From a virus: 42,800 bases of DNA. Location of the stretch: IMG/VR virus record IMGVR_UViG_3300046791_000254, positions 1-42,800 of that record, one strand, 5' to 3'. Each line of letters begins with the position of its first letter. Position 1 is the first letter of the stretch. The notes beneath the pieces are model-generated. The model was not told the origin of the DNA. It did no database searches and saw only the letters and a list, made by a program, of their open reading frames with translations. The position numbers were made by a program, and so were the translations under genes. This document shows positions 1 through 42,800 of the stretch, in pieces.

Positions 1-120
1 CCGTCCCCGGACCCGGACCCGTACCCGGACCCGTACCCGGACCCGGACCCGTACCCGGACCCGGACCCGGACCCGGACCCGGACCCGTACCCGGACCCGG
101 ACCCGGACCCGTACCCTCGG
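1..120. repeat. Terminal redundancy copy 1 (left end of hexamer array)
   Basis: These 120 bases are identical to 42653-42772. They consist of 18 complete hexamers of CCCGGA or CCCGTA type (9-116) plus short flanks. The simplest reading is that the contig is circular and the assembler cut it inside the tandem array. A true short terminal repeat of a linear genome is the alternative, but the reading frame on the minus strand closes perfectly when one copy is removed, which favours the circle. Confidence 0.93.
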
Positions 121-167
121 CGCGCCGCCCAGTCGGGCAGCGCGCCTCGAAGCACTACCGGCTCCAT
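1..167 (-). CDS. N-terminal part of Gly-rich dipeptide-repeat protein (continues across contig junction)
   Basis: ATG at 167-165 opens a frame MEPVVLRGALPDWAARR followed directly by Gly-Tyr and Gly-Ser dipeptides encoded by the hexamer array. It runs off the left end in frame. On the circle it continues at 42652 and ends at TGA 42118-42120, giving 702 nt (233 aa) with no frame break. The start overlaps the 3' end of the preceding minus-strand gene (stop at 155) by 13 nt, as expected in this tightly packed operon. Its function is unknown; see the 42118-42768 entry for the C-terminal domain. The 17-residue N-terminus has no signal peptide or membrane segment. Confidence 0.72.
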   Translation of the reverse strand, partial: MEPVVLRGALPDWAARRGYGSGSGSGYGSGSGSGSGSGYGSGSGYGSGYGSGSGD

Positions 168-466
168 GGAGCGCTCTCCCATGCCGCCTGAGCTTCTGGG
201 GTCACCTCGACCACTGCGGTGATCTTGCGGAGTTGGATGTCCGCAGCCGGCCCGATGCGGCAGCTCTTATCTGGTCCCATGGACGCCAGTCCAAGGAAAC
301 CTTTCAGCTCCATGGACCAGTAGATACAGTTGCGGGCCGCGCGCAGATTGATGACATCGCCGTCGGTTTCGGTGGCAAAACCTGCGAACACGCCTCGATG
401 CTCTGTTGTAACGAGTACGTAGCGCTCGCCTTGTTCTTTCTTCGATCGATTCGGATGATTAACCAA
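155..466 (-). CDS. Small conserved phage protein, 103 aa
   Basis: The frame starts at TTG (466), preceded at about 7 nt by GGAGAG on the minus strand, and ends at TAG 155. The protein has a core RYVLVTTEHRGVFAGF, then LRAARNCIYW and KSCRIGPAA, and ends with EAQAAWESAPW. I recall this arrangement from small phage and bacterial proteins of unknown function (DUF6948-like from memory). No catalytic motif is visible. It lies immediately upstream of, and overlaps, the repeat gene that crosses the contig junction, so the two are probably co-transcribed and coupled. Confidence 0.8.
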   Translation of the reverse strand: MVNHPNRSKKEQGERYVLVTTEHRGVFAGFATETDGDVINLRAARNCIYWSMELKGFLGLASMGPDKSCRIGPAADIQLRKITAVVEVTPEAQAAWESAPWSR

Positions 467-548
467 GTCAGCTCTCCAATGCCCCAGGGAAACGCCGAGG
501 CGCGCGTATGGAATTCAAGAAGGAAATGACACTCGGATCGGCCACATG

Positions 549-809
549 TCAGCGGTATTCCAAGAGTGAATTCCGCAGATCCGCGGCAAAGACCAGACGT
601 GGCTCGGGTGGCCAGTGATAGACGAGTTCGTGAAGTAGCCACGCCGTCCAACGCCGACACTGACGACGGTCATTAGCCAGCTTGCGGCGTCGCGCCGCGG
701 TGCGGGCGTAATAGTCCCGGTGATACCGGCGTCGATCGGGAACGCGATTATTCCCAACCCGATCGTCTGTGACGTCGCAGGTCAGCCGGTCAGAATCTTC
801 ACGTCCCAT
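549..809 (-). CDS. Hypothetical basic protein, 86 aa
   Basis: ATG at 809 lies inside the end of the upstream regulator gene (28-nt overlap), and the frame ends at TGA 549. The protein is strongly basic in the middle (DRRRYHRDYYARTAARRRK) and ends with an aromatic and hydrophobic stretch (WLLHELVYHWPPEPRLVF). The Arg-rich core suggests nucleic-acid binding, but no family is recognised. A start further upstream is possible in this frame but would overlap the regulator much more. Confidence 0.5.
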   Translation of the reverse strand: MGREDSDRLTCDVTDDRVGNNRVPDRRRYHRDYYARTAARRRKLANDRRQCRRWTAWLLHELVYHWPPEPRLVFAADLRNSLLEYR

Positions 810-1165
810 TGATCCGCGGTGGGCTGATCCTCGTAGCCCCCGCGCTCGAGCTCCGCCACCTTGGCCTTCATGATCGAGACCTGCAGCCTCCATTCGCGAA
901 GCTGAGCCTCGTGGAGCCGCGATGCCAGCACATCCGACATCCGGATCTCCCAGCCTTCCGGTGACCACAGACAGCCCTGGCGGAGCTTCCAGCCACGCCA
1001 GGCGGGATCCAGAAACCCCAGGTCTCCCGAGAGCACTGACAGCGCTGACTGGGGAGGGCAAATTGCCCCCCGCTTCCATCTGCGCGCGGTCGTGATATCG
1101 ACCCCACAGATGCGAGCTATCTCCTTGACGGGGATACCAAAAAGGGTGTCTTTGGGGTCCAGCAT
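782..1165 (-). CDS. Phage regulatory protein with N-terminal HTH, DUF3653-like, 127 aa
   Basis: The N-terminal 45 residues contain a helix-turn-helix-like segment (VKEIARICGVDITTARRWKRG). This is followed by SGDLGFLDPAWRGWKLRQG and SPEGWEIRMSDV, a combination I associate with the DUF3653/phage_regulatory family of Xanthomonas and Pseudomonas phages. The C-terminal 45 residues look like a short coiled coil (LREWRLQVSIMKAKVAELERG). It probably binds DNA within the early leftward operon. It is preceded by an AT-rich segment with an inverted repeat (1199-1220), which could be its own promoter or operator. Confidence 0.75.
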   Translation of the reverse strand: MLDPKDTLFGIPVKEIARICGVDITTARRWKRGAICPPQSALSVLSGDLGFLDPAWRGWKLRQGCLWSPEGWEIRMSDVLASRLHEAQLREWRLQVSIMKAKVAELERGGYEDQPTADQWDVKILTG

Positions 1166-1252
1166 GCGGCCCAGCGTACCCCCCCTCTAGTGCACATAAT
1201 GTATGGAATGAAAAATACATATTACGACATCGCAAGTTATGTTGGTTAGCCA
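1166..1252 (-). promoter_or_regulatory. AT-rich intergenic segment with inverted repeat
   Basis: This 87-bp gap is clearly more AT-rich than its surroundings. It contains the inverted repeat ATGTAT-N10-ATACAT (1199-1220). On the minus strand a TTGCGA hexamer lies upstream of AT-rich hexamers, compatible with a promoter for the HTH gene at 782-1165. An autoregulatory site is an inference. Confidence 0.4.
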
Positions 1253-1495
1253 TCAATCAGAGACTTGTATTTCGCGACGTGTCAGGTAGGAGCGGGCGCG
1301 GCGCCCGTTGGGTAACTTCTCTGGGCCCAATTTCGCGCGCAGCTCAGCGAGGGCCCGAAGGCAGGTAGCGACCGAAATGTTCTTGTAGGCTGCGCAGTCC
1401 TTGACGCTCACGCCCGCTTCGCGGAACTGGCGGAGCTCGAACTTATCGAGGGGGCTCAGGGTGGGGTGGGGGCCTGGTTTGAGACGGCCGCTCAT
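1253..1495 (-). CDS. Small HTH-like protein, 80 aa
   Basis: ATG at 1495 shares one base with the TGA of the upstream nuclease-like gene. GGAG lies 8 nt upstream. The middle of the protein (LDKFELRQFREAGVSVKDCAAYKN followed by ISVATCLRALAELR) has the spacing of a helix-turn-helix as seen in small phage DNA-binding proteins. The tail is basic (NGRRARSYLTRRE). It is likely a DNA-binding accessory protein of the early operon, with unknown target. Confidence 0.65.
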   Translation of the reverse strand: MSGRLKPGPHPTLSPLDKFELRQFREAGVSVKDCAAYKNISVATCLRALAELRAKLGPEKLPNGRRARSYLTRREIQVSD

Positions 1496-1628
1496 CAGGG
1501 ATCTCCGGAAAGGGCAGTCGTTCTTTCCCCCGTTCCTTGTGTCTCTCGATGGCCGCGGCCAGATTGTACAGCGCTAGTTGTCTGCGGATCCGCCAGAGCG
1601 TCCACTTCGCCCGTATCAGCTTCCACAT
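1443..1628 (-). CDS. Candidate overlapping small protein, 61 aa
   Basis: ATG at 1628 is preceded by a strong Shine-Dalgarno (AGGAGG, 6-7 nt spacer). The product MWKLIRAKWTLWRIRRQLA followed by LYNLAAAIERHKERGKER is an amphipathic helical region, then a Pro-rich tail. It overlaps the last 134 nt of the Ref-like gene and the first 53 nt of the HTH-like gene in another frame. The Ref-like frame here is low in recognisable structure, so this may be the main coding frame in the overlap. The strong ribosome binding site is the best argument. Confidence 0.55.
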   Translation of the reverse strand: MWKLIRAKWTLWRIRRQLALYNLAAAIERHKERGKERLPFPEIPDERPSQTRPPPHPEPPR

Positions 1629-2010
1629 GGACCGCCCTCCTAGGAACTCGTTTGCTCTTGGGCAACTCGTCGTCCAGTCCTAATGTCACCTGTAGCTTTT
1701 GCCACAGTTCCAACTCGGTGTAATGATGCGACGCAACGAAAGCGCGTGTGCCATCGGCCAGTGAGGCGCCATATTTGGCCCGCATTTCGGCCTTCGTCTT
1801 TCCGGGATCGCAGGTACCGCGGTGGTACCAGGGGCTCAATGGAATGGTGTACCAGTGTCCGAGTCGCTTACCAGGAATCGTGATGTGATGGATTTCGGCA
1901 TACTTCTTCTCGCCGAACTTCAGCCAGTTCAACATGCAGCCGTTGGCTTTGATGATCGTGTTACGCTGCGCCTCTTCCTTCGTCGGTCGCGGTTGGTTGC
2001 GAGATATCAT
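1495..2010 (-). CDS. Ref-like HNH nuclease (recombination enhancement family), 171 aa
   Basis: The ATG at 2010 overlaps the previous stop (ATGA). The first 110 residues carry the pattern known from the P1 Ref family: NGCMLNWL near residue 25, EIHHITIPGKRLGHWYTIPL near 40-60, SPWYHRG, then KYGASLADGTRAF. These correspond to the Cys, HH and H metal-binding positions of the HNH-type RecA-dependent nuclease fold. The family enhances recombination. Here the gene follows Erf-type and DUF1367-like genes, a usual recombination module. The last 45 residues are low-complexity and overlap another plausible gene, so the functional protein may effectively end earlier. Confidence 0.75.
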   Translation of the reverse strand: MISRNQPRPTKEEAQRNTIIKANGCMLNWLKFGEKKYAEIHHITIPGKRLGHWYTIPLSPWYHRGTCDPGKTKAEMRAKYGASLADGTRAFVASHHYTELELWQKLQVTLGLDDELPKSKRVPRRAVHVEADTGEVDALADPQTTSAVQSGRGHRETQGTGERTTALSGDP

Positions 2011-2411
2011 GCCGCGCGCGCTCCCAGATATTCCTGGCCGAAGTGCTCGCAGATCGCTAGCTCGAGCGATGGCCACAACTCGGCCCATTCATCCGCGCTC
2101 AATTGCGCGAAAGCGATTCTGCGAGGCACCCGGCATTCATGGCCATCGATAAACAACACCTCAAAGTGACCTGCGCGGATACGTAACTCCGCGTCGATGC
2201 TTGACTCCGACCGCTGCGGATCTTGGTTCTCTCCGATCGTACGGCAGATACCGAAATACATCTTGTTCCACTGGACGCTACGCGGGCGCACGATTTCGAT
2301 CTGAGCGCACTCACCATCTCCCATCTTTCGTAGGAGAGCGTGACCCTGATCGTCATCGGGTACTAACCCCGCTTTACCTGCGCGGCTGACCTTGTGGAAC
2401 CAGAGTTTCAC
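2007..2411 (-). CDS. DUF1367-like phage recombination-module protein, 134 aa
   Basis: The protein begins MKLWFHKVSRAGKAGLVPDD, passes through RPRSVQWNKMYFGICRTIGE, and ends with RIAFAQLSADEWAELWPSL. This is the layout of DUF1367 proteins, which sit next to phage recombination genes. No catalytic site is known. The start and stop overlap neighbours by 4 nt (ATGA) on both sides, which indicates translational coupling with the Erf-type gene upstream and the Ref-like gene downstream. Confidence 0.75.
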   Translation of the reverse strand: MKLWFHKVSRAGKAGLVPDDDQGHALLRKMGDGECAQIEIVRPRSVQWNKMYFGICRTIGENQDPQRSESSIDAELRIRAGHFEVLFIDGHECRVPRRIAFAQLSADEWAELWPSLELAICEHFGQEYLGARAA

Positions 2412-3400
2412 GGCTTCAATACCAGCGACAGCAATTTACGCATGTTGGCCTTCGAGACGATCTTGTCCGCAGCCAGCTTGTCGTTGATCGCGATCCACAG
2501 CTCTGGGAAGGGATTCAGGTAGGTCTTGTGGTAGTCCTGCAGAACTTCAGCCAGTTTGTTCTCATCGCTGCCATACTCGTTGATGAGATCCACGATTTCG
2601 TTCACGCGCTTGTCGCGTAGAGTGTTATCTACGCCAGTCAGATCGCCGCGTGGGTCGATACGCCTAGCCGCTTTATCGAGACGCTGAATAATGAGTGCGA
2701 AGTTACAAGCAGGGATCTCGCTAAGAGCCTTCACCTGCCAAAACTCCAGCAGACTATCGACGCTGACATTAGCTTCCTTGGCACGGCGTAAGACCTGCGC
2801 AACTTGGTCCTGACTCAGGCAAGGAATCTCGCCTGCTGATTGTGCGTCGTCATCGAGTTCACCAGTGCGTAAGTTCAGCAGGGCGCCAGCCGTATAACGC
2901 TTCCCATAGGAAACGCTGGAAGCAACTGCCTGGACGGCGTTCTTGCTACCACTGGTGTCAGCCGGCAAAACGATTGCGGTTCTCTCACCATGTCCACGCT
3001 GGTGAGTGAGCACGCCTGTCACCTCGATTTTCCCATCAGGATGGGCGATACGGAATGACAGAGAGAATCCTTCCGTCGCGAGTATCGGAGTAATCACTCC
3101 AACGATGTCTTCCCATAACGCATAGCGACTCTGTACCGCACCAGCGCCATTTTTGATCGCTCCACGCTCTTGGATGATCGGCAACTTGGGCTGTAACCGC
3201 GCCAGAGCTTCGGCATACGCCGCTTCCGCCTGCTTCGCGACCAGACGCTCATGCATCTGTAAGAGTCGCTCCATGCGCTCGATATCGACGCTAGGATCAC
3301 GTGCTGCCCGCTCGATGACCTGCATTAGAGTACCTGCATCGGAAACCGTCGCGACCTCTTTACGGTCGTTGGCCTTGCTCATATCGATCACGGTATTCAT
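2408..3400 (-). CDS. erf: Erf-family single-strand annealing protein, 330 aa
   Basis: Residues about 65-200 carry the ERF signature: a region QPKLPIIQERGAIKNGAG, the central YALWEDIVGVITPILATEGF, and the GSKNAVQAVASSVSYGKRY segment followed by LDDDAQ. In P22, Erf promotes annealing and genome circularisation. The C-terminal 130 residues are less conserved and helical. It is longer than P22 Erf (about 204 aa) because of this C-terminal extension. It is positioned in the leftward early operon with DUF1367- and Ref-like genes. The ATG at 3400 opens directly on MNTVIDMSKAND. Confidence 0.88.
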   Translation of the reverse strand: MNTVIDMSKANDRKEVATVSDAGTLMQVIERAARDPSVDIERMERLLQMHERLVAKQAEAAYAEALARLQPKLPIIQERGAIKNGAGAVQSRYALWEDIVGVITPILATEGFSLSFRIAHPDGKIEVTGVLTHQRGHGERTAIVLPADTSGSKNAVQAVASSVSYGKRYTAGALLNLRTGELDDDAQSAGEIPCLSQDQVAQVLRRAKEANVSVDSLLEFWQVKALSEIPACNFALIIQRLDKAARRIDPRGDLTGVDNTLRDKRVNEIVDLINEYGSDENKLAEVLQDYHKTYLNPFPELWIAINDKLAADKIVSKANMRKLLSLVLKP

Positions 3401-3403
3401 GTC

Positions 3404-3622
3404 TCACCCGTAAGGATGGTAAAAACTTCTATGCGGCTCGCGAGGCTCATCGTCAAGTGAGCCCAAATCCCCGTCGTCTATAGACTCTCCACGGTATTTC
3501 GCCTGCACCTCTCGCTGGGCGGTGGAAGCAACGGCGGCTTGCGCTTCGCGCGTTGGATCGCGCTGGCCACAAGACTCAGGCCAAACAGCGCAAAACAGAT
3601 CGAGCTGAGTAGCGGCGCCCAT
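3404..3622 (-). CDS. Hypothetical acidic protein, 72 aa
   Basis: ATG at 3622 lies 1 nt after the stop of the upstream 39-aa gene, and the stop at 3404 lies 3 nt before the Erf start. This tight packing supports the frame. The product is polar and acidic in its second half (DDGDLGSLDDEPREPHRS) and ends YHPYG. It has no recognised family. A competing frame (3478-3672) lacks a ribosome binding site. Confidence 0.6.
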   Translation of the reverse strand: MGAATQLDLFCAVWPESCGQRDPTREAQAAVASTAQREVQAKYRGESIDDGDLGSLDDEPREPHRSFYHPYG

Positions 3623-3623
3623 C

Positions 3624-3743
3624 TCATCGGTACCCCCACTTCCAGAACGTCAAGTGATAGCTGTGTTGCCATCGAGCACAGGGCTTGTTACTAGCCTTGT
3701 TGAAACGATGCCAGTGGAAAAACGCGAACGCTTCGCCGTTCAT
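3624..3743 (-). CDS. Micro-protein rich in Trp, His and Phe, 39 aa
   Basis: ATG at 3743 overlaps the upstream TGA (ATGA). The product begins MNGEAFAFFHWHRFNKASNK and ends SYHLTFWKWGYR. I recall very similar short phage proteins with an HW...W.Y ending. The perfect fit between neighbours (4-nt overlap upstream, 1-nt gap downstream) makes it a convincing gene despite its length. Confidence 0.65.
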   Translation of the reverse strand: MNGEAFAFFHWHRFNKASNKPCARWQHSYHLTFWKWGYR

Positions 3744-4078
3744 AGATTCGCCTCGATATAGGCGGCGATTTCAGAGAACGGCGCACCGTCGTCGTTCAGA
3801 CTGATCAACCGATCTTGTAGATCGCTGGAGATGCCGCTACTGATTCGGAAGGCATGGGGTAACACGCCAACCTCGCGGGATTCGTCCGGACCTTCTCCGT
3901 AAAACCACTCATACGAGTAGCTACTGTTTTTTGGCGTATCCCAACCTTTCGGATTGAAGATGTCGCATAGAACGCCGAGGCAGCAAAAGCAGTTACCTAG
4001 ACGGAGCTGGCCCGATGTTTGGGCGTACTTGCCGCTACGGAGCGCTTCCAACCATTTGGCTTTGAGTGTGGCGTCCAT
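3740..4078 (-). CDS. Conserved phage protein, 112 aa
   Basis: The N-terminus is KAKWLEALRSGKYAQTSGQL, followed by GNCFCCLGVLCDIFNPKGW, and the C-terminus contains LISLNDDGAPFSEIAAYIE. This pattern (KWL..LRSGKY.Q, CCLGVLCD, LNDDG..F..IA) is common in phage early regions and has no known activity. Start ATG at 4078 overlaps the upstream stop by 1 nt. The CFCCLGVLC cluster could bind metal (inference). Confidence 0.75.
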   Translation of the reverse strand: MDATLKAKWLEALRSGKYAQTSGQLRLGNCFCCLGVLCDIFNPKGWDTPKNSSYSYEWFYGEGPDESREVGVLPHAFRISSGISSDLQDRLISLNDDGAPFSEIAAYIEANL

Positions 4079-4332
4079 TACAGCGATGCTCCATGTGGCA
4101 ACCGTGACTTGACACGAGCGTGGTCACACTCGAGATCATGTTGGCATCGCAGCCAGAAATCGAAGTCGGTGTCTTCATCCTTACCTAACCCCAACGCGTT
4201 GCCCTGATCGGTCCAGTAGCGCGCGAGAGTGGCGGCGTTTTCTAAGCACCAGTGACCGAAGTCATCGAGACTCTCGTTGTCGAACTTCGGCCGCTGGAGA
4301 GGACGGACTATGACGAGTGGAACGGCGTTCAT
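4078..4332 (-). CDS. Hypothetical protein, 84 aa
   Basis: ATG at 4332 overlaps the stop of the first gene of the operon (ATGA). The product (MNAVPLVIVRPLQRPKFDNE, then a Trp- and Asp-rich helical part ending HGASL) is not recognised. No membrane segment or metal cluster is apparent. It is the second gene after the leftward promoter, so it is probably expressed immediately early. Confidence 0.65.
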   Translation of the reverse strand: MNAVPLVIVRPLQRPKFDNESLDDFGHWCLENAATLARYWTDQGNALGLGKDEDTDFDFWLRCQHDLECDHARVKSRLPHGASL

Positions 4333-4484
4333 TCGCGGCTCCTAATAGGCTTGAGTGAATAGCGATTGGCCCGCTCGAAAGCGTTGAGCTCCCACATCCG
4401 CATCAGCGCCCGGCCGATGTAGCGGTAGCCAACCCCACCTTCAGGCTCACCTGTGGATAGGTCGATGATCTGGAAGCGGAACAC
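4329..4484 (-). CDS. First gene of leftward operon, 51 aa, GTG start
   Basis: GTG at 4484 follows GGAG with a suitable 8-nt spacer. The product is VFRFQIIDLSTGEPEGGVGY followed by a basic helical part and ends LKPIRSRE. Its TGA is embedded in the next start (ATGA). It lies about 25 nt downstream of the predicted transcription start of the leftward promoter, so it is probably the first message translated. It resembles short phage proteins that start with a beta hairpin of the type FRFQIIDLxTG; no function is known. Confidence 0.6.
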   Translation of the reverse strand: MFRFQIIDLSTGEPEGGVGYRYIGRALMRMWELNAFERANRYSLKPIRSRE

Positions 4485-4514
4485 TTTGGATCTCCATCGT
4501 CGTGCAATGGAGCC

Positions 4515-4578
4515 AATCTACACAATCAGTGTAAGGGTGTCAACACCGGAAGTGTAAATGACGAGCGAAAAGTGTAAG
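4515..4578 (-). promoter_or_regulatory. Leftward early promoter with repeated operators (PL/OL-like)
   Basis: On the minus strand a consensus -35 TTGACA (4543-4538), a 17-nt spacer and a -10 TAGATT (4520-4515) point left toward the gene at 4484. It is covered by palindromes: TACACAATCAGTGTA at 4519-4533 between -10 and -35, and GGTGTCAACACC at 4536-4547 over the -35. The heptamer AGTGTAA recurs at 4528, 4551 and 4571. The same element, as TTACACT, lies in the CI/Cro intergenic region at 5070. This is the expected arrangement of a repressor-controlled early promoter. Confidence 0.75.
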
Positions 4579-4602
4579 CCGAAGTGAATGGCCGTCACAG
4601 AA

Positions 4603-5064
4603 TCAGCTTGCGGGATCCTTGGCGACGACGCGCGGGCGGAAGGTATTACCAGGCTTAGTAGCAGGAGCTACAGGAGGCGCTTCGGTAGGAGAGGAGGGTG
4701 AGATAGTCTTCTCGTAGCGAGCGGCGCCGAGGAGGCGCTCCTGTGCTTCGCGGGATAGTTTCGTCCAGATCCCCAGCAGTTCTCTTGTGGCCGAATCCAT
4801 GGCGCTCTCAGCGTATTTCGAGCCGCGCCCAGTTTTCAGCCATTCCGTGTTGACACCCCGATTGACGGCCAGCGTGATCAGATTCTTCTGAGCTGGTAAG
4901 CCTACGCCGTCCTGCCACTTTTGCACAGCACTGGGCCAGACATCGAGCTCGCGCCCGATCTCCGAGAGCGTGCACTCCAAGCCAACATCTCTGCTGGCCT
5001 CCTGCAGTCTCTCCCAAAAGCTTGTTGTGGGTGTGTCGTCCGGCACCCGCTGAGTTTGCCCCAC
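4603..5064 (-). CDS. CI-like repressor without peptidase domain, 153 aa
   Basis: A helix-turn-helix lies at about residues 34-60 (LSEIGRELDVWPSAVQKWQDG), followed by the segment NRGVNTEWLKTGRG that is typical of the DNA-binding domain of phage CI repressors. The rest (about 75 residues) has a short helical part (RELLGIWTKLSREAQERLLG) and a Pro-rich tail. There is no LexA/CI S24 peptidase domain with its Ser-Lys dyad, so SOS-driven self-cleavage is not expected. The start is GTG at 5064. It faces the Cro-like gene and is flanked by AGTGTAA sites on both sides. Confidence 0.82.
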   Translation of the reverse strand: MGQTQRVPDDTPTTSFWERLQEASRDVGLECTLSEIGRELDVWPSAVQKWQDGVGLPAQKNLITLAVNRGVNTEWLKTGRGSKYAESAMDSATRELLGIWTKLSREAQERLLGAARYEKTISPSSPTEAPPVAPATKPGNTFRPRVVAKDPAS

Positions 5065-5069
5065 GTCCC

Positions 5070-5113
5070 TTACACTTCAGGTCTCTTGAAACCTTCCACT
5101 TTCGGTGTACACT
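5070..5113 (+). promoter_or_regulatory. Rightward promoter and operators between CI and Cro
   Basis: TTGAAA (5086-5091), a 16-nt spacer and TACACT (5108-5113) form a rightward promoter. Its start site would be around 5120, only a few bases before the Cro ATG at 5123, so the mRNA may be nearly leaderless. TTACACTT (5070-5077) and the palindromic GTGTACAC (5105-5112) match the operator half-sites of the leftward promoter. The opposing repressor promoter must lie in the same 58 bp, but no good hexamers are visible for it. Confidence 0.65.
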
Positions 5114-5122
5114 CTCATACCA

Positions 5123-5386
5123 ATGAGCACGGTGACAAGCGCGATTGGACTTATTGGGCTCTCTCCGATCGCACAGCGGTTCGGATACAGACCTTCGGCC
5201 GTCCAGAAATGGCGCGATCGGGGCCGGCTGCCCAAGAGCGATCTGGCCGGACTGACGAACTACGCGGAGGTGATAGCCGAACTGTCTCGGGCCACGGAGG
5301 TGCCAGTCACGAAGGAGCAGCTGCTGCGGGATACACGAGCGGGTTGGGAAAATAAAGGTCGACAGCGAGCGCAAGGGCTGGCGTGA
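5123..5386 (+). CDS. Cro-like HTH regulator, 87 aa
   Basis: ATG at 5123 begins MSTVTSAIGLIGLSPIAQRF; an in-frame ATG at 5105 lies inside the promoter and is not used here. The HTH (SPIAQRFGYRPSAVQKWRDR followed by GRLPKS) resembles the Cro/YdaS-type family and shares the PSAVQKW recognition helix with the divergent repressor, suggesting that both read the same operators. The C-terminal part (TNYAEVIAELSRATEVPVTK) is helical. It is first in the rightward arm. Confidence 0.82.
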   Translation: MSTVTSAIGLIGLSPIAQRFGYRPSAVQKWRDRGRLPKSDLAGLTNYAEVIAELSRATEVPVTKEQLLRDTRAGWENKGRQRAQGLA

Positions 5387-5671
5387 ACAATCCATCTTCG
5401 GATGCCCCATGTTTTTCGATGCGCTTCATCGAGCGCGTTCTACTGACTTACGTCAAGTCGCGCTGCAGCATATGTGCGTTAGCGTACGGAGCGGGGCTAA
5501 AATCCCGTCCCCGGCGAGTCGCGCTCTGCACCGCGCTCGTTCCTGAGCGGTCGACGCCCGAACCGTGGGGGCTTCGGGCTCAGCTTTTTTTTGCCCCGCT
5601 CACATTTGCCGGGCATATCCCAACATTCCAAGCAAATGCAGTGCCTTGTTGCGCTGCAGCCGGAGGCTGCT
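5387..5671 (+). other. Intergenic region after cro, no confident gene
   Basis: A GTG-initiated frame (5383-5679) overlaps the Cro stop, but it runs straight through a terminator and has no recognisable content. The stretch also holds CGGGG (5492-5496) pairing with CCCCG (5509-5513) around GGCTAAAATCCC, a sequence with the look of a tRNA T-arm, which could be an attachment-site remnant or a small RNA; this is weak. Confidence 0.4.
5556..5592 (+). terminator. Rho-independent terminator after cro
   Basis: GCCCGAA (5556-5562) pairs with TTCGGGC (5573-5579) around a 10-base loop, followed after five bases by eight T residues (5585-5592). It sits in the rightward direction downstream of the Cro-like gene. 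It would limit rightward transcription unless antiterminated; no antiterminator gene was recognised. Confidence 0.75.
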
Positions 5672-5797
5672 ATGCATAGCCTTCATCTACCCCGCCAGCC
5701 TATCTGGAGCCGTCGTAAGTCCGTGCTCGTGTTCGGGAGCGCGTGCCTGGGATTTTGGGCCGTGCTGATCTGGGCGGTGAGGGCGCTGATGAGTTAG
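5672..5797 (+). CDS. Small single-pass membrane protein, 41 aa
   Basis: ATG at 5672 has an excellent Shine-Dalgarno (GGAGG, 5-nt spacer). The product starts with a short basic segment (PIWSRRK) and then one hydrophobic helix (SVLVFGSACLGFWAVLIWAV), ending RALMS. The positive-inside pattern suggests an inner-membrane protein with the N-terminus in the cytoplasm. It is the first gene after the terminator. Its role is unknown; superinfection exclusion is one possibility (speculative). Confidence 0.65.
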   Translation: MHSLHLPRQPIWSRRKSVLVFGSACLGFWAVLIWAVRALMS

Positions 5798-6045
5798 CCC
5801 AACTTTCAAAGCAGTCCGGTGGCCGAGTACCAAACCAGTTGCGCCGGATGAAGAGCCCACGACAAGACAGGGGTTAGACGCTGAAACAGTGGGGGAGGTG
5901 GCGAAGCTAGCGCCTCTGCGTCGAACGGCTCGCGGGTCATGCGGCTCCGGCGGCGTGTGAAGGCAGATCCGGTCCATCTGGGGATGGGCTAGGTTTGCCC
6001 ACCAGCAACGTGTGAAGCCTGCAGGAGAGTTAACAGGGGATAGGT
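5798..6045 (+). other. 248-bp gap without a confident gene
   Basis: All three forward frames contain short open stretches, the most protein-like being around 5827-5955, but none has a ribosome binding site and a clean start. The end of the gap supplies the GGGGATAGGT ribosome binding site of the next gene. I see no terminator or clear promoter. Confidence 0.4.
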
Positions 6046-6282
6046 ATGAGTTTAGATTGTGGGTGTGGAGGTCAGATCAATGTACGAACGAACTATCGGA
6101 AGGACGGTTTATGGCAGGAAATCTGGACGTGCCCGGGGTGCAAGCTCTACATGGTTGGTCGATCTGGCCCTCCAACGCCGCTTCCCACAGAGCCTGTAGG
6201 CAACACGGAACCTCGCTTCGAGCGAAGCGCTCCGGGTGAGCCAGTAGGTAGTTTAGAAACCGTTCCATTAGGGAATCAGTAG
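6046..6282 (+). CDS. Zinc-ribbon-like small protein, 78 aa
   Basis: Residues 5-33 contain CGCGGQINVRTNY and, about 20 residues later, CPGCKLYMVG, forming a two-knuckle CxC/CxxC zinc ribbon. The remaining 40 residues are Pro-rich and probably disordered. A good ribosome binding site precedes the ATG. It probably binds nucleic acid or protein in early rightward expression; no family is assigned. Confidence 0.7.
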   Translation: MSLDCGCGGQINVRTNYRKDGLWQEIWTCPGCKLYMVGRSGPPTPLPTEPVGNTEPRFERSAPGEPVGSLETVPLGNQ

Positions 6283-6325
6283 CAATATTCATGCGCATTA
6301 TGATATATAAGTAACCGCTTACATT
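6283..6325 (+). promoter_or_regulatory. AT-rich promoter-like island
   Basis: This 43-bp stretch between two genes contains TATGATATATAAG and is strikingly more AT-rich than its surroundings. TATGAT or TATATA could serve as a -10, but no convincing -35 is visible, so this is only a candidate rightward promoter or an activator-dependent one. Confidence 0.3.
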
Positions 6326-6329
6326 CAAC

Positions 6330-6692
6330 ATGAGTAAGGGCTACGTCAGGCACCGTCCCGAACGCCACGTCGAAGAAGCGACTGAGGCGCAGATTCGTGC
6401 GATGAACGAGAAGCTCGAGACCCGTGCAAAACACATCTTCAATGTCCAACAAGCCGTGCAGTCTCCGAAGGAGAAGTCCGCCCTTGAATGGGAGAAACCG
6501 GTGACGGGTGCCGATGGCGTTTATACGAAGTGCCGCACGTATGCCTGCGCCAAGGGCCTCGTGATGGGCAAGATGCTCTACAGCCTAAGCAAAAGGCTTC
6601 CGATAGGCACTTACACGCCGATCAACTGCCGACTCGATAGCTTCATGCAGGCCAAGGAACTGGCGCGTCAGGACTGGGAGAAAAGCCAATGA
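6330..6692 (+). CDS. Hypothetical protein, 120 aa
   Basis: The N-terminal half is a charged helix (EEATEAQIRAMNEKLETRAK), and the C-terminal half has TKCRTYACAKGLVMGKMLYS and ends ELARQDWEKSQ. Two Cys (CRTYAC) might be structural. No family is recognised. In lambda-type phages the replication initiator occupies this position, but no origin-binding or helicase-loader motif is visible here. Confidence 0.65.
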   Translation: MSKGYVRHRPERHVEEATEAQIRAMNEKLETRAKHIFNVQQAVQSPKEKSALEWEKPVTGADGVYTKCRTYACAKGLVMGKMLYSLSKRLPIGTYTPINCRLDSFMQAKELARQDWEKSQ

Positions 6693-6871
6693 GACGCAAG
6701 CGTGCTCATGCCGGTTACAGCCGTGAGGAATGGCGTTGTATCAGAGCGACACATCCGGCTGATAGGCGTCGAGCACCATTACCGCCGCGGACTACCGCAG
6801 AAATTCTGTCCGACTTCACATTCCAGCTGGAAACGCTTTGGCAGCGATTTCCGCGGGAGTTCTGGAAATAA
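6689..6871 (+). CDS. Small basic protein, 60 aa
   Basis: ATG overlaps the previous TGA (ATGA). The first 33 residues are Arg- and His-rich (MRRKRAHAGYSREEWRCIRA), and the end is aromatic (FQLETLWQRFPREFWK). It is probably co-translated with its neighbours and overlaps the RusA-like gene by 34 nt. It might bind DNA through the basic segment; unrecognised otherwise. Confidence 0.55.
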   Translation: MRRKRAHAGYSREEWRCIRATHPADRRRAPLPPRTTAEILSDFTFQLETLWQRFPREFWK

Positions 6872-7209
6872 TTCTCGAAATCCCGCGTGTTCCATCGAGC
6901 CCGAACTACTTGCGCGGAAAACACTGGCGTGTGCGTTGGCGTGAGACAAAGCTTTGGAACGAGGAAGTGGGTCTCGCCATCCTGCAGGCCCGACATCAGG
7001 ACCCGCCTTATCCCTTGGCCCAGGTGACCATCGACCGCCGCTCACGCGGAGAGCTCGATCCCGACAACCTTGTCGGCTCAGTAAAGCCTGTGATCGATGC
7101 GCTCCGCCATGCCGCCATCCTGGTGAATGACTCGCCCGATCACATCAAGCTAACTATCACGCAATCCCGTGGCGACCCTTTGACCCGAATCGAAATTCAA
7201 CCCCTGTAG
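6838..7209 (+). CDS. rusA: RusA-like Holliday junction resolvase, 123 aa
   Basis: The core DRRSRGELDPDNLVGSVKPV followed by IDALRHAAILVNDSPDHIKL carries the acidic residues and the DPDNL...K..IDAL...NDD-type spacing of the RusA/Rap family. RusA resolves four-way DNA junctions. In phages it processes recombination intermediates before packaging, which fits its place close to terminase and the presence of Erf on the other arm. The start TTG at 6838 is the best available. The N-terminus ILEIPRVPSSPNYLRGKHWR also fits the family. The length is usual (about 120 aa). Confidence 0.88.
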   Translation: MAAISAGVLEIILEIPRVPSSPNYLRGKHWRVRWRETKLWNEEVGLAILQARHQDPPYPLAQVTIDRRSRGELDPDNLVGSVKPVIDALRHAAILVNDSPDHIKLTITQSRGDPLTRIEIQPL

Positions 7210-7217
7210 GAGATCCC

Positions 7218-7553
7218 ATGTCCACGACACCTGTTACGAACCCCACGACCTTCACCATCACCGACTCCAACGGCGTGACCGACAACGTCACGAGCTTCGA
7301 TGTGGACTTCGGCCGGGCCAGTGGTCAGTACACGCTCACAGCCTCCGTCCCGCTCGCCAGCGTCACGGTGGATTCGACCAAGCACACCTACAGCGGCAAG
7401 ATCGCCGATCTGCATGAGCAGCTGGGTGCCGGCCAGTGGTTCGTCGCGGCTCGAGCGGTCAACGTCAATGGCATCTCGAGCGAATCTCCGGAAGCGACCT
7501 TCACCATCGTTCCGCCGGCCCCGAGCGCCCCCGAGGCTTTCGACGTTGCGTAG
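7218..7553 (+). CDS. Hypothetical Ig/fibronectin-like protein, 111 aa
   Basis: A strong ribosome binding site (AGGAGAT) precedes ATG 7218. The sequence alternates short beta-strand patterns (TTFTITDSNG, FDVDFGRASGQYTL, WFVAARAVNVNG) and ends in a Pro-rich tail. It looks like a single all-beta domain, perhaps fibronectin type III-like, of the sort found as phage structural accessory modules. No specific role can be named. Confidence 0.65.
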   Translation: MSTTPVTNPTTFTITDSNGVTDNVTSFDVDFGRASGQYTLTASVPLASVTVDSTKHTYSGKIADLHEQLGAGQWFVAARAVNVNGISSESPEATFTIVPPAPSAPEAFDVA

Positions 7554-7596
7554 CGGCCTGGCTGCGCTACTTATTCCGAAAAGGACCCAGGCCACG

Positions 7597-7782
7597 ATGT
7601 CGTCTATGACCTACGAAGACCATCGGCGAACACTCATCGAATACCTACAGTCCAAGGTGGAATTGGCTGACTGGCACGGAGTGAGTGACGCCGCCAACGA
7701 CCTGAGAGTTATCGAAGCCCAACACGAGGGGATCTGTCATGAACAAAGGCGCATTGCCGCTCAACAAGCTTCTCGGGATTAA
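7597..7782 (+). CDS. Hypothetical helical protein, 61 aa
   Basis: ATG 7597 has AAGGA about 10 nt upstream; ATG 7606 is an alternative. The product is mostly helical (TYEDHRRTLIEYLQSKVELA, then AANDLRVIEAQHEG). It overlaps the following 36-aa gene by 44 nt. A longer frame from 7300 in the same phase is a shadow of the 7218 gene. Confidence 0.5.
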   Translation: MSSMTYEDHRRTLIEYLQSKVELADWHGVSDAANDLRVIEAQHEGICHEQRRIAAQQASRD

Positions 7783-7849
7783 GCCCAAGAAGCCCAAGAA
7801 AGACTTCGCTTCCAGCTACAAGGAGGCGAAAGATGCCTGCAAGCGATAA
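7739..7849 (+). CDS. Micro-protein rich in Lys, 36 aa
   Basis: ATG 7739 to TAA 7847-7849. The product MNKGALPLNKLLGIKPKKPK followed by KDFASSYKEAKDACKR is basic and short. It overlaps both neighbours and lies in a chain of small coupled genes before terminase. No family is recognised. Confidence 0.45.
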   Translation: MNKGALPLNKLLGIKPKKPKKDFASSYKEAKDACKR

Positions 7850-7967
7850 GCCGCAGCGTCCCGCTCCCGTGGGGAAGCGGGCTCACGCCCAGACTCCGGA
7901 GAAGACGCCGGAGGAAGTGCGCGTGCAACGTCACGAACGCCTCCAGAAGCGCAAGAGGCACGTGTGA
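7833..7967 (+). CDS. Micro-protein, basic, 44 aa
   Basis: ATG 7833 follows a near-ideal Shine-Dalgarno (AGGAGG, 6 nt). The product is Pro/Lys/Arg-rich with a charged C-terminal helix (EEVRVQRHERLQKRKRHV) and is likely disordered in its first half. The next gene begins with GTG overlapping its stop (GTGTGA context), implying coupling. Confidence 0.55.
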   Translation: MPASDKPQRPAPVGKRAHAQTPEKTPEEVRVQRHERLQKRKRHV

Positions 7968-8374
7968 AGGCCCAACCGAAGATTTTCTCCCGTGGCGCCG
8001 AGCTCAGCCACAAGACCACGGACTACGTGCCGGCTGATGCCAGGATCCGCCCGCTGCGGGACCAGATCATTCTGGAGCCGATCGACAATGCCTATTCCTC
8101 ACTGGTCATCGTGATCAACGAGTCCAAGCCCATCCGCGGCATCGTGCGTGCCATCGGACCGGGCGTGTATCCCATGTGTTACGACCACCCCGAAAAGCAC
8201 AAACGTACGAAGGTCTGGTGGAGTAAGCACCTGCGTCCGTGCGATGTAAAGGTCGGGGACATCGTGAGCATCGAGCCCTTCGAGCGCCAGTGCTTCTACT
8301 GGGGTGACACCCTCTGCCTCATCTGCCGCGAGGAAGACGTGCGTTTCATCGAGAGAGCCCATGCAGCCGCATGA
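7964..8374 (+). CDS. GroES-like co-chaperonin protein, 136 aa
   Basis: Residues 25-130 match the GroES beta-barrel plan: IRPLRDQIILEPIDN near the start, a mobile-loop position with SSLVIVINESKPIRG, VRAIGPGVYP, KVGDIVSIEPF and, at the end, LCLICREEDV. The family caps GroEL and helps fold coat proteins; phage versions (T4 gp31, for example) replace host GroES. The region around YDHPEKHKRTKVWWSKHLRP is an insertion relative to bacterial GroES. No GroEL gene is present, so it would act with the host's. GTG start at 7964. Confidence 0.7.
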   Translation: MKAQPKIFSRGAELSHKTTDYVPADARIRPLRDQIILEPIDNAYSSLVIVINESKPIRGIVRAIGPGVYPMCYDHPEKHKRTKVWWSKHLRPCDVKVGDIVSIEPFERQCFYWGDTLCLICREEDVRFIERAHAAA

Positions 8375-8573
8375 AGTCCCAACGCCAGAGGATTGGGTCA
8401 AGGGCCAGCTGCTCAACGTCCGCAACTACGGACGCGAAGGCTTCGTGATCACCACCCTCGAGGAAGACTACGACTACCGCCACCCCGAAAGAGCGGTCAA
8501 ATTCCAGCACGCCTATGACTGCCAGCAGTTCGTGAGCTGGTGGTATGCCCCCGTACAAGGACCCACCCCGTAA
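8361..8573 (+). CDS. Hypothetical protein, 70 aa
   Basis: ATG 8361 overlaps the end of the GroES-like gene by 14 nt. The product (MQPHEVPTPEDWVKGQLLNV, then GFVITTLEEDYDYRHPERAV, ending YAPVQGPTP) is not recognised. It has no membrane helix. The final TAA overlaps the ATG of the small-terminase-like gene by one base. Confidence 0.6.
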   Translation: MQPHEVPTPEDWVKGQLLNVRNYGREGFVITTLEEDYDYRHPERAVKFQHAYDCQQFVSWWYAPVQGPTP

Positions 8574-8812
8574 TGGCTCAGCGCGGGGCCTGGACCCCTC
8601 AAAAGGTACGTGATCGCATCCGAGTGAGCATGCTCGTGAAGCGCCTTACCGATCATGCGGTTGGGAAAGTCGAGATGAGTCCGACTCAGGTCAAGGCAGT
8701 CGAGGTGCTGCTAAAGAAGTCCTTACCCGACCTTGCCGCCATTGAACTGTCGGGCAAAGAGGACGGTGCGCCGATCGCTCTGGAGCTTAAAGGGAGTGAT
8801 GTGGATGGCTAA
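8573..8812 (+). CDS. Small terminase-like protein, 79 aa
   Basis: The sequence VRDRIRVSMLVKRLTDHAVG, KVEMSPTQVKAVEVLLKKSL and PDLAAIELSGKED is a pattern I recall from short proteins annotated as phage small terminase subunits or terminase-associated DNA-binding proteins in P22-like phages. The MSPTQVKAVEVLLKK part may be a helix-turn-helix. It is one gene removed from the large terminase. At 79 aa it is shorter than typical TerS, so the assignment is tentative. Confidence 0.6.
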   Translation: MAQRGAWTPQKVRDRIRVSMLVKRLTDHAVGKVEMSPTQVKAVEVLLKKSLPDLAAIELSGKEDGAPIALELKGSDVDG

Positions 8813-9125
8813 CTCAGAACTCAGTCTGATGGCGCTCTCGCAAATTGCTCTCTCATCGGGGATGCACTTGGGGTTCAACGCAGCCGGTGTGGAGCGATGG
8901 ATAGATCCCGACACATTTGAGCCACGCATCGCCATCACTTTCGGTGATCAGGTACAGATGCGGAAGCCCAGACTCAGGACCCCTTGCGAGTGGGCCCTGA
9001 GTTATTCGGAGGAGATGGCCTGCATCCGTGAGTCGAGGACTATCGAGGTGCCGTTTTCTGCGCTTTACGAGGCCAGTTATGACTTCGATAAGCGCTTCAC
9101 AGAGGCGTTGTTAGAGATTCAATGA
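8805..9125 (+). CDS. Hypothetical protein, 106 aa
   Basis: ATG 8805 is chosen because AGGGAG lies 8 nt upstream; ATG 8799 is too close to it. The product begins MANSELSLMALSQIALSSGM and continues with alternating polar segments. There is no recognised domain. It overlaps the TerL start by 4 nt (ATGA). Its position between TerS-like and TerL genes suggests a packaging accessory role (inference). Confidence 0.6.
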   Translation: MANSELSLMALSQIALSSGMHLGFNAAGVERWIDPDTFEPRIAITFGDQVQMRKPRLRTPCEWALSYSEEMACIRESRTIEVPFSALYEASYDFDKRFTEALLEIQ

Positions 9126-10483
9126 CTGACTTCCACCTCACCCCCAAGCAGGAAGAAGCGCAGGAGCTGCTCAACGGCCCTGCCCAGCACATCATGCTGG
9201 CCGGTGGGAGCCGATCGGGTAAGACCGTACTGGTTGTACGCAAGATCCTACAGCGCGCCTTCAAGGCTCCTGGAAGCCGTCACGCGATCCTGCGCTTCCG
9301 CTTCGGTCACTGCATTCAGTCGATCGTGCATGGCACCTATCCGTGGGTACGCAAGAACTGCTTCCCTCAGATTCCCTACAACCCCAAAGAGATCAACCAC
9401 AGCGCATGGTTTGCCACGCTCCCTGGCGGCAGCGAGGTGTGGTTCGGTGGATTAGACGACAAGGAGCGCGTCGAGAAGATCCTGGGCAATGAGTACGCCT
9501 CCATCCTGCTGAACGAGTGCAGCCAGATCCCATACAGCTCGCGCAATATGGCCGTCACCCGACTGGCTCAGAAGGTCGAGGACCGCGCGACCGGTAAGCC
9601 CTTGCGCCTGAAGATGTACTACGACGAGAACCCACCGGACAAAGGGCACTGGTCGTACAAACTCTTCAAGACCCACCAGGACCCCGAGAGCAAGCAATAC
9701 CTGCCGGACCCTGAGAACTACGGCTTCATGCAGTTGAATCCGCGTGACAACGTGGAGAACCTGCCTCCTGAGTATCTGAAGACGCTCGAGGCCCTGCCGC
9801 CCCGACTGCGCAAGCGCTTCCTGGAAGGCGAGTTCCGGGACGCGGCCCCCAATGCGCTCTTCTCGGACGAGATGATCGAGCGCTGGCGGGTGATCGACCA
9901 GGCACTTCCTGAGATGCTGCGCATCGTGGTTGCTGTTGACCCCTCTGGAGCTGACGACGAAGACAACACCGATCACGATGAGATTGGCATCGTCGTGTGT
10001 GGACTGGGAGTGGATGGCAATGGATACGTACTCGAGGACCTCACCTGTCGCTGCAGACCCGAAGCCTGGGGAAAGGTCGCTACCAGCGCCTTTGAGCGAC
10101 ACAGCGCGGACCGAATTGTTGCGGAGGTTAACTTTGGCGGCGCAATGGTCGGCGCAGTTATCCGCTCCGCGCGACCGCGTACGCCATTTCGTCCGGTTAC
10201 AGCTAGCCGCGGCAAGATTGTTCGCGCAGAGCCGATCTCCACCCTGATCGAGCAGGGCAAGATCCGCATGGCCGGCTACTTCCGCGACCTGGAAGACGAG
10301 CTGACTGGCTTTACCACGTATGGCTATCAGGGCGAGCGCAGTCCCAACAGGGCCGACGCCATGATCTGGGGGATGTCAGACCTGTTCCCCGAGCTCACCA
10401 AGGCGCAAGAGCCGCCCAAAGAGCAGAAGCAACAAACCTTCATTCACCGGCCGAGTGAAACGGCCTGGATGCATAACCTATGA
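9122..10483 (+). CDS. terL: Terminase large subunit, 453 aa
   Basis: The ATPase domain has a Walker A motif GGSRSGKT at residues 28-35, and a Walker B-like ILLNECSQ near 130. The C-terminal RNase H-like nuclease has acidic motifs VVAVDPSGADD (near 267), IVAEVNFGGAMV (near 335) and SPNRADAMIWGMSDL (near 415). TerL drives DNA into the procapsid and cuts it. The length and motif set fit the P22/Sf6-type headful terminases, which would give circularly permuted DNA and explain a circular assembly. Confidence 0.96.
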   Translation: MTDFHLTPKQEEAQELLNGPAQHIMLAGGSRSGKTVLVVRKILQRAFKAPGSRHAILRFRFGHCIQSIVHGTYPWVRKNCFPQIPYNPKEINHSAWFATLPGGSEVWFGGLDDKERVEKILGNEYASILLNECSQIPYSSRNMAVTRLAQKVEDRATGKPLRLKMYYDENPPDKGHWSYKLFKTHQDPESKQYLPDPENYGFMQLNPRDNVENLPPEYLKTLEALPPRLRKRFLEGEFRDAAPNALFSDEMIERWRVIDQALPEMLRIVVAVDPSGADDEDNTDHDEIGIVVCGLGVDGNGYVLEDLTCRCRPEAWGKVATSAFERHSADRIVAEVNFGGAMVGAVIRSARPRTPFRPVTASRGKIVRAEPISTLIEQGKIRMAGYFRDLEDELTGFTTYGYQGERSPNRADAMIWGMSDLFPELTKAQEPPKEQKQQTFIHRPSETAWMHNL

Positions 10484-10821
10484 GCCGCCTCCTTGGGATC
10501 GTGAACCCCTCAGTAGACCCCGGTGACCCGTTCAACTACTGGCTCTGGCAGGCGATCGACATCCCCTTAGCCTCCGAGTGGGACTACGAGCGTTTGAACG
10601 TCTATACGACCCCTGCGCCAGATAGCAACGTCTGTGTTTGGGTGACCGGCCCACCGACTGAGAAGTACCGCGACGGGGTGTTTCTCAAGCTCATGGTGAA
10701 CAGCGATCACCATCCCCAGCCGCGCATTACTGCGGATGCACTTGCGGGTGACCTCAAACAGAGCTGGGAGATCGCAGCTGAGTCCCGTACAGCCCTTACA
10801 CCTTTGGCAGACATGCAATGA
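10480..10821 (+). CDS. Hypothetical protein between terminase and portal, 113 aa
   Basis: Coupled to TerL and to the portal gene by ATGA overlaps. The product has an N-terminal NPSVDPGDPFNYWLWQAIDI, a central VCVWVTGPPTEKYRDGVFLK and a helical end. It has no recognised motif. Its placement suggests a packaging or portal accessory role. Confidence 0.65.
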   Translation: MSRLLGIVNPSVDPGDPFNYWLWQAIDIPLASEWDYERLNVYTTPAPDSNVCVWVTGPPTEKYRDGVFLKLMVNSDHHPQPRITADALAGDLKQSWEIAAESRTALTPLADMQ

Positions 10822-12929
10822 CACGCAACCGACGTGATGCCGAGTTCGATGCGATCTCCGAACGCGACATCTTTGAAGAGGCTAAGGATCGGCTGCTCAT
10901 CGCAGAGTCCGCCGAATCCCGCAACCGTCAGAAGGCCAAGTCTGACCTGCTATTCCGCGAGGGCGAGCAGTGGGATCACACAGTGGTCACCACGGCCTCT
11001 CAGGAGACCCCACAGCTCACTATCAACCTGACGGACGCACTGGTCCAGCGCGTTGAGAACAACATGCGGGAGCAATCCCCGCGGGGCAAATGCCATCCGG
11101 TGGGAGAGGGCGCGACCATTGAGTTGGCCGAGGTTATCAACGGCGTGGGACGGCACGTGGAGTATCGCTCGGATGCCTCCGTGGCTTATGACCAAGGAGC
11201 CAAAAGCGCAGTGACCTGTGGTGAGGGCTACTGGCGGCTACTCGCGGAATACGTGAAGGCCGACTCCTTCCAGAAGGAGCTGCGTATCGCTCCGATCATG
11301 AATATCTTCACGGTGTATCTGGATCCCGGCGCGATCATGCCCACCGGGTGTGATGCGATGTGGGGACTCATCACCACCAAGATGAAGCGCATCGAGTACA
11401 AACGCCTCTATCCGCGTATGGACAATGCTGATTGGACCTACGGCATGGTGGAGGACCGCGAGAAGATCGATTGGGAGAGCCGGGAAGAGATTCGCTTGGC
11501 CGAATACTTCCGCATCCGTGAGAAGGGCGCCAAGCTCTATCAGATCCGTAACAGCCTGACTGGCTACGAGTACACGCGCTATCAAGACCAGATGCCGAAC
11601 GATGAATCCCTCGCGGCAGCTGGAGACAAGGTCATCGATGACCGCATGTCAGCCCGGCGTACGGTGGAGTGGTTCCGGCTGAATGGCACCCGCGTGGTGG
11701 AGCGCGAAGTCTTACCGGGCACCTGGATACCGATTATCCGCTGCCAGGGCAATGCCACCAACGTGGATGGTGATGTCATCCGCCGCGGCATGGTGCGCAA
11801 TATGCGCGACCCCCAGCGCATGGTGAACTACGGCGAGGTCGCCAAGATCAAGCGCTTGGGCCTGACCCCCAAAGCGCCCTGGGTCGCCGCAGAAGGCCAG
11901 TTGAATGGCCATCCGGAGTGGTACGAGTCCAATACATCGAACCACGCGGTCCTTGAGTACAAGCCCGTCACGGTGAGCACGGGCCAGGGCGATGTGCTGC
12001 TTCCACCTCCTGTGCGCCAGCCGCCCGCCCAGATGGAAGCTGGATTCTCCGAGTTCACACAGGGCATGCGTTCGAATCTCCTGGCTGTGGCAGGCATGCC
12101 CAACGAGCCGGGGCAGGACGTACAGGGTCAGGTCATCTCAGGTCGTGCGCTCAAGCGCCGCGACAAGATGTCTGATCAGTCGCACTTCCAGTACTACAAC
12201 AACGAAACCCTCGCGATCGCCCACACATGGCGGATCATGCTCGAGTGGATCCCCGCGACCTATTACGAGCCCGGGCGTATCCAGCGGATCATCGGGGAAG
12301 ACCACACCCCGGAGCTCATCACGCTCAATCAGCAGGGCGATGACCCCGCAGTCAAGGCACTGAAGAATGACCTCTCCGTGGGTCGCTACGACGTGGTCAT
12401 GGATACCGGTCCCGGCTACGAGACCAAGCGGGAAGAGGGCGCCGAGACACTCATCCAACTGCTGTCCATCGGGCCTCTGGCGGAACTGGTTGCCCAGCAC
12501 GGTGCGGATCTCGTCTTCCGCTCGATCGACCATCCCTACATGCAGGAGCTGGCCGATCGTATTGCCGCTCTCACGCCTGATGGGCTCAAGAAGGTCATGG
12601 AGTCGCTGCCCGATCAGGCGAAGGCCATCGTGCAGGCGCTCTACAACGAGAACCAGCAGCTCAAGCAGCAGTTGCAGGCGGATCAGTCAGGCATCACCAA
12701 GGCGAAGATCGCCGCCCAAACCAAGGTTCACGATACGGAAGTCCGGGCCCATACGGCTGAATTCGACACCAAGATGCGCACACACACAGCCATCGCTGTG
12801 GAAGAGATCAAAGCCGGCGCATCCCTCCTCAATACCCATGCCGAGGCCAAGCACCATATGGCCGAGGCTGAACGCATGATCGAACACGCTGACAAGACGG
12901 AGAAGACGAATGGCGCAAGTGGTACTTGA
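10818..12929 (+). CDS. P22-type portal protein, 703 aa
   Basis: The length and composition match the P22 portal family (about 725 aa): an acidic N-terminal helical part with SDLLFREGEQWD, then LTINLTDALVQRVENNMREQ, and a long C-terminal helix rich in Gln/Lys (about 600-703) corresponding to the barrel. It forms the dodecameric ring at the capsid vertex through which DNA enters and leaves. It sits exactly between TerL and the scaffold, as in P22. Confidence 0.93.
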   Translation: MTRNRRDAEFDAISERDIFEEAKDRLLIAESAESRNRQKAKSDLLFREGEQWDHTVVTTASQETPQLTINLTDALVQRVENNMREQSPRGKCHPVGEGATIELAEVINGVGRHVEYRSDASVAYDQGAKSAVTCGEGYWRLLAEYVKADSFQKELRIAPIMNIFTVYLDPGAIMPTGCDAMWGLITTKMKRIEYKRLYPRMDNADWTYGMVEDREKIDWESREEIRLAEYFRIREKGAKLYQIRNSLTGYEYTRYQDQMPNDESLAAAGDKVIDDRMSARRTVEWFRLNGTRVVEREVLPGTWIPIIRCQGNATNVDGDVIRRGMVRNMRDPQRMVNYGEVAKIKRLGLTPKAPWVAAEGQLNGHPEWYESNTSNHAVLEYKPVTVSTGQGDVLLPPPVRQPPAQMEAGFSEFTQGMRSNLLAVAGMPNEPGQDVQGQVISGRALKRRDKMSDQSHFQYYNNETLAIAHTWRIMLEWIPATYYEPGRIQRIIGEDHTPELITLNQQGDDPAVKALKNDLSVGRYDVVMDTGPGYETKREEGAETLIQLLSIGPLAELVAQHGADLVFRSIDHPYMQELADRIAALTPDGLKKVMESLPDQAKAIVQALYNENQQLKQQLQADQSGITKAKIAAQTKVHDTEVRAHTAEFDTKMRTHTAIAVEEIKAGASLLNTHAEAKHHMAEAERMIEHADKTEKTNGASGT

Positions 12930-13947
12930 TGCAAGGGGAGAGGCGACGCTTCTCACTACCGGGGAGTTACAGCAGCCTGCCGACGTGGTGGCCGACAATG
13001 CCATCCTGGTCAAACCCAACGGTAAGGAGAAGCCGACCGAGACCAAGGAGGTCAAGGTAGATCCCAAGCCCGACCCCAACGATGACGTTGAGGGAGAGGA
13101 TGGCTTTACGCCGAAACAGAAGCGCGAGTTCACCGAGTCGATGCTGAAGTCGATCGGTAAGAAGCACGCGCAGATGAAGGATGCCCAGGAGTTCGCGACC
13201 GAACAGTACAACACGCGGATCCTGGCTGAGAAACGGGCTCAGGAACTCGAACGCGAACTGAATCGGCTCAAAGTTCAGCCGACCCAGACCGAAAAGCCTG
13301 CAGAGAACGAGAAGCCCAAGCGCGAGAACTTCGAGACAGACGATGCTTTCCGGGATGCGCTGGTCGATTGGCAGGTCGATCAGAAGCTGAAAGCCAAAGA
13401 GGCTGAGGCTGCCCAACAGCGCGAGGCGGAACGTCAGGCGCTGATCGTCGAACAGGCCCGGAGTCGCATCGCCAAGGCATTGGATCTCGTCCCCGACTAT
13501 GCCGAGGTGACCGGTAGAGTGGACCTCGAGGTCCCTCCAGTGATCGCCGGCTACATGCAGGAGTCGGAGATGTTCGCGGAGTTGGGATATCACCTCGCCA
13601 AACATCCGGACGTGCTGGAGAAGCTCCAGAAGATGCCTCCCGCCAAGGCCCTAGTTGAAATCGGCAAGATTGAGAGTAAGCTTGAGCCATTCGGGACTGC
13701 GTCCAGCACCCCGAAAGCCTCAAACGGCGATACGCCGAGTCCAAAGACGGGTTCAGACCCGAGCACCGATACGGGAACTGCCATTGGTAGCACCCCGAGC
13801 CAGCCCCGCGCTCCGGTGATCACGCCTCTAACCACGACGAGTACCAGTCAGGCCCGCACAGATGAGCGGGAAATGACCGCCCAGGAAGCCTTGGCGGCCT
13901 GGCAGAAGCAGCGTCGGGTGGACTTGAATCGGCGAAGGAGACACTGA
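12910..13947 (+). CDS. Scaffolding protein, 345 aa
   Basis: It lies between portal and coat genes and is highly charged and helical (RILAEKRAQELERELNRLK, QREAERQALIVEQARSRIAK) with a Ser/Thr/Pro-rich linker (about 255-320) and a very basic C-terminus (QKQRRVDLNRRRRH). In P22 a basic C-terminal helix-turn-helix of scaffold binds the coat, so the RRRRH end fits well. It directs procapsid assembly. The start at 12910 overlaps the portal by 20 nt. Confidence 0.85.
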   Translation: MAQVVLDARGEATLLTTGELQQPADVVADNAILVKPNGKEKPTETKEVKVDPKPDPNDDVEGEDGFTPKQKREFTESMLKSIGKKHAQMKDAQEFATEQYNTRILAEKRAQELERELNRLKVQPTQTEKPAENEKPKRENFETDDAFRDALVDWQVDQKLKAKEAEAAQQREAERQALIVEQARSRIAKALDLVPDYAEVTGRVDLEVPPVIAGYMQESEMFAELGYHLAKHPDVLEKLQKMPPAKALVEIGKIESKLEPFGTASSTPKASNGDTPSPKTGSDPSTDTGTAIGSTPSQPRAPVITPLTTTSTSQARTDEREMTAQEALAAWQKQRRVDLNRRRRH

Positions 13948-13951
13948 TGCG

Positions 13952-13971
13952 CGGAAAACTCAAGTTTTCCG
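13952..13971. promoter_or_regulatory. Perfect stem-loop between scaffold and coat genes
   Basis: CGGAAAAC (13952-13959), loop TCAA and GTTTTCCG (13964-13971) form an 8-bp perfect stem with a 4-base loop. There is no following T-run, so it is not a standard terminator. It could stabilise or process the coat mRNA, which must be made in far greater amounts than scaffold. Confidence 0.6.
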
Positions 13972-14004
13972 AGGCGCCCGTGAGGCGCGGCAAGGTGTAC
14001 GGCT

Positions 14005-15378
14005 TTGGCGAATCAACTCCTGACGATCAGCATGATCACCAATCGTGCGCTGCCTGTGCTGGCGAACGAATGCGTGCTGACGGACAAGTTCAACCGGCAA
14101 TTCGACAAGGAATTCGGACGTAAGGGCGAGAAAATCGGTGCGACGGCCAATATCCGCCGTCCGCCCCGGTACCTGGGTACCTTCGGACCCGCGTTGAACG
14201 TCGAGCCGAGCACCGAAACCTACGTTCCGGTCTCGATCCTCTACCAGTTCCACGTCGACATCCAGTTCAACACGATCAACATGTTGCTGGATATCGACGA
14301 TTTCGAGCAGCGCTTCATCCACCCGGCCTGTATTGCCATCGGCAACCGGGCGGACTCGGATGGCGCCTACTTCGCCTTCCAGAACACCCCCATCACGGTG
14401 GGTACATATGGCACGCCGCCGACCTCGTTCAAGAACTTCTCAGACCTACGTGCCATCTTGTCCCTCGAGGGCATGCCGAAGGGCCTGATTCCGACCGCAG
14501 TCCTGAATCCTCTTGCACATTCCTCAATGGCGGATGCGATGAAGGGCCTGTTCAACCCGCAGGCCAACGTCAGCGACTTCTTTGAGACCGGCATGATCGC
14601 CGCCAAGACGGCGGGCGCCGACTGGTTCGAAGATCCGAACATCCCGATGTACACCACCGGTACCCTGACCGGTACGCCGGTGCTGGCTGGTAACTCCCCA
14701 GGCAACTCGAGCGGCGGTACCGCGCTGCTGGCCTCTGGTTGGGCCGGATCGGGTGTGTTCGAGCTCTCAGGGCTCACCAACACAGCCGCACAGTGCTATG
14801 TCGGTGACATCCTGCAGATCAAAGGTGTCTACCCGGTCAACCCGCAGAACCGCGGCCAGTATGGCACGGCGCTCAAGCAGTTCGTGGTGTTGCCACCGAA
14901 TGGCTATGCGCAGATGACCGGTGTGGCAGCGCCCGGTGGGCCCGCGTTTGCCTCCGGCGCGACGGGAGGCGCGGGTAATGGCACCTTCAATGCCACCACC
15001 GGGCTTTACACCTCGGGCGGCTCCGGAACCCTCTCGGTCACTGTGGCTGAATGTCTGATCTACGGTGGCCAGTTCCAGAACTGCACCGCGAAGCCGGTCT
15101 CGCCCTACACGGTGACCATCAACGGCGGCGCGGCTTCCGCAACCGCATCCACTCAGAATCTCTACTTCCATCGTGATGCGTATGCGATGGCCGTGGTCGA
15201 TCTGCCCTTGCCGCGTACGGCAGTGGAGGCTTCGCGGGCGACAGATGAGGATCTCGGCATCTCCATCCGTATCGCGACGCAGTACACGATCAACAACGAC
15301 GCGGAGCCCACTCGTATGGATATCGCCTACGGGTTCGCCTCGCTTTACCGCCAGATGGGCGGCCGTATCGTCGGTTAA
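14005..15378 (+). CDS. Major coat protein, P22 gp5-like, 457 aa
   Basis: The N-terminus MANQLLTISMITNRALPVLA and the segments CVLTDKFNRQFDKEFG and IGATANIRRPPRY are characteristic of the P22 coat family (HK97 fold). Residues about 210-375 contain Gly/Thr/Ser-rich strands consistent with an inserted I-domain. The C-terminus ATQYTINNDAEPTRMDIAYG also fits. The start is TTG at 14005: the in-frame stop at 13981 rules out anything longer, and the next ATG (14032) would remove the conserved N-terminus. The non-ATG start is odd for the most abundant virion protein. Confidence 0.93.
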   Translation: MANQLLTISMITNRALPVLANECVLTDKFNRQFDKEFGRKGEKIGATANIRRPPRYLGTFGPALNVEPSTETYVPVSILYQFHVDIQFNTINMLLDIDDFEQRFIHPACIAIGNRADSDGAYFAFQNTPITVGTYGTPPTSFKNFSDLRAILSLEGMPKGLIPTAVLNPLAHSSMADAMKGLFNPQANVSDFFETGMIAAKTAGADWFEDPNIPMYTTGTLTGTPVLAGNSPGNSSGGTALLASGWAGSGVFELSGLTNTAAQCYVGDILQIKGVYPVNPQNRGQYGTALKQFVVLPPNGYAQMTGVAAPGGPAFASGATGGAGNGTFNATTGLYTSGGSGTLSVTVAECLIYGGQFQNCTAKPVSPYTVTINGGAASATASTQNLYFHRDAYAMAVVDLPLPRTAVEASRATDEDLGISIRIATQYTINNDAEPTRMDIAYGFASLYRQMGGRIVG

Positions 15379-15387
15379 GGAGCATTC

Positions 15388-15792
15388 ATGGCATTTCCCG
15401 CAGTCACCAACGTCGACGGCTCCAACCCGGGACCGAATTCGGTCACCCTTCCCGACACGATCCAGATGCCCACGGGCAACATCTGGAAGAACGCTGTCCT
15501 GACTCTCACCCTCTCGCCGACTTCGGTGGCGAACGCGACCGCGGCCGAGCAGACCTTTACCTGCACGGGGCTGCTCACGACCGACTTTGTCTGGGTCAAC
15601 AAGCCCACGACCCAGGCAGGCTTGGGCATTGTGGGAACCCGTGTCAGTGCCGCGGATGTCCTCGCGATCACCTTCGGGAACTTCACGGCCGCGACCATTA
15701 CGCCCACGGCGAGCGAGGTCTACACGGTGCTGGTCGAACGCGTGCAGCCCAACTGGTCGGCGCCAGCCTCGGGGAGCCAGATTGACTGGTAG
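15388..15792 (+). CDS. Virion-region protein, paralogue 1 of a pair, 134 aa
   Basis: It follows the coat gene with a good ribosome binding site (AAGGAG). Residues 40-130 contain LSPTSVANATAAEQTFTCTG, NKPTTQAGLGIVGTRVSAAD and AATITPTASEVY, which are repeated nearly identically in the gene at 16415-16735. An all-beta fold is likely. Possibly a head decoration or stabilising protein (inference from position). Confidence 0.7.
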   Translation: MAFPAVTNVDGSNPGPNSVTLPDTIQMPTGNIWKNAVLTLTLSPTSVANATAAEQTFTCTGLLTTDFVWVNKPTTQAGLGIVGTRVSAADVLAITFGNFTAATITPTASEVYTVLVERVQPNWSAPASGSQIDW

Positions 15793-16414
15793 CGTCTTCA
15801 TTGCCACGCCGACCTACGATGAATGGTTGTGCATGGAATACACCTCGAGTCTGCTCGAGACGGGAATCCGTCTCACGCAGGCCGGTATCGGGGTGTATCA
15901 CGCGGTAGCGCCGGGGAATCCGTTCCTAGACCTCTCGCGCAATGAGCTGGTGGAGAAGTTCCTCGCTACGGACGCCGAGGACCTGTTGTTTATCGACGCT
16001 GACGTGGGTTGGGACGCCAAGGCCGTGACGCGCGTGCTGTCCTATCCGCAGGAGATTGTGGGCGGACTCGTCCCGAAACGGGATAAGTCCAGTGAGGATA
16101 CCTTCCACGAGAACGCCCTCACGGGGCGAATGAGTGCGGAAGGGTTATTCGAGTGCAAGGAGATCCCGACCGCTTTCCTGCGGATCAAGCGCAGTGCGTT
16201 TACGCGCTTGCAGAAGCCGTATTTCAAGATCGGTTCGAACCCGAAGGACTTCGGCGAAGACATCTATTTTTGCCGACGCTGGTGTGAGACCGGCCAGACG
16301 ATGTGGATTGACTCGGATATCACGTTCTCGCATCGGGGTGGAAAGGCCTGGAAGGGCAATTTCTACGATCACTGTCGCAAGACAGGCTTGTTGACTGTGA
16401 CGGAGGCTGCCTAG
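15782..16414 (+). CDS. Glycosyltransferase-like protein, 210 aa
   Basis: TTG at 15782 with GGGGAG 5 nt upstream gives MTGSVFIATPTYDEWLCMEY. A GT-A-type DxD motif is present (LLFIDADVGWDAKAV near residue 60-75), then EIVGGLVPKRDKS and GEDIYFCRRWCETGQTMWID with a late SHRGGKAW. This pattern is found in phage glycosyltransferases of the GT2-like type with unknown sugar and acceptor. Its position among head genes, between two paralogous beta proteins, suggests that a virion protein may be the acceptor, but a cell-surface target is equally possible. Confidence 0.72.
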   Translation: MTGSVFIATPTYDEWLCMEYTSSLLETGIRLTQAGIGVYHAVAPGNPFLDLSRNELVEKFLATDAEDLLFIDADVGWDAKAVTRVLSYPQEIVGGLVPKRDKSSEDTFHENALTGRMSAEGLFECKEIPTAFLRIKRSAFTRLQKPYFKIGSNPKDFGEDIYFCRRWCETGQTMWIDSDITFSHRGGKAWKGNFYDHCRKTGLLTVTEAA

Positions 16415-16735
16415 ATGCCGATCAATGATGTAGTCCGGGGCAACATTCAGTACTCGATGATCCTGAATATGACCCTGTCGCCCACCTCGGTGGCCAATGC
16501 CACGAGTGCCGAGCAGACCTTTACCTGCACGGGCGTTCAGACCGGAGACTTCGTGAATGTGACCAAACCCACCTCTCAAGCAGGACTGGGCATCGTCAAT
16601 TCTCGCGTCACGGCTGCGAATGTGATCGGTGTGACCTTCATGAATACGACTGCCGCCACGATCACTCCGACTGCCTCGGAAGTGTATGTGGTGAATGTGG
16701 ACCGGCCCTTCGGCAGTCCGCCGAGCTCGATGTGA
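16415..16735 (+). CDS. Virion-region protein, paralogue 2 of a pair, 106 aa
   Basis: It shares LSPTSVANAT, AEQTFTCTG, KPTSQAGLGIV and TAATITPTASEVY with the gene at 15388-15792, and is shorter at the N-terminus. The two genes flank the glycosyltransferase-like gene. It is likely a duplicated beta-rich virion component. Its TGA overlaps the GTG start of the next gene. Confidence 0.7.
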   Translation: MPINDVVRGNIQYSMILNMTLSPTSVANATSAEQTFTCTGVQTGDFVNVTKPTSQAGLGIVNSRVTAANVIGVTFMNTTAATITPTASEVYVVNVDRPFGSPPSSM

Positions 16736-16947
16736 TCACCTCCGGTGTTGAAAGCCGCCAGCTCTATCTCGGGTTGTCTACGGACACGAAACCGGGTGGC
16801 GCTGAATTCGCGGCTCGATTTTACGAATACGACACCGGGAAAACGTACCTGTGGACCGGCGCTCCAGCGGCTCCTGCGCAAGGGCAATGGATCGAATACC
16901 TGCCGCTGTACCCAGTGGCCTTTGATTTTGCGAACCCGCAGAGATAG
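16732..16947 (+). CDS. Hypothetical protein, 71 aa
   Basis: GTG start at 16732 overlapping the upstream TGA (GTGA). The product contains RQLYLGLSTDTKPGGAEFAA, RFYEYDTGKTYLWTG and QWIEYLPLYP, a small beta-rich unit typical of phage structural accessory proteins. Unrecognised family. Confidence 0.65.
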   Translation: MITSGVESRQLYLGLSTDTKPGGAEFAARFYEYDTGKTYLWTGAPAAPAQGQWIEYLPLYPVAFDFANPQR

Positions 16948-16957
16948 GGGATAACCC

Positions 16958-17563
16958 ATGCTGATCCAGCCACTCGTTGGCACGCAGAACTGGTCCGATG
17001 GCAACGTACCTGTTGCAGTACGCGCCGGCCGACAAGGTGACCTGATCGTCTCCGAGCTGCACGGTCGCTACTACGAGCAGACCGTTCGCGGAAATGTGTT
17101 CTCCGTCTGTACTCAAGGTACCGGCGTCACCACGACGGCAGCGCTCGCGACAACTTTCACCGGGCTTGCGGTGGGGAATCCCACCGGCTCTGGTGTGAAT
17201 CTCGTGTTGAACAAGTTCACCGCTGCGCAGTTCGCGGTGGGCGCGGCGGCGACCATCGGTATCATGGGCGGCGCGGGGTCCATCACGGCCAGTCTCACGC
17301 CACAAAGTCGTGTGATCGGTGGCGGACAGACTTCCAAGGCGGTTGCGACCGCCGGTCAGACCATCTCAACACCTCTTTTGATTGCTACCTTTGGCTCCGT
17401 GGGCTCTGTGGCCACCACCGGTTATGGATTGGAACCGGGTATTTTGGTGGATTTCGAAGGCTCCGTCATCATTCCTCCCGGTTCTTTCGTTGCGAGCTAT
17501 ACGGCGATCGTAACGACCAGCGCGTTGCAGTTCAGCTTCAGCTGGGAAGAGGTCCCGGTCTAA
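16958..17563 (+). CDS. Conserved virion-region protein, 201 aa
   Basis: Begins MLIQPLVGTQNWSDGNVPVA, is rich in small residues (AVGAAATIGIMGGAG) and ends VIIPPGSFVASYTAIVTTSA with FSFSWEEVPV. I recall this C-terminal pattern from proteins encoded next to coat genes in P22-like environmental phages. Probably a capsid-associated protein. No catalytic motif is visible. Confidence 0.7.
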   Translation: MLIQPLVGTQNWSDGNVPVAVRAGRQGDLIVSELHGRYYEQTVRGNVFSVCTQGTGVTTTAALATTFTGLAVGNPTGSGVNLVLNKFTAAQFAVGAAATIGIMGGAGSITASLTPQSRVIGGGQTSKAVATAGQTISTPLLIATFGSVGSVATTGYGLEPGILVDFEGSVIIPPGSFVASYTAIVTTSALQFSFSWEEVPV

Positions 17564-17584
17564 CTCCAAACTAAAGGTGTATTC

Positions 17585-18088
17585 ATGGCCCGGTACTCTT
17601 ATTCGATCACCTCTGTCACCCCGACCGCGACGGCCGATGCGACCAACCTCGTGGACTCGACCTATCTTGGGTATCTCCAGGGTGGCAGCGCCAGCCAGCG
17701 CTTGAACCTGTCGGAGATCTACATGGGTGGCGAGGCAGCTTCGTCCAGCTCGCCCTCCATCATGGTGCTCGCGCGCGACTCAACGGTCATGTCTGGCACG
17801 GCAGGCGGCGGCCGCACGGCGGTTCTGGATGCTTCCAACACTGCGCCGGGGACTCTGCCGGTCGTCGGCAACACGGCGGCAACCACCAAGCCCCAACGGT
17901 CCTCGACCCTGCACCTCCTGCATCTGTCGTTCAATGCCTACGGTGGCATCGTGCGATGGGTGGCGCGACCGGGTGAGGAAATCAGCGTGGTAGGTGCTTC
18001 CGCTTCATTGGGTGAGGCCAGTCTCACGGCTTACACCGGTGGCACCACGGGAGCGATGAGCGCTCACATCCTGTACGAGGTCGTCTAG
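17585..18088 (+). CDS. Conserved virion-region protein, 167 aa
   Basis: Starts MARYSYSITSVTPTATADAT; a Ser/Thr/Ala-rich beta protein with GGIVRWVARPGEEISVVG near residue 120. As for the preceding gene, I associate this with the head-proximal block of environmental podophages. A role in head decoration or completion is inferred only from location. Confidence 0.68.
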   Translation: MARYSYSITSVTPTATADATNLVDSTYLGYLQGGSASQRLNLSEIYMGGEAASSSSPSIMVLARDSTVMSGTAGGGRTAVLDASNTAPGTLPVVGNTAATTKPQRSSTLHLLHLSFNAYGGIVRWVARPGEEISVVGASASLGEASLTAYTGGTTGAMSAHILYEVV

Positions 18089-18096
18089 TGCTCCAC

Positions 18097-18109
18097 GGGG
18101 CGGTGCCCC
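18097..18109 (+). promoter_or_regulatory. Hairpin abutting the start of the 988-aa gene
   Basis: GGGGC (18097-18101), GGT, GCCCC (18105-18109) forms a GC-rich hairpin ending one base before ATG 18110. It occupies the place of the ribosome binding site, and no Shine-Dalgarno is seen. It could restrain translation of this large gene or indicate a different start. Confidence 0.45.
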
Positions 18110-21076
18110 ATGCCGACACTGCATCATCACCGGTCGATCGGCCAGCCTCAGGCGACCCTTCCACCGCTTCAGATCACGACGGCCTCGATTCCTGCGGGGT
18201 CGATCGGCAACCCCTATAGCGCCTCGCTGAGCGCTACAGGGGGGCTGGGTCCGTATACCTGGTCAACACTGTCCAAGGTCCCCAACACGGGGAACTGGCT
18301 CACACTCTCTTCCGCCGGGGTCTTTACCGGGACCCCGGGCACTCCGGAAACGGAAGTCGTCCTGGTCCAGGTGATCGATTCACAGGGGACCAAGGCCAGC
18401 AAGTTCTTCACCCTGTCCGTCACGGGAACGCCGCTATCCATTACGACCACGAGTCCCTTGCCAGGGGCGACCGTGGGCTCGGCTTACAGTGTCACGATGG
18501 CGGCTACTGGGGGCATCTCGCCCTATGTCTGGACCGTCCTATCGGATACTCCCAACACCGGAAATTGGTTCTCCATGACCGCCGGGGGATTGGGGACGGG
18601 AACTCCGACCACCGCTGAGACAGAAAGCCTGGTGATCCAGGTTCAAGACAGCGTCGGCACGATTGTCTCTGCGCCTTTCTCGATCACCGTCAGTGCCGCG
18701 GTCTCCACCGTGCTTTCTTTCCCACGCGTCATGTTGGTCGGCGTCGCAGGGGACCAGAGCTATGGAAGCAATTCGGGAACCGGCTATCCCAACTGGCTCA
18801 CCGCAGGAGCTGGAACAGCAGCCAATATCGCCGTGCAGACGATCGGCTCGTACGATGTCGCGATCATTCAAGGCGTGTTCGAAGGATGGGATACGGGAGG
18901 GTTACGCGATCGCGAGAACCTGACACAGGCGTTGCTCAAGAACGCGTCCTATTCGATCACCAAGAACACATCGCGTCAGACCCTGACGTTCTATTACGAG
19001 ATGATGTGTACCACGATTTCGGGCAATCCCTATGCCCAGTGGCAAACCCTGGTAGATGCCAATAACTGGTACCTCTACGAATCTGCAGGCGGTGTCGGGA
19101 CAAAGACGCCTTTCCCCTTCGGTACGGGTCAGTTGCACATCAACTACTGTGCCGCATGGCCCGGCGCCATCGGCTCGGCCGGAATCGGTGCCTCGATCTG
19201 CGGCACCAACTACGGAACCACCTCTACCGGCAGTCCCACAGGGGTACAGGGGCCCGCGAGAAGCTTCGGCAATTACGCCGCGATCAAGCTGCTCATGCGC
19301 GGGTATACCGGCGATTCGCGTTATTCATTCAACGCGCAGATGGGCTCACCCTCTGCAGCGGGTATCTTCCTCGACAATGCGTTCGTCGCCCTGGACGGTG
19401 CGGGATCGGTACCGAACTCCTATCTCGATGGAATCAACGTCGCCCCGGGATCACAGCAAGGCGGTGGGTTCCCGAATCTGGATACGGTGCAGCCCGTCAT
19501 GGCGCGGGGCATCCACAACATGTTCGACCAGATGCAGACGATGCTCACGCTCGTCAATCCTGGAAGAACCTACTACAACTTCGCAAACTACGGTCAATAC
19601 GCCAACAAGTATCAGTTCGGGACGGCGCCGCTCACCAGTGGCCTTGAGAACACCCTCCATGGGGGCTTACTCGAGAACGCAATCGGTGCCGGTGCCAGCT
19701 CCTGGGAACAGTTTCAGACGGGCAATACCAACACGGGCAATACGCTCTGGCCCTCTGGATGGCCTAACCTGCTCGCCAACTATTATCAAGGGATGGATTT
19801 CTGCTTAGCCCCGAAACTCGTGGGATTGGGAATTAAGCTTCCCTCCACCGATGGCACACAGACTGCCTCCTGGCCGGTGGGCGCAGGTACGACTGCCGTT
19901 ACGGTCACTACCGGGACGGCGTTTGAATACCAGCTCATGCGCTATGGGCTGTGTACGATACTGCTCGATGATGGCTACTTCGCGCCCGGAGTGGGCGGCT
20001 ATAACTGGGCGATCGTCCGCTGGTACGACGAGTACGGGGATGATTCCCTGGCCCAGGTCAACTTCAGACGCGGGTATCTGGGTACCCCGCTCACCACCCG
20101 TCCGACCACGCCTTATTGGAACGTGGGCCCGATGGGCGTGTGGATGCGACAGTTCACCAACGGTATCGCAGTCATCAACCCGCGCGGTAATGGCGCGCAG
20201 ACCATCACCCTTCCCAGACAGTATCAGGCGCTCATCGGCACCCAGCAGCCTCTGATCAACAACGGAGGATTGGTCTCGACCTTCACTATTCCAGATGGAG
20301 ATGGCCGGATCTTCGTCCTACCCTATACGAGCTTCTCGCTGGTCTCGCTCATACCCGGTACGGCCAACGGTGGGTTGGTGTCAGATTCCAATACCGGACT
20401 CGCCTTCGCGGACGATGCGGGCGGCAATTTCGGCACTTGGGATTCAGCCAACGGCCTGGGCGTCCTCAACTGGGCGGCCGGGGGAACCGCGGGCTTCCGC
20501 TGGACTGGTATCGATCAGGTCGCGAGCAAGGGCGGGGTCTACATCAAGTACGACCTGATCCGTACGCAGAATCAGGATTCGAAAGAGCTGAAGCTGTTCG
20601 GCAACGGCTACCCCAGCATCTATTCCAACTTCACGATGGGATGCAATGCCGGTGGATATAGCGGAACCCGCATGGGCCTGTCGTACTCCGATTCGGTCTC
20701 CGGTGGTGACATCAATACGCAGTTCTTCCTGGATGCGGCGCCCACACTGACCGGCGGCTCGTCCTACTCTCGCACGCCACATCCCACGATCAACAACCAT
20801 GTCGGTGGGAATGAGGCGATCAATGGCACAGTCAATAGTCTCGAATGGTATGTCCGACATAACACGGATGCTGGACCGGATGGTGAGATGGCCTGTTGGT
20901 TGAATGGAACGCTCATCTTCTGGGCGGTAAGTGTCTTCAACTGTCGCACCGGAGGTCAGGGCTTCAACCGGATTGATATCGGTGGCTATGCCCCGACACC
21001 GGGAACCGTTGAGAAATACAACAAGGTCTACATTAATGTGGGCGCTTCCGCACGCCCTGTAGGACGAGGAATATGA
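18110..21076 (+). CDS. Large protein with two Ig-like repeats and a possible hydrolase domain, 988 aa
   Basis: Residues about 20-110 and 110-200 are two homologous putative-Ig (He_PIG-type) repeats: SATGGLGPYTWSTLSKVPN versus AATGGISPYVWTVLSDTPN, each ending in VQVxDS. From about 205 a new domain begins (FPRVMLVGVAGDQSYGSNSG) with many aromatic residues and candidate acidic residues (YYEMMCT, FLDNAF, LLDDGYF, WYDEYGDD), resembling a TIM-barrel-type glycoside hydrolase. The C-terminal 230 residues (from about 755) look like a lectin-type beta sandwich. It is probably an appendage or decoration protein that binds or cuts polysaccharide, but it is encoded in the head-proximal block, far from the tailspike. 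The hydrolase call is tentative. Confidence 0.65.
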   Translation: MPTLHHHRSIGQPQATLPPLQITTASIPAGSIGNPYSASLSATGGLGPYTWSTLSKVPNTGNWLTLSSAGVFTGTPGTPETEVVLVQVIDSQGTKASKFFTLSVTGTPLSITTTSPLPGATVGSAYSVTMAATGGISPYVWTVLSDTPNTGNWFSMTAGGLGTGTPTTAETESLVIQVQDSVGTIVSAPFSITVSAAVSTVLSFPRVMLVGVAGDQSYGSNSGTGYPNWLTAGAGTAANIAVQTIGSYDVAIIQGVFEGWDTGGLRDRENLTQALLKNASYSITKNTSRQTLTFYYEMMCTTISGNPYAQWQTLVDANNWYLYESAGGVGTKTPFPFGTGQLHINYCAAWPGAIGSAGIGASICGTNYGTTSTGSPTGVQGPARSFGNYAAIKLLMRGYTGDSRYSFNAQMGSPSAAGIFLDNAFVALDGAGSVPNSYLDGINVAPGSQQGGGFPNLDTVQPVMARGIHNMFDQMQTMLTLVNPGRTYYNFANYGQYANKYQFGTAPLTSGLENTLHGGLLENAIGAGASSWEQFQTGNTNTGNTLWPSGWPNLLANYYQGMDFCLAPKLVGLGIKLPSTDGTQTASWPVGAGTTAVTVTTGTAFEYQLMRYGLCTILLDDGYFAPGVGGYNWAIVRWYDEYGDDSLAQVNFRRGYLGTPLTTRPTTPYWNVGPMGVWMRQFTNGIAVINPRGNGAQTITLPRQYQALIGTQQPLINNGGLVSTFTIPDGDGRIFVLPYTSFSLVSLIPGTANGGLVSDSNTGLAFADDAGGNFGTWDSANGLGVLNWAAGGTAGFRWTGIDQVASKGGVYIKYDLIRTQNQDSKELKLFGNGYPSIYSNFTMGCNAGGYSGTRMGLSYSDSVSGGDINTQFFLDAAPTLTGGSSYSRTPHPTINNHVGGNEAINGTVNSLEWYVRHNTDAGPDGEMACWLNGTLIFWAVSVFNCRTGGQGFNRIDIGGYAPTPGTVEKYNKVYINVGASARPVGRGI

Positions 21077-21729
21077 CTACACTGAGTACCGCCAATATCG
21101 CATCGGGAGGCACTTTCACCGCCGCCGCGGGCAGTAATCGACGGGTGGTGGCGTTGGGAGCTGTGCGCCGGGATACTGGGACACCGACCTACAGCGCGAC
21201 ATTCGGCGGTGTAGCCATGTCTGCCGATGTGGTAGGCCCATTAAGTGCGGATGACCAACTTCTAGCATTTTCTCTTGCGGAAGCCTCTATCCCCTCAGGC
21301 GTTCAGACATTGAGTGTGACAGCTACTGGAGGAACCATCCTCACCGCCTTCCATGGCCAGATTTATACGTTAGGCTCGATGAATCAGACCGGCGCCGGGT
21401 TGGATTCGCCTTTCATCAGTAATGGCACTGCCACGGCAGCGACTACTGTTACTACGGCGAGTCTCACGAATGTCGCGAACTCCACCCTCATGGCTGTAGT
21501 CCGGAATAGCACCGGAGATACGATCAGCACTGTTCCGTCGGGTTGGACTACGGATCGCATGGATAACAGTGCGGCAGGCATGGTGTACCTGGGTCATCTG
21601 GATTCGGCCGCTGCGACCTCGGCGACCTATACCTGGGGATCAGCCAGCACGAACTGGATGTATATCACGGTTGCCTACAAAGTCGTTGCAGCCGCTGCTG
21701 ACCCTCTGATGGCTCAGATATGCCTGTGA
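21073..21729 (+). CDS. Hypothetical beta-rich virion protein, 218 aa
   Basis: It overlaps the giant gene by 4 nt. Composition is dominated by Ala, Thr, Ser and Gly with alternating hydrophobic pattern (VVALGAVRRDTGTPTYSATF, GGVAMSADVVG) and a final YITVAYKVVAAA. This looks like a jelly-roll or Ig-type structural protein. It overlaps the zinc-ribbon gene by 10 nt. No function can be named. Confidence 0.65.
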   Translation: MTTLSTANIASGGTFTAAAGSNRRVVALGAVRRDTGTPTYSATFGGVAMSADVVGPLSADDQLLAFSLAEASIPSGVQTLSVTATGGTILTAFHGQIYTLGSMNQTGAGLDSPFISNGTATAATTVTTASLTNVANSTLMAVVRNSTGDTISTVPSGWTTDRMDNSAAGMVYLGHLDSAAATSATYTWGSASTNWMYITVAYKVVAAAADPLMAQICL

Positions 21730-22043
21730 AAACCTTACGCGATCTCGAAGGAGAATTGACGCTCGATCACCGGGATTCTCCCGGTGTTCCCGCGGATATG
21801 CTGCACAAGGTGGGGTTGCCTGCGGAAGCCGGGCGAGGATTGTTTCAAACCCCCATCTATACCTGCGGGCACTGTCAGCGCGGTGTGACGGTCATCGTCA
21901 AGCCCTTCGGCATGAGGGAGAAGCGCTATGTCTGCTCCCAATGTCGCAAGGTGTTATGCGATGAGTGCGGTAAGCGTAAGGCGCTGACTGGTATGTGCGA
22001 TCCCTTTGAGGCCAAGGTGGAGCGATACCTGAAGGCACTCTGA
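21720..22043 (+). CDS. Double zinc-ribbon protein, 107 aa
   Basis: Cys pairs occur at CGHC (near residue 45), CSQC (near 72) and CDEC (near 81), followed by a Cys in GMCDPF. These could bind one or two zinc ions. The rest is charged and helical (DPFEAKVERYLKAL). It is unusual to find such a protein between structural genes; it could be a minor virion protein or a co-expressed regulator. Confidence 0.7.
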   Translation: MPVKTLRDLEGELTLDHRDSPGVPADMLHKVGLPAEAGRGLFQTPIYTCGHCQRGVTVIVKPFGMREKRYVCSQCRKVLCDECGKRKALTGMCDPFEAKVERYLKAL

Positions 22044-23260
22044 TGGCAAACACAGTACGAGGCATCACCCAGGTTCAGTATTTCCGGCGACCCTATCATC
22101 AGGTCGATCCAGTCCCGAATCTGCTGGCACTTTATGCGCTCAGTATCAAGCCTTTCGGGTCCAACGAGGTTCAGCAACAACGTTTTGTCTCGCGCCCGCC
22201 CCCGCAGGATTTCATCTGGCAGGGCACGACGACGCGCGGTATTCCTCTACCGGCTGTGCAGGCCGCCTTCTTCCGACCGCCCACCCAGGTTGAGTATTAC
22301 CGCAGGCCCTATCGGCAGATCCCGCAGGAGTCCGCGCTCACCCTGAAGTTGGGTGTGGCAGGTCCGGCACCGTTCATCCCGTCTTATCAACCGGAAGTCT
22401 ATCGGCGTACCGATCGGGATTTTCTGCAGATGGAGACGCTCTCCTATCTGCCTGGTCCGGTCATCGCACCTTACATTCCTGTGGATTTCCCGACGCCCAT
22501 GCGGGCGCGGGCGACCCCTCAGGACTTCCTGTTCCCGAGCACGGGCATCGCCCCGCCAAAGCCTTTCGCGCAGCTGGACTGGCCGCTGAACCTTCCGGTC
22601 CGTCAGACGCGGATGCACTTCGAGATAACCGGCGCTACTACCCGGGGGATTCCGACCGGCATCAATGCGCCGTTCTCTCAGAAGGAATGGCCGCAGACCA
22701 CAAGGCCGAAAGAGACCTTCCATGAGATTCCCCCCAACACCACATTGAAGGGACTTCCGCAGGCGTTTCCCTTCTTTCAGGACGAATGGCCGTTACCCCT
22801 GCGCGCCCGAGAGTTCCCGGCCGAGAGCTATCAGAGTCCACAGATCCTGCTCACAACGGCAGTGTTACGGCCCTTCGCGCAGACCGACTGGCCGCCGCTG
22901 CCGATCCGCCGCCCGACATTCCCGAGCGCGGATTTCGGCTGGGAAGCCTGGAACACGTTGTACCGTCCGTTGCCGCCGATCGGAGGGCTCATCATGCCCA
23001 ACCTCATCGGGGACAATATCTATGAGGCCATGAAACTCCTGCAGCAGGCGGGAATTTATGTGCCCAACACGAACTACTTCAATCAGGTCTCGAGTATCAG
23101 GATCCAATGGGGTCACAGTGATCAGTACCTCGGAGGCACCGTGATCGCCCAATCCATACAGGGAGGTAACCTTACGAGCAAAGGCGCACCGCTGCTGCTC
23201 ACCATTGCCTCCTTCCCGTTTGCGTCCTTCTTTGATCTCCCACCGGACTGGAAGCAATGA
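22043..23260 (+). CDS. Pro-rich DWP-repeat protein with PASTA-like C-terminus, 405 aa
   Basis: The first 320 residues contain about eight imperfect repeats of 35-45 residues built around PF-x-Q-x-D/E-W-P or x-Y-Y/F-R-R-P-Y (FAQLDWP, FSQKEWP, FFQDEWP, FAQTDWP; VQYFRRPY, VEYYRRPY), with TTRGIP connecting several. Residues about 325-400 (IMPNLIGDNIYEAMKLLQQA, then VIAQSIQGGNLTSKGAPLLL) follow the PASTA-domain pattern of peptidoglycan-binding repeats. I recall similar DWP repeats in marine podophage proteins. A cell-wall or surface adhesin role is inferred. Confidence 0.68.
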   Translation: MANTVRGITQVQYFRRPYHQVDPVPNLLALYALSIKPFGSNEVQQQRFVSRPPPQDFIWQGTTTRGIPLPAVQAAFFRPPTQVEYYRRPYRQIPQESALTLKLGVAGPAPFIPSYQPEVYRRTDRDFLQMETLSYLPGPVIAPYIPVDFPTPMRARATPQDFLFPSTGIAPPKPFAQLDWPLNLPVRQTRMHFEITGATTRGIPTGINAPFSQKEWPQTTRPKETFHEIPPNTTLKGLPQAFPFFQDEWPLPLRAREFPAESYQSPQILLTTAVLRPFAQTDWPPLPIRRPTFPSADFGWEAWNTLYRPLPPIGGLIMPNLIGDNIYEAMKLLQQAGIYVPNTNYFNQVSSIRIQWGHSDQYLGGTVIAQSIQGGNLTSKGAPLLLTIASFPFASFFDLPPDWKQ

Positions 23261-24249
23261 GCAACAACACCGCTTTGGATCTCATCAAAGGGGCATTACG
23301 CCGGATCAACTCCTATCAATCCGGTGAGACCATTGCCCCGCAGGATACCCAGGATTGCCTGGATACCCTCAATGACATGCTGGATATGTGGAGCACAGAT
23401 AAGCTCTCAGTCTACGGCTCGAACGAGAACATCCTCCAGTGGAATTCGGGACAGGCTCAATACACGATCGGCAATCCCACCTGTACCTCTATCGGAGAAC
23501 CGCCATTCACCGGGACCCTGACGGCGAATTCCAACGTCATCACAAACGTCACGAATCTTCCGACAGACCTCGTAGCCGGTACGGCATTGTCGGGGAACTC
23601 CGCAGGCTCCACGCTCACGGACTCGCAGAACATCATCCCGGCCGGGACTTACGTGACTGCGATCGGTACCAACACTGTGACCATGAGTGCAGTAGCCATC
23701 GCCAATTCATCGGGGACGGATCAGATCACCTATACGATCCCCGGTGACTTCGCCATCCCACGTCCCTTGCGGATCAGCTATGCCTTCACGCGTTACAGTC
23801 AGCTGGACTTCGAGCTGGACGTCCGGGCCAGTCTCGAGGAATTCAACTCCATCCTTTTCAAGGCCCAGCCGGGTCCGTGGCCTACCTTGGGCTGGTATAA
23901 CAATCTCATGCCCTATGGGGTATTGAATGTCTATCAGTTACCCAGCAATGGGGGCGAGCTCCATCTCTTCACCGATACGCTGCTCGAGAGCCTGACGGCC
24001 ACGCAGGTCTTCATCCTACCGCCCGGTTACTCGGCTGCGATCAAGTGGAATCTCGCGTTGCAGTTATGGCCGGAATATATGGGGCCTATCCCCGTCCCGT
24101 CCCAACTCGCCAAGAATGCCGACCAGGCCTATAAGGCGATTCAATCGCTGAATGCCAAACCGGCGCCTGAATCCCGGTATGACCGGGAACTGCTCGCCGG
24201 GGACCGGCCTGACGGGGGCTGGATCACCCACGGCGGGTACGGGCGCTAA
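23257..24249 (+). CDS. P22 gp4-like tail accessory factor, 330 aa
   Basis: The N-terminus (LIKGALRRINSYQSGETIAP, LDTLNDMLDMWSTDKLSVYG) is the signature of P22 gp4 and relatives, which bind the bottom of the portal ring after packaging and begin tail assembly. P22 gp4 is about 166 aa. This protein has an insertion after residue 75 (TLTANSNVITNVTNLPTDLV and on) and continues with a conserved part PRPLRISYAFTRYSQLDFEL. It lies directly before the gp10-like gene, as in P22. Confidence 0.88.
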   Translation: MSNNTALDLIKGALRRINSYQSGETIAPQDTQDCLDTLNDMLDMWSTDKLSVYGSNENILQWNSGQAQYTIGNPTCTSIGEPPFTGTLTANSNVITNVTNLPTDLVAGTALSGNSAGSTLTDSQNIIPAGTYVTAIGTNTVTMSAVAIANSSGTDQITYTIPGDFAIPRPLRISYAFTRYSQLDFELDVRASLEEFNSILFKAQPGPWPTLGWYNNLMPYGVLNVYQLPSNGGELHLFTDTLLESLTATQVFILPPGYSAAIKWNLALQLWPEYMGPIPVPSQLAKNADQAYKAIQSLNAKPAPESRYDRELLAGDRPDGGWITHGGYGR

Positions 24250-24251
24250 CC

Positions 24252-25817
24252 ATGGAAGTCTTCGGCGACTTTGGCTTCAATGCGGGTGAAGATAACACCG
24301 CGAATCCGTATCAGGATGCGCAGGTCTGTATCAATTGGTTCCCGGAAATCTCGCCTTCGAAAACCGCCAAGAGCGCCACTTCCCTGCTCGGAGCTCCGGG
24401 ACTGGTTCAGGTCGCAGCCGCTCCCGGAGGGGGAGCGCCGGGATTCTCCACCAGCATGACCCAATGGCCGCAACCTTCTGCGGTCACGAATCTGCCTGTG
24501 CGGGGATGTTGGGTATTACCGGGTCGGACTCAGGCGCTCGTGGTTATCGCGAACGTCTGTTATCTCTGCACGATTGTAACTCCCGGCAGTCTCAATACCC
24601 CAGGTTCTCTGGCGCTCACCAAAGTAGGAATGCTGGCGACCAGCATGGGACCTGTGAGCATCCGGGACAATGGGAAGCAGGGTAATTACGCAGTCATTGT
24701 GGATGGCCCTTACGGCTATCTCTACACCATCAACACCCAGGCTTTCGCGCAGATCACCGATACGGACTTCCTGGGCGCCTCTCTGACGGCTTACATCGAC
24801 GGCTGGTGGATCTTCAACCAGAACAACACCGCTGTGTTTTATACCGATGGCCAACCGTATTCTCCGGCGTTCAATGCGTCCTACTTCGCTCTGAAGGATG
24901 CCTTCAGCGACCTCCTGGTGGGAGTGATCGAGAACAAGGAAGAACTGTGGCTGATCGGCGAGACCACGACGGAGCCCTGGTATGACGCGGGGGGGCAATA
25001 TTTCCCCTTCCAGCGACTGGTGGGCTCGATGCTCCAGATCGGCTGCAAGGCGCGCTATTCGATCTGCCGGCTGGTCTCGGAAGGACAGGAAGGGCTGATC
25101 TGGCTGGGACGCTCGGAACGCGGTGAGAACGTTGTCGTTCGCACCAAGGGATTCGCGTACGACGTGGTCTCAACGCCTGCGGTCTCCAATGCGATTGCGC
25201 AATACACCGTCACCGACGATGCGATCGCCTATACCTATGCGGAAGGCGGGCACGAGTTCTGGGTGCTCATCTTCCCTACTGCTGATGCTACCTGGGTTTA
25301 TGACGCCACCATGCCCCCGGCCTTCGCCTGGACGCAAAGGCTCTCTTACGACCCCTATACCCAGCAGTACCACCGCCACCGCTCCAACTGCTACATGAAC
25401 TTTGGCGGGATGCGGATCGTGGGCGACTACCAGAATGGCGCGCTCTACCAGCTGACCCGCAATGCCTACACGGATGCGGGTTGGCCGATTCTCGCCCGAC
25501 GCCGTTCACCCTACATCTGGAGCAAGGAAAGCCGCGAGCGGGTGTTCATGTCCTCACTCCAGATCGACTTCGCGCCGGGGCAGGGAGCCTCATCCGGTCT
25601 CGGCGCCAATCCCCAGGCGAGTCTGCGACTCTCGAAGGATTACGGCACCACCTATGGACAGAGCCTTTCTCTGCCCATGGGAGCTACGGGGCAGTATACG
25701 AATCGCTCAATGGCCCGAAAACTCGGTTGGACGCGCGGCTCCGTCGCGCAGATCGAGGTCATCGCTCCTGTGAATCGGGATATCACGGGTGTGACGCTGA
25801 AGGCGTTCGGTCCATGA
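24252..25817 (+). CDS. P22 gp10-like packaged DNA stabilisation / tail protein, 521 aa
   Basis: The sequence has CINWFPEISPSKTAKSATSL, GAPGLVQVA, RGCWVLPGRTQALVVIANVC and a late TRGSVAQIEVIAPVNRDITG, the plan of the P22 gp10 family (472 aa). It forms the tail hub below gp4 and prevents DNA leakage. Position and size fit well. It overlaps the next gene by 4 nt. Confidence 0.9.
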   Translation: MEVFGDFGFNAGEDNTANPYQDAQVCINWFPEISPSKTAKSATSLLGAPGLVQVAAAPGGGAPGFSTSMTQWPQPSAVTNLPVRGCWVLPGRTQALVVIANVCYLCTIVTPGSLNTPGSLALTKVGMLATSMGPVSIRDNGKQGNYAVIVDGPYGYLYTINTQAFAQITDTDFLGASLTAYIDGWWIFNQNNTAVFYTDGQPYSPAFNASYFALKDAFSDLLVGVIENKEELWLIGETTTEPWYDAGGQYFPFQRLVGSMLQIGCKARYSICRLVSEGQEGLIWLGRSERGENVVVRTKGFAYDVVSTPAVSNAIAQYTVTDDAIAYTYAEGGHEFWVLIFPTADATWVYDATMPPAFAWTQRLSYDPYTQQYHRHRSNCYMNFGGMRIVGDYQNGALYQLTRNAYTDAGWPILARRRSPYIWSKESRERVFMSSLQIDFAPGQGASSGLGANPQASLRLSKDYGTTYGQSLSLPMGATGQYTNRSMARKLGWTRGSVAQIEVIAPVNRDITGVTLKAFGP

Positions 25818-26365
25818 GTCTCTTACCTGGACGGATCATCCCGGAGACCGTGGCATTCGGTACGGTCGATACCGAGGGCAAGGTCCGTATCGATCACAAC
25901 TGGTGGCTGCTGCTCTACAACCTCTGCATCCAGGTGTTGGGGACAGGCAATGGACTCCCGGCCGATGCGCTCATCGATATCGAATCGACCGACACGGATG
26001 CGATCGATGCGGATGCTATTGCACTGCGGCAGCCGATCTGGAACCTGCAGAACGATCTTCCTATCCCTGATGTCCCCGACCTTGCGCAGGTGCTTCTCCT
26101 GGCTCAGGACACCCTATTAGCGGACCCGCCTGCGTCTGCCCAACCGGTCTCTGCGATCACCCCTGGTGCGTCGCCCTACACGTACACGGCCCCCTTTAAT
26201 GGGCAGGTGTCCGTGACCGGTGGAACCGTGTCGCAAATCCAATTGATCCGGCAGTCGACCACGGTCGCGACCGGCCTGACCGCAGGTCTGATCATGGTCA
26301 GCCGCCTGGATCAGGTGGTGGTGACCTATACCGGGACGCCCACCATGGTTTTCATCCCCACTTGA
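25814..26365 (+). CDS. Hypothetical tail-region protein, 183 aa
   Basis: ATG 25814 (ATGA overlap with the gp10-like stop). It starts MSLLPGRIIPETVAFGTVDT, has an Asp/Ile-rich middle (DIESTDTDAIDADAIALRQP) and ends in a small beta domain. In P22 the tail needle (gp26) follows gp10. This protein is not clearly a trimeric coiled-coil needle, so I do not assign that role. Confidence 0.65.
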   Translation: MSLLPGRIIPETVAFGTVDTEGKVRIDHNWWLLLYNLCIQVLGTGNGLPADALIDIESTDTDAIDADAIALRQPIWNLQNDLPIPDVPDLAQVLLLAQDTLLADPPASAQPVSAITPGASPYTYTAPFNGQVSVTGGTVSQIQLIRQSTTVATGLTAGLIMVSRLDQVVVTYTGTPTMVFIPT

Positions 26366-26372
26366 GGTCCCC

Positions 26373-26711
26373 ATGACGACCGTAACCCAGGTCCAGCTCG
26401 TCGCACCCGTTCAGCTTGGCAATGCTGACGCGACGGTTTACTCTACGCCTACGCTGACGACTGTGAAGATTGGCCGCGCCGTCTTCACCAACACCACAGC
26501 GAGTGCCGTCACGATCACAGCCGGTGTCACGACCGGTGGAGCACTCGCCGCAGCGACCACCATGATCTCCGCACGCTCACTCGCCCCCGGGGAAGCTTAT
26601 GTGAGTCCCGAGCTCGCAGGGGCTGTTTTCCCTGCCGGCTCTGCCTTACGCGCGTATGCCTCGGCGGGGACTTCCGTCACTTTCACGATGTCGGGGCTCA
26701 CCATCGTATGA
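26373..26711 (+). CDS. Small conserved structural protein, 112 aa
   Basis: [20 protein letters not shown] followed by a beta-sandwich-like sequence ([40 protein letters not shown]). I recall single-domain proteins of this type in the tail regions of many phages. Function unknown. Confidence 0.68.
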
Positions 26712-26908
26712 GCGATGCCTGGCGTGTCCTCGCCTGGGATACCTACTTCTGCGGGGCGATGACCATGAGCCTACATCCGGGCACCACGCGGGATGCGGCC
26801 AAACCCCGCACGGTGTCTGAATGCGCCCAGATCGCTGATGAAATGCTGAAGGAGCGCGACCGGCGATTCCCCTCAGGAGCCCAGGATGAGCATTCGCTCA
26901 CTCCATAG
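26708..26908 (+). CDS. Hypothetical protein, 66 aa
   Basis: Coupled to the previous gene by an ATGA overlap and overlapping the hydroxylase-like gene by 23 nt. Contains a helical [19 protein letters not shown] segment. No known family; the long overlap suggests translational coupling with the hydroxylase. Confidence 0.55.
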
Positions 26909-27428
26909 AAAATTCCCGGTACGCACACTGCGATGGGAATTAGAGCAACAGCCACAATTGTGGGACCAACACAAGTGGCGTACCGATCACCCGCGAAGCC
27001 CGCATCGGGAGGCTTCCGACATCTGGGTCCGATATAACGCTATCGAGAACTTAGGGCCTCACTTCAACGATCCGCACGAAGCCGTGTGGTATCCATGCGC
27101 CGAGCACTTGCCGAGTATCAAACATCTCGTTGCCGATGTGATGGAGGCGGTTGAGGGGGCGCAGTTGGGTGGGGTTCTGATCACCAGGATTCCTGCAGGA
27201 AAACAGGTCTATCCGCATGTCGATCAGGGTTGGCATGCTACCCACTACGAGAAGTTTGCGGTGCAGATCAAGGGTAATCTGGGACAGATGTTCTGCTTCA
27301 AGGACTCGCAGTTATCACCCCTTGAAGGCGAGCTTTATTGGTTCAACAACCAACAGCCTCACTGGGTAGTCAATAACTCCTGTGAGGATCGAATCACGCT
27401 GATCTGTTGCATTCGGAGGGCGCACTGA
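26886..27428 (+). CDS. Aspartyl/asparaginyl beta-hydroxylase-like Fe(II)/2-oxoglutarate oxygenase, 180 aa
   Basis: The double-stranded beta-helix metal triad is visible: H111 and D113 in YPHVDQGW, then H159 in [11 protein letters not shown], with R169 (SCEDRITL) in place to hold 2-oxoglutarate. The region [13 protein letters not shown] is a hallmark of the Asp/Asn hydroxylase-like family. Substrate is unknown: a virion protein, a host surface component or a free metabolite are all possible. The complete triad argues that the enzyme is active. It lies between gp10-like and ejection protein genes. Confidence 0.82.
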
Positions 27429-28189
27429 TGCCTTGGGGATTTGTGGCCGCCGCTGTTGTGGGCGCTGTAGGAAGCAATATCGCCGCAGGTAAGCAGGCCT
27501 CTGGTCAACGGCAGGCGGCCCAGACTCAGGCGGATATGTTCAACACCATCACGGGGCAGGAACAACCGTTCATGCAAGCCGGAGTGGGGGCGACCAATGC
27601 GCTGTCGGAACTCTTAGGGACTGCCGCTCCAACCGGTGCGGGAGGCACTGCTTCGGGGACCGGACTGCCTGGAGGCTATCTCACGCAGCAGTTCAATCCG
27701 ACCATGTCGGATCTGCAGAACTACCCCGGGTATCAGTTCGCGCTCAAGACCGGGGGTCAGGCGCTGGAGAATGCCAACACGCCCGGAGTGGGAGCACTAT
27801 CAGGCCCCGCGCTCAAATCTCTCATGAGCTTCAACCAGGGGATGGCGGGGACGCAGTATCAGAATGCGTTCAACAACTTCATGACCCAGCAGAACGCCAT
27901 CTTCGGACGCCTGTCGGGGATCGCGGGATTGGGCCAGAACGCCGCGAGCAATACGGGCACAGCGGGGACGCAGTTGGGTACGGGCATTGCACAGGCCCAG
28001 GCCGCAGCGGCCGGGGCTCAGGCCGGCGGGATTGTCGGTGCCACCAATTCCATTTCGAACAACGCGGTTCCCCTTGCCTATCTCATGAGCCAGAACAATA
28101 GCGGTGGTGGAGGCGGTGGGGGAAGTGGATATGGGGGCCCCGTTACCGATCCTAACAGCGGGTATACCTATACCTTCGGAGGCGGCTGA
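27428..28189 (+). CDS. Ejection-type internal virion protein, 253 aa
   Basis: ATG 27428 overlaps the hydroxylase stop by one base. The N-terminus [20 protein letters not shown] followed by a Gln/Ala-rich part (GKQASGQRQAAQTQADMF) and Gly-rich repeats is typical of small ejection/internal proteins preceding the two large ones (P22 gp7/gp20/gp16 order). The end is a Gly tract (NNSGGGGGGG) followed by YTYTFGGG. Possibly membrane-active during DNA delivery. The exact P22 counterpart is not certain. Confidence 0.65.
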   Translation: MPWGFVAAAVVGAVGSNIAAGKQASGQRQAAQTQADMFNTITGQEQPFMQAGVGATNALSELLGTAAPTGAGGTASGTGLPGGYLTQQFNPTMSDLQNYPGYQFALKTGGQALENANTPGVGALSGPALKSLMSFNQGMAGTQYQNAFNNFMTQQNAIFGRLSGIAGLGQNAASNTGTAGTQLGTGIAQAQAAAAGAQAGGIVGATNSISNNAVPLAYLMSQNNSGGGGGGGSGYGGPVTDPNSGYTYTFGGG

Positions 28190-29709
28190 TGGCCGACTTC
28201 GGCGCTCCCGTTGCTCAGAACGTCAACACCGGAAACGGGGTTCAGACGCTCTCGGGTTTGATCGGTCTGCAATCCCAACGACTGGGGATCCAGCAGCAGC
28301 AGCAGGCCCTGCAGGGACAGGCCGCACAGGTCCAGCAGGAGCAGCAGACCGCGCAGCAGCGCTCCGGTATCGCCTCCTTCATGTCGAGCTTCGATCCCAC
28401 CCAGCATGTGGGCTCCGATGGCACGCTCGACCTGGATGCGGTACTGACCGATCCGAAGCTCCGTCAGGCGGCCGGGGATCAATTCCCGGCGCTTATGCAG
28501 CAAATGGTGCAGGTGAAGAGCGCTCAGCTGGGCGCGAAGCAGCAGCTCGCCTCCTTGAATGGAGACCTGCGCAACCAGTTCTCGCAGACCATCGGGAGCC
28601 TACGAACCGATCCGGAAGTGGTGAAAGACACCCCCGCAGGGCGGCAGAAGGTGCAGCAGGCTATGGGCGATTTCGCCGAAACGGGCGGCCCGGATGCGGC
28701 GCGCGTGGCGAACATCTATGCGGGTGTCGTGAACCACGTACCCCAAGGGAAGCTCTCTCAGACGCTGTCGAACTTCCAGCTCCAGGCCATGGACACGGGA
28801 GCGCAGTCCGCAAGACAGGCGCCGACCTACGCCAATACCGGCGGGAAGTTGGTGCAGACCAATCCCCAAGCGGCCGGTGGGTCCCCACAGGGCGACCTGA
28901 CCAATACCGTGGGACCGGGGATGTCGACCTTCCAGGATCAGGCGGGCAATACCTGGTCGGTGAATCCTCAGAACCCAGGTGCTGCCACTCTCGTAGGCCA
29001 TGGAAATGCTCCCCGTGGAACATCGGACACTCCCGGTGCCCCTCCGGTGCTTTCAGTCGGGGGAAAGGAAAACACGGCCGCCTCAGCCCTGAACGACGAG
29101 CAGACCTATTCCCAAGTTCGAACCGCAGCGAATAAAGCCCCGGTCACGAAGAACATCCTGCAGTCGATTTCGACCCTGGCCGATCAGAGCAAGACCGGCG
29201 TGGGCTCGAAAGAGATCGCGAACGCTGAATCGGTGATCAGCCAATACATCCCCGGCTTCAAAGCCGCGGGAGATGCCGCCACCAACCGCCAGCTTCTGGG
29301 TAAGTACGTTGAACAACTCGCATTGCAAACGGCTGAGGCCAATGGCGCCTCCACGGATCAAGCGCGCGCCACGGTCGCCTCCGCCATTCCCGATCCCGAG
29401 CATATGACGCCACAGGCGATCAAGCGCGCCGCGCAGTTCATTCAGTCACAGACCCAGATCTCCCAAGCCCGCGGAGCGGTAGCGGAGAAATACCGTCAGG
29501 AACATGGGGGATCGTCGCAAGGACTGCGAGGTGTCGATGCCGCATTTATGCAGAACCTCGATCCTCGGGCCTTCGACTACATCTCACTCCCGAAGGAGCA
29601 GCGCGCGCAGTTTCTGCAGCAGCACTTCCCCGATCAGGCTTCTCGTCAGGCCTTCGCGCACCAGCTCGCCGTGATCGACCATTACGGGGGCTTCAACTAT
29701 GCCCGTTGA
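28189..29709 (+). CDS. Ejection-type internal virion protein, Gln-rich, 506 aa
   Basis: Starts MADFGAPVAQNVNTGNGVQT and soon shows a Gln-rich helix (SQRLGIQQQQQALQGQAAQ). The body is predominantly helical with few Cys, as for P22 gp20-type injected proteins. It lies between the small ejection protein and the 721-aa gene and overlaps the latter by 11 nt. Lytic or peptidase motifs are not seen. Confidence 0.68.
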   Translation: MADFGAPVAQNVNTGNGVQTLSGLIGLQSQRLGIQQQQQALQGQAAQVQQEQQTAQQRSGIASFMSSFDPTQHVGSDGTLDLDAVLTDPKLRQAAGDQFPALMQQMVQVKSAQLGAKQQLASLNGDLRNQFSQTIGSLRTDPEVVKDTPAGRQKVQQAMGDFAETGGPDAARVANIYAGVVNHVPQGKLSQTLSNFQLQAMDTGAQSARQAPTYANTGGKLVQTNPQAAGGSPQGDLTNTVGPGMSTFQDQAGNTWSVNPQNPGAATLVGHGNAPRGTSDTPGAPPVLSVGGKENTAASALNDEQTYSQVRTAANKAPVTKNILQSISTLADQSKTGVGSKEIANAESVISQYIPGFKAAGDAATNRQLLGKYVEQLALQTAEANGASTDQARATVASAIPDPEHMTPQAIKRAAQFIQSQTQISQARGAVAEKYRQEHGGSSQGLRGVDAAFMQNLDPRAFDYISLPKEQRAQFLQQHFPDQASRQAFAHQLAVIDHYGGFNYAR

Positions 29710-31864
29710 CGTCAAGGGCGCTATTGCGGATGCGTACGGCGGAGCGCCTCAGAAGCCGGTCGATAACATCGCAGACGCCATCTCAGATGCATATGCGCCG
29801 GTACAGGTCACCACCGCTCCAAAGCCGGGAGCGGGTCCCAGCCGATCGACCCGCTTCATGCAGGGGATCACCGACTTACCGACCGGTTTAGGTCAGATCG
29901 CCGAGCATGTCGCCGAGACACCGCTCAATGGTATCCGATGGGTGATCCGCGGCGGATTGAATGCGATCGGCGCGCACGATGCCGCGTCCCTCTTTGCGAA
30001 TGTCTCCACGAGTGACTTCGATCAGATCGTTCAGCAGCGCGAGCAGGACTATCAGAAAGCGCGCACGGATGCCCACCAGCAGGGGATCGACTGGTGGCGC
30101 TTGGGAGGACAGGCAGCCAACCCGGTGAACTATCTCACTCCCGGTGGAGTGGCGGGGACCGTCGCGGGACGGATCGGGCAATCGGCTCTCCAAGGCGCGG
30201 GGATTTCCGCCGCTATGCCTTCTCTCACTCCCGGAAGTTTCTGGTGGGATAAGGCCAAGGGAGCCGTGATTGGCGCGGCCACAGGCACGGTTATCTCCGG
30301 TCTCACGGAAGCCGCCATGCCGCTCATCCGCATGGGCGTGAAGGCGGTCAAAAGCGCCATCGGCGGTACCCAGGCAGCAGCAACGCCAGCCGCGGAAGCG
30401 GTCGTGAACAGTGCGCTCGCGTCCCGGGGCGTCGACCCGGCCTCGGTCGACTTGAATGTCCTCTCCGGTATGAAGGAGGAAGTGCAATCCGCGCTCGAGC
30501 ACGATGCGGAGCCTTCCGTTGAGGCAATCGCCAACCGCGCGCGCGCCGAGTCGCTTCCCGTTCCGGTACGCCTCATGCGAGGACAGGCCACAGGAGATCC
30601 GGCTGCATTCTCCGCAGAGCAGAACCTACGAGGTATCACGGGGGTAGGGGAACCGCTCACTCAACGCCTGCAGGAGCAGAACGCCGCCTTCATCCAGAAT
30701 CTGGACGCCTTGGGAGCCCGCGGAGCGCCCGACCCGGTCAGTACAGGCCAGCAGATCGAAAGCCGCGTGCAGACCATGTGGGACGGCCTCCAGGCGCAGA
30801 AAGAATCAGCCTATCAGGCCGTGCGCAATTCCCGTGGCCAGCCGGCCATGATGGATCAGTTCACCGCGTCCCAGCAGATCCGGGAGGCTTTGGACACCCC
30901 TCAGGCCATGCATGCGTGGGACACCCTTCCAGGACATATTCAAAGGACGGTCGAGGATCTCGAGGACGGAAATCTTCCACTCACGGTCGCTCAGATGCAG
31001 GCCCTCGATAAAGCTTGGGGCGCGGATGCCCGGGCAGCGGCCTCTACCAATCCTTCCCAATCCTACGCCATCAACACGGCCCGCCGGATTCTGGGCAATG
31101 CGCCGATTCAGGACGATGTCGGTCAGGAGGCGCGTGCGGCCTATCAGGCGGCCCGTGAGCTCCACGCCAACCAGATGTCGATGCTCGATCCGAAGCTACC
31201 CAATGGGCGACCGAATCCGAGCTTCCAGCCCCTGGTGAAGGCGGTGGTAATGGATGGGAAACCGGCGGAGACCCTGTTCCAGTCCCACTTCGCGGGGGCC
31301 GCTCCTTCGGTCGCTTCCCGCAATGTGTCATTCCTGAGCCAACTCGATCCGGGCGCACGTCAGGAGATCGGACAGACGCTCATGGGGGAGATCAAGCGCA
31401 CCGCGCTGTCCTCAGCCTCCGACGAGCGCGGCACGATCTCGCAGTCAGTCCTGACAGGGTGGGCCCGCGACCCGGTGAAAGCGGCCCGCATGCAAGCCCT
31501 GTTACCGGATCCTCTGGTGCAGACATTCCGTAACCTCGCCTCCACGGTGGAGGCAGCCAAGCGCTACCCGGTGGCGTCCACGGTCAACACGTCGAACACC
31601 GGATCCGCCGTGGTGAATGCGGCCATCTCAACCTTGAAGGAGGGGGCCATGGGACAGGTGGTCAAGCGCTTGCCGCTCGCCCGACCGATTGCGGAAGGCA
31701 TGGCAGCGGCCCGAACGCAGACCCAGGTCAATTCAGCCCTGAATCCGGGGGTGACCTTGAAATCACTGCTGACCGCCACTCCAAGTCAGGCGGCGGCGCG
31801 GCGGCTCACCAGTCGGTTGGCAGTTCCGGCGGCTATAGCGGCGGAGAGTTCCGATGAGGAATGA
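29699..31864 (+). CDS. Large ejection-type internal virion protein, 721 aa
   Basis: An Ala-rich helical protein; GQSALQGAGISAAMPSL and GAVIGAATGTVISGL are amphipathic or hydrophobic stretches in the first 210 residues that could insert into membrane. Size and order fit P22 gp16 (609 aa). No transglycosylase signature is visible. It is probably released into the periplasm with the DNA. Confidence 0.68.
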   Translation: MPVDVKGAIADAYGGAPQKPVDNIADAISDAYAPVQVTTAPKPGAGPSRSTRFMQGITDLPTGLGQIAEHVAETPLNGIRWVIRGGLNAIGAHDAASLFANVSTSDFDQIVQQREQDYQKARTDAHQQGIDWWRLGGQAANPVNYLTPGGVAGTVAGRIGQSALQGAGISAAMPSLTPGSFWWDKAKGAVIGAATGTVISGLTEAAMPLIRMGVKAVKSAIGGTQAAATPAAEAVVNSALASRGVDPASVDLNVLSGMKEEVQSALEHDAEPSVEAIANRARAESLPVPVRLMRGQATGDPAAFSAEQNLRGITGVGEPLTQRLQEQNAAFIQNLDALGARGAPDPVSTGQQIESRVQTMWDGLQAQKESAYQAVRNSRGQPAMMDQFTASQQIREALDTPQAMHAWDTLPGHIQRTVEDLEDGNLPLTVAQMQALDKAWGADARAAASTNPSQSYAINTARRILGNAPIQDDVGQEARAAYQAARELHANQMSMLDPKLPNGRPNPSFQPLVKAVVMDGKPAETLFQSHFAGAAPSVASRNVSFLSQLDPGARQEIGQTLMGEIKRTALSSASDERGTISQSVLTGWARDPVKAARMQALLPDPLVQTFRNLASTVEAAKRYPVASTVNTSNTGSAVVNAAISTLKEGAMGQVVKRLPLARPIAEGMAAARTQTQVNSALNPGVTLKSLLTATPSQAAARRLTSRLAVPAAIAAESSDEE

Positions 31865-31868
31865 GCCG

Positions 31869-31946
31869 ATGTATCGAACGAGTACGACGATAGCCGGTAA
31901 GGCCATCGCCCGAAATGTTGAATCATTCAACAGGAGACTCCGGTGA
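31869..31946 (+). CDS. Candidate 25-aa leader peptide before tailspike
   Basis: ATG 31869 begins MYRTSTTIAGKAIARNVESF and ends in CGGTGA, overlapping the tailspike GTG start by 4 nt. It has no good Shine-Dalgarno. It spans the 17-bp palindrome at 31916-31932. It may be a short translated leader or simply chance. Confidence 0.3.
   Translation: MYRTSTTIAGKAIARNVESFNRRLR
31916..31932. promoter_or_regulatory. 17-bp palindrome upstream of tailspike gene
   Basis: TGTTGAATCATTCAACA is a perfect palindrome with a one-base centre, immediately 5' of the tailspike ribosome binding site CAGGAG. It could be an RNA hairpin or a protein binding site controlling tailspike production. There is no T-run for termination. 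Confidence 0.6.
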
Positions 31947-33607
31947 CTGTGGCTGTTGCACCTTGTCCGACCCCGATCTTCCAGTTTTTCGATAACGCCG
32001 GACGACCCGCCAATGGGGGATCAGTCCTGACCCAGGTGGGTGGGTTCAACTATCCCACGTATCAGGATTCTACCGGAACTACGCCGCTACCGAATCCGAT
32101 TCCACTTAATTCAAGAGGCGAGGTCTCAAACGCTGCCGGGAACTCCTGTCAGCTCTTTCTGGCCCAGAACCAAGCCTATACCTTCACCCTCTATGACAAT
32201 AACGGGAACGTTCTCAATCAGTCCACCTATGTGAATGGGCAGGCCGTGACCGCCGCGCAAGTCGCCGCGCTTTCGACGAATGCTGCCGTGCTATCTTCGT
32301 TGCAGATCACAGACGCGGAAATCGCTGCCAATATCACTCCCACGAGTTACGCCTATTTTACCTGGGACGTACGGCGCCTGGGCGTGGTCGGGGATAACAT
32401 TACGGATGACACTGCCGCCTTACAGCGTTGCTACACCGTAGGCGGTGACTGGAAAATACCATCTGGTTTTCAGATCCGTTGTACATCGACCATCGTCGGC
32501 ATCATCGGAACGCGACTCTATTCCGACACGGCCGGGGGGATCGGGCTGGGGACGCTATCCACCCTACCGCAAGCTTACCTAGTTCACGACTTCAACGGGA
32601 CATTCTTTGATCTCGTGGGCTCACCGAGCAGCAATCTCGTGGGCGGCGGCTTTACCTTTGATCGGCTCACGTTTGTCCAGAAGGACGGGTCCGGTACAGG
32701 AGCTTCGGGGATCTGTATCCGCTCCGTTCAGGTCTCCAACACACAGAAGTGTGCGTGGATCCGAATGTCGGATTGCAACATCGAGACCCTGTCGGGCGGC
32801 TCGAATGACTGGACGTGGGGCATCTACCTCGATGGCACCGCTGCGGTCCCGAACAACAATTTACGTGACCACTTTTTCCAACGCATGCGCATCGTATCGG
32901 GCGCCAATGCGAGCGGATCGATTAACCTGTTAGGTCAGGCCAATGTCTTCATGATGGCCGTGGAGTGTAATCTTTCATTCGGGAATCTCAATATCTCCGG
33001 TGTCCCGGCGACGCTGTCTTCCAGTATTGAAATAGTTGGATGCAGTTTCAACAATGTGATCCTGGACCAGTGCCAGGTGATCTACGGCGCTGGGAATTCC
33101 TGTGCGACCGTGACCATGACCAGCAACACCCAGAATATCGAGCTCGGGATCAGTTGTACGGGAACCGCGCCGGTGCTCGCCGGGACCCGCGTAACGCTCC
33201 ATGGGTTCAACGGCTCCAATGGGAAATACACGATCTGGTCGAACAACAATGTCCGGTTTGATACCGCCGCCAACCCTGTCGAAATCGCTCAGGTTCTGTC
33301 AGTCGGTTCAGCGCCCGCCTTGACTGGTGATGTGCGCCTGAACAACTCAAGTGTGATTGCCGCGCGCAATTCGGCCAATTCGGGCGATGTCCAGGCCCTG
33401 AGTGTGGATAACAGCAATCGTGTGCGATTGGCTCCTGGTGGGAGCGATGACATCGTATGGGGGCGCGCGCCGGTATCTATGGGCGGTGGAGCAGGGGCCG
33501 TCCTGGGAACTATTGGAGGTTCGGGGCCCACATCAGGAGCGCAATTTGAATGGCTCCAGGTCTTCAACACCTCGGGTGACAAATGTTTCATTCCTATCTG
33601 GAAGTGA
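31943..33607 (+). CDS. Tailspike with P22-type head-binding domain, 554 aa
   Basis: GTG start with AGGAG 7 nt upstream. Residues 1-100 match the P22 tailspike head-binding domain (FQFFDNAGRPANGGSVLTQV, YPTYQDSTGTTPLPNPIPLN, SRGEVSNA, YTFTLYDNNGNV). From about 145 (RRLGVVGDNITDDTAALQRC) it enters the pectate-lyase-like right-handed beta helix common to depolymerising spikes, and ends in a separate C-terminal part. It should be a trimer that recognises and cuts or modifies surface polysaccharide; the active-site residues of the helix cannot be assigned. Confidence 0.88.
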   Translation: MTVAVAPCPTPIFQFFDNAGRPANGGSVLTQVGGFNYPTYQDSTGTTPLPNPIPLNSRGEVSNAAGNSCQLFLAQNQAYTFTLYDNNGNVLNQSTYVNGQAVTAAQVAALSTNAAVLSSLQITDAEIAANITPTSYAYFTWDVRRLGVVGDNITDDTAALQRCYTVGGDWKIPSGFQIRCTSTIVGIIGTRLYSDTAGGIGLGTLSTLPQAYLVHDFNGTFFDLVGSPSSNLVGGGFTFDRLTFVQKDGSGTGASGICIRSVQVSNTQKCAWIRMSDCNIETLSGGSNDWTWGIYLDGTAAVPNNNLRDHFFQRMRIVSGANASGSINLLGQANVFMMAVECNLSFGNLNISGVPATLSSSIEIVGCSFNNVILDQCQVIYGAGNSCATVTMTSNTQNIELGISCTGTAPVLAGTRVTLHGFNGSNGKYTIWSNNNVRFDTAANPVEIAQVLSVGSAPALTGDVRLNNSSVIAARNSANSGDVQALSVDNSNRVRLAPGGSDDIVWGRAPVSMGGGAGAVLGTIGGSGPTSGAQFEWLQVFNTSGDKCFIPIWK

Positions 33608-33608
33608 G

Positions 33609-33932
33609 ATGAGACCGGATCGCCGCATAGACCCTGACTATGCAGAGGATCAGATTGACATTCTGAGGCATCTTATCGCGGAGGCGATTGCAGCCAAAAG
33701 GACGGAGCTTGGTGTGGAGACCTACAATGAATTCCCCAAAGCGATGGTCAAGTGGATCGCCGGAGGCATTATGGTTCTCTCAGTTTCGGGCATCGTTGGC
33801 TGCGTTGTCATGTACGGAGAGCTCCAAGCCGTCCGAGCCGAGCTCACTGCGCTCCGCTCCAACGTCGATGACCTCAAGCGACTGGTTGAGCCGCGATACC
33901 GTGGAGGACCCGATGTCCCCACTGCACGCTGA
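33609..33932 (+). CDS. Single-pass membrane protein of lysis region, 107 aa
   Basis: ATG 33609 lies one base after the tailspike TGA. A cytoplasmic helical part (DYAEDQIDILRHLIAEAIAA) is followed by one membrane segment (residues about 48-70, WIAGGIMVLSVSGIVGCVVM) and a heptad-like coiled coil (ELQAVRAELTALRSNVDDLK). The layout resembles small phage membrane proteins near lysis genes, possibly a spanin-like or holin-accessory component. It overlaps the next gene by 20 nt. Confidence 0.65.
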   Translation: MRPDRRIDPDYAEDQIDILRHLIAEAIAAKRTELGVETYNEFPKAMVKWIAGGIMVLSVSGIVGCVVMYGELQAVRAELTALRSNVDDLKRLVEPRYRGGPDVPTAR

Positions 33933-34227
33933 GCAGTCTCCTGATGAGTCGGTACATGGTGCGGGTAACGGCAATGTGAACGTCAATCGCTTTACGATGG
34001 CGAAAGAGCGTACTTCCAATGTGCTTTTGGCCTGTTGTCTCGTTGCACTGGTGGTGTTGGTTTTTCTTTATCGATATGATGCACAGGAGCGTGACCTTGA
34101 TCGCTACGATGACGGTAAACGCCAGGAGCAAGTCGATAAAGAACTGGCCGATTTACGCGCACAGCTTAATGTGAATCAAGCATTGGTCCAAGCCTACGGA
34201 CTCCAGAAATCCGTAAAAGGAAAGTGA
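33913..34227 (+). CDS. Second single-pass membrane protein, 104 aa
   Basis: A polar N-terminus with GAGNGNVNVNRF, a membrane helix at about 36-55 (NVLLACCLVALVVLVFLYRY) and a charged C-terminal coiled coil (EQVDKELADLRAQLNVNQAL). It may pair with the upstream membrane protein. Local composition is more AT-rich than in the head genes. Function unknown. Confidence 0.65.
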   Translation: MSPLHAEQSPDESVHGAGNGNVNVNRFTMAKERTSNVLLACCLVALVVLVFLYRYDAQERDLDRYDDGKRQEQVDKELADLRAQLNVNQALVQAYGLQKSVKGK

Positions 34228-34228
34228 C

Positions 34229-34435
34229 ATGGGTGGACACATCATCATCCGGAATGACACGCGCGATGCGCTGCTTCAACCGTTGGTCTGGGCAGGATTA
34301 CCGAGTATCACGCAGAGCATTCTGCGGCAGATCTTCTACAACACCGACGGTACCTTGCGGGATGGAGCAACGTGGACGGCAGAAGAGGCTTTTCATGTAG
34401 GGGCTGCCTCACTATGGGCTAACTGTTATCTCTAA
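34229..34435 (+). CDS. Hypothetical protein, 68 aa
   Basis: Starts one base after the previous stop; its TAA shares an A with the next ATG. MGGHIIIRNDTRDALLQPLV and later TWTAEEAFHVGAASLWANCY. No membrane helix or family is recognised; packed into the lysis cassette. Confidence 0.6.
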   Translation: MGGHIIIRNDTRDALLQPLVWAGLPSITQSILRQIFYNTDGTLRDGATWTAEEAFHVGAASLWANCYL

Positions 34436-34569
34436 TGTCCTCAGCCCTCGCCATCATCGGTTCATTTGTCGCAGCGCTCACCATTTGGGCGCTGGGACAT
34501 GCGCAGGCCTGTGCCAGCTTCCATGAGCGTCTGGCTCGGCTCGAGGAACGTCTGGGGATAAAGCAATGA
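34435..34569 (+). CDS. Small membrane protein, 44 aa, before endolysin
   Basis: ATG 34435, ending at 34569 with ATGA overlap into the endolysin. One hydrophobic segment (SALAIIGSFVAALTIWALGH) is followed by a charged helix (CASFHERLARLEERLGIKQ). The layout suggests a holin-like or regulatory membrane peptide; it resembles short proteins encoded directly before endolysins. Confidence 0.6.
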   Translation: MSSALAIIGSFVAALTIWALGHAQACASFHERLARLEERLGIKQ

Positions 34570-34982
34570 GTTTCTTCCTCCCTGCCTTTCAGCTCGTGGT
34601 TGGCATCGAGGGTGGATATAGCAACGATCCGCGGGATCCGGGTGGAGAAACCAAGTGGGGGATCAGCAAACGTGCTTACCCGAATATCGACATTGCTCAA
34701 CTGACTCTGGACCAAGCACAGCAGATCTATCTACGGGACTACTGGGATGCCTGTGGGTGCGACACGATGCCATGGGAACGGGCAATCTGCGTATTCGATA
34801 TGGCAGTTAACCAAGGACCTGGAGCGGCGCGAGCCCTGAACCTTCAGGCACATGATACCGGTGAGCTCATGGCCGAGCGCGCGGTCCGCTATGCCAAGAA
34901 CGAACATTTCCCGACCTATGGGAAGGGATGGATGAATCGCCTTTTCAAGGTCTTCAAAAGCGCACAGGTAACGCCTCAATGA
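34566..34982 (+). CDS. Endolysin, GH108-type muramidase, 138 aa
   Basis: Catalytic Glu15 lies in the GH108 hallmark GIEGGYSNDPRDPGGETKWG, followed by GISKRAYPNIDIAQLT and DYWDACGCDTMPWE. GH108 enzymes cleave the glycan strand of peptidoglycan. There is no signal peptide or peptidoglycan-binding domain, so it requires a holin to reach the wall. It is shorter than most family members (about 170-180 aa), because it lacks the usual C-terminal binding domain. Confidence 0.9.
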   Translation: MSFFLPAFQLVVGIEGGYSNDPRDPGGETKWGISKRAYPNIDIAQLTLDQAQQIYLRDYWDACGCDTMPWERAICVFDMAVNQGPGAARALNLQAHDTGELMAERAVRYAKNEHFPTYGKGWMNRLFKVFKSAQVTPQ

Positions 34983-35404
34983 GTATCTGGGACACAATCG
35001 CCGCTCCGATCATCGCCATCATCAACAAAGTCGTTCCCGACAAAGCCGCCGCAGCGCAGGCCGTCGCGACCTTGAACCAGATGCAGATGCAAGGAGCGCT
35101 ACAGGAAGAGTTCGCCCAGCTTCAGGCGATCACCGTCAACCAGAGCGACGTAGACAAGCAGGAAGCGGCGAGCAGTAGCGTCTTCGTAGCAGGGTGGCGT
35201 CCCATGATCGGCTGGGTCTGCGGGGCTGCGCTGGCCTCCCAGTACATCGGCCGGCCATTGCTTCAGTGGGCCTTTACGATTGCGCATCAGCCCCTGCCTA
35301 CCCTTCCCGGTATAGACGATAATTTGTGGCAGCTCATGTTCGGCATGCTGGGCTTGGGCTCACTGCGCACGTTCGAAAAGATCAAAGGCGTGGCGACTCG
35401 TTAG
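34979..35404 (+). CDS. Holin of the 3TM superfamily, 141 aa
   Basis: ATG 34979 overlaps the endolysin stop (ATGA). A central segment AGWRPMIGWVCGAALASQYI is the hallmark of the 3-TM holins also seen in gene-transfer agents, with a second membrane stretch near LWQLMFGMLGLGSL, and an N-terminal helix IAAPIIAIINKVV. It should release the endolysin to the periplasm. It is the last gene of the rightward arm, with its 3' end overlapping the opposite-strand gene by 23 nt. Confidence 0.85.
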   Translation: MSIWDTIAAPIIAIINKVVPDKAAAAQAVATLNQMQMQGALQEEFAQLQAITVNQSDVDKQEAASSSVFVAGWRPMIGWVCGAALASQYIGRPLLQWAFTIAHQPLPTLPGIDDNLWQLMFGMLGLGSLRTFEKIKGVATR

Positions 35405-35576
35405 ATAGTTGATCTGGTCGCCATGTGTCATCTGGATGTGGCTGGCCGAAGTAGTACCTGAGCTTCTGGGCTTCGCTGCGCCAGTAGGAGCATAGCGTCC
35501 CATGGGCGACGTATTCGCCGCAATCGGGGCATACGTACTGATAGCCGAGGACCGCACCGCCGTATTCAGTTTTCAT
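35382..35576 (-). CDS. Small zinc-ribbon-like protein, 64 aa
   Basis: CPDCGEYVAHGTLC (near residues 16-29) can bind zinc with four Cys or Cys/His. The rest is Arg/Tyr-rich. It is the last gene of the leftward arm and overlaps the 3' end of the holin gene by 23 nt on the opposite strand, so the two arms run into each other without an intergenic terminator. Confidence 0.65.
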   Translation of the reverse strand: MKTEYGGAVLGYQYVCPDCGEYVAHGTLCSYWRSEAQKLRYYFGQPHPDDTWRPDQLSNESPRL

Positions 35577-35593
35577 GATGCTCTCTTACTCGT

Positions 35594-36427
35594 TCATTTA
35601 CGCTGAGCACTGATACCCGGGACTATCGCTGCCCCACCGCCGGGGTTTCTATACTTCCGCGTCAAGATCACGGTCGCGTGAACCGTGAATAGCTCCCGCA
35701 GGACCGGTATCCGCGTGAGAAAGTTGAATCCCTTCACCCCCGTGTAGCGCTTGCGCACCACGTTGAGTCCGCTGTGCCGCAGCAGCCGTTCAAACTTGCG
35801 TAGCGACATCTTGTTCAGCCCCCCGGTACATTCCGGGTAGCGCTTGGCGCCATCCTGCACATACTTGGCGCGCACCTTCATCACGACCGACTCGGGGCAC
35901 CAGAGCTGTAACCACGGAATCTTGCAAAAGAAGTGCATGTGAGAGCCATAGGGCGCATACCACGGCGGGCCGAAGGTCATCAGAATCAACCCGCTCGGCG
36001 TAATGACGCGCCGCATATCCGCGAGAATCGCCGCAGGATCCGGGAAGTGCTCCATCGAGTTCTGGCTGATCACCACGTCGTAGCGTTCCCCGTCCAGCTT
36101 GTCGATGAACCGGATCGGCAGCTTCGCATGTTCCCGCTGGGCGAAAGCCAACGTCTGGGCATTGGTGTCGATTCCCGTCACGGAGCAACCGTAGACGGTC
36201 GTCAGCAGGGCGGACTGAAAGCCCTGGCCGCAGCCGAAGTCCAGGACCTTTTTGCCACTCACCAGCGGCTCGAGATCCGGATATTCGCGCTGCAGCACCT
36301 TGAGCGGCTCGCCTTCCGACTGACCGCCGAAGGGCAGCTCGATGTACTTGGAGAATCGCGTCAGGACGCGTTCGGTAAACTGAGTCCAGAAAGATGGTGA
36401 TTCGGGTAACGAAGCATTGGTGATCAT
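35594..36427 (-). CDS. Class I SAM-dependent methyltransferase, 277 aa
   Basis: The SAM-binding motif I is VLDFGCGQGFQSALL (around residue 60), motif II VTGIDTNAQTLAFAQ, and a later VVISQNSMEHFPDPAAILAD with LILMTFGPPWYAPYG is characteristic of small-molecule or sugar/lipid methyltransferases (Methyltransf_11/23-type). The ATG at 36427 (MITNASLPES) is preferred over 36490. The substrate is unknown. The type resembles enzymes from O-antigen/polysaccharide clusters, so host surface modification is a possibility. Confidence 0.8.
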   Translation of the reverse strand: MITNASLPESPSFWTQFTERVLTRFSKYIELPFGGQSEGEPLKVLQREYPDLEPLVSGKKVLDFGCGQGFQSALLTTVYGCSVTGIDTNAQTLAFAQREHAKLPIRFIDKLDGERYDVVISQNSMEHFPDPAAILADMRRVITPSGLILMTFGPPWYAPYGSHMHFFCKIPWLQLWCPESVVMKVRAKYVQDGAKRYPECTGGLNKMSLRKFERLLRHSGLNVVRKRYTGVKGFNFLTRIPVLRELFTVHATVILTRKYRNPGGGAAIVPGISAQRK

Positions 36428-36559
36428 CTTGTTGTCCTTGGCCCATCGGGGCCTGTTTGTTATGGGTCGTACTGACGATAGTCGAGTCATTTCGATCTGT
36501 CACTTTGCGATGCGGTCGTGTAGCGGTAATAGCGATTAGAGCGATACGACGGGATGAGT

Positions 36560-36814
36560 TCAGCGCTTCATTTGCTCGGGTGGGAAATCTCTGAAATATT
36601 CTCTGGACTCAGCGGCATACGACGAGTCAGTAGATAGTTGCCCGAGAGTCCAGAACCGCTTAGCGAGCTCCTTATCCCCATCGGTGAGAGGGCGTCCTGG
36701 CCTTCGAGAGAAATGATTCCATTCGCGGTCGAAGTCATTCGGGTCCGGTGACGTTCCTTCAAGAAGCTTGAACGCCTTGTCGAGCAGTTGTCTACACGTT
36801 GGCTTAGGAGTCAT
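36560..36814 (-). CDS. Hypothetical protein, 84 aa
   Basis: ATG 36814 lies one base after the stop of the upstream gene. Product: MTPKPTCRQLLDKAFKLLEG, then PNDFDREWNHFSRRPGRPLT and a helical C-terminus. No family recognised; a soluble charged protein. Confidence 0.6.
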   Translation of the reverse strand: MTPKPTCRQLLDKAFKLLEGTSPDPNDFDREWNHFSRRPGRPLTDGDKELAKRFWTLGQLSTDSSYAAESREYFRDFPPEQMKR

Positions 36815-36815
36815 G

Positions 36816-37187
36816 TTATTTATCAGAAGGCGTGTTGAGAACCTTTTCAAGTTCCATGAACACGTCATGACTATAGATGTTGTCGAGAGCCTCCTGAATA
36901 CCCTTACGTAGGCGATCAATCTCCACGTTTGGTTGGCCTGAAGCACGCAGGATCGCGTAAATTTCGCGCAGCATCTGATCGTATATAGGCCACTGATGGT
37001 GAGGTGCTCTAGCATCCATGCAAACGGATGCGAGCCAGTTAATGACTTCATCCGTGGTTTTACCCCACGGCGTACCATCCGGACGAATGCCTATAGCTTC
37101 ACCATTGAAAATGGCCTGCATGGCTTCGGTATCGTCGACGACTCCGTCGCCATGGACAATGACCGTACGTTTTTCAGCCATGCTCAT
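36816..37187 (-). CDS. Hypothetical protein with GDGVVDDTEAMQ motif, 123 aa
   Basis: Residues 10-35 (VIVHGDGVVDDTEAMQAIFN) resemble the start of the pectate-lyase-like beta helix in tail proteins (GDGxxDDTxALQ), yet the rest is helical (VINWLASVCMDARAPHHQWP) with no helix repeats. This may be a borrowed fragment or an independent family. The start may be ATG 37187 or 37181. Confidence 0.65.
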   Translation of the reverse strand: MSMAEKRTVIVHGDGVVDDTEAMQAIFNGEAIGIRPDGTPWGKTTDEVINWLASVCMDARAPHHQWPIYDQMLREIYAILRASGQPNVEIDRLRKGIQEALDNIYSHDVFMELEKVLNTPSDK

Positions 37188-37195
37188 CTCTTGTT

Positions 37196-37432
37196 TTATC
37201 CGCGCTTCAGCAGGTCAGTGAAATCGGTCATCTCTGGGATCGTGGATCGCAAATAGGGCGCCGATGCTACGTGCTCATCAGCAGCTTTATGTATTGCGTC
37301 GGTATCGAAATCCCACCACGACATTATGCGCGTCCAGCCGCACGAGCATGTGAGCCTCGACCGATCGCCTATCGGGAATGGCTCAATCTGCACCTTGTGC
37401 GGGTAAAGTACGGCTTCTCCACATAGAGTCAT
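37196..37432 (-). CDS. Small Cys-containing protein, 78 aa
   Basis: MTLCGEAVLYPHKVQIEPFP, then LTCSCGWTRIMSWWDFDTDA with an IHKAADEH segment. The CSCGW...H arrangement is a short zinc knuckle-like pattern that I recall in phage small proteins. No further assignment. Confidence 0.62.
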   Translation of the reverse strand: MTLCGEAVLYPHKVQIEPFPIGDRSRLTCSCGWTRIMSWWDFDTDAIHKAADEHVASAPYLRSTIPEMTDFTDLLKRG

Positions 37433-37450
37433 GTTTACTCCGCCGATGAG

Positions 37451-37642
37451 TTAAACGGTCAGCACTTTCAGGCCACAGAATGTATCCGGTAGTCCGGTCA
37501 TCATCTGATATTCAATCGGCTGATCCCGAATCAGGCACATCTCTTCCTGCGTGACAATAAAGTTGCCGAGAGGTTTGTGCTCATCCAGTAATCTGGCTCG
37601 CAACGTCAGAGCCGCCAGCTCCAATTCCTTGATCGTTCTCAT
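37451..37642 (-). CDS. Hypothetical protein, 63 aa
   Basis: MRTIKELELAALTLRARLLD, followed by VTQEEMCLIRDQPIEYQMMT and ending FCGLKVLTV. Its ATG overlaps the stop of the upstream gene (ATGA). No family recognised. Confidence 0.6.
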   Translation of the reverse strand: MRTIKELELAALTLRARLLDEHKPLGNFIVTQEEMCLIRDQPIEYQMMTGLPDTFCGLKVLTV

Positions 37643-37827
37643 GGGCGTTCCGTTGGTTGATCCGCTGGCACATCCTTACCCAAGAACTCCTTGGCTTCAG
37701 CGGCAAGCCGATCCACGTCGGCCGTCATTCGCTCAAGAACAGCACGCTTCTCGCCCGCGGTCATACCGCCGACTAGATTGATAGCGGCAACAATGTTCTC
37801 GCGACTGTAGAGGTCTTTCACACTCAT
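37639..37827 (-). CDS. Hypothetical helical protein, 62 aa
   Basis: MSVKDLYSRENIVAAINLVG and MTAGEKRAVLERMTADVDRL form two amphipathic helices, with a Pro-rich end. Probably a small cytoplasmic early protein. No family recognised. Confidence 0.58.
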   Translation of the reverse strand: MSVKDLYSRENIVAAINLVGGMTAGEKRAVLERMTADVDRLAAEAKEFLGKDVPADQPTERP

Positions 37828-37851
37828 AATTGTTTACCGCTTGGTTGTCAG

Positions 37852-38046
37852 CTACTCGAACCATTCAGCAGGCTTGATCCCGAGCGCAGTAGTCAGCGCC
37901 TGCATCGTCGCTAGGGTAGGGTTAATAGCCCCCGCCTCGAGCTTCGATAGAGTCGCCGCCGACACCCGCGAGAGACGTGCAACCTCTCTTAGACTCAGTT
38001 TACGTTTCACGCGAGCCGCACGGATCACAGCGCCTACGTTCTTCAT
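37852..38046 (-). CDS. XRE-family HTH regulator, 64 aa
   Basis: MKNVGAVIRAARVKRKLSLR then EVARLSRVSAATLSKLEAGA and NPTLATMQALTTALGIKPAE is a complete HTH_3 domain with no additional domain. A strong promoter directly upstream (38054-38082) would place the transcript start at or next to ATG 38046, so the mRNA is likely leaderless. It has its own promoter inside an otherwise continuous operon, pointing to expression in the prophage state or to autoregulation. Confidence 0.82.
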   Translation of the reverse strand: MKNVGAVIRAARVKRKLSLREVARLSRVSAATLSKLEAGAINPTLATMQALTTALGIKPAEWFE

Positions 38047-38053
38047 GTTTCGC

Positions 38054-38082
38054 ATAGTAAACGTTTCATGAAGTGAACGCAA
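38054..38082 (-). promoter_or_regulatory. Promoter of the XRE regulator gene
   Basis: On the minus strand TTGCGT (38082-38077), 17-nt spacer, TACTAT (38059-38054). The palindrome AAACGTTT and TTCATGAA-type dyads lie within the spacer and may be an operator for the regulator itself. The expected start site is about 38047, adjacent to the ATG. Confidence 0.6.
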
Positions 38083-38083
38083 G

Positions 38084-38386
38084 CTATATATGCTCCGCTG
38101 GCTGTGGTAGAGCACGTCGAGTGATCGCGTTGATGTCCTCGGCCGTTGCATCACGCCATAGAGAGCCGAAATGCTTCTCACCGTTGCGGATGAGCCATTT
38201 GGCGTTGTCGAGTTCCTGGAGCCTATACGCGAGCGTAGAGTGCAGCCGCTCGAGTTCCTGCTGGTAGTTCGCCACACTCTCATCATCAAGTCGTACGACA
38301 ACACACCACGTATCTGTGGGGGTCGGAAGAGGATCACTATCGCTCATCTCCCGAAGGTCGCTTTCGTAGACTACATAACGCTTCAT
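38084..38386 (-). CDS. Hypothetical protein with coiled coil, 100 aa
   Basis: ATG 38386 (ATGA overlap). MKRYVVYESDLREMSDSDPL, DTWCVVVRLDDESVANYQQE and a helical stretch (LERLHSTLAYRLQELDNAKW). Unrecognised family. A frame extension to 38494 would overlap the neighbour extensively and is not chosen. Confidence 0.6.
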   Translation of the reverse strand: MKRYVVYESDLREMSDSDPLPTPTDTWCVVVRLDDESVANYQQELERLHSTLAYRLQELDNAKWLIRNGEKHFGSLWRDATAEDINAITRRALPQPAEHI

Positions 38387-38571
38387 GGCTTCTCCGACGT
38401 GGGGTTCGGTGAGCGTCTTGGGCAACCGGCTCGAAAGCCGAAGAAATGATGATCGACCAAGTCGAGGCGCACCATTATCTTGCATGCTCGGCATTGCTCC
38501 ATGTGCTCAGTCGTCCTCACTTGATTTGTATCGGCACCGTGGCAAGCCATATCGTTGGTCGTTCTGTCCAT
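38383..38571 (-). CDS. Small Cys/His protein, 62 aa
   Basis: ATG 38571 shares one base with the upstream TGA. Contains EQCRACKIMVRLDLVDHHFF and GCPRR, a possible CxxC/HH/C zinc site. No family recognised. Confidence 0.5.
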   Translation of the reverse strand: MDRTTNDMACHGADTNQVRTTEHMEQCRACKIMVRLDLVDHHFFGFRAGCPRRSPNPTSEKP

Positions 38572-38738
38572 CAATCACCCGACACGGTTGTATGTCGTAA
38601 CGCAGCATGTTGCCGCTTAAGAAGCGCTTTCGTTTCCAGCCTCCTGCGCTCCAGATAAGCAGCGATCGCATTCTTAAGGTATGGCAAATCCTTGTCCGTG
38701 CCACGCCTGACTGAATCGATTACCTTCTGCGGAATCAC
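38571..38738 (-). CDS. Small helical protein with GTG start, 55 aa
   Basis: GTG 38738 overlaps the upstream TGA (GTGA). The product (VIPQKVIDSVRRGTDKDLPY, then LKNAIAAYLERRRLETKALL) is strongly helical and basic. Perfect overlap with both neighbours supports the frame over the competing ones at 38507-38704 and 38674-38886. Confidence 0.55.
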   Translation of the reverse strand: MIPQKVIDSVRRGTDKDLPYLKNAIAAYLERRRLETKALLKRQHAALRHTTVSGD

Positions 38739-38911
38739 GTTTTCTCCTGATCACGTGATGCGCTGACAGCGGGTCCTTCTTTGCCGATCTCCTCCAGCCA
38801 TTGGCGAACGATCGCGTGGAAGAACGCCGTATCCCGACCCGGGACCCTGACGCCAATTGTTCCCAGCCGCATCGCGAGCGTATCAATCTGTTCCGGAGTT
38901 GGTGTATTCAT
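38735..38911 (-). CDS. Hypothetical protein, 58 aa
   Basis: ATG 38911 overlaps the stop of the previous gene (ATGA). MNTPTPEQIDTLAMRLGTIG then GRDTAFFHAIVRQWLEEIGK. Helical, acidic to neutral; no family recognised. Confidence 0.58.
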   Translation of the reverse strand: MNTPTPEQIDTLAMRLGTIGVRVPGRDTAFFHAIVRQWLEEIGKEGPAVSASRDQEKT

Positions 38912-39099
38912 GATGGGTCCCATAATCCTGGCTCCTGTCGTTTCACCCAAACGTGACCGCCGAAAACAACGCGGTCACCGGGCTCGTATTTGCGATCTGG
39001 CTCCCACAGCGGCGGGACCCAGCACATGTGCCACGATTCCTCGTGCTTGCCGGGACAGCCGATGACAGGGCAGGTAAATGCCCGCTCATCCATTGACAT
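38908..39099 (-). CDS. Zinc-finger / sugar-binding-like small protein, 63 aa
   Basis: From ATG 39099 the protein has CPVIGCPGKHEESWHMC, a CxxxxC...H...C cluster likely to bind zinc, then EPGDRVVFGGHVWVKRQEPG, which resembles the YxxGDxVxxxGxxW pattern of chitin-binding (CBM5/12-like) modules. The combination is unusual in a 63-residue protein. The start may instead be TTG/ATG at 39141 or 39093. Confidence 0.55.
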   Translation of the reverse strand: MSMDERAFTCPVIGCPGKHEESWHMCWVPPLWEPDRKYEPGDRVVFGGHVWVKRQEPGLWDPS

Positions 39100-39166
39100 A
39101 GAACCATGCAGACTTAGCTTCTCCCAAGGCCTTACAGTCAACTGGATCTCTGCGGTTATATTTCAT
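39086..39166 (-). CDS. Candidate 26-aa peptide
   Basis: ATG 39166 overlaps the stop of the 341-codon frame at 39163 (ATGA), and the frame ends at TGA 39086, within the next gene's start region. MKYNRRDPVDCKALGEAKSA, ending WFYVNG. It may act only as a coupler. Confidence 0.3.
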   Translation of the reverse strand: MKYNRRDPVDCKALGEAKSAWFYVNG

Positions 39167-40188
39167 GGATGCTCCGCTATCGCACTAACATCGTTTAATT
39201 CGTCGCTGCAATAGCTGCCATGCTGTTGCTGCCACTCGCGGAACCTGTCCATTGCCAAGGGCTGTAATGCGGTCCACCCGAGCGGCCACCCCATCAGCCA
39301 CTCGACCCACGTCGGGTTCAGAACGCCACCACCACCTCCCTCCGGAGATACTTGGGTATTCAAGCGAACTTGAAGACCTTTGGCTTTCCTCTCCGCTAAC
39401 CACTTCCTCCCATCCGAAGCATTCGGAGTCGCCCATTTCACCTTCGCTCCCAGCCCTGGCGACTTCCTCATCAGTTCCGAAGGATAATTGCCGTCCTTCC
39501 AATCCCTTGCTGTCGGCGTGGGCCATTTCAGGACCGCCGTCGCGAGTCCATCCCCACTCTTGCTGCTCAGGCCCTTGCGGTTGTAATTGCCCTTTACGGT
39601 TGGGATTGGCCATAGATCAAACCTCGCCATGGCGCCGAGAGTCGGCCGAGTGTCCGCTCCCTCGCAGCGGTTGAAGCGGCTGCCGGTATCGATCGCCACG
39701 GGAGTGGGCAAGTATCCAGATCCGCTTTCGGATGTGAGGAGCTCCAACGTCGGACGCTCCCAGCACTCCCCATTCCGCATCGAACCGCTGTTCGGCCAGG
39801 TCTCCGAGAACTCGTCCCAACCCCCGAGAAGTGAGCATTGGGCTGTTCTCCACATAGACGTATCGCGGTCCCACCTCGCGAACGATGCGGGCCATCTCTC
39901 GCCACAATCCTGAGCGCTCCCCGTCAAGTCCGTCTCCTGAGCCGGCGACCGAGATGTCCTGGCAAGGAAACCCTCCCGAAACCACGTCAACAAGCCCTCT
40001 CCATGGCAGCCCTTCAAAAGTAGTAACTTCAGACCAAATCGGGAAAAGCGGGAGGCATCCATCGGTTTGCCGTTGCGCCAGAACGGCTGCGCAGTAGGCA
40101 TCACGCTCAACTGCGCACACGGTTCGCCACCCGAGGAGGTGACCCGACAGTATTCCGCCACCAGAGCCTGCGAAAAGAGCCAGCTCAC
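39163..40188 (-). CDS. Long overlapping frame (341 codons) across the cytosine methyltransferase
   Basis: This frame is open throughout, offset from the methyltransferase frame. Its contents are not random: WRTAQCSLLGGWDEFSETWP, MRNGECWERPTLELLTSESG, WPIPTVKGNYNRKGLSSKSG, KWPTPTARDWKDGN and LNPTWVEWLMGWPLGWTALQ match, from memory, a conserved protein type found beside or annotated as phage DNA methyltransferases. Its stop overlaps the next ATG (ATGA). It begins with GTG 40188, or possibly GTG/ATG further in. Either it is a genuine overprinted gene or its conservation is an echo of the methyltransferase frame. Confidence 0.5.
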   Translation of the reverse strand: MSWLFSQALVAEYCRVTSSGGEPCAQLSVMPTAQPFWRNGKPMDASRFSRFGLKLLLLKGCHGEGLLTWFREGFLARTSRSPAQETDLTGSAQDCGERWPASFARWDRDTSMWRTAQCSLLGGWDEFSETWPNSGSMRNGECWERPTLELLTSESGSGYLPTPVAIDTGSRFNRCEGADTRPTLGAMARFDLWPIPTVKGNYNRKGLSSKSGDGLATAVLKWPTPTARDWKDGNYPSELMRKSPGLGAKVKWATPNASDGRKWLAERKAKGLQVRLNTQVSPEGGGGGVLNPTWVEWLMGWPLGWTALQPLAMDRFREWQQQHGSYCSDELNDVSAIAEHP

Positions 40189-40192
40189 GCAT
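39185..40192 (-). pseudogene. dcm: C5 cytosine DNA methyltransferase interrupted by an in-frame TGA
   Basis: From ATG 40192 the first 191 residues hold motif I (LFAGSGGGIL, residues 6-15), motif IV SGGFPCQDIS with catalytic Cys77, motif VI YVYVENSPML and motif VIII GAPHIRKRIWIL. TGA at 39619-39617 stops the frame. Two codons on, ATG 39613 reopens the same frame for 142 residues containing EPDVGRVADGVAARVDR and motif X-like ALGNGQVPRVAATAW. The two halves together equal a normal phage enzyme (about 335 aa). It may be a broken gene, a TGA readthrough, a sequencing error, or a two-subunit enzyme reinitiating at 39613. Confidence 0.8.
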
Positions 40193-40194
40193 GA

Positions 40195-40470
40195 TCACCC
40201 GAGTGCTGTACTTGTTGTAATCGCGCGATCTTCTTCCGCAGCCGAGCGATGCCTTTGTGAGCCGCCCGGATCTGTCCCATACGCGCCCCAAGGAGCTTGA
40301 GATAGCCATTCGTGATATTCGCCAACCCGGAGGCTCTTCCCAGTATCGAGATAAACCTCGGTGCCCAGGTTGCCGTTATAGTCGATCGGATGCCAATGCG
40401 TGATCCGCTCCAACACGACTGTTACTTGGCTCGAATTCACGCCGTAGCCTCTAAATATGTGCGGTGTCAT
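40195..40470 (-). CDS. Hypothetical protein, 91 aa
   Basis: ATG 40470 gives MTPHIFRGYGVNSSQVTVVL then ERITHWHPIDYNGNLGTEVY and a polar C-terminus. It ends 2 nt before the methyltransferase start. The ITHWHPIDYNGN.GTEV pattern is one I recall from small phage proteins of unknown role. A start at 40491 is less likely because the previous gene ends at 40478. Confidence 0.6.
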   Translation of the reverse strand: MTPHIFRGYGVNSSQVTVVLERITHWHPIDYNGNLGTEVYLDTGKSLRVGEYHEWLSQAPWGAYGTDPGGSQRHRSAAEEDRAITTSTALG

Positions 40471-40477
40471 GTCTCGC

Positions 40478-40636
40478 TCACCGGTTATCACCGCTACATG
40501 CGTCGATCTGACGTTCGGCCACCTCTTGGGCTAGTGTCTCGATCGCACCCACTACCTCCCACACGTTTCCTCCGGCATCGCGCCATTCGAGTAGAGCATT
40601 GGCTAGGTCTCGTCTTGCCTGAGATAACGTATTCAT
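40478..40636 (-). CDS. Small helical protein, 52 aa
   Basis: ATG 40636 overlaps the previous stop (ATGA). MNTLSQARRDLANALLEWRD followed by AGGNVWEVVGAIETLAQEVA; a compact two-helix protein. It fits exactly between its neighbours, unlike the competing Arg-rich frame at 40494-40730. Confidence 0.58.
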   Translation of the reverse strand: MNTLSQARRDLANALLEWRDAGGNVWEVVGAIETLAQEVAERQIDACSGDNR

Positions 40637-41316
40637 GTCTGTTTACCGTCCCCGTTCTCAGGTTGCACATACTCGACCGTGATCTGACTCGGCGGGCACA
40701 TGCATTGGCCGCCGTACTGCGTCGGATCACACGTGCAGCCTTTCCGAACCACTACACCACGGCGTGCTGGCGGTTCCTCCGGTTGTACAACTGCGCCGCA
40801 GTCCGGGCATTCAAGATGCCTACCGCAAATTGACATCGGGGGACGCGTATGACTACACGTCGTCTCGACCGGTTGCTTTTCTGAATGTTGTATAGCGGCT
40901 TCAATCTTTTGAAGGATCTTGGCGAAGGTGATACGATCACTCACTGCCGTGATATACCTAACTAATTCTTCTATGAGTGTCGTGCCACTAACATTTATAG
41001 GCGATTTCAATCCTTCCGGGTTAAGCCCCGTATGGACTGGGCAGTCGATACCCGGCTCGCGATGACCGTTATGCCATGTGCAGGAGCAGATTTGTGCCAA
41101 CGGATTTGAGGTCCGAGCGCCGGTTTCGGGAGATGTAGACACCCCATCGCTTGCGGTGGTTTTGCCGTGACTGCTAGCACTAACAGCGCCGCTCACCGTA
41201 GTGGCGTTTCCACCGACGCTCGAATTAGTTTCTTTCCTACACTTCCAGCCAGGCGGGAGTGCTGAATGACACTCGTTGTCGAGGCAGTTGCAGAGCTGTT
41301 CCGATGTCCGGTTCAT
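40633..41316 (-). CDS. Cys-rich hypothetical protein, 227 aa
   Basis: Cys clusters at the N-terminus (CNCLDNECHS), middle (CSCTWHNGHREPGIDCPVH) and C-terminus (CGRHLECPDCG, CTCDPTQYGGQCMC) suggest several zinc sites. A Ser/Thr-rich linker separates the first two. There is also an N-terminal CLDNECHSALPPGWKC. It is likely a multi-zinc-ribbon adaptor or nucleic-acid binder. The family is not recognised. Start ATG 41316 overlaps the upstream stop. Confidence 0.65.
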   Translation of the reverse strand: MNRTSEQLCNCLDNECHSALPPGWKCRKETNSSVGGNATTVSGAVSASSHGKTTASDGVSTSPETGARTSNPLAQICSCTWHNGHREPGIDCPVHTGLNPEGLKSPINVSGTTLIEELVRYITAVSDRITFAKILQKIEAAIQHSEKQPVETTCSHTRPPMSICGRHLECPDCGAVVQPEEPPARRGVVVRKGCTCDPTQYGGQCMCPPSQITVEYVQPENGDGKQT

Positions 41317-41681
41317 GGTAACTGCCTCGGCAGTAAGGACTTCAGGAAGTCGAGTTCGTCTTTAGCGGAGGCAATAACACCAGGATGTTTACCAACCTGG
41401 TTTGGATCGATCTCATCATCCTCGATGAGAGTGTCGCGTAGATCGGCATAGACCTCGAAAGGAGAACCGAGGCATACACGTTGCTTCGTACGGTCCCGGA
41501 CCGGGCACCCCATGCAGCCATTTTCCCAAAATAGGTCGCACAATGGACAGTCCATCCAGTTGGTACCATCCGTACCTTTGGTCACGACGCGCTCCCACTT
41601 AGCGATAGAGCCCTTAAGTGCTTCAAGCGTCTCTGGGTCCATCGGTGCAACAGTCTCTTCGGTCCGATGAGTGTCAGTCAT
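41313..41681 (-). CDS. Conserved Cys-containing early protein, 122 aa
   Basis: The centre has GTNWMDCPLCDLFWENGCMG followed by CPV and later VCLGSPFEVY: four to five Cys probably bind zinc or iron-sulphur. The N-terminus is acidic. I recall the ALKGSIAKWE...CPLC...CxGCPV pattern from phage proteins of unknown function. Co-transcribed with its neighbours (ATGA overlap). Confidence 0.7.
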   Translation of the reverse strand: MTDTHRTEETVAPMDPETLEALKGSIAKWERVVTKGTDGTNWMDCPLCDLFWENGCMGCPVRDRTKQRVCLGSPFEVYADLRDTLIEDDEIDPNQVGKHPGVIASAKDELDFLKSLLPRQLP

Positions 41682-42127
41682 GATTGCGTGTCAAATTGAA
41701 CGTAAGGAAGTGAGCCGGGCAGTGCCGACCAAATTTCACGAGGCAGCGGATAACTCCCTTGGCCGCTTGCGATTGCCAGCACTACCAGTTGCTCGCAGTT
41801 CCGGTGCTCGCCCCACAGCTCGCCGTCCTTGGTCTGGCAGAGGTTTAGGAAGCTCCAGCCCCCCCCGCCAGACTTCTGGAAGGTGTCCGGTAGCTCATTG
41901 CAAAGGGCAGCTATGTCGGCCTTGTGAGCCGCGACACGAGCCGGGTGGAGGGCGAAGGTATTGATCACTCCGCAGACAACCAGGGCGTCCTCGGGGACTT
42001 TGCCATCGCCGATTTCCTCATCGCGGTAGAGGCAGTCCTTCAGGACGTCCTCCACACGCGAGGCCATGCTTTTCTGTTCAGTGGTCGGCGGAGCAGGGGA
42101 GTTGGGGTGCTCACCGTTCACAAGCAC
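41678..42127 (-). CDS. Conserved phage protein, 149 aa, GTG start
   Basis: GTG 42127 lies within the end of the repeat gene. Residues 20-149 contain VEDVLKDCLYRDEEIGDGKV, INTFALHPARVAAHKADIAA, WSFLNLCQTKDGELWGEHRN and PREIWSALPGSLPYVQF. This is a widespread phage and actinobacterial protein of unknown function. There is no catalytic motif known to me. Confidence 0.75.
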   Translation of the reverse strand: MLVNGEHPNSPAPPTTEQKSMASRVEDVLKDCLYRDEEIGDGKVPEDALVVCGVINTFALHPARVAAHKADIAALCNELPDTFQKSGGGGWSFLNLCQTKDGELWGEHRNCEQLVVLAIASGQGSYPLPREIWSALPGSLPYVQFDTQS

Positions 42128-42768
42128 TCTCCAATGATTTCCCTCTTCAGGGCTGCATATTTCTCATCGTCGCCAACAACATCACCGATGAGCGCCACAA
42201 TCCACCAACGTTCGCCTTGCCATTTTGGCGGCAGCAAACTTGCATGGAGAGCACGACTGGTGCAGATTTGCAGAGGACCAGGGACTTCATGAACCACACC
42301 TGGTGCGGCCTTCACGGCGAGCGTGCCACCATTGGCAGAGTCTCCGTCGTCAGTAGATCGCCAAAAGCAGATCTTCGCGCCTGACTCGTGTAGTTCGCTC
42401 AATCTCTTTTGTTGGTTTGCGTTCCACTTCTTCGCGAAGTGCTGGACCGTAGAGGTCCAGTACTGAGCGTCCCCGTACCCGTACCCGTCCCCGTACCCGT
42501 ACCCGTACCCGTACCCGTACCCGTCCCCGTCCCCGTACCCGTCCCCGTCCCCGTCCCCGTACCCGTCCCCGTACCCGTACCCGTACCCGTCCCCGTCCCC
42601 GTACCCGTCCCCGTACCCGTACCCGTACCCGTACCCGTCCCCGGACCCGTACCCGTCCCCGGACCCGGACCCGTACCCGGACCCGTACCCGGACCCGGAC
42701 CCGTACCCGGACCCGGACCCGGACCCGGACCCGGACCCGTACCCGGACCCGGACCCGGACCCGTACCC
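42118..42768 (-). CDS. C-terminal part of Gly-rich dipeptide-repeat protein (5' end across junction)
   Basis: Reading left from the array, codons GGG TAC, GGG GAC and GGG TCC give Gly-Tyr, Gly-Asp and Gly-Ser, then AQYWTSTVQHFAKKWNANQQ and a globular domain: HESGAKICFWRSTDDGDSAN, VHEVPGPLQICTSRALHASL, PPKWQGERWWIVALIGDVVG and EKYAALKREIIGE. From memory this domain follows such GYGDGSG repeats in other phages and prophages (DUF7666-like). Closing the circle adds the N-terminus at 167, for 233 aa: 17 unique, 100 in 50 repeats, 116 unique. TTG 42402 is an inadequate short alternative start. Function unknown; a flexible scaffold-like or surface role is possible. Confidence 0.75.
   Translation of the reverse strand, partial: GYGSGSGSGYGSGSGSGSGSGYGSGSGYGSGYGSGSGDGYGSGDGYGYGYGYGDGYGDGDGYGYGYGDGYGDGDGDGYGDGDGYGYGYGYGYGDGYGYGDAQYWTSTVQHFAKKWNANQQKRLSELHESGAKICFWRSTDDGDSANGGTLAVKAAPGVVHEVPGPLQICTSRALHASLLPPKWQGERWWIVALIGDVVGDDEKYAALKREIIGECL
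42469..42768. repeat. Hexanucleotide tandem array, 50 units in this copy
   Basis: From 42469 every six bases is one of three units: GTACCC, GTCCCC or GGACCC (plus strand), without a single interruption or length change to 42768. In the non-redundant circle there are 50 units: 23 GTACCC, 13 GTCCCC and 14 GGACCC. The kinds are segregated: all 13 GTCCCC units lie in 42469-42660, and 13 of 14 GGACCC units lie beyond it. Hexamer length preserves the coding frame whatever the copy number. Confidence 0.95.
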
Positions 42769-42772
42769 TCGG
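42653..42772. repeat. Terminal redundancy copy 2
   Basis: Identical to 1-120. Trimming it (with the following 28 bases) gives a 42,652-bp circle. Confidence 0.93.
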
Positions 42773-42800
42773 GGGGCCCCCCCCGCGGGCGGCGGGCCGC
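42773..42800. other. Degraded continuation of the redundancy (probable low-quality read end)
   Basis: Aligned without gaps to 121-148, 19 of 28 positions agree and each of the nine differences places a G or C where position 121-148 has another base. The segment contains no A or T. This looks like an error tail and not like real divergent sequence. Confidence 0.7.

Follow-up and report, generated by a model that had tools for sequence, protein, structure and literature searches.

Two nested reading frames of a phage locus as the likely subunits of one C5 DNA methyltransferase

On the minus strand of the window (by which we mean the whole 42,800-nucleotide stretch of IMG/VR virus record IMGVR_UViG_3300046791_000254 that was analysed), a single stretch of about 1 kb holds the code for two distinct proteins, one in each of two frames. 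Frame 1, which we call alpha, starts with an ATG at 40192, and its first part (39617..40192, minus strand; 191 aa) amounts to the N-terminal two thirds of a C5 cytosine methyltransferase and carries motifs I-VIII, including the segments GFPCQDIS, ENSP, and HIRKRIWI (which contains RKRIWI). Motifs I, IV (PCQ), VI (ENV/ENS), and VIII occur in order, satisfying the criterion we applied for a C5 enzyme. Frame 1 matches PF00145 over 40192..39620 (E=2.1e-26) and alpha part 1 matches phrog_363 (E=1e-51), while the frame-1 model of an intact relative, L002, matches M.HhaI and M.HaeIII. An in-frame TGA (39614..39616, minus strand), which reads TGG in L002, the closest relative, interrupts the frame, and behind it lies alpha part 2 (39185..39613, minus strand; 142 aa; phrog_32758, E=6.5e-15), consisting of a variable linker and then motif X (RVDRITALGNGQVP). 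This motif X (ALGNGQVP) is in the same frame as motifs I-VIII, and an initial idea that frames 1 and 2 are joined by a frameshift or indel was dropped when it was found there. Motif IX and a folded recognition domain are absent from frame 1, which does not, then, meet the criterion for a single-chain C5 enzyme.

Frame 2, in the +1 register and here called beta, is an overprinted ORF (39163..40188, minus strand; 341 aa) that begins with GTG and is open throughout, its start lying downstream of that of alpha and separated from it by 4 nt (ATGCGTGAG). It matches phrog_1008 (E=2.4e-31), as do all 77 of the 77 aligned family members, and Pfam and NCBIfam scans of frame 2 matched no family. A WPTP-type repeat region (YLPTP, LWPIPTVKGNYNRKG, KWPTPTARDWK, and KWATPNASD; approximately 39350..39720, minus strand) is proposed to be the target-recognition region, and a putative motif IX (LNPTWVEWLMGWPLGWT; approximately 39260..39330, minus strand) occupies the same DNA as the frame-1 approach to motif X. 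The original prediction, made without database searches, described two long overlapping frames, one with C5 motifs and the other open for 341 codons, and this description held: the segments it quoted are found in the frame-2 translation, and frame 2 stays open where frame 1 has its TGA (39616-39614). It also pointed to an ATGA overlap with a next start; the letters exist (39166-39163), but the ORF begun there is only 26 codons long, and the ATGA therefore gives no evidence of a next gene. That the two frames look like subunits of one enzyme was beyond what could be seen at that stage. At the contig end (42468-42768), about 50 copies of the 6-bp tandem repeat CGTACC, with 90% matches, may be either an assembly end effect or a real repeat.

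We compared the locus with more than 200 relatives overall. Querying IMG/VR with frame 2 returned 80 loci. Frame 1 alone, in an independent search, returned 80 as well, 79 of which were new locus records; some contigs were common to both searches, and removal of identical cores left 137 distinct loci, including the window. Frame 2 is open along its length in these relatives, whether they were chosen by frame 2 or by frame 1 alone, and identity to them is about 60-80% for frame 1 over motifs I-VIII and about 30-65% for frame 2. The same +1 overlap is present in all 80 loci fetched from bacterial genomes and prophages, which come chiefly from Proteobacteria and also from Verrucomicrobia, Planctomycetes, and Spirochaetia bins. 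Beta extends over the full length of the alpha gene, with a median length of 298 aa, and none of the 91 loci examined has a beta that stands clear of an overlapping methyltransferase.

The case that frame 2 encodes a protein rests on these relatives and not on the window alone, where shuffling of frame 1 up to the TGA predicts only about 1.3 frame-2 stops (P(0)=0.2). Across the 137 distinct loci, synonymous shuffles of frame-1 codons predict 591 stops in frame 2 and only 4 are observed, one in each of four loci and near the end wherever positions were listed, whereas the third frame in the same test has 2,153 stops against 1,736 expected. Frequent stops in homologues, which the original prediction had named as grounds for refutation, are thus not seen: there are no internal stops and only a few near the end. 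Eight plasmid C5 methyltransferases that lack a nested partner served as controls. Their +1 stop counts mostly lie close to those expected (21 for 19.5 expected in one and 2 for 2.6 in another, for instance); six of the eight are unremarkable, and two are modestly lower, at P=0.02-0.05.

The start codon of frame 2 is also conserved, an ATG or GTG being found at offset +4 in 132 of 137 loci. It is kept fixed because frame 1 uses AAT, synonymous with AAC, for Asn2: the codon there is AAT in 122 cases and AAC in none, whereas elsewhere in frame 1 AAT occurs 136 times and AAC 304 times (binomial p=6e-63, a value that ignores the relatedness of the loci). We take this conserved start as indirect support for translation of frame 2, for which we have neither ribosome profiling nor proteomics.

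Frame-specific selection, the check that the original prediction had called for, was measured by classing substitutions according to their effect in both frames, in 16 independent close pairs of 85-98.5% identity. With frame 1 controlled, frame-2 dN/dS is 0.37 [0.26-0.50] and 0.22 [0.11-0.40] by two estimators, for which simulations with selection on frame 1 only give respective means of 0.64-1.03 and 1.05-1.18, together with about 75 new frame-2 stops in the 16 pairs. Transition bias affects the first estimator but neither the second nor the stop count. Purifying selection beyond the effect of frame 1, our criterion for an overprinted gene, is therefore present, and it extends to the first ~165 frame-2 codons (region N), which are open and selected (dN/dS 0.45 and 0.15). 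Furthermore, four loci (L098, L121, L022, and L157) encode the frame-2 N-terminus further upstream than usual, opposite a non-conserved frame-1 extension, and conserve it as M[STA]W[LMI][FI]SxA, and in two others (L201 and L222) frame 2 is open and conserved where frame 1 has decayed. These comparative data show, at the level of sequence, that frame 2 is a real protein-coding gene lying over the methyltransferase gene, and they support the overprinted-gene candidate of the original prediction; its translation is only inferred.

Motif X stands in an uninterrupted frame 1 in 128 of the 137 loci, and a motif-IX pattern is found in frame 2 in 121 of them. Over motifs I-VIII, frame 1 is tightly held (dN/dS 0.12) and frame 2 is constrained too. 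Between motifs VIII and X the burden shifts, with frame 1 near neutral (dN/dS 0.83 [0.64-1.03]) and frame 2 constrained (0.32 [0.18-0.50]); in the consensus of this interval frame 1 is unconserved, and frame 2 carries the WPTP repeats and the segment LNPxWVEWLMGWPxGWT. We consider this segment probably to be motif IX, because its equivalent precedes motif X within one chain elsewhere, namely in WillSterrel, Raleigh, CheeseTouch, Camperdownii, L201, and L222. Profile support is weak: a profile built on the IX-X segment picks up plant DRM2 methyltransferases, with the hits falling on motifs IX and X, but the best PDB E-value is only 0.019.

The partition of motifs between the two frames is itself variable. 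In loci of the window type, alpha has I-VIII and X and beta has the WPTP repeats and IX, whereas in L201, L222, and phage Camperdownii alpha has I-VIII and beta the WPTP repeats, IX, and X, frame 1 of L201 and L222 ending after motif VIII with many stops beyond. CheeseTouch and Raleigh have IX and X in alpha with WPTP repeats in +1, and WillSterrel has motifs I-VIII, LPTP repeats, IX, and X all in one chain. The frame-1 motif X of the window and the frame-2 motif X of L201 are identical at 15 of 34 positions. Since the motifs change frame while the full set is kept, the two products are best explained as parts of one enzyme. Two other loci, L123 and L053, may mark additional stages in this exchange: beyond motif VIII, frame 1 decays in L123 and changes frame in L053, while frame 2 stays open in both.

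Structure prediction informs only one of the two proteins. The AF2 model of the intact alpha of L002 has an M.HhaI-like catalytic core, with residues 190-266 below pLDDT 50 and no recognition domain. For beta, the AF2 model is poor (pLDDT 57.5, pTM 0.33), Foldseek gave no fold match to it, and a sequence search against the PDB returned nothing significant; a recognition role for beta consequently rests on position and selection, and not on fold.

We propose that the locus encodes a two-subunit C5 DNA methyltransferase from two nested genes on the same strand, a reading we regard as likely (probability roughly 0.84), in which the subunit functions are inferred without expression, peptide, or activity data. 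The break in alpha in the window and the failure to find a stand-alone beta in the 91 loci also weigh against it. In this proposal alpha would be the catalytic and AdoMet-binding part, with motifs I-VIII and X, and beta would supply motif IX and a target-recognition region, a role assigned to its WPTP repeats by inference from their position and selection. Both would be made from one mRNA, on which ribosomes may start at either of two neighbouring start codons; the paired starts would give a near-fixed subunit ratio, and the subunits would come together as a single orphan phage methyltransferase. In the stretch from motif VIII to motif X the sequence of alpha would be close to free, with beta bearing the constraint, and alpha would have to stay open there because motif X must be reached.

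The closest known parallel is M.EcoHK31I, a heterodimeric C5 methyltransferase of YGGCCR specificity. Its large subunit has motifs I-VIII and X and its small subunit motif IX (PMC3404938), and the gene for the small subunit is reported to lie within that for the large one, in a different frame (Lee et al. 1995). Loci of the phage family likewise encode two predicted polypeptides, with I-VIII and X in one and IX in the other, and have a second gene overlapping in another frame, +1 in all fetched loci. They differ in that the phage beta covers the whole alpha gene, starts 4 nt behind it, and bears WPTP repeats, and in that the window locus is phage-borne, has no restriction enzyme seen adjoining it, and has a broken alpha. 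A further difference counts against our proposal: we place the recognition region in beta, whereas the predicted recognition domain of M.EcoHK31I is in the large subunit (PMC3404938). We describe the window locus as organised like the M.EcoHK31I type by analogy only, claiming neither membership nor homology, and the need for both chains is inferred. M.AquI, a natural split C5 methyltransferase with I-VIII in alpha and IX-X in beta (PMC3404938), divides its motifs as L201, L222, and Camperdownii do; unlike it, the phage loci have a long overlap in different frames, and X is mostly kept in alpha. In PHROGs, the frame-2 proteins all hit phrog_1008 (77/77) and the frame-1 proteins all hit phrog_363 (75/75). 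These are separate families that share the label "DNA methyltransferase," with nothing in the entry stating that they are two frames of one DNA.

Among alternatives to the two-subunit reading, a programmed frameshift after motif VIII would yield one chain with I-VIII, WPTP repeats, and IX and leave upstream frame 2 untranslated. In its favor, a single-chain in-frame version exists (WillSterrel), and frame 1 ends just after VIII in some actinophages and in L201 and L222; against it, the open and selected first ~165 codons of frame 2 and the conserved +4 start codon would both be unnecessary for frameshifting. We consider it very unlikely, with slippery sites having remained outside the analysis. 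We also think it very unlikely that frame 2 encodes a genuine phage protein with an unrelated function, such as anti-restriction or regulation; the lack of a Pfam or NCBIfam match and the uninformative AF2 model would allow it, but motifs IX and X change frame from relative to relative with no loss from the complete set, and this speaks for one shared enzyme.

Shadow conservation, in which frame 2 is untranslated and conserved only since frame 1 fixes two of three codon positions, was raised as the alternative in the original prediction and is all but excluded. Frame 2 does always overlie a methyltransferase frame, and frame-1 codons partly dictate N-terminal segments such as ETWPxxG. However, codon shuffles and simulations that implement precisely this model yield stops by the hundred and a frame-2 dN/dS near 1, it does not account for the choice of AAT over AAC at the frame-2 start, and frame 2 is conserved where frame 1 is absent, decayed, or non-conserved; we reject it on these grounds and on the controls. 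A hidden homing endonuclease in another frame can be dismissed with similar confidence: the ShiLan insertion in an actinophage methylase gene offers the same general setting, an out-of-frame ORF within a phage methylase gene (PMC11855218), but that ORF is a mobile insertion with an HNH nuclease, whereas Pfam profile scans of 77 frame-2 members found no HNH or other nuclease match, the overlap covers the whole gene in all relatives, unlike a sporadic insertion, and no empty-site relative without frame 2 was seen.

The window itself is an atypical member: the EcoHK31I-like division of motifs holds for the family but only imperfectly here. Of the other loci, only L046, L062, and L157 have a stop between motifs VIII and X, and frame 2 is intact in all four. 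Recoding of TGA was considered and rejected, as TGA terminates 21 of the 29 long ORFs of the window, and the frame-1 TGA is therefore a stop and not a sense codon. With alpha cut in its linker, the two-subunit enzyme would be either dead or in three parts (I-VIII, a piece with X made by restart, and beta). An ATG follows within at most two codons of the TGA and has a GAGG 8 nt in front of it, and restart at this ATG could conceivably yield a separate 142-aa motif-X piece, an inference made from the sequence alone. Artificial fragments of C5 methyltransferases split between motif VIII and the recognition domain complement well (PMC3404938), which makes a divided alpha plausible. It also remains possible that the TGA is a sequencing error, which cannot be excluded.

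A second, distant methyltransferase family shows similar nesting. Besides an intact relative of the window locus (L165:6001-6738), E. coli PT62 prophage sequence holds a second C5 methyltransferase (L165:3043-4029, WP_230069161) in which an unannotated +1 ORF is nested. This ORF has WPTP repeats and the segment LNPAHSRWLMGLP, and its end resembles motif IX. In this family (L165:3043-4029 and L262-L341), the nested ORF is sharply bounded within about 10-90% of the gene. Among 75 distinct viral loci the nested region (15 of 20 bins along the gene, 15-90%) has 2 stops against 307 expected, and the two outermost tenths of the gene have at least as many stops as expected; the whole-gene count (207 vs. 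494) is unimpressive until binned. Because these loci were chosen by their +1 frame, the count favors openness. With this reservation for the second, two distant families already show nesting.

Long same-strand overlaps with selection on both frames have rarely been established in bacteria or phages, and annotation pipelines discard one of two overlapping frames. Only the frame-1 product is annotated in the E. coli, Salmonella phage, and Acinetobacter phage records that we inspected, and many phage methyltransferases could therefore test inactive, or be misassigned, when studied from the annotated gene. A keyword search of the literature found no paper describing these phage genes as nested, which is weak evidence of absence. 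The nested form is most likely a much more widespread, largely unannotated version of a design known from only one or two enzymes of bacteria. A bolder reading, towards which, taken as a whole, we lean only slightly, is that two-frame nesting is standard in large groups of phage C5 enzymes, that the recognition region, IX, and X have been repeatedly traded, and that the second subunit has been overlooked or mislabelled. The movement of motifs between frames makes it a testable question how a single-chain enzyme turns into two nested genes, or the reverse.

Two side observations concern other loci. Plasmid C5 methyltransferases of Alteromonas and Vibrio that have no nested partner (L254, L255, and L258) end in a motif-IX-like segment, LNPVFAERMLGYPENHT, with no X after it. 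In E. coli PCP07014, a methyltransferase gene that RefSeq classes as a pseudogene with an internal stop (L166:4001-4762) still has a +1 frame that matches the beta profile lengthwise, in pieces.
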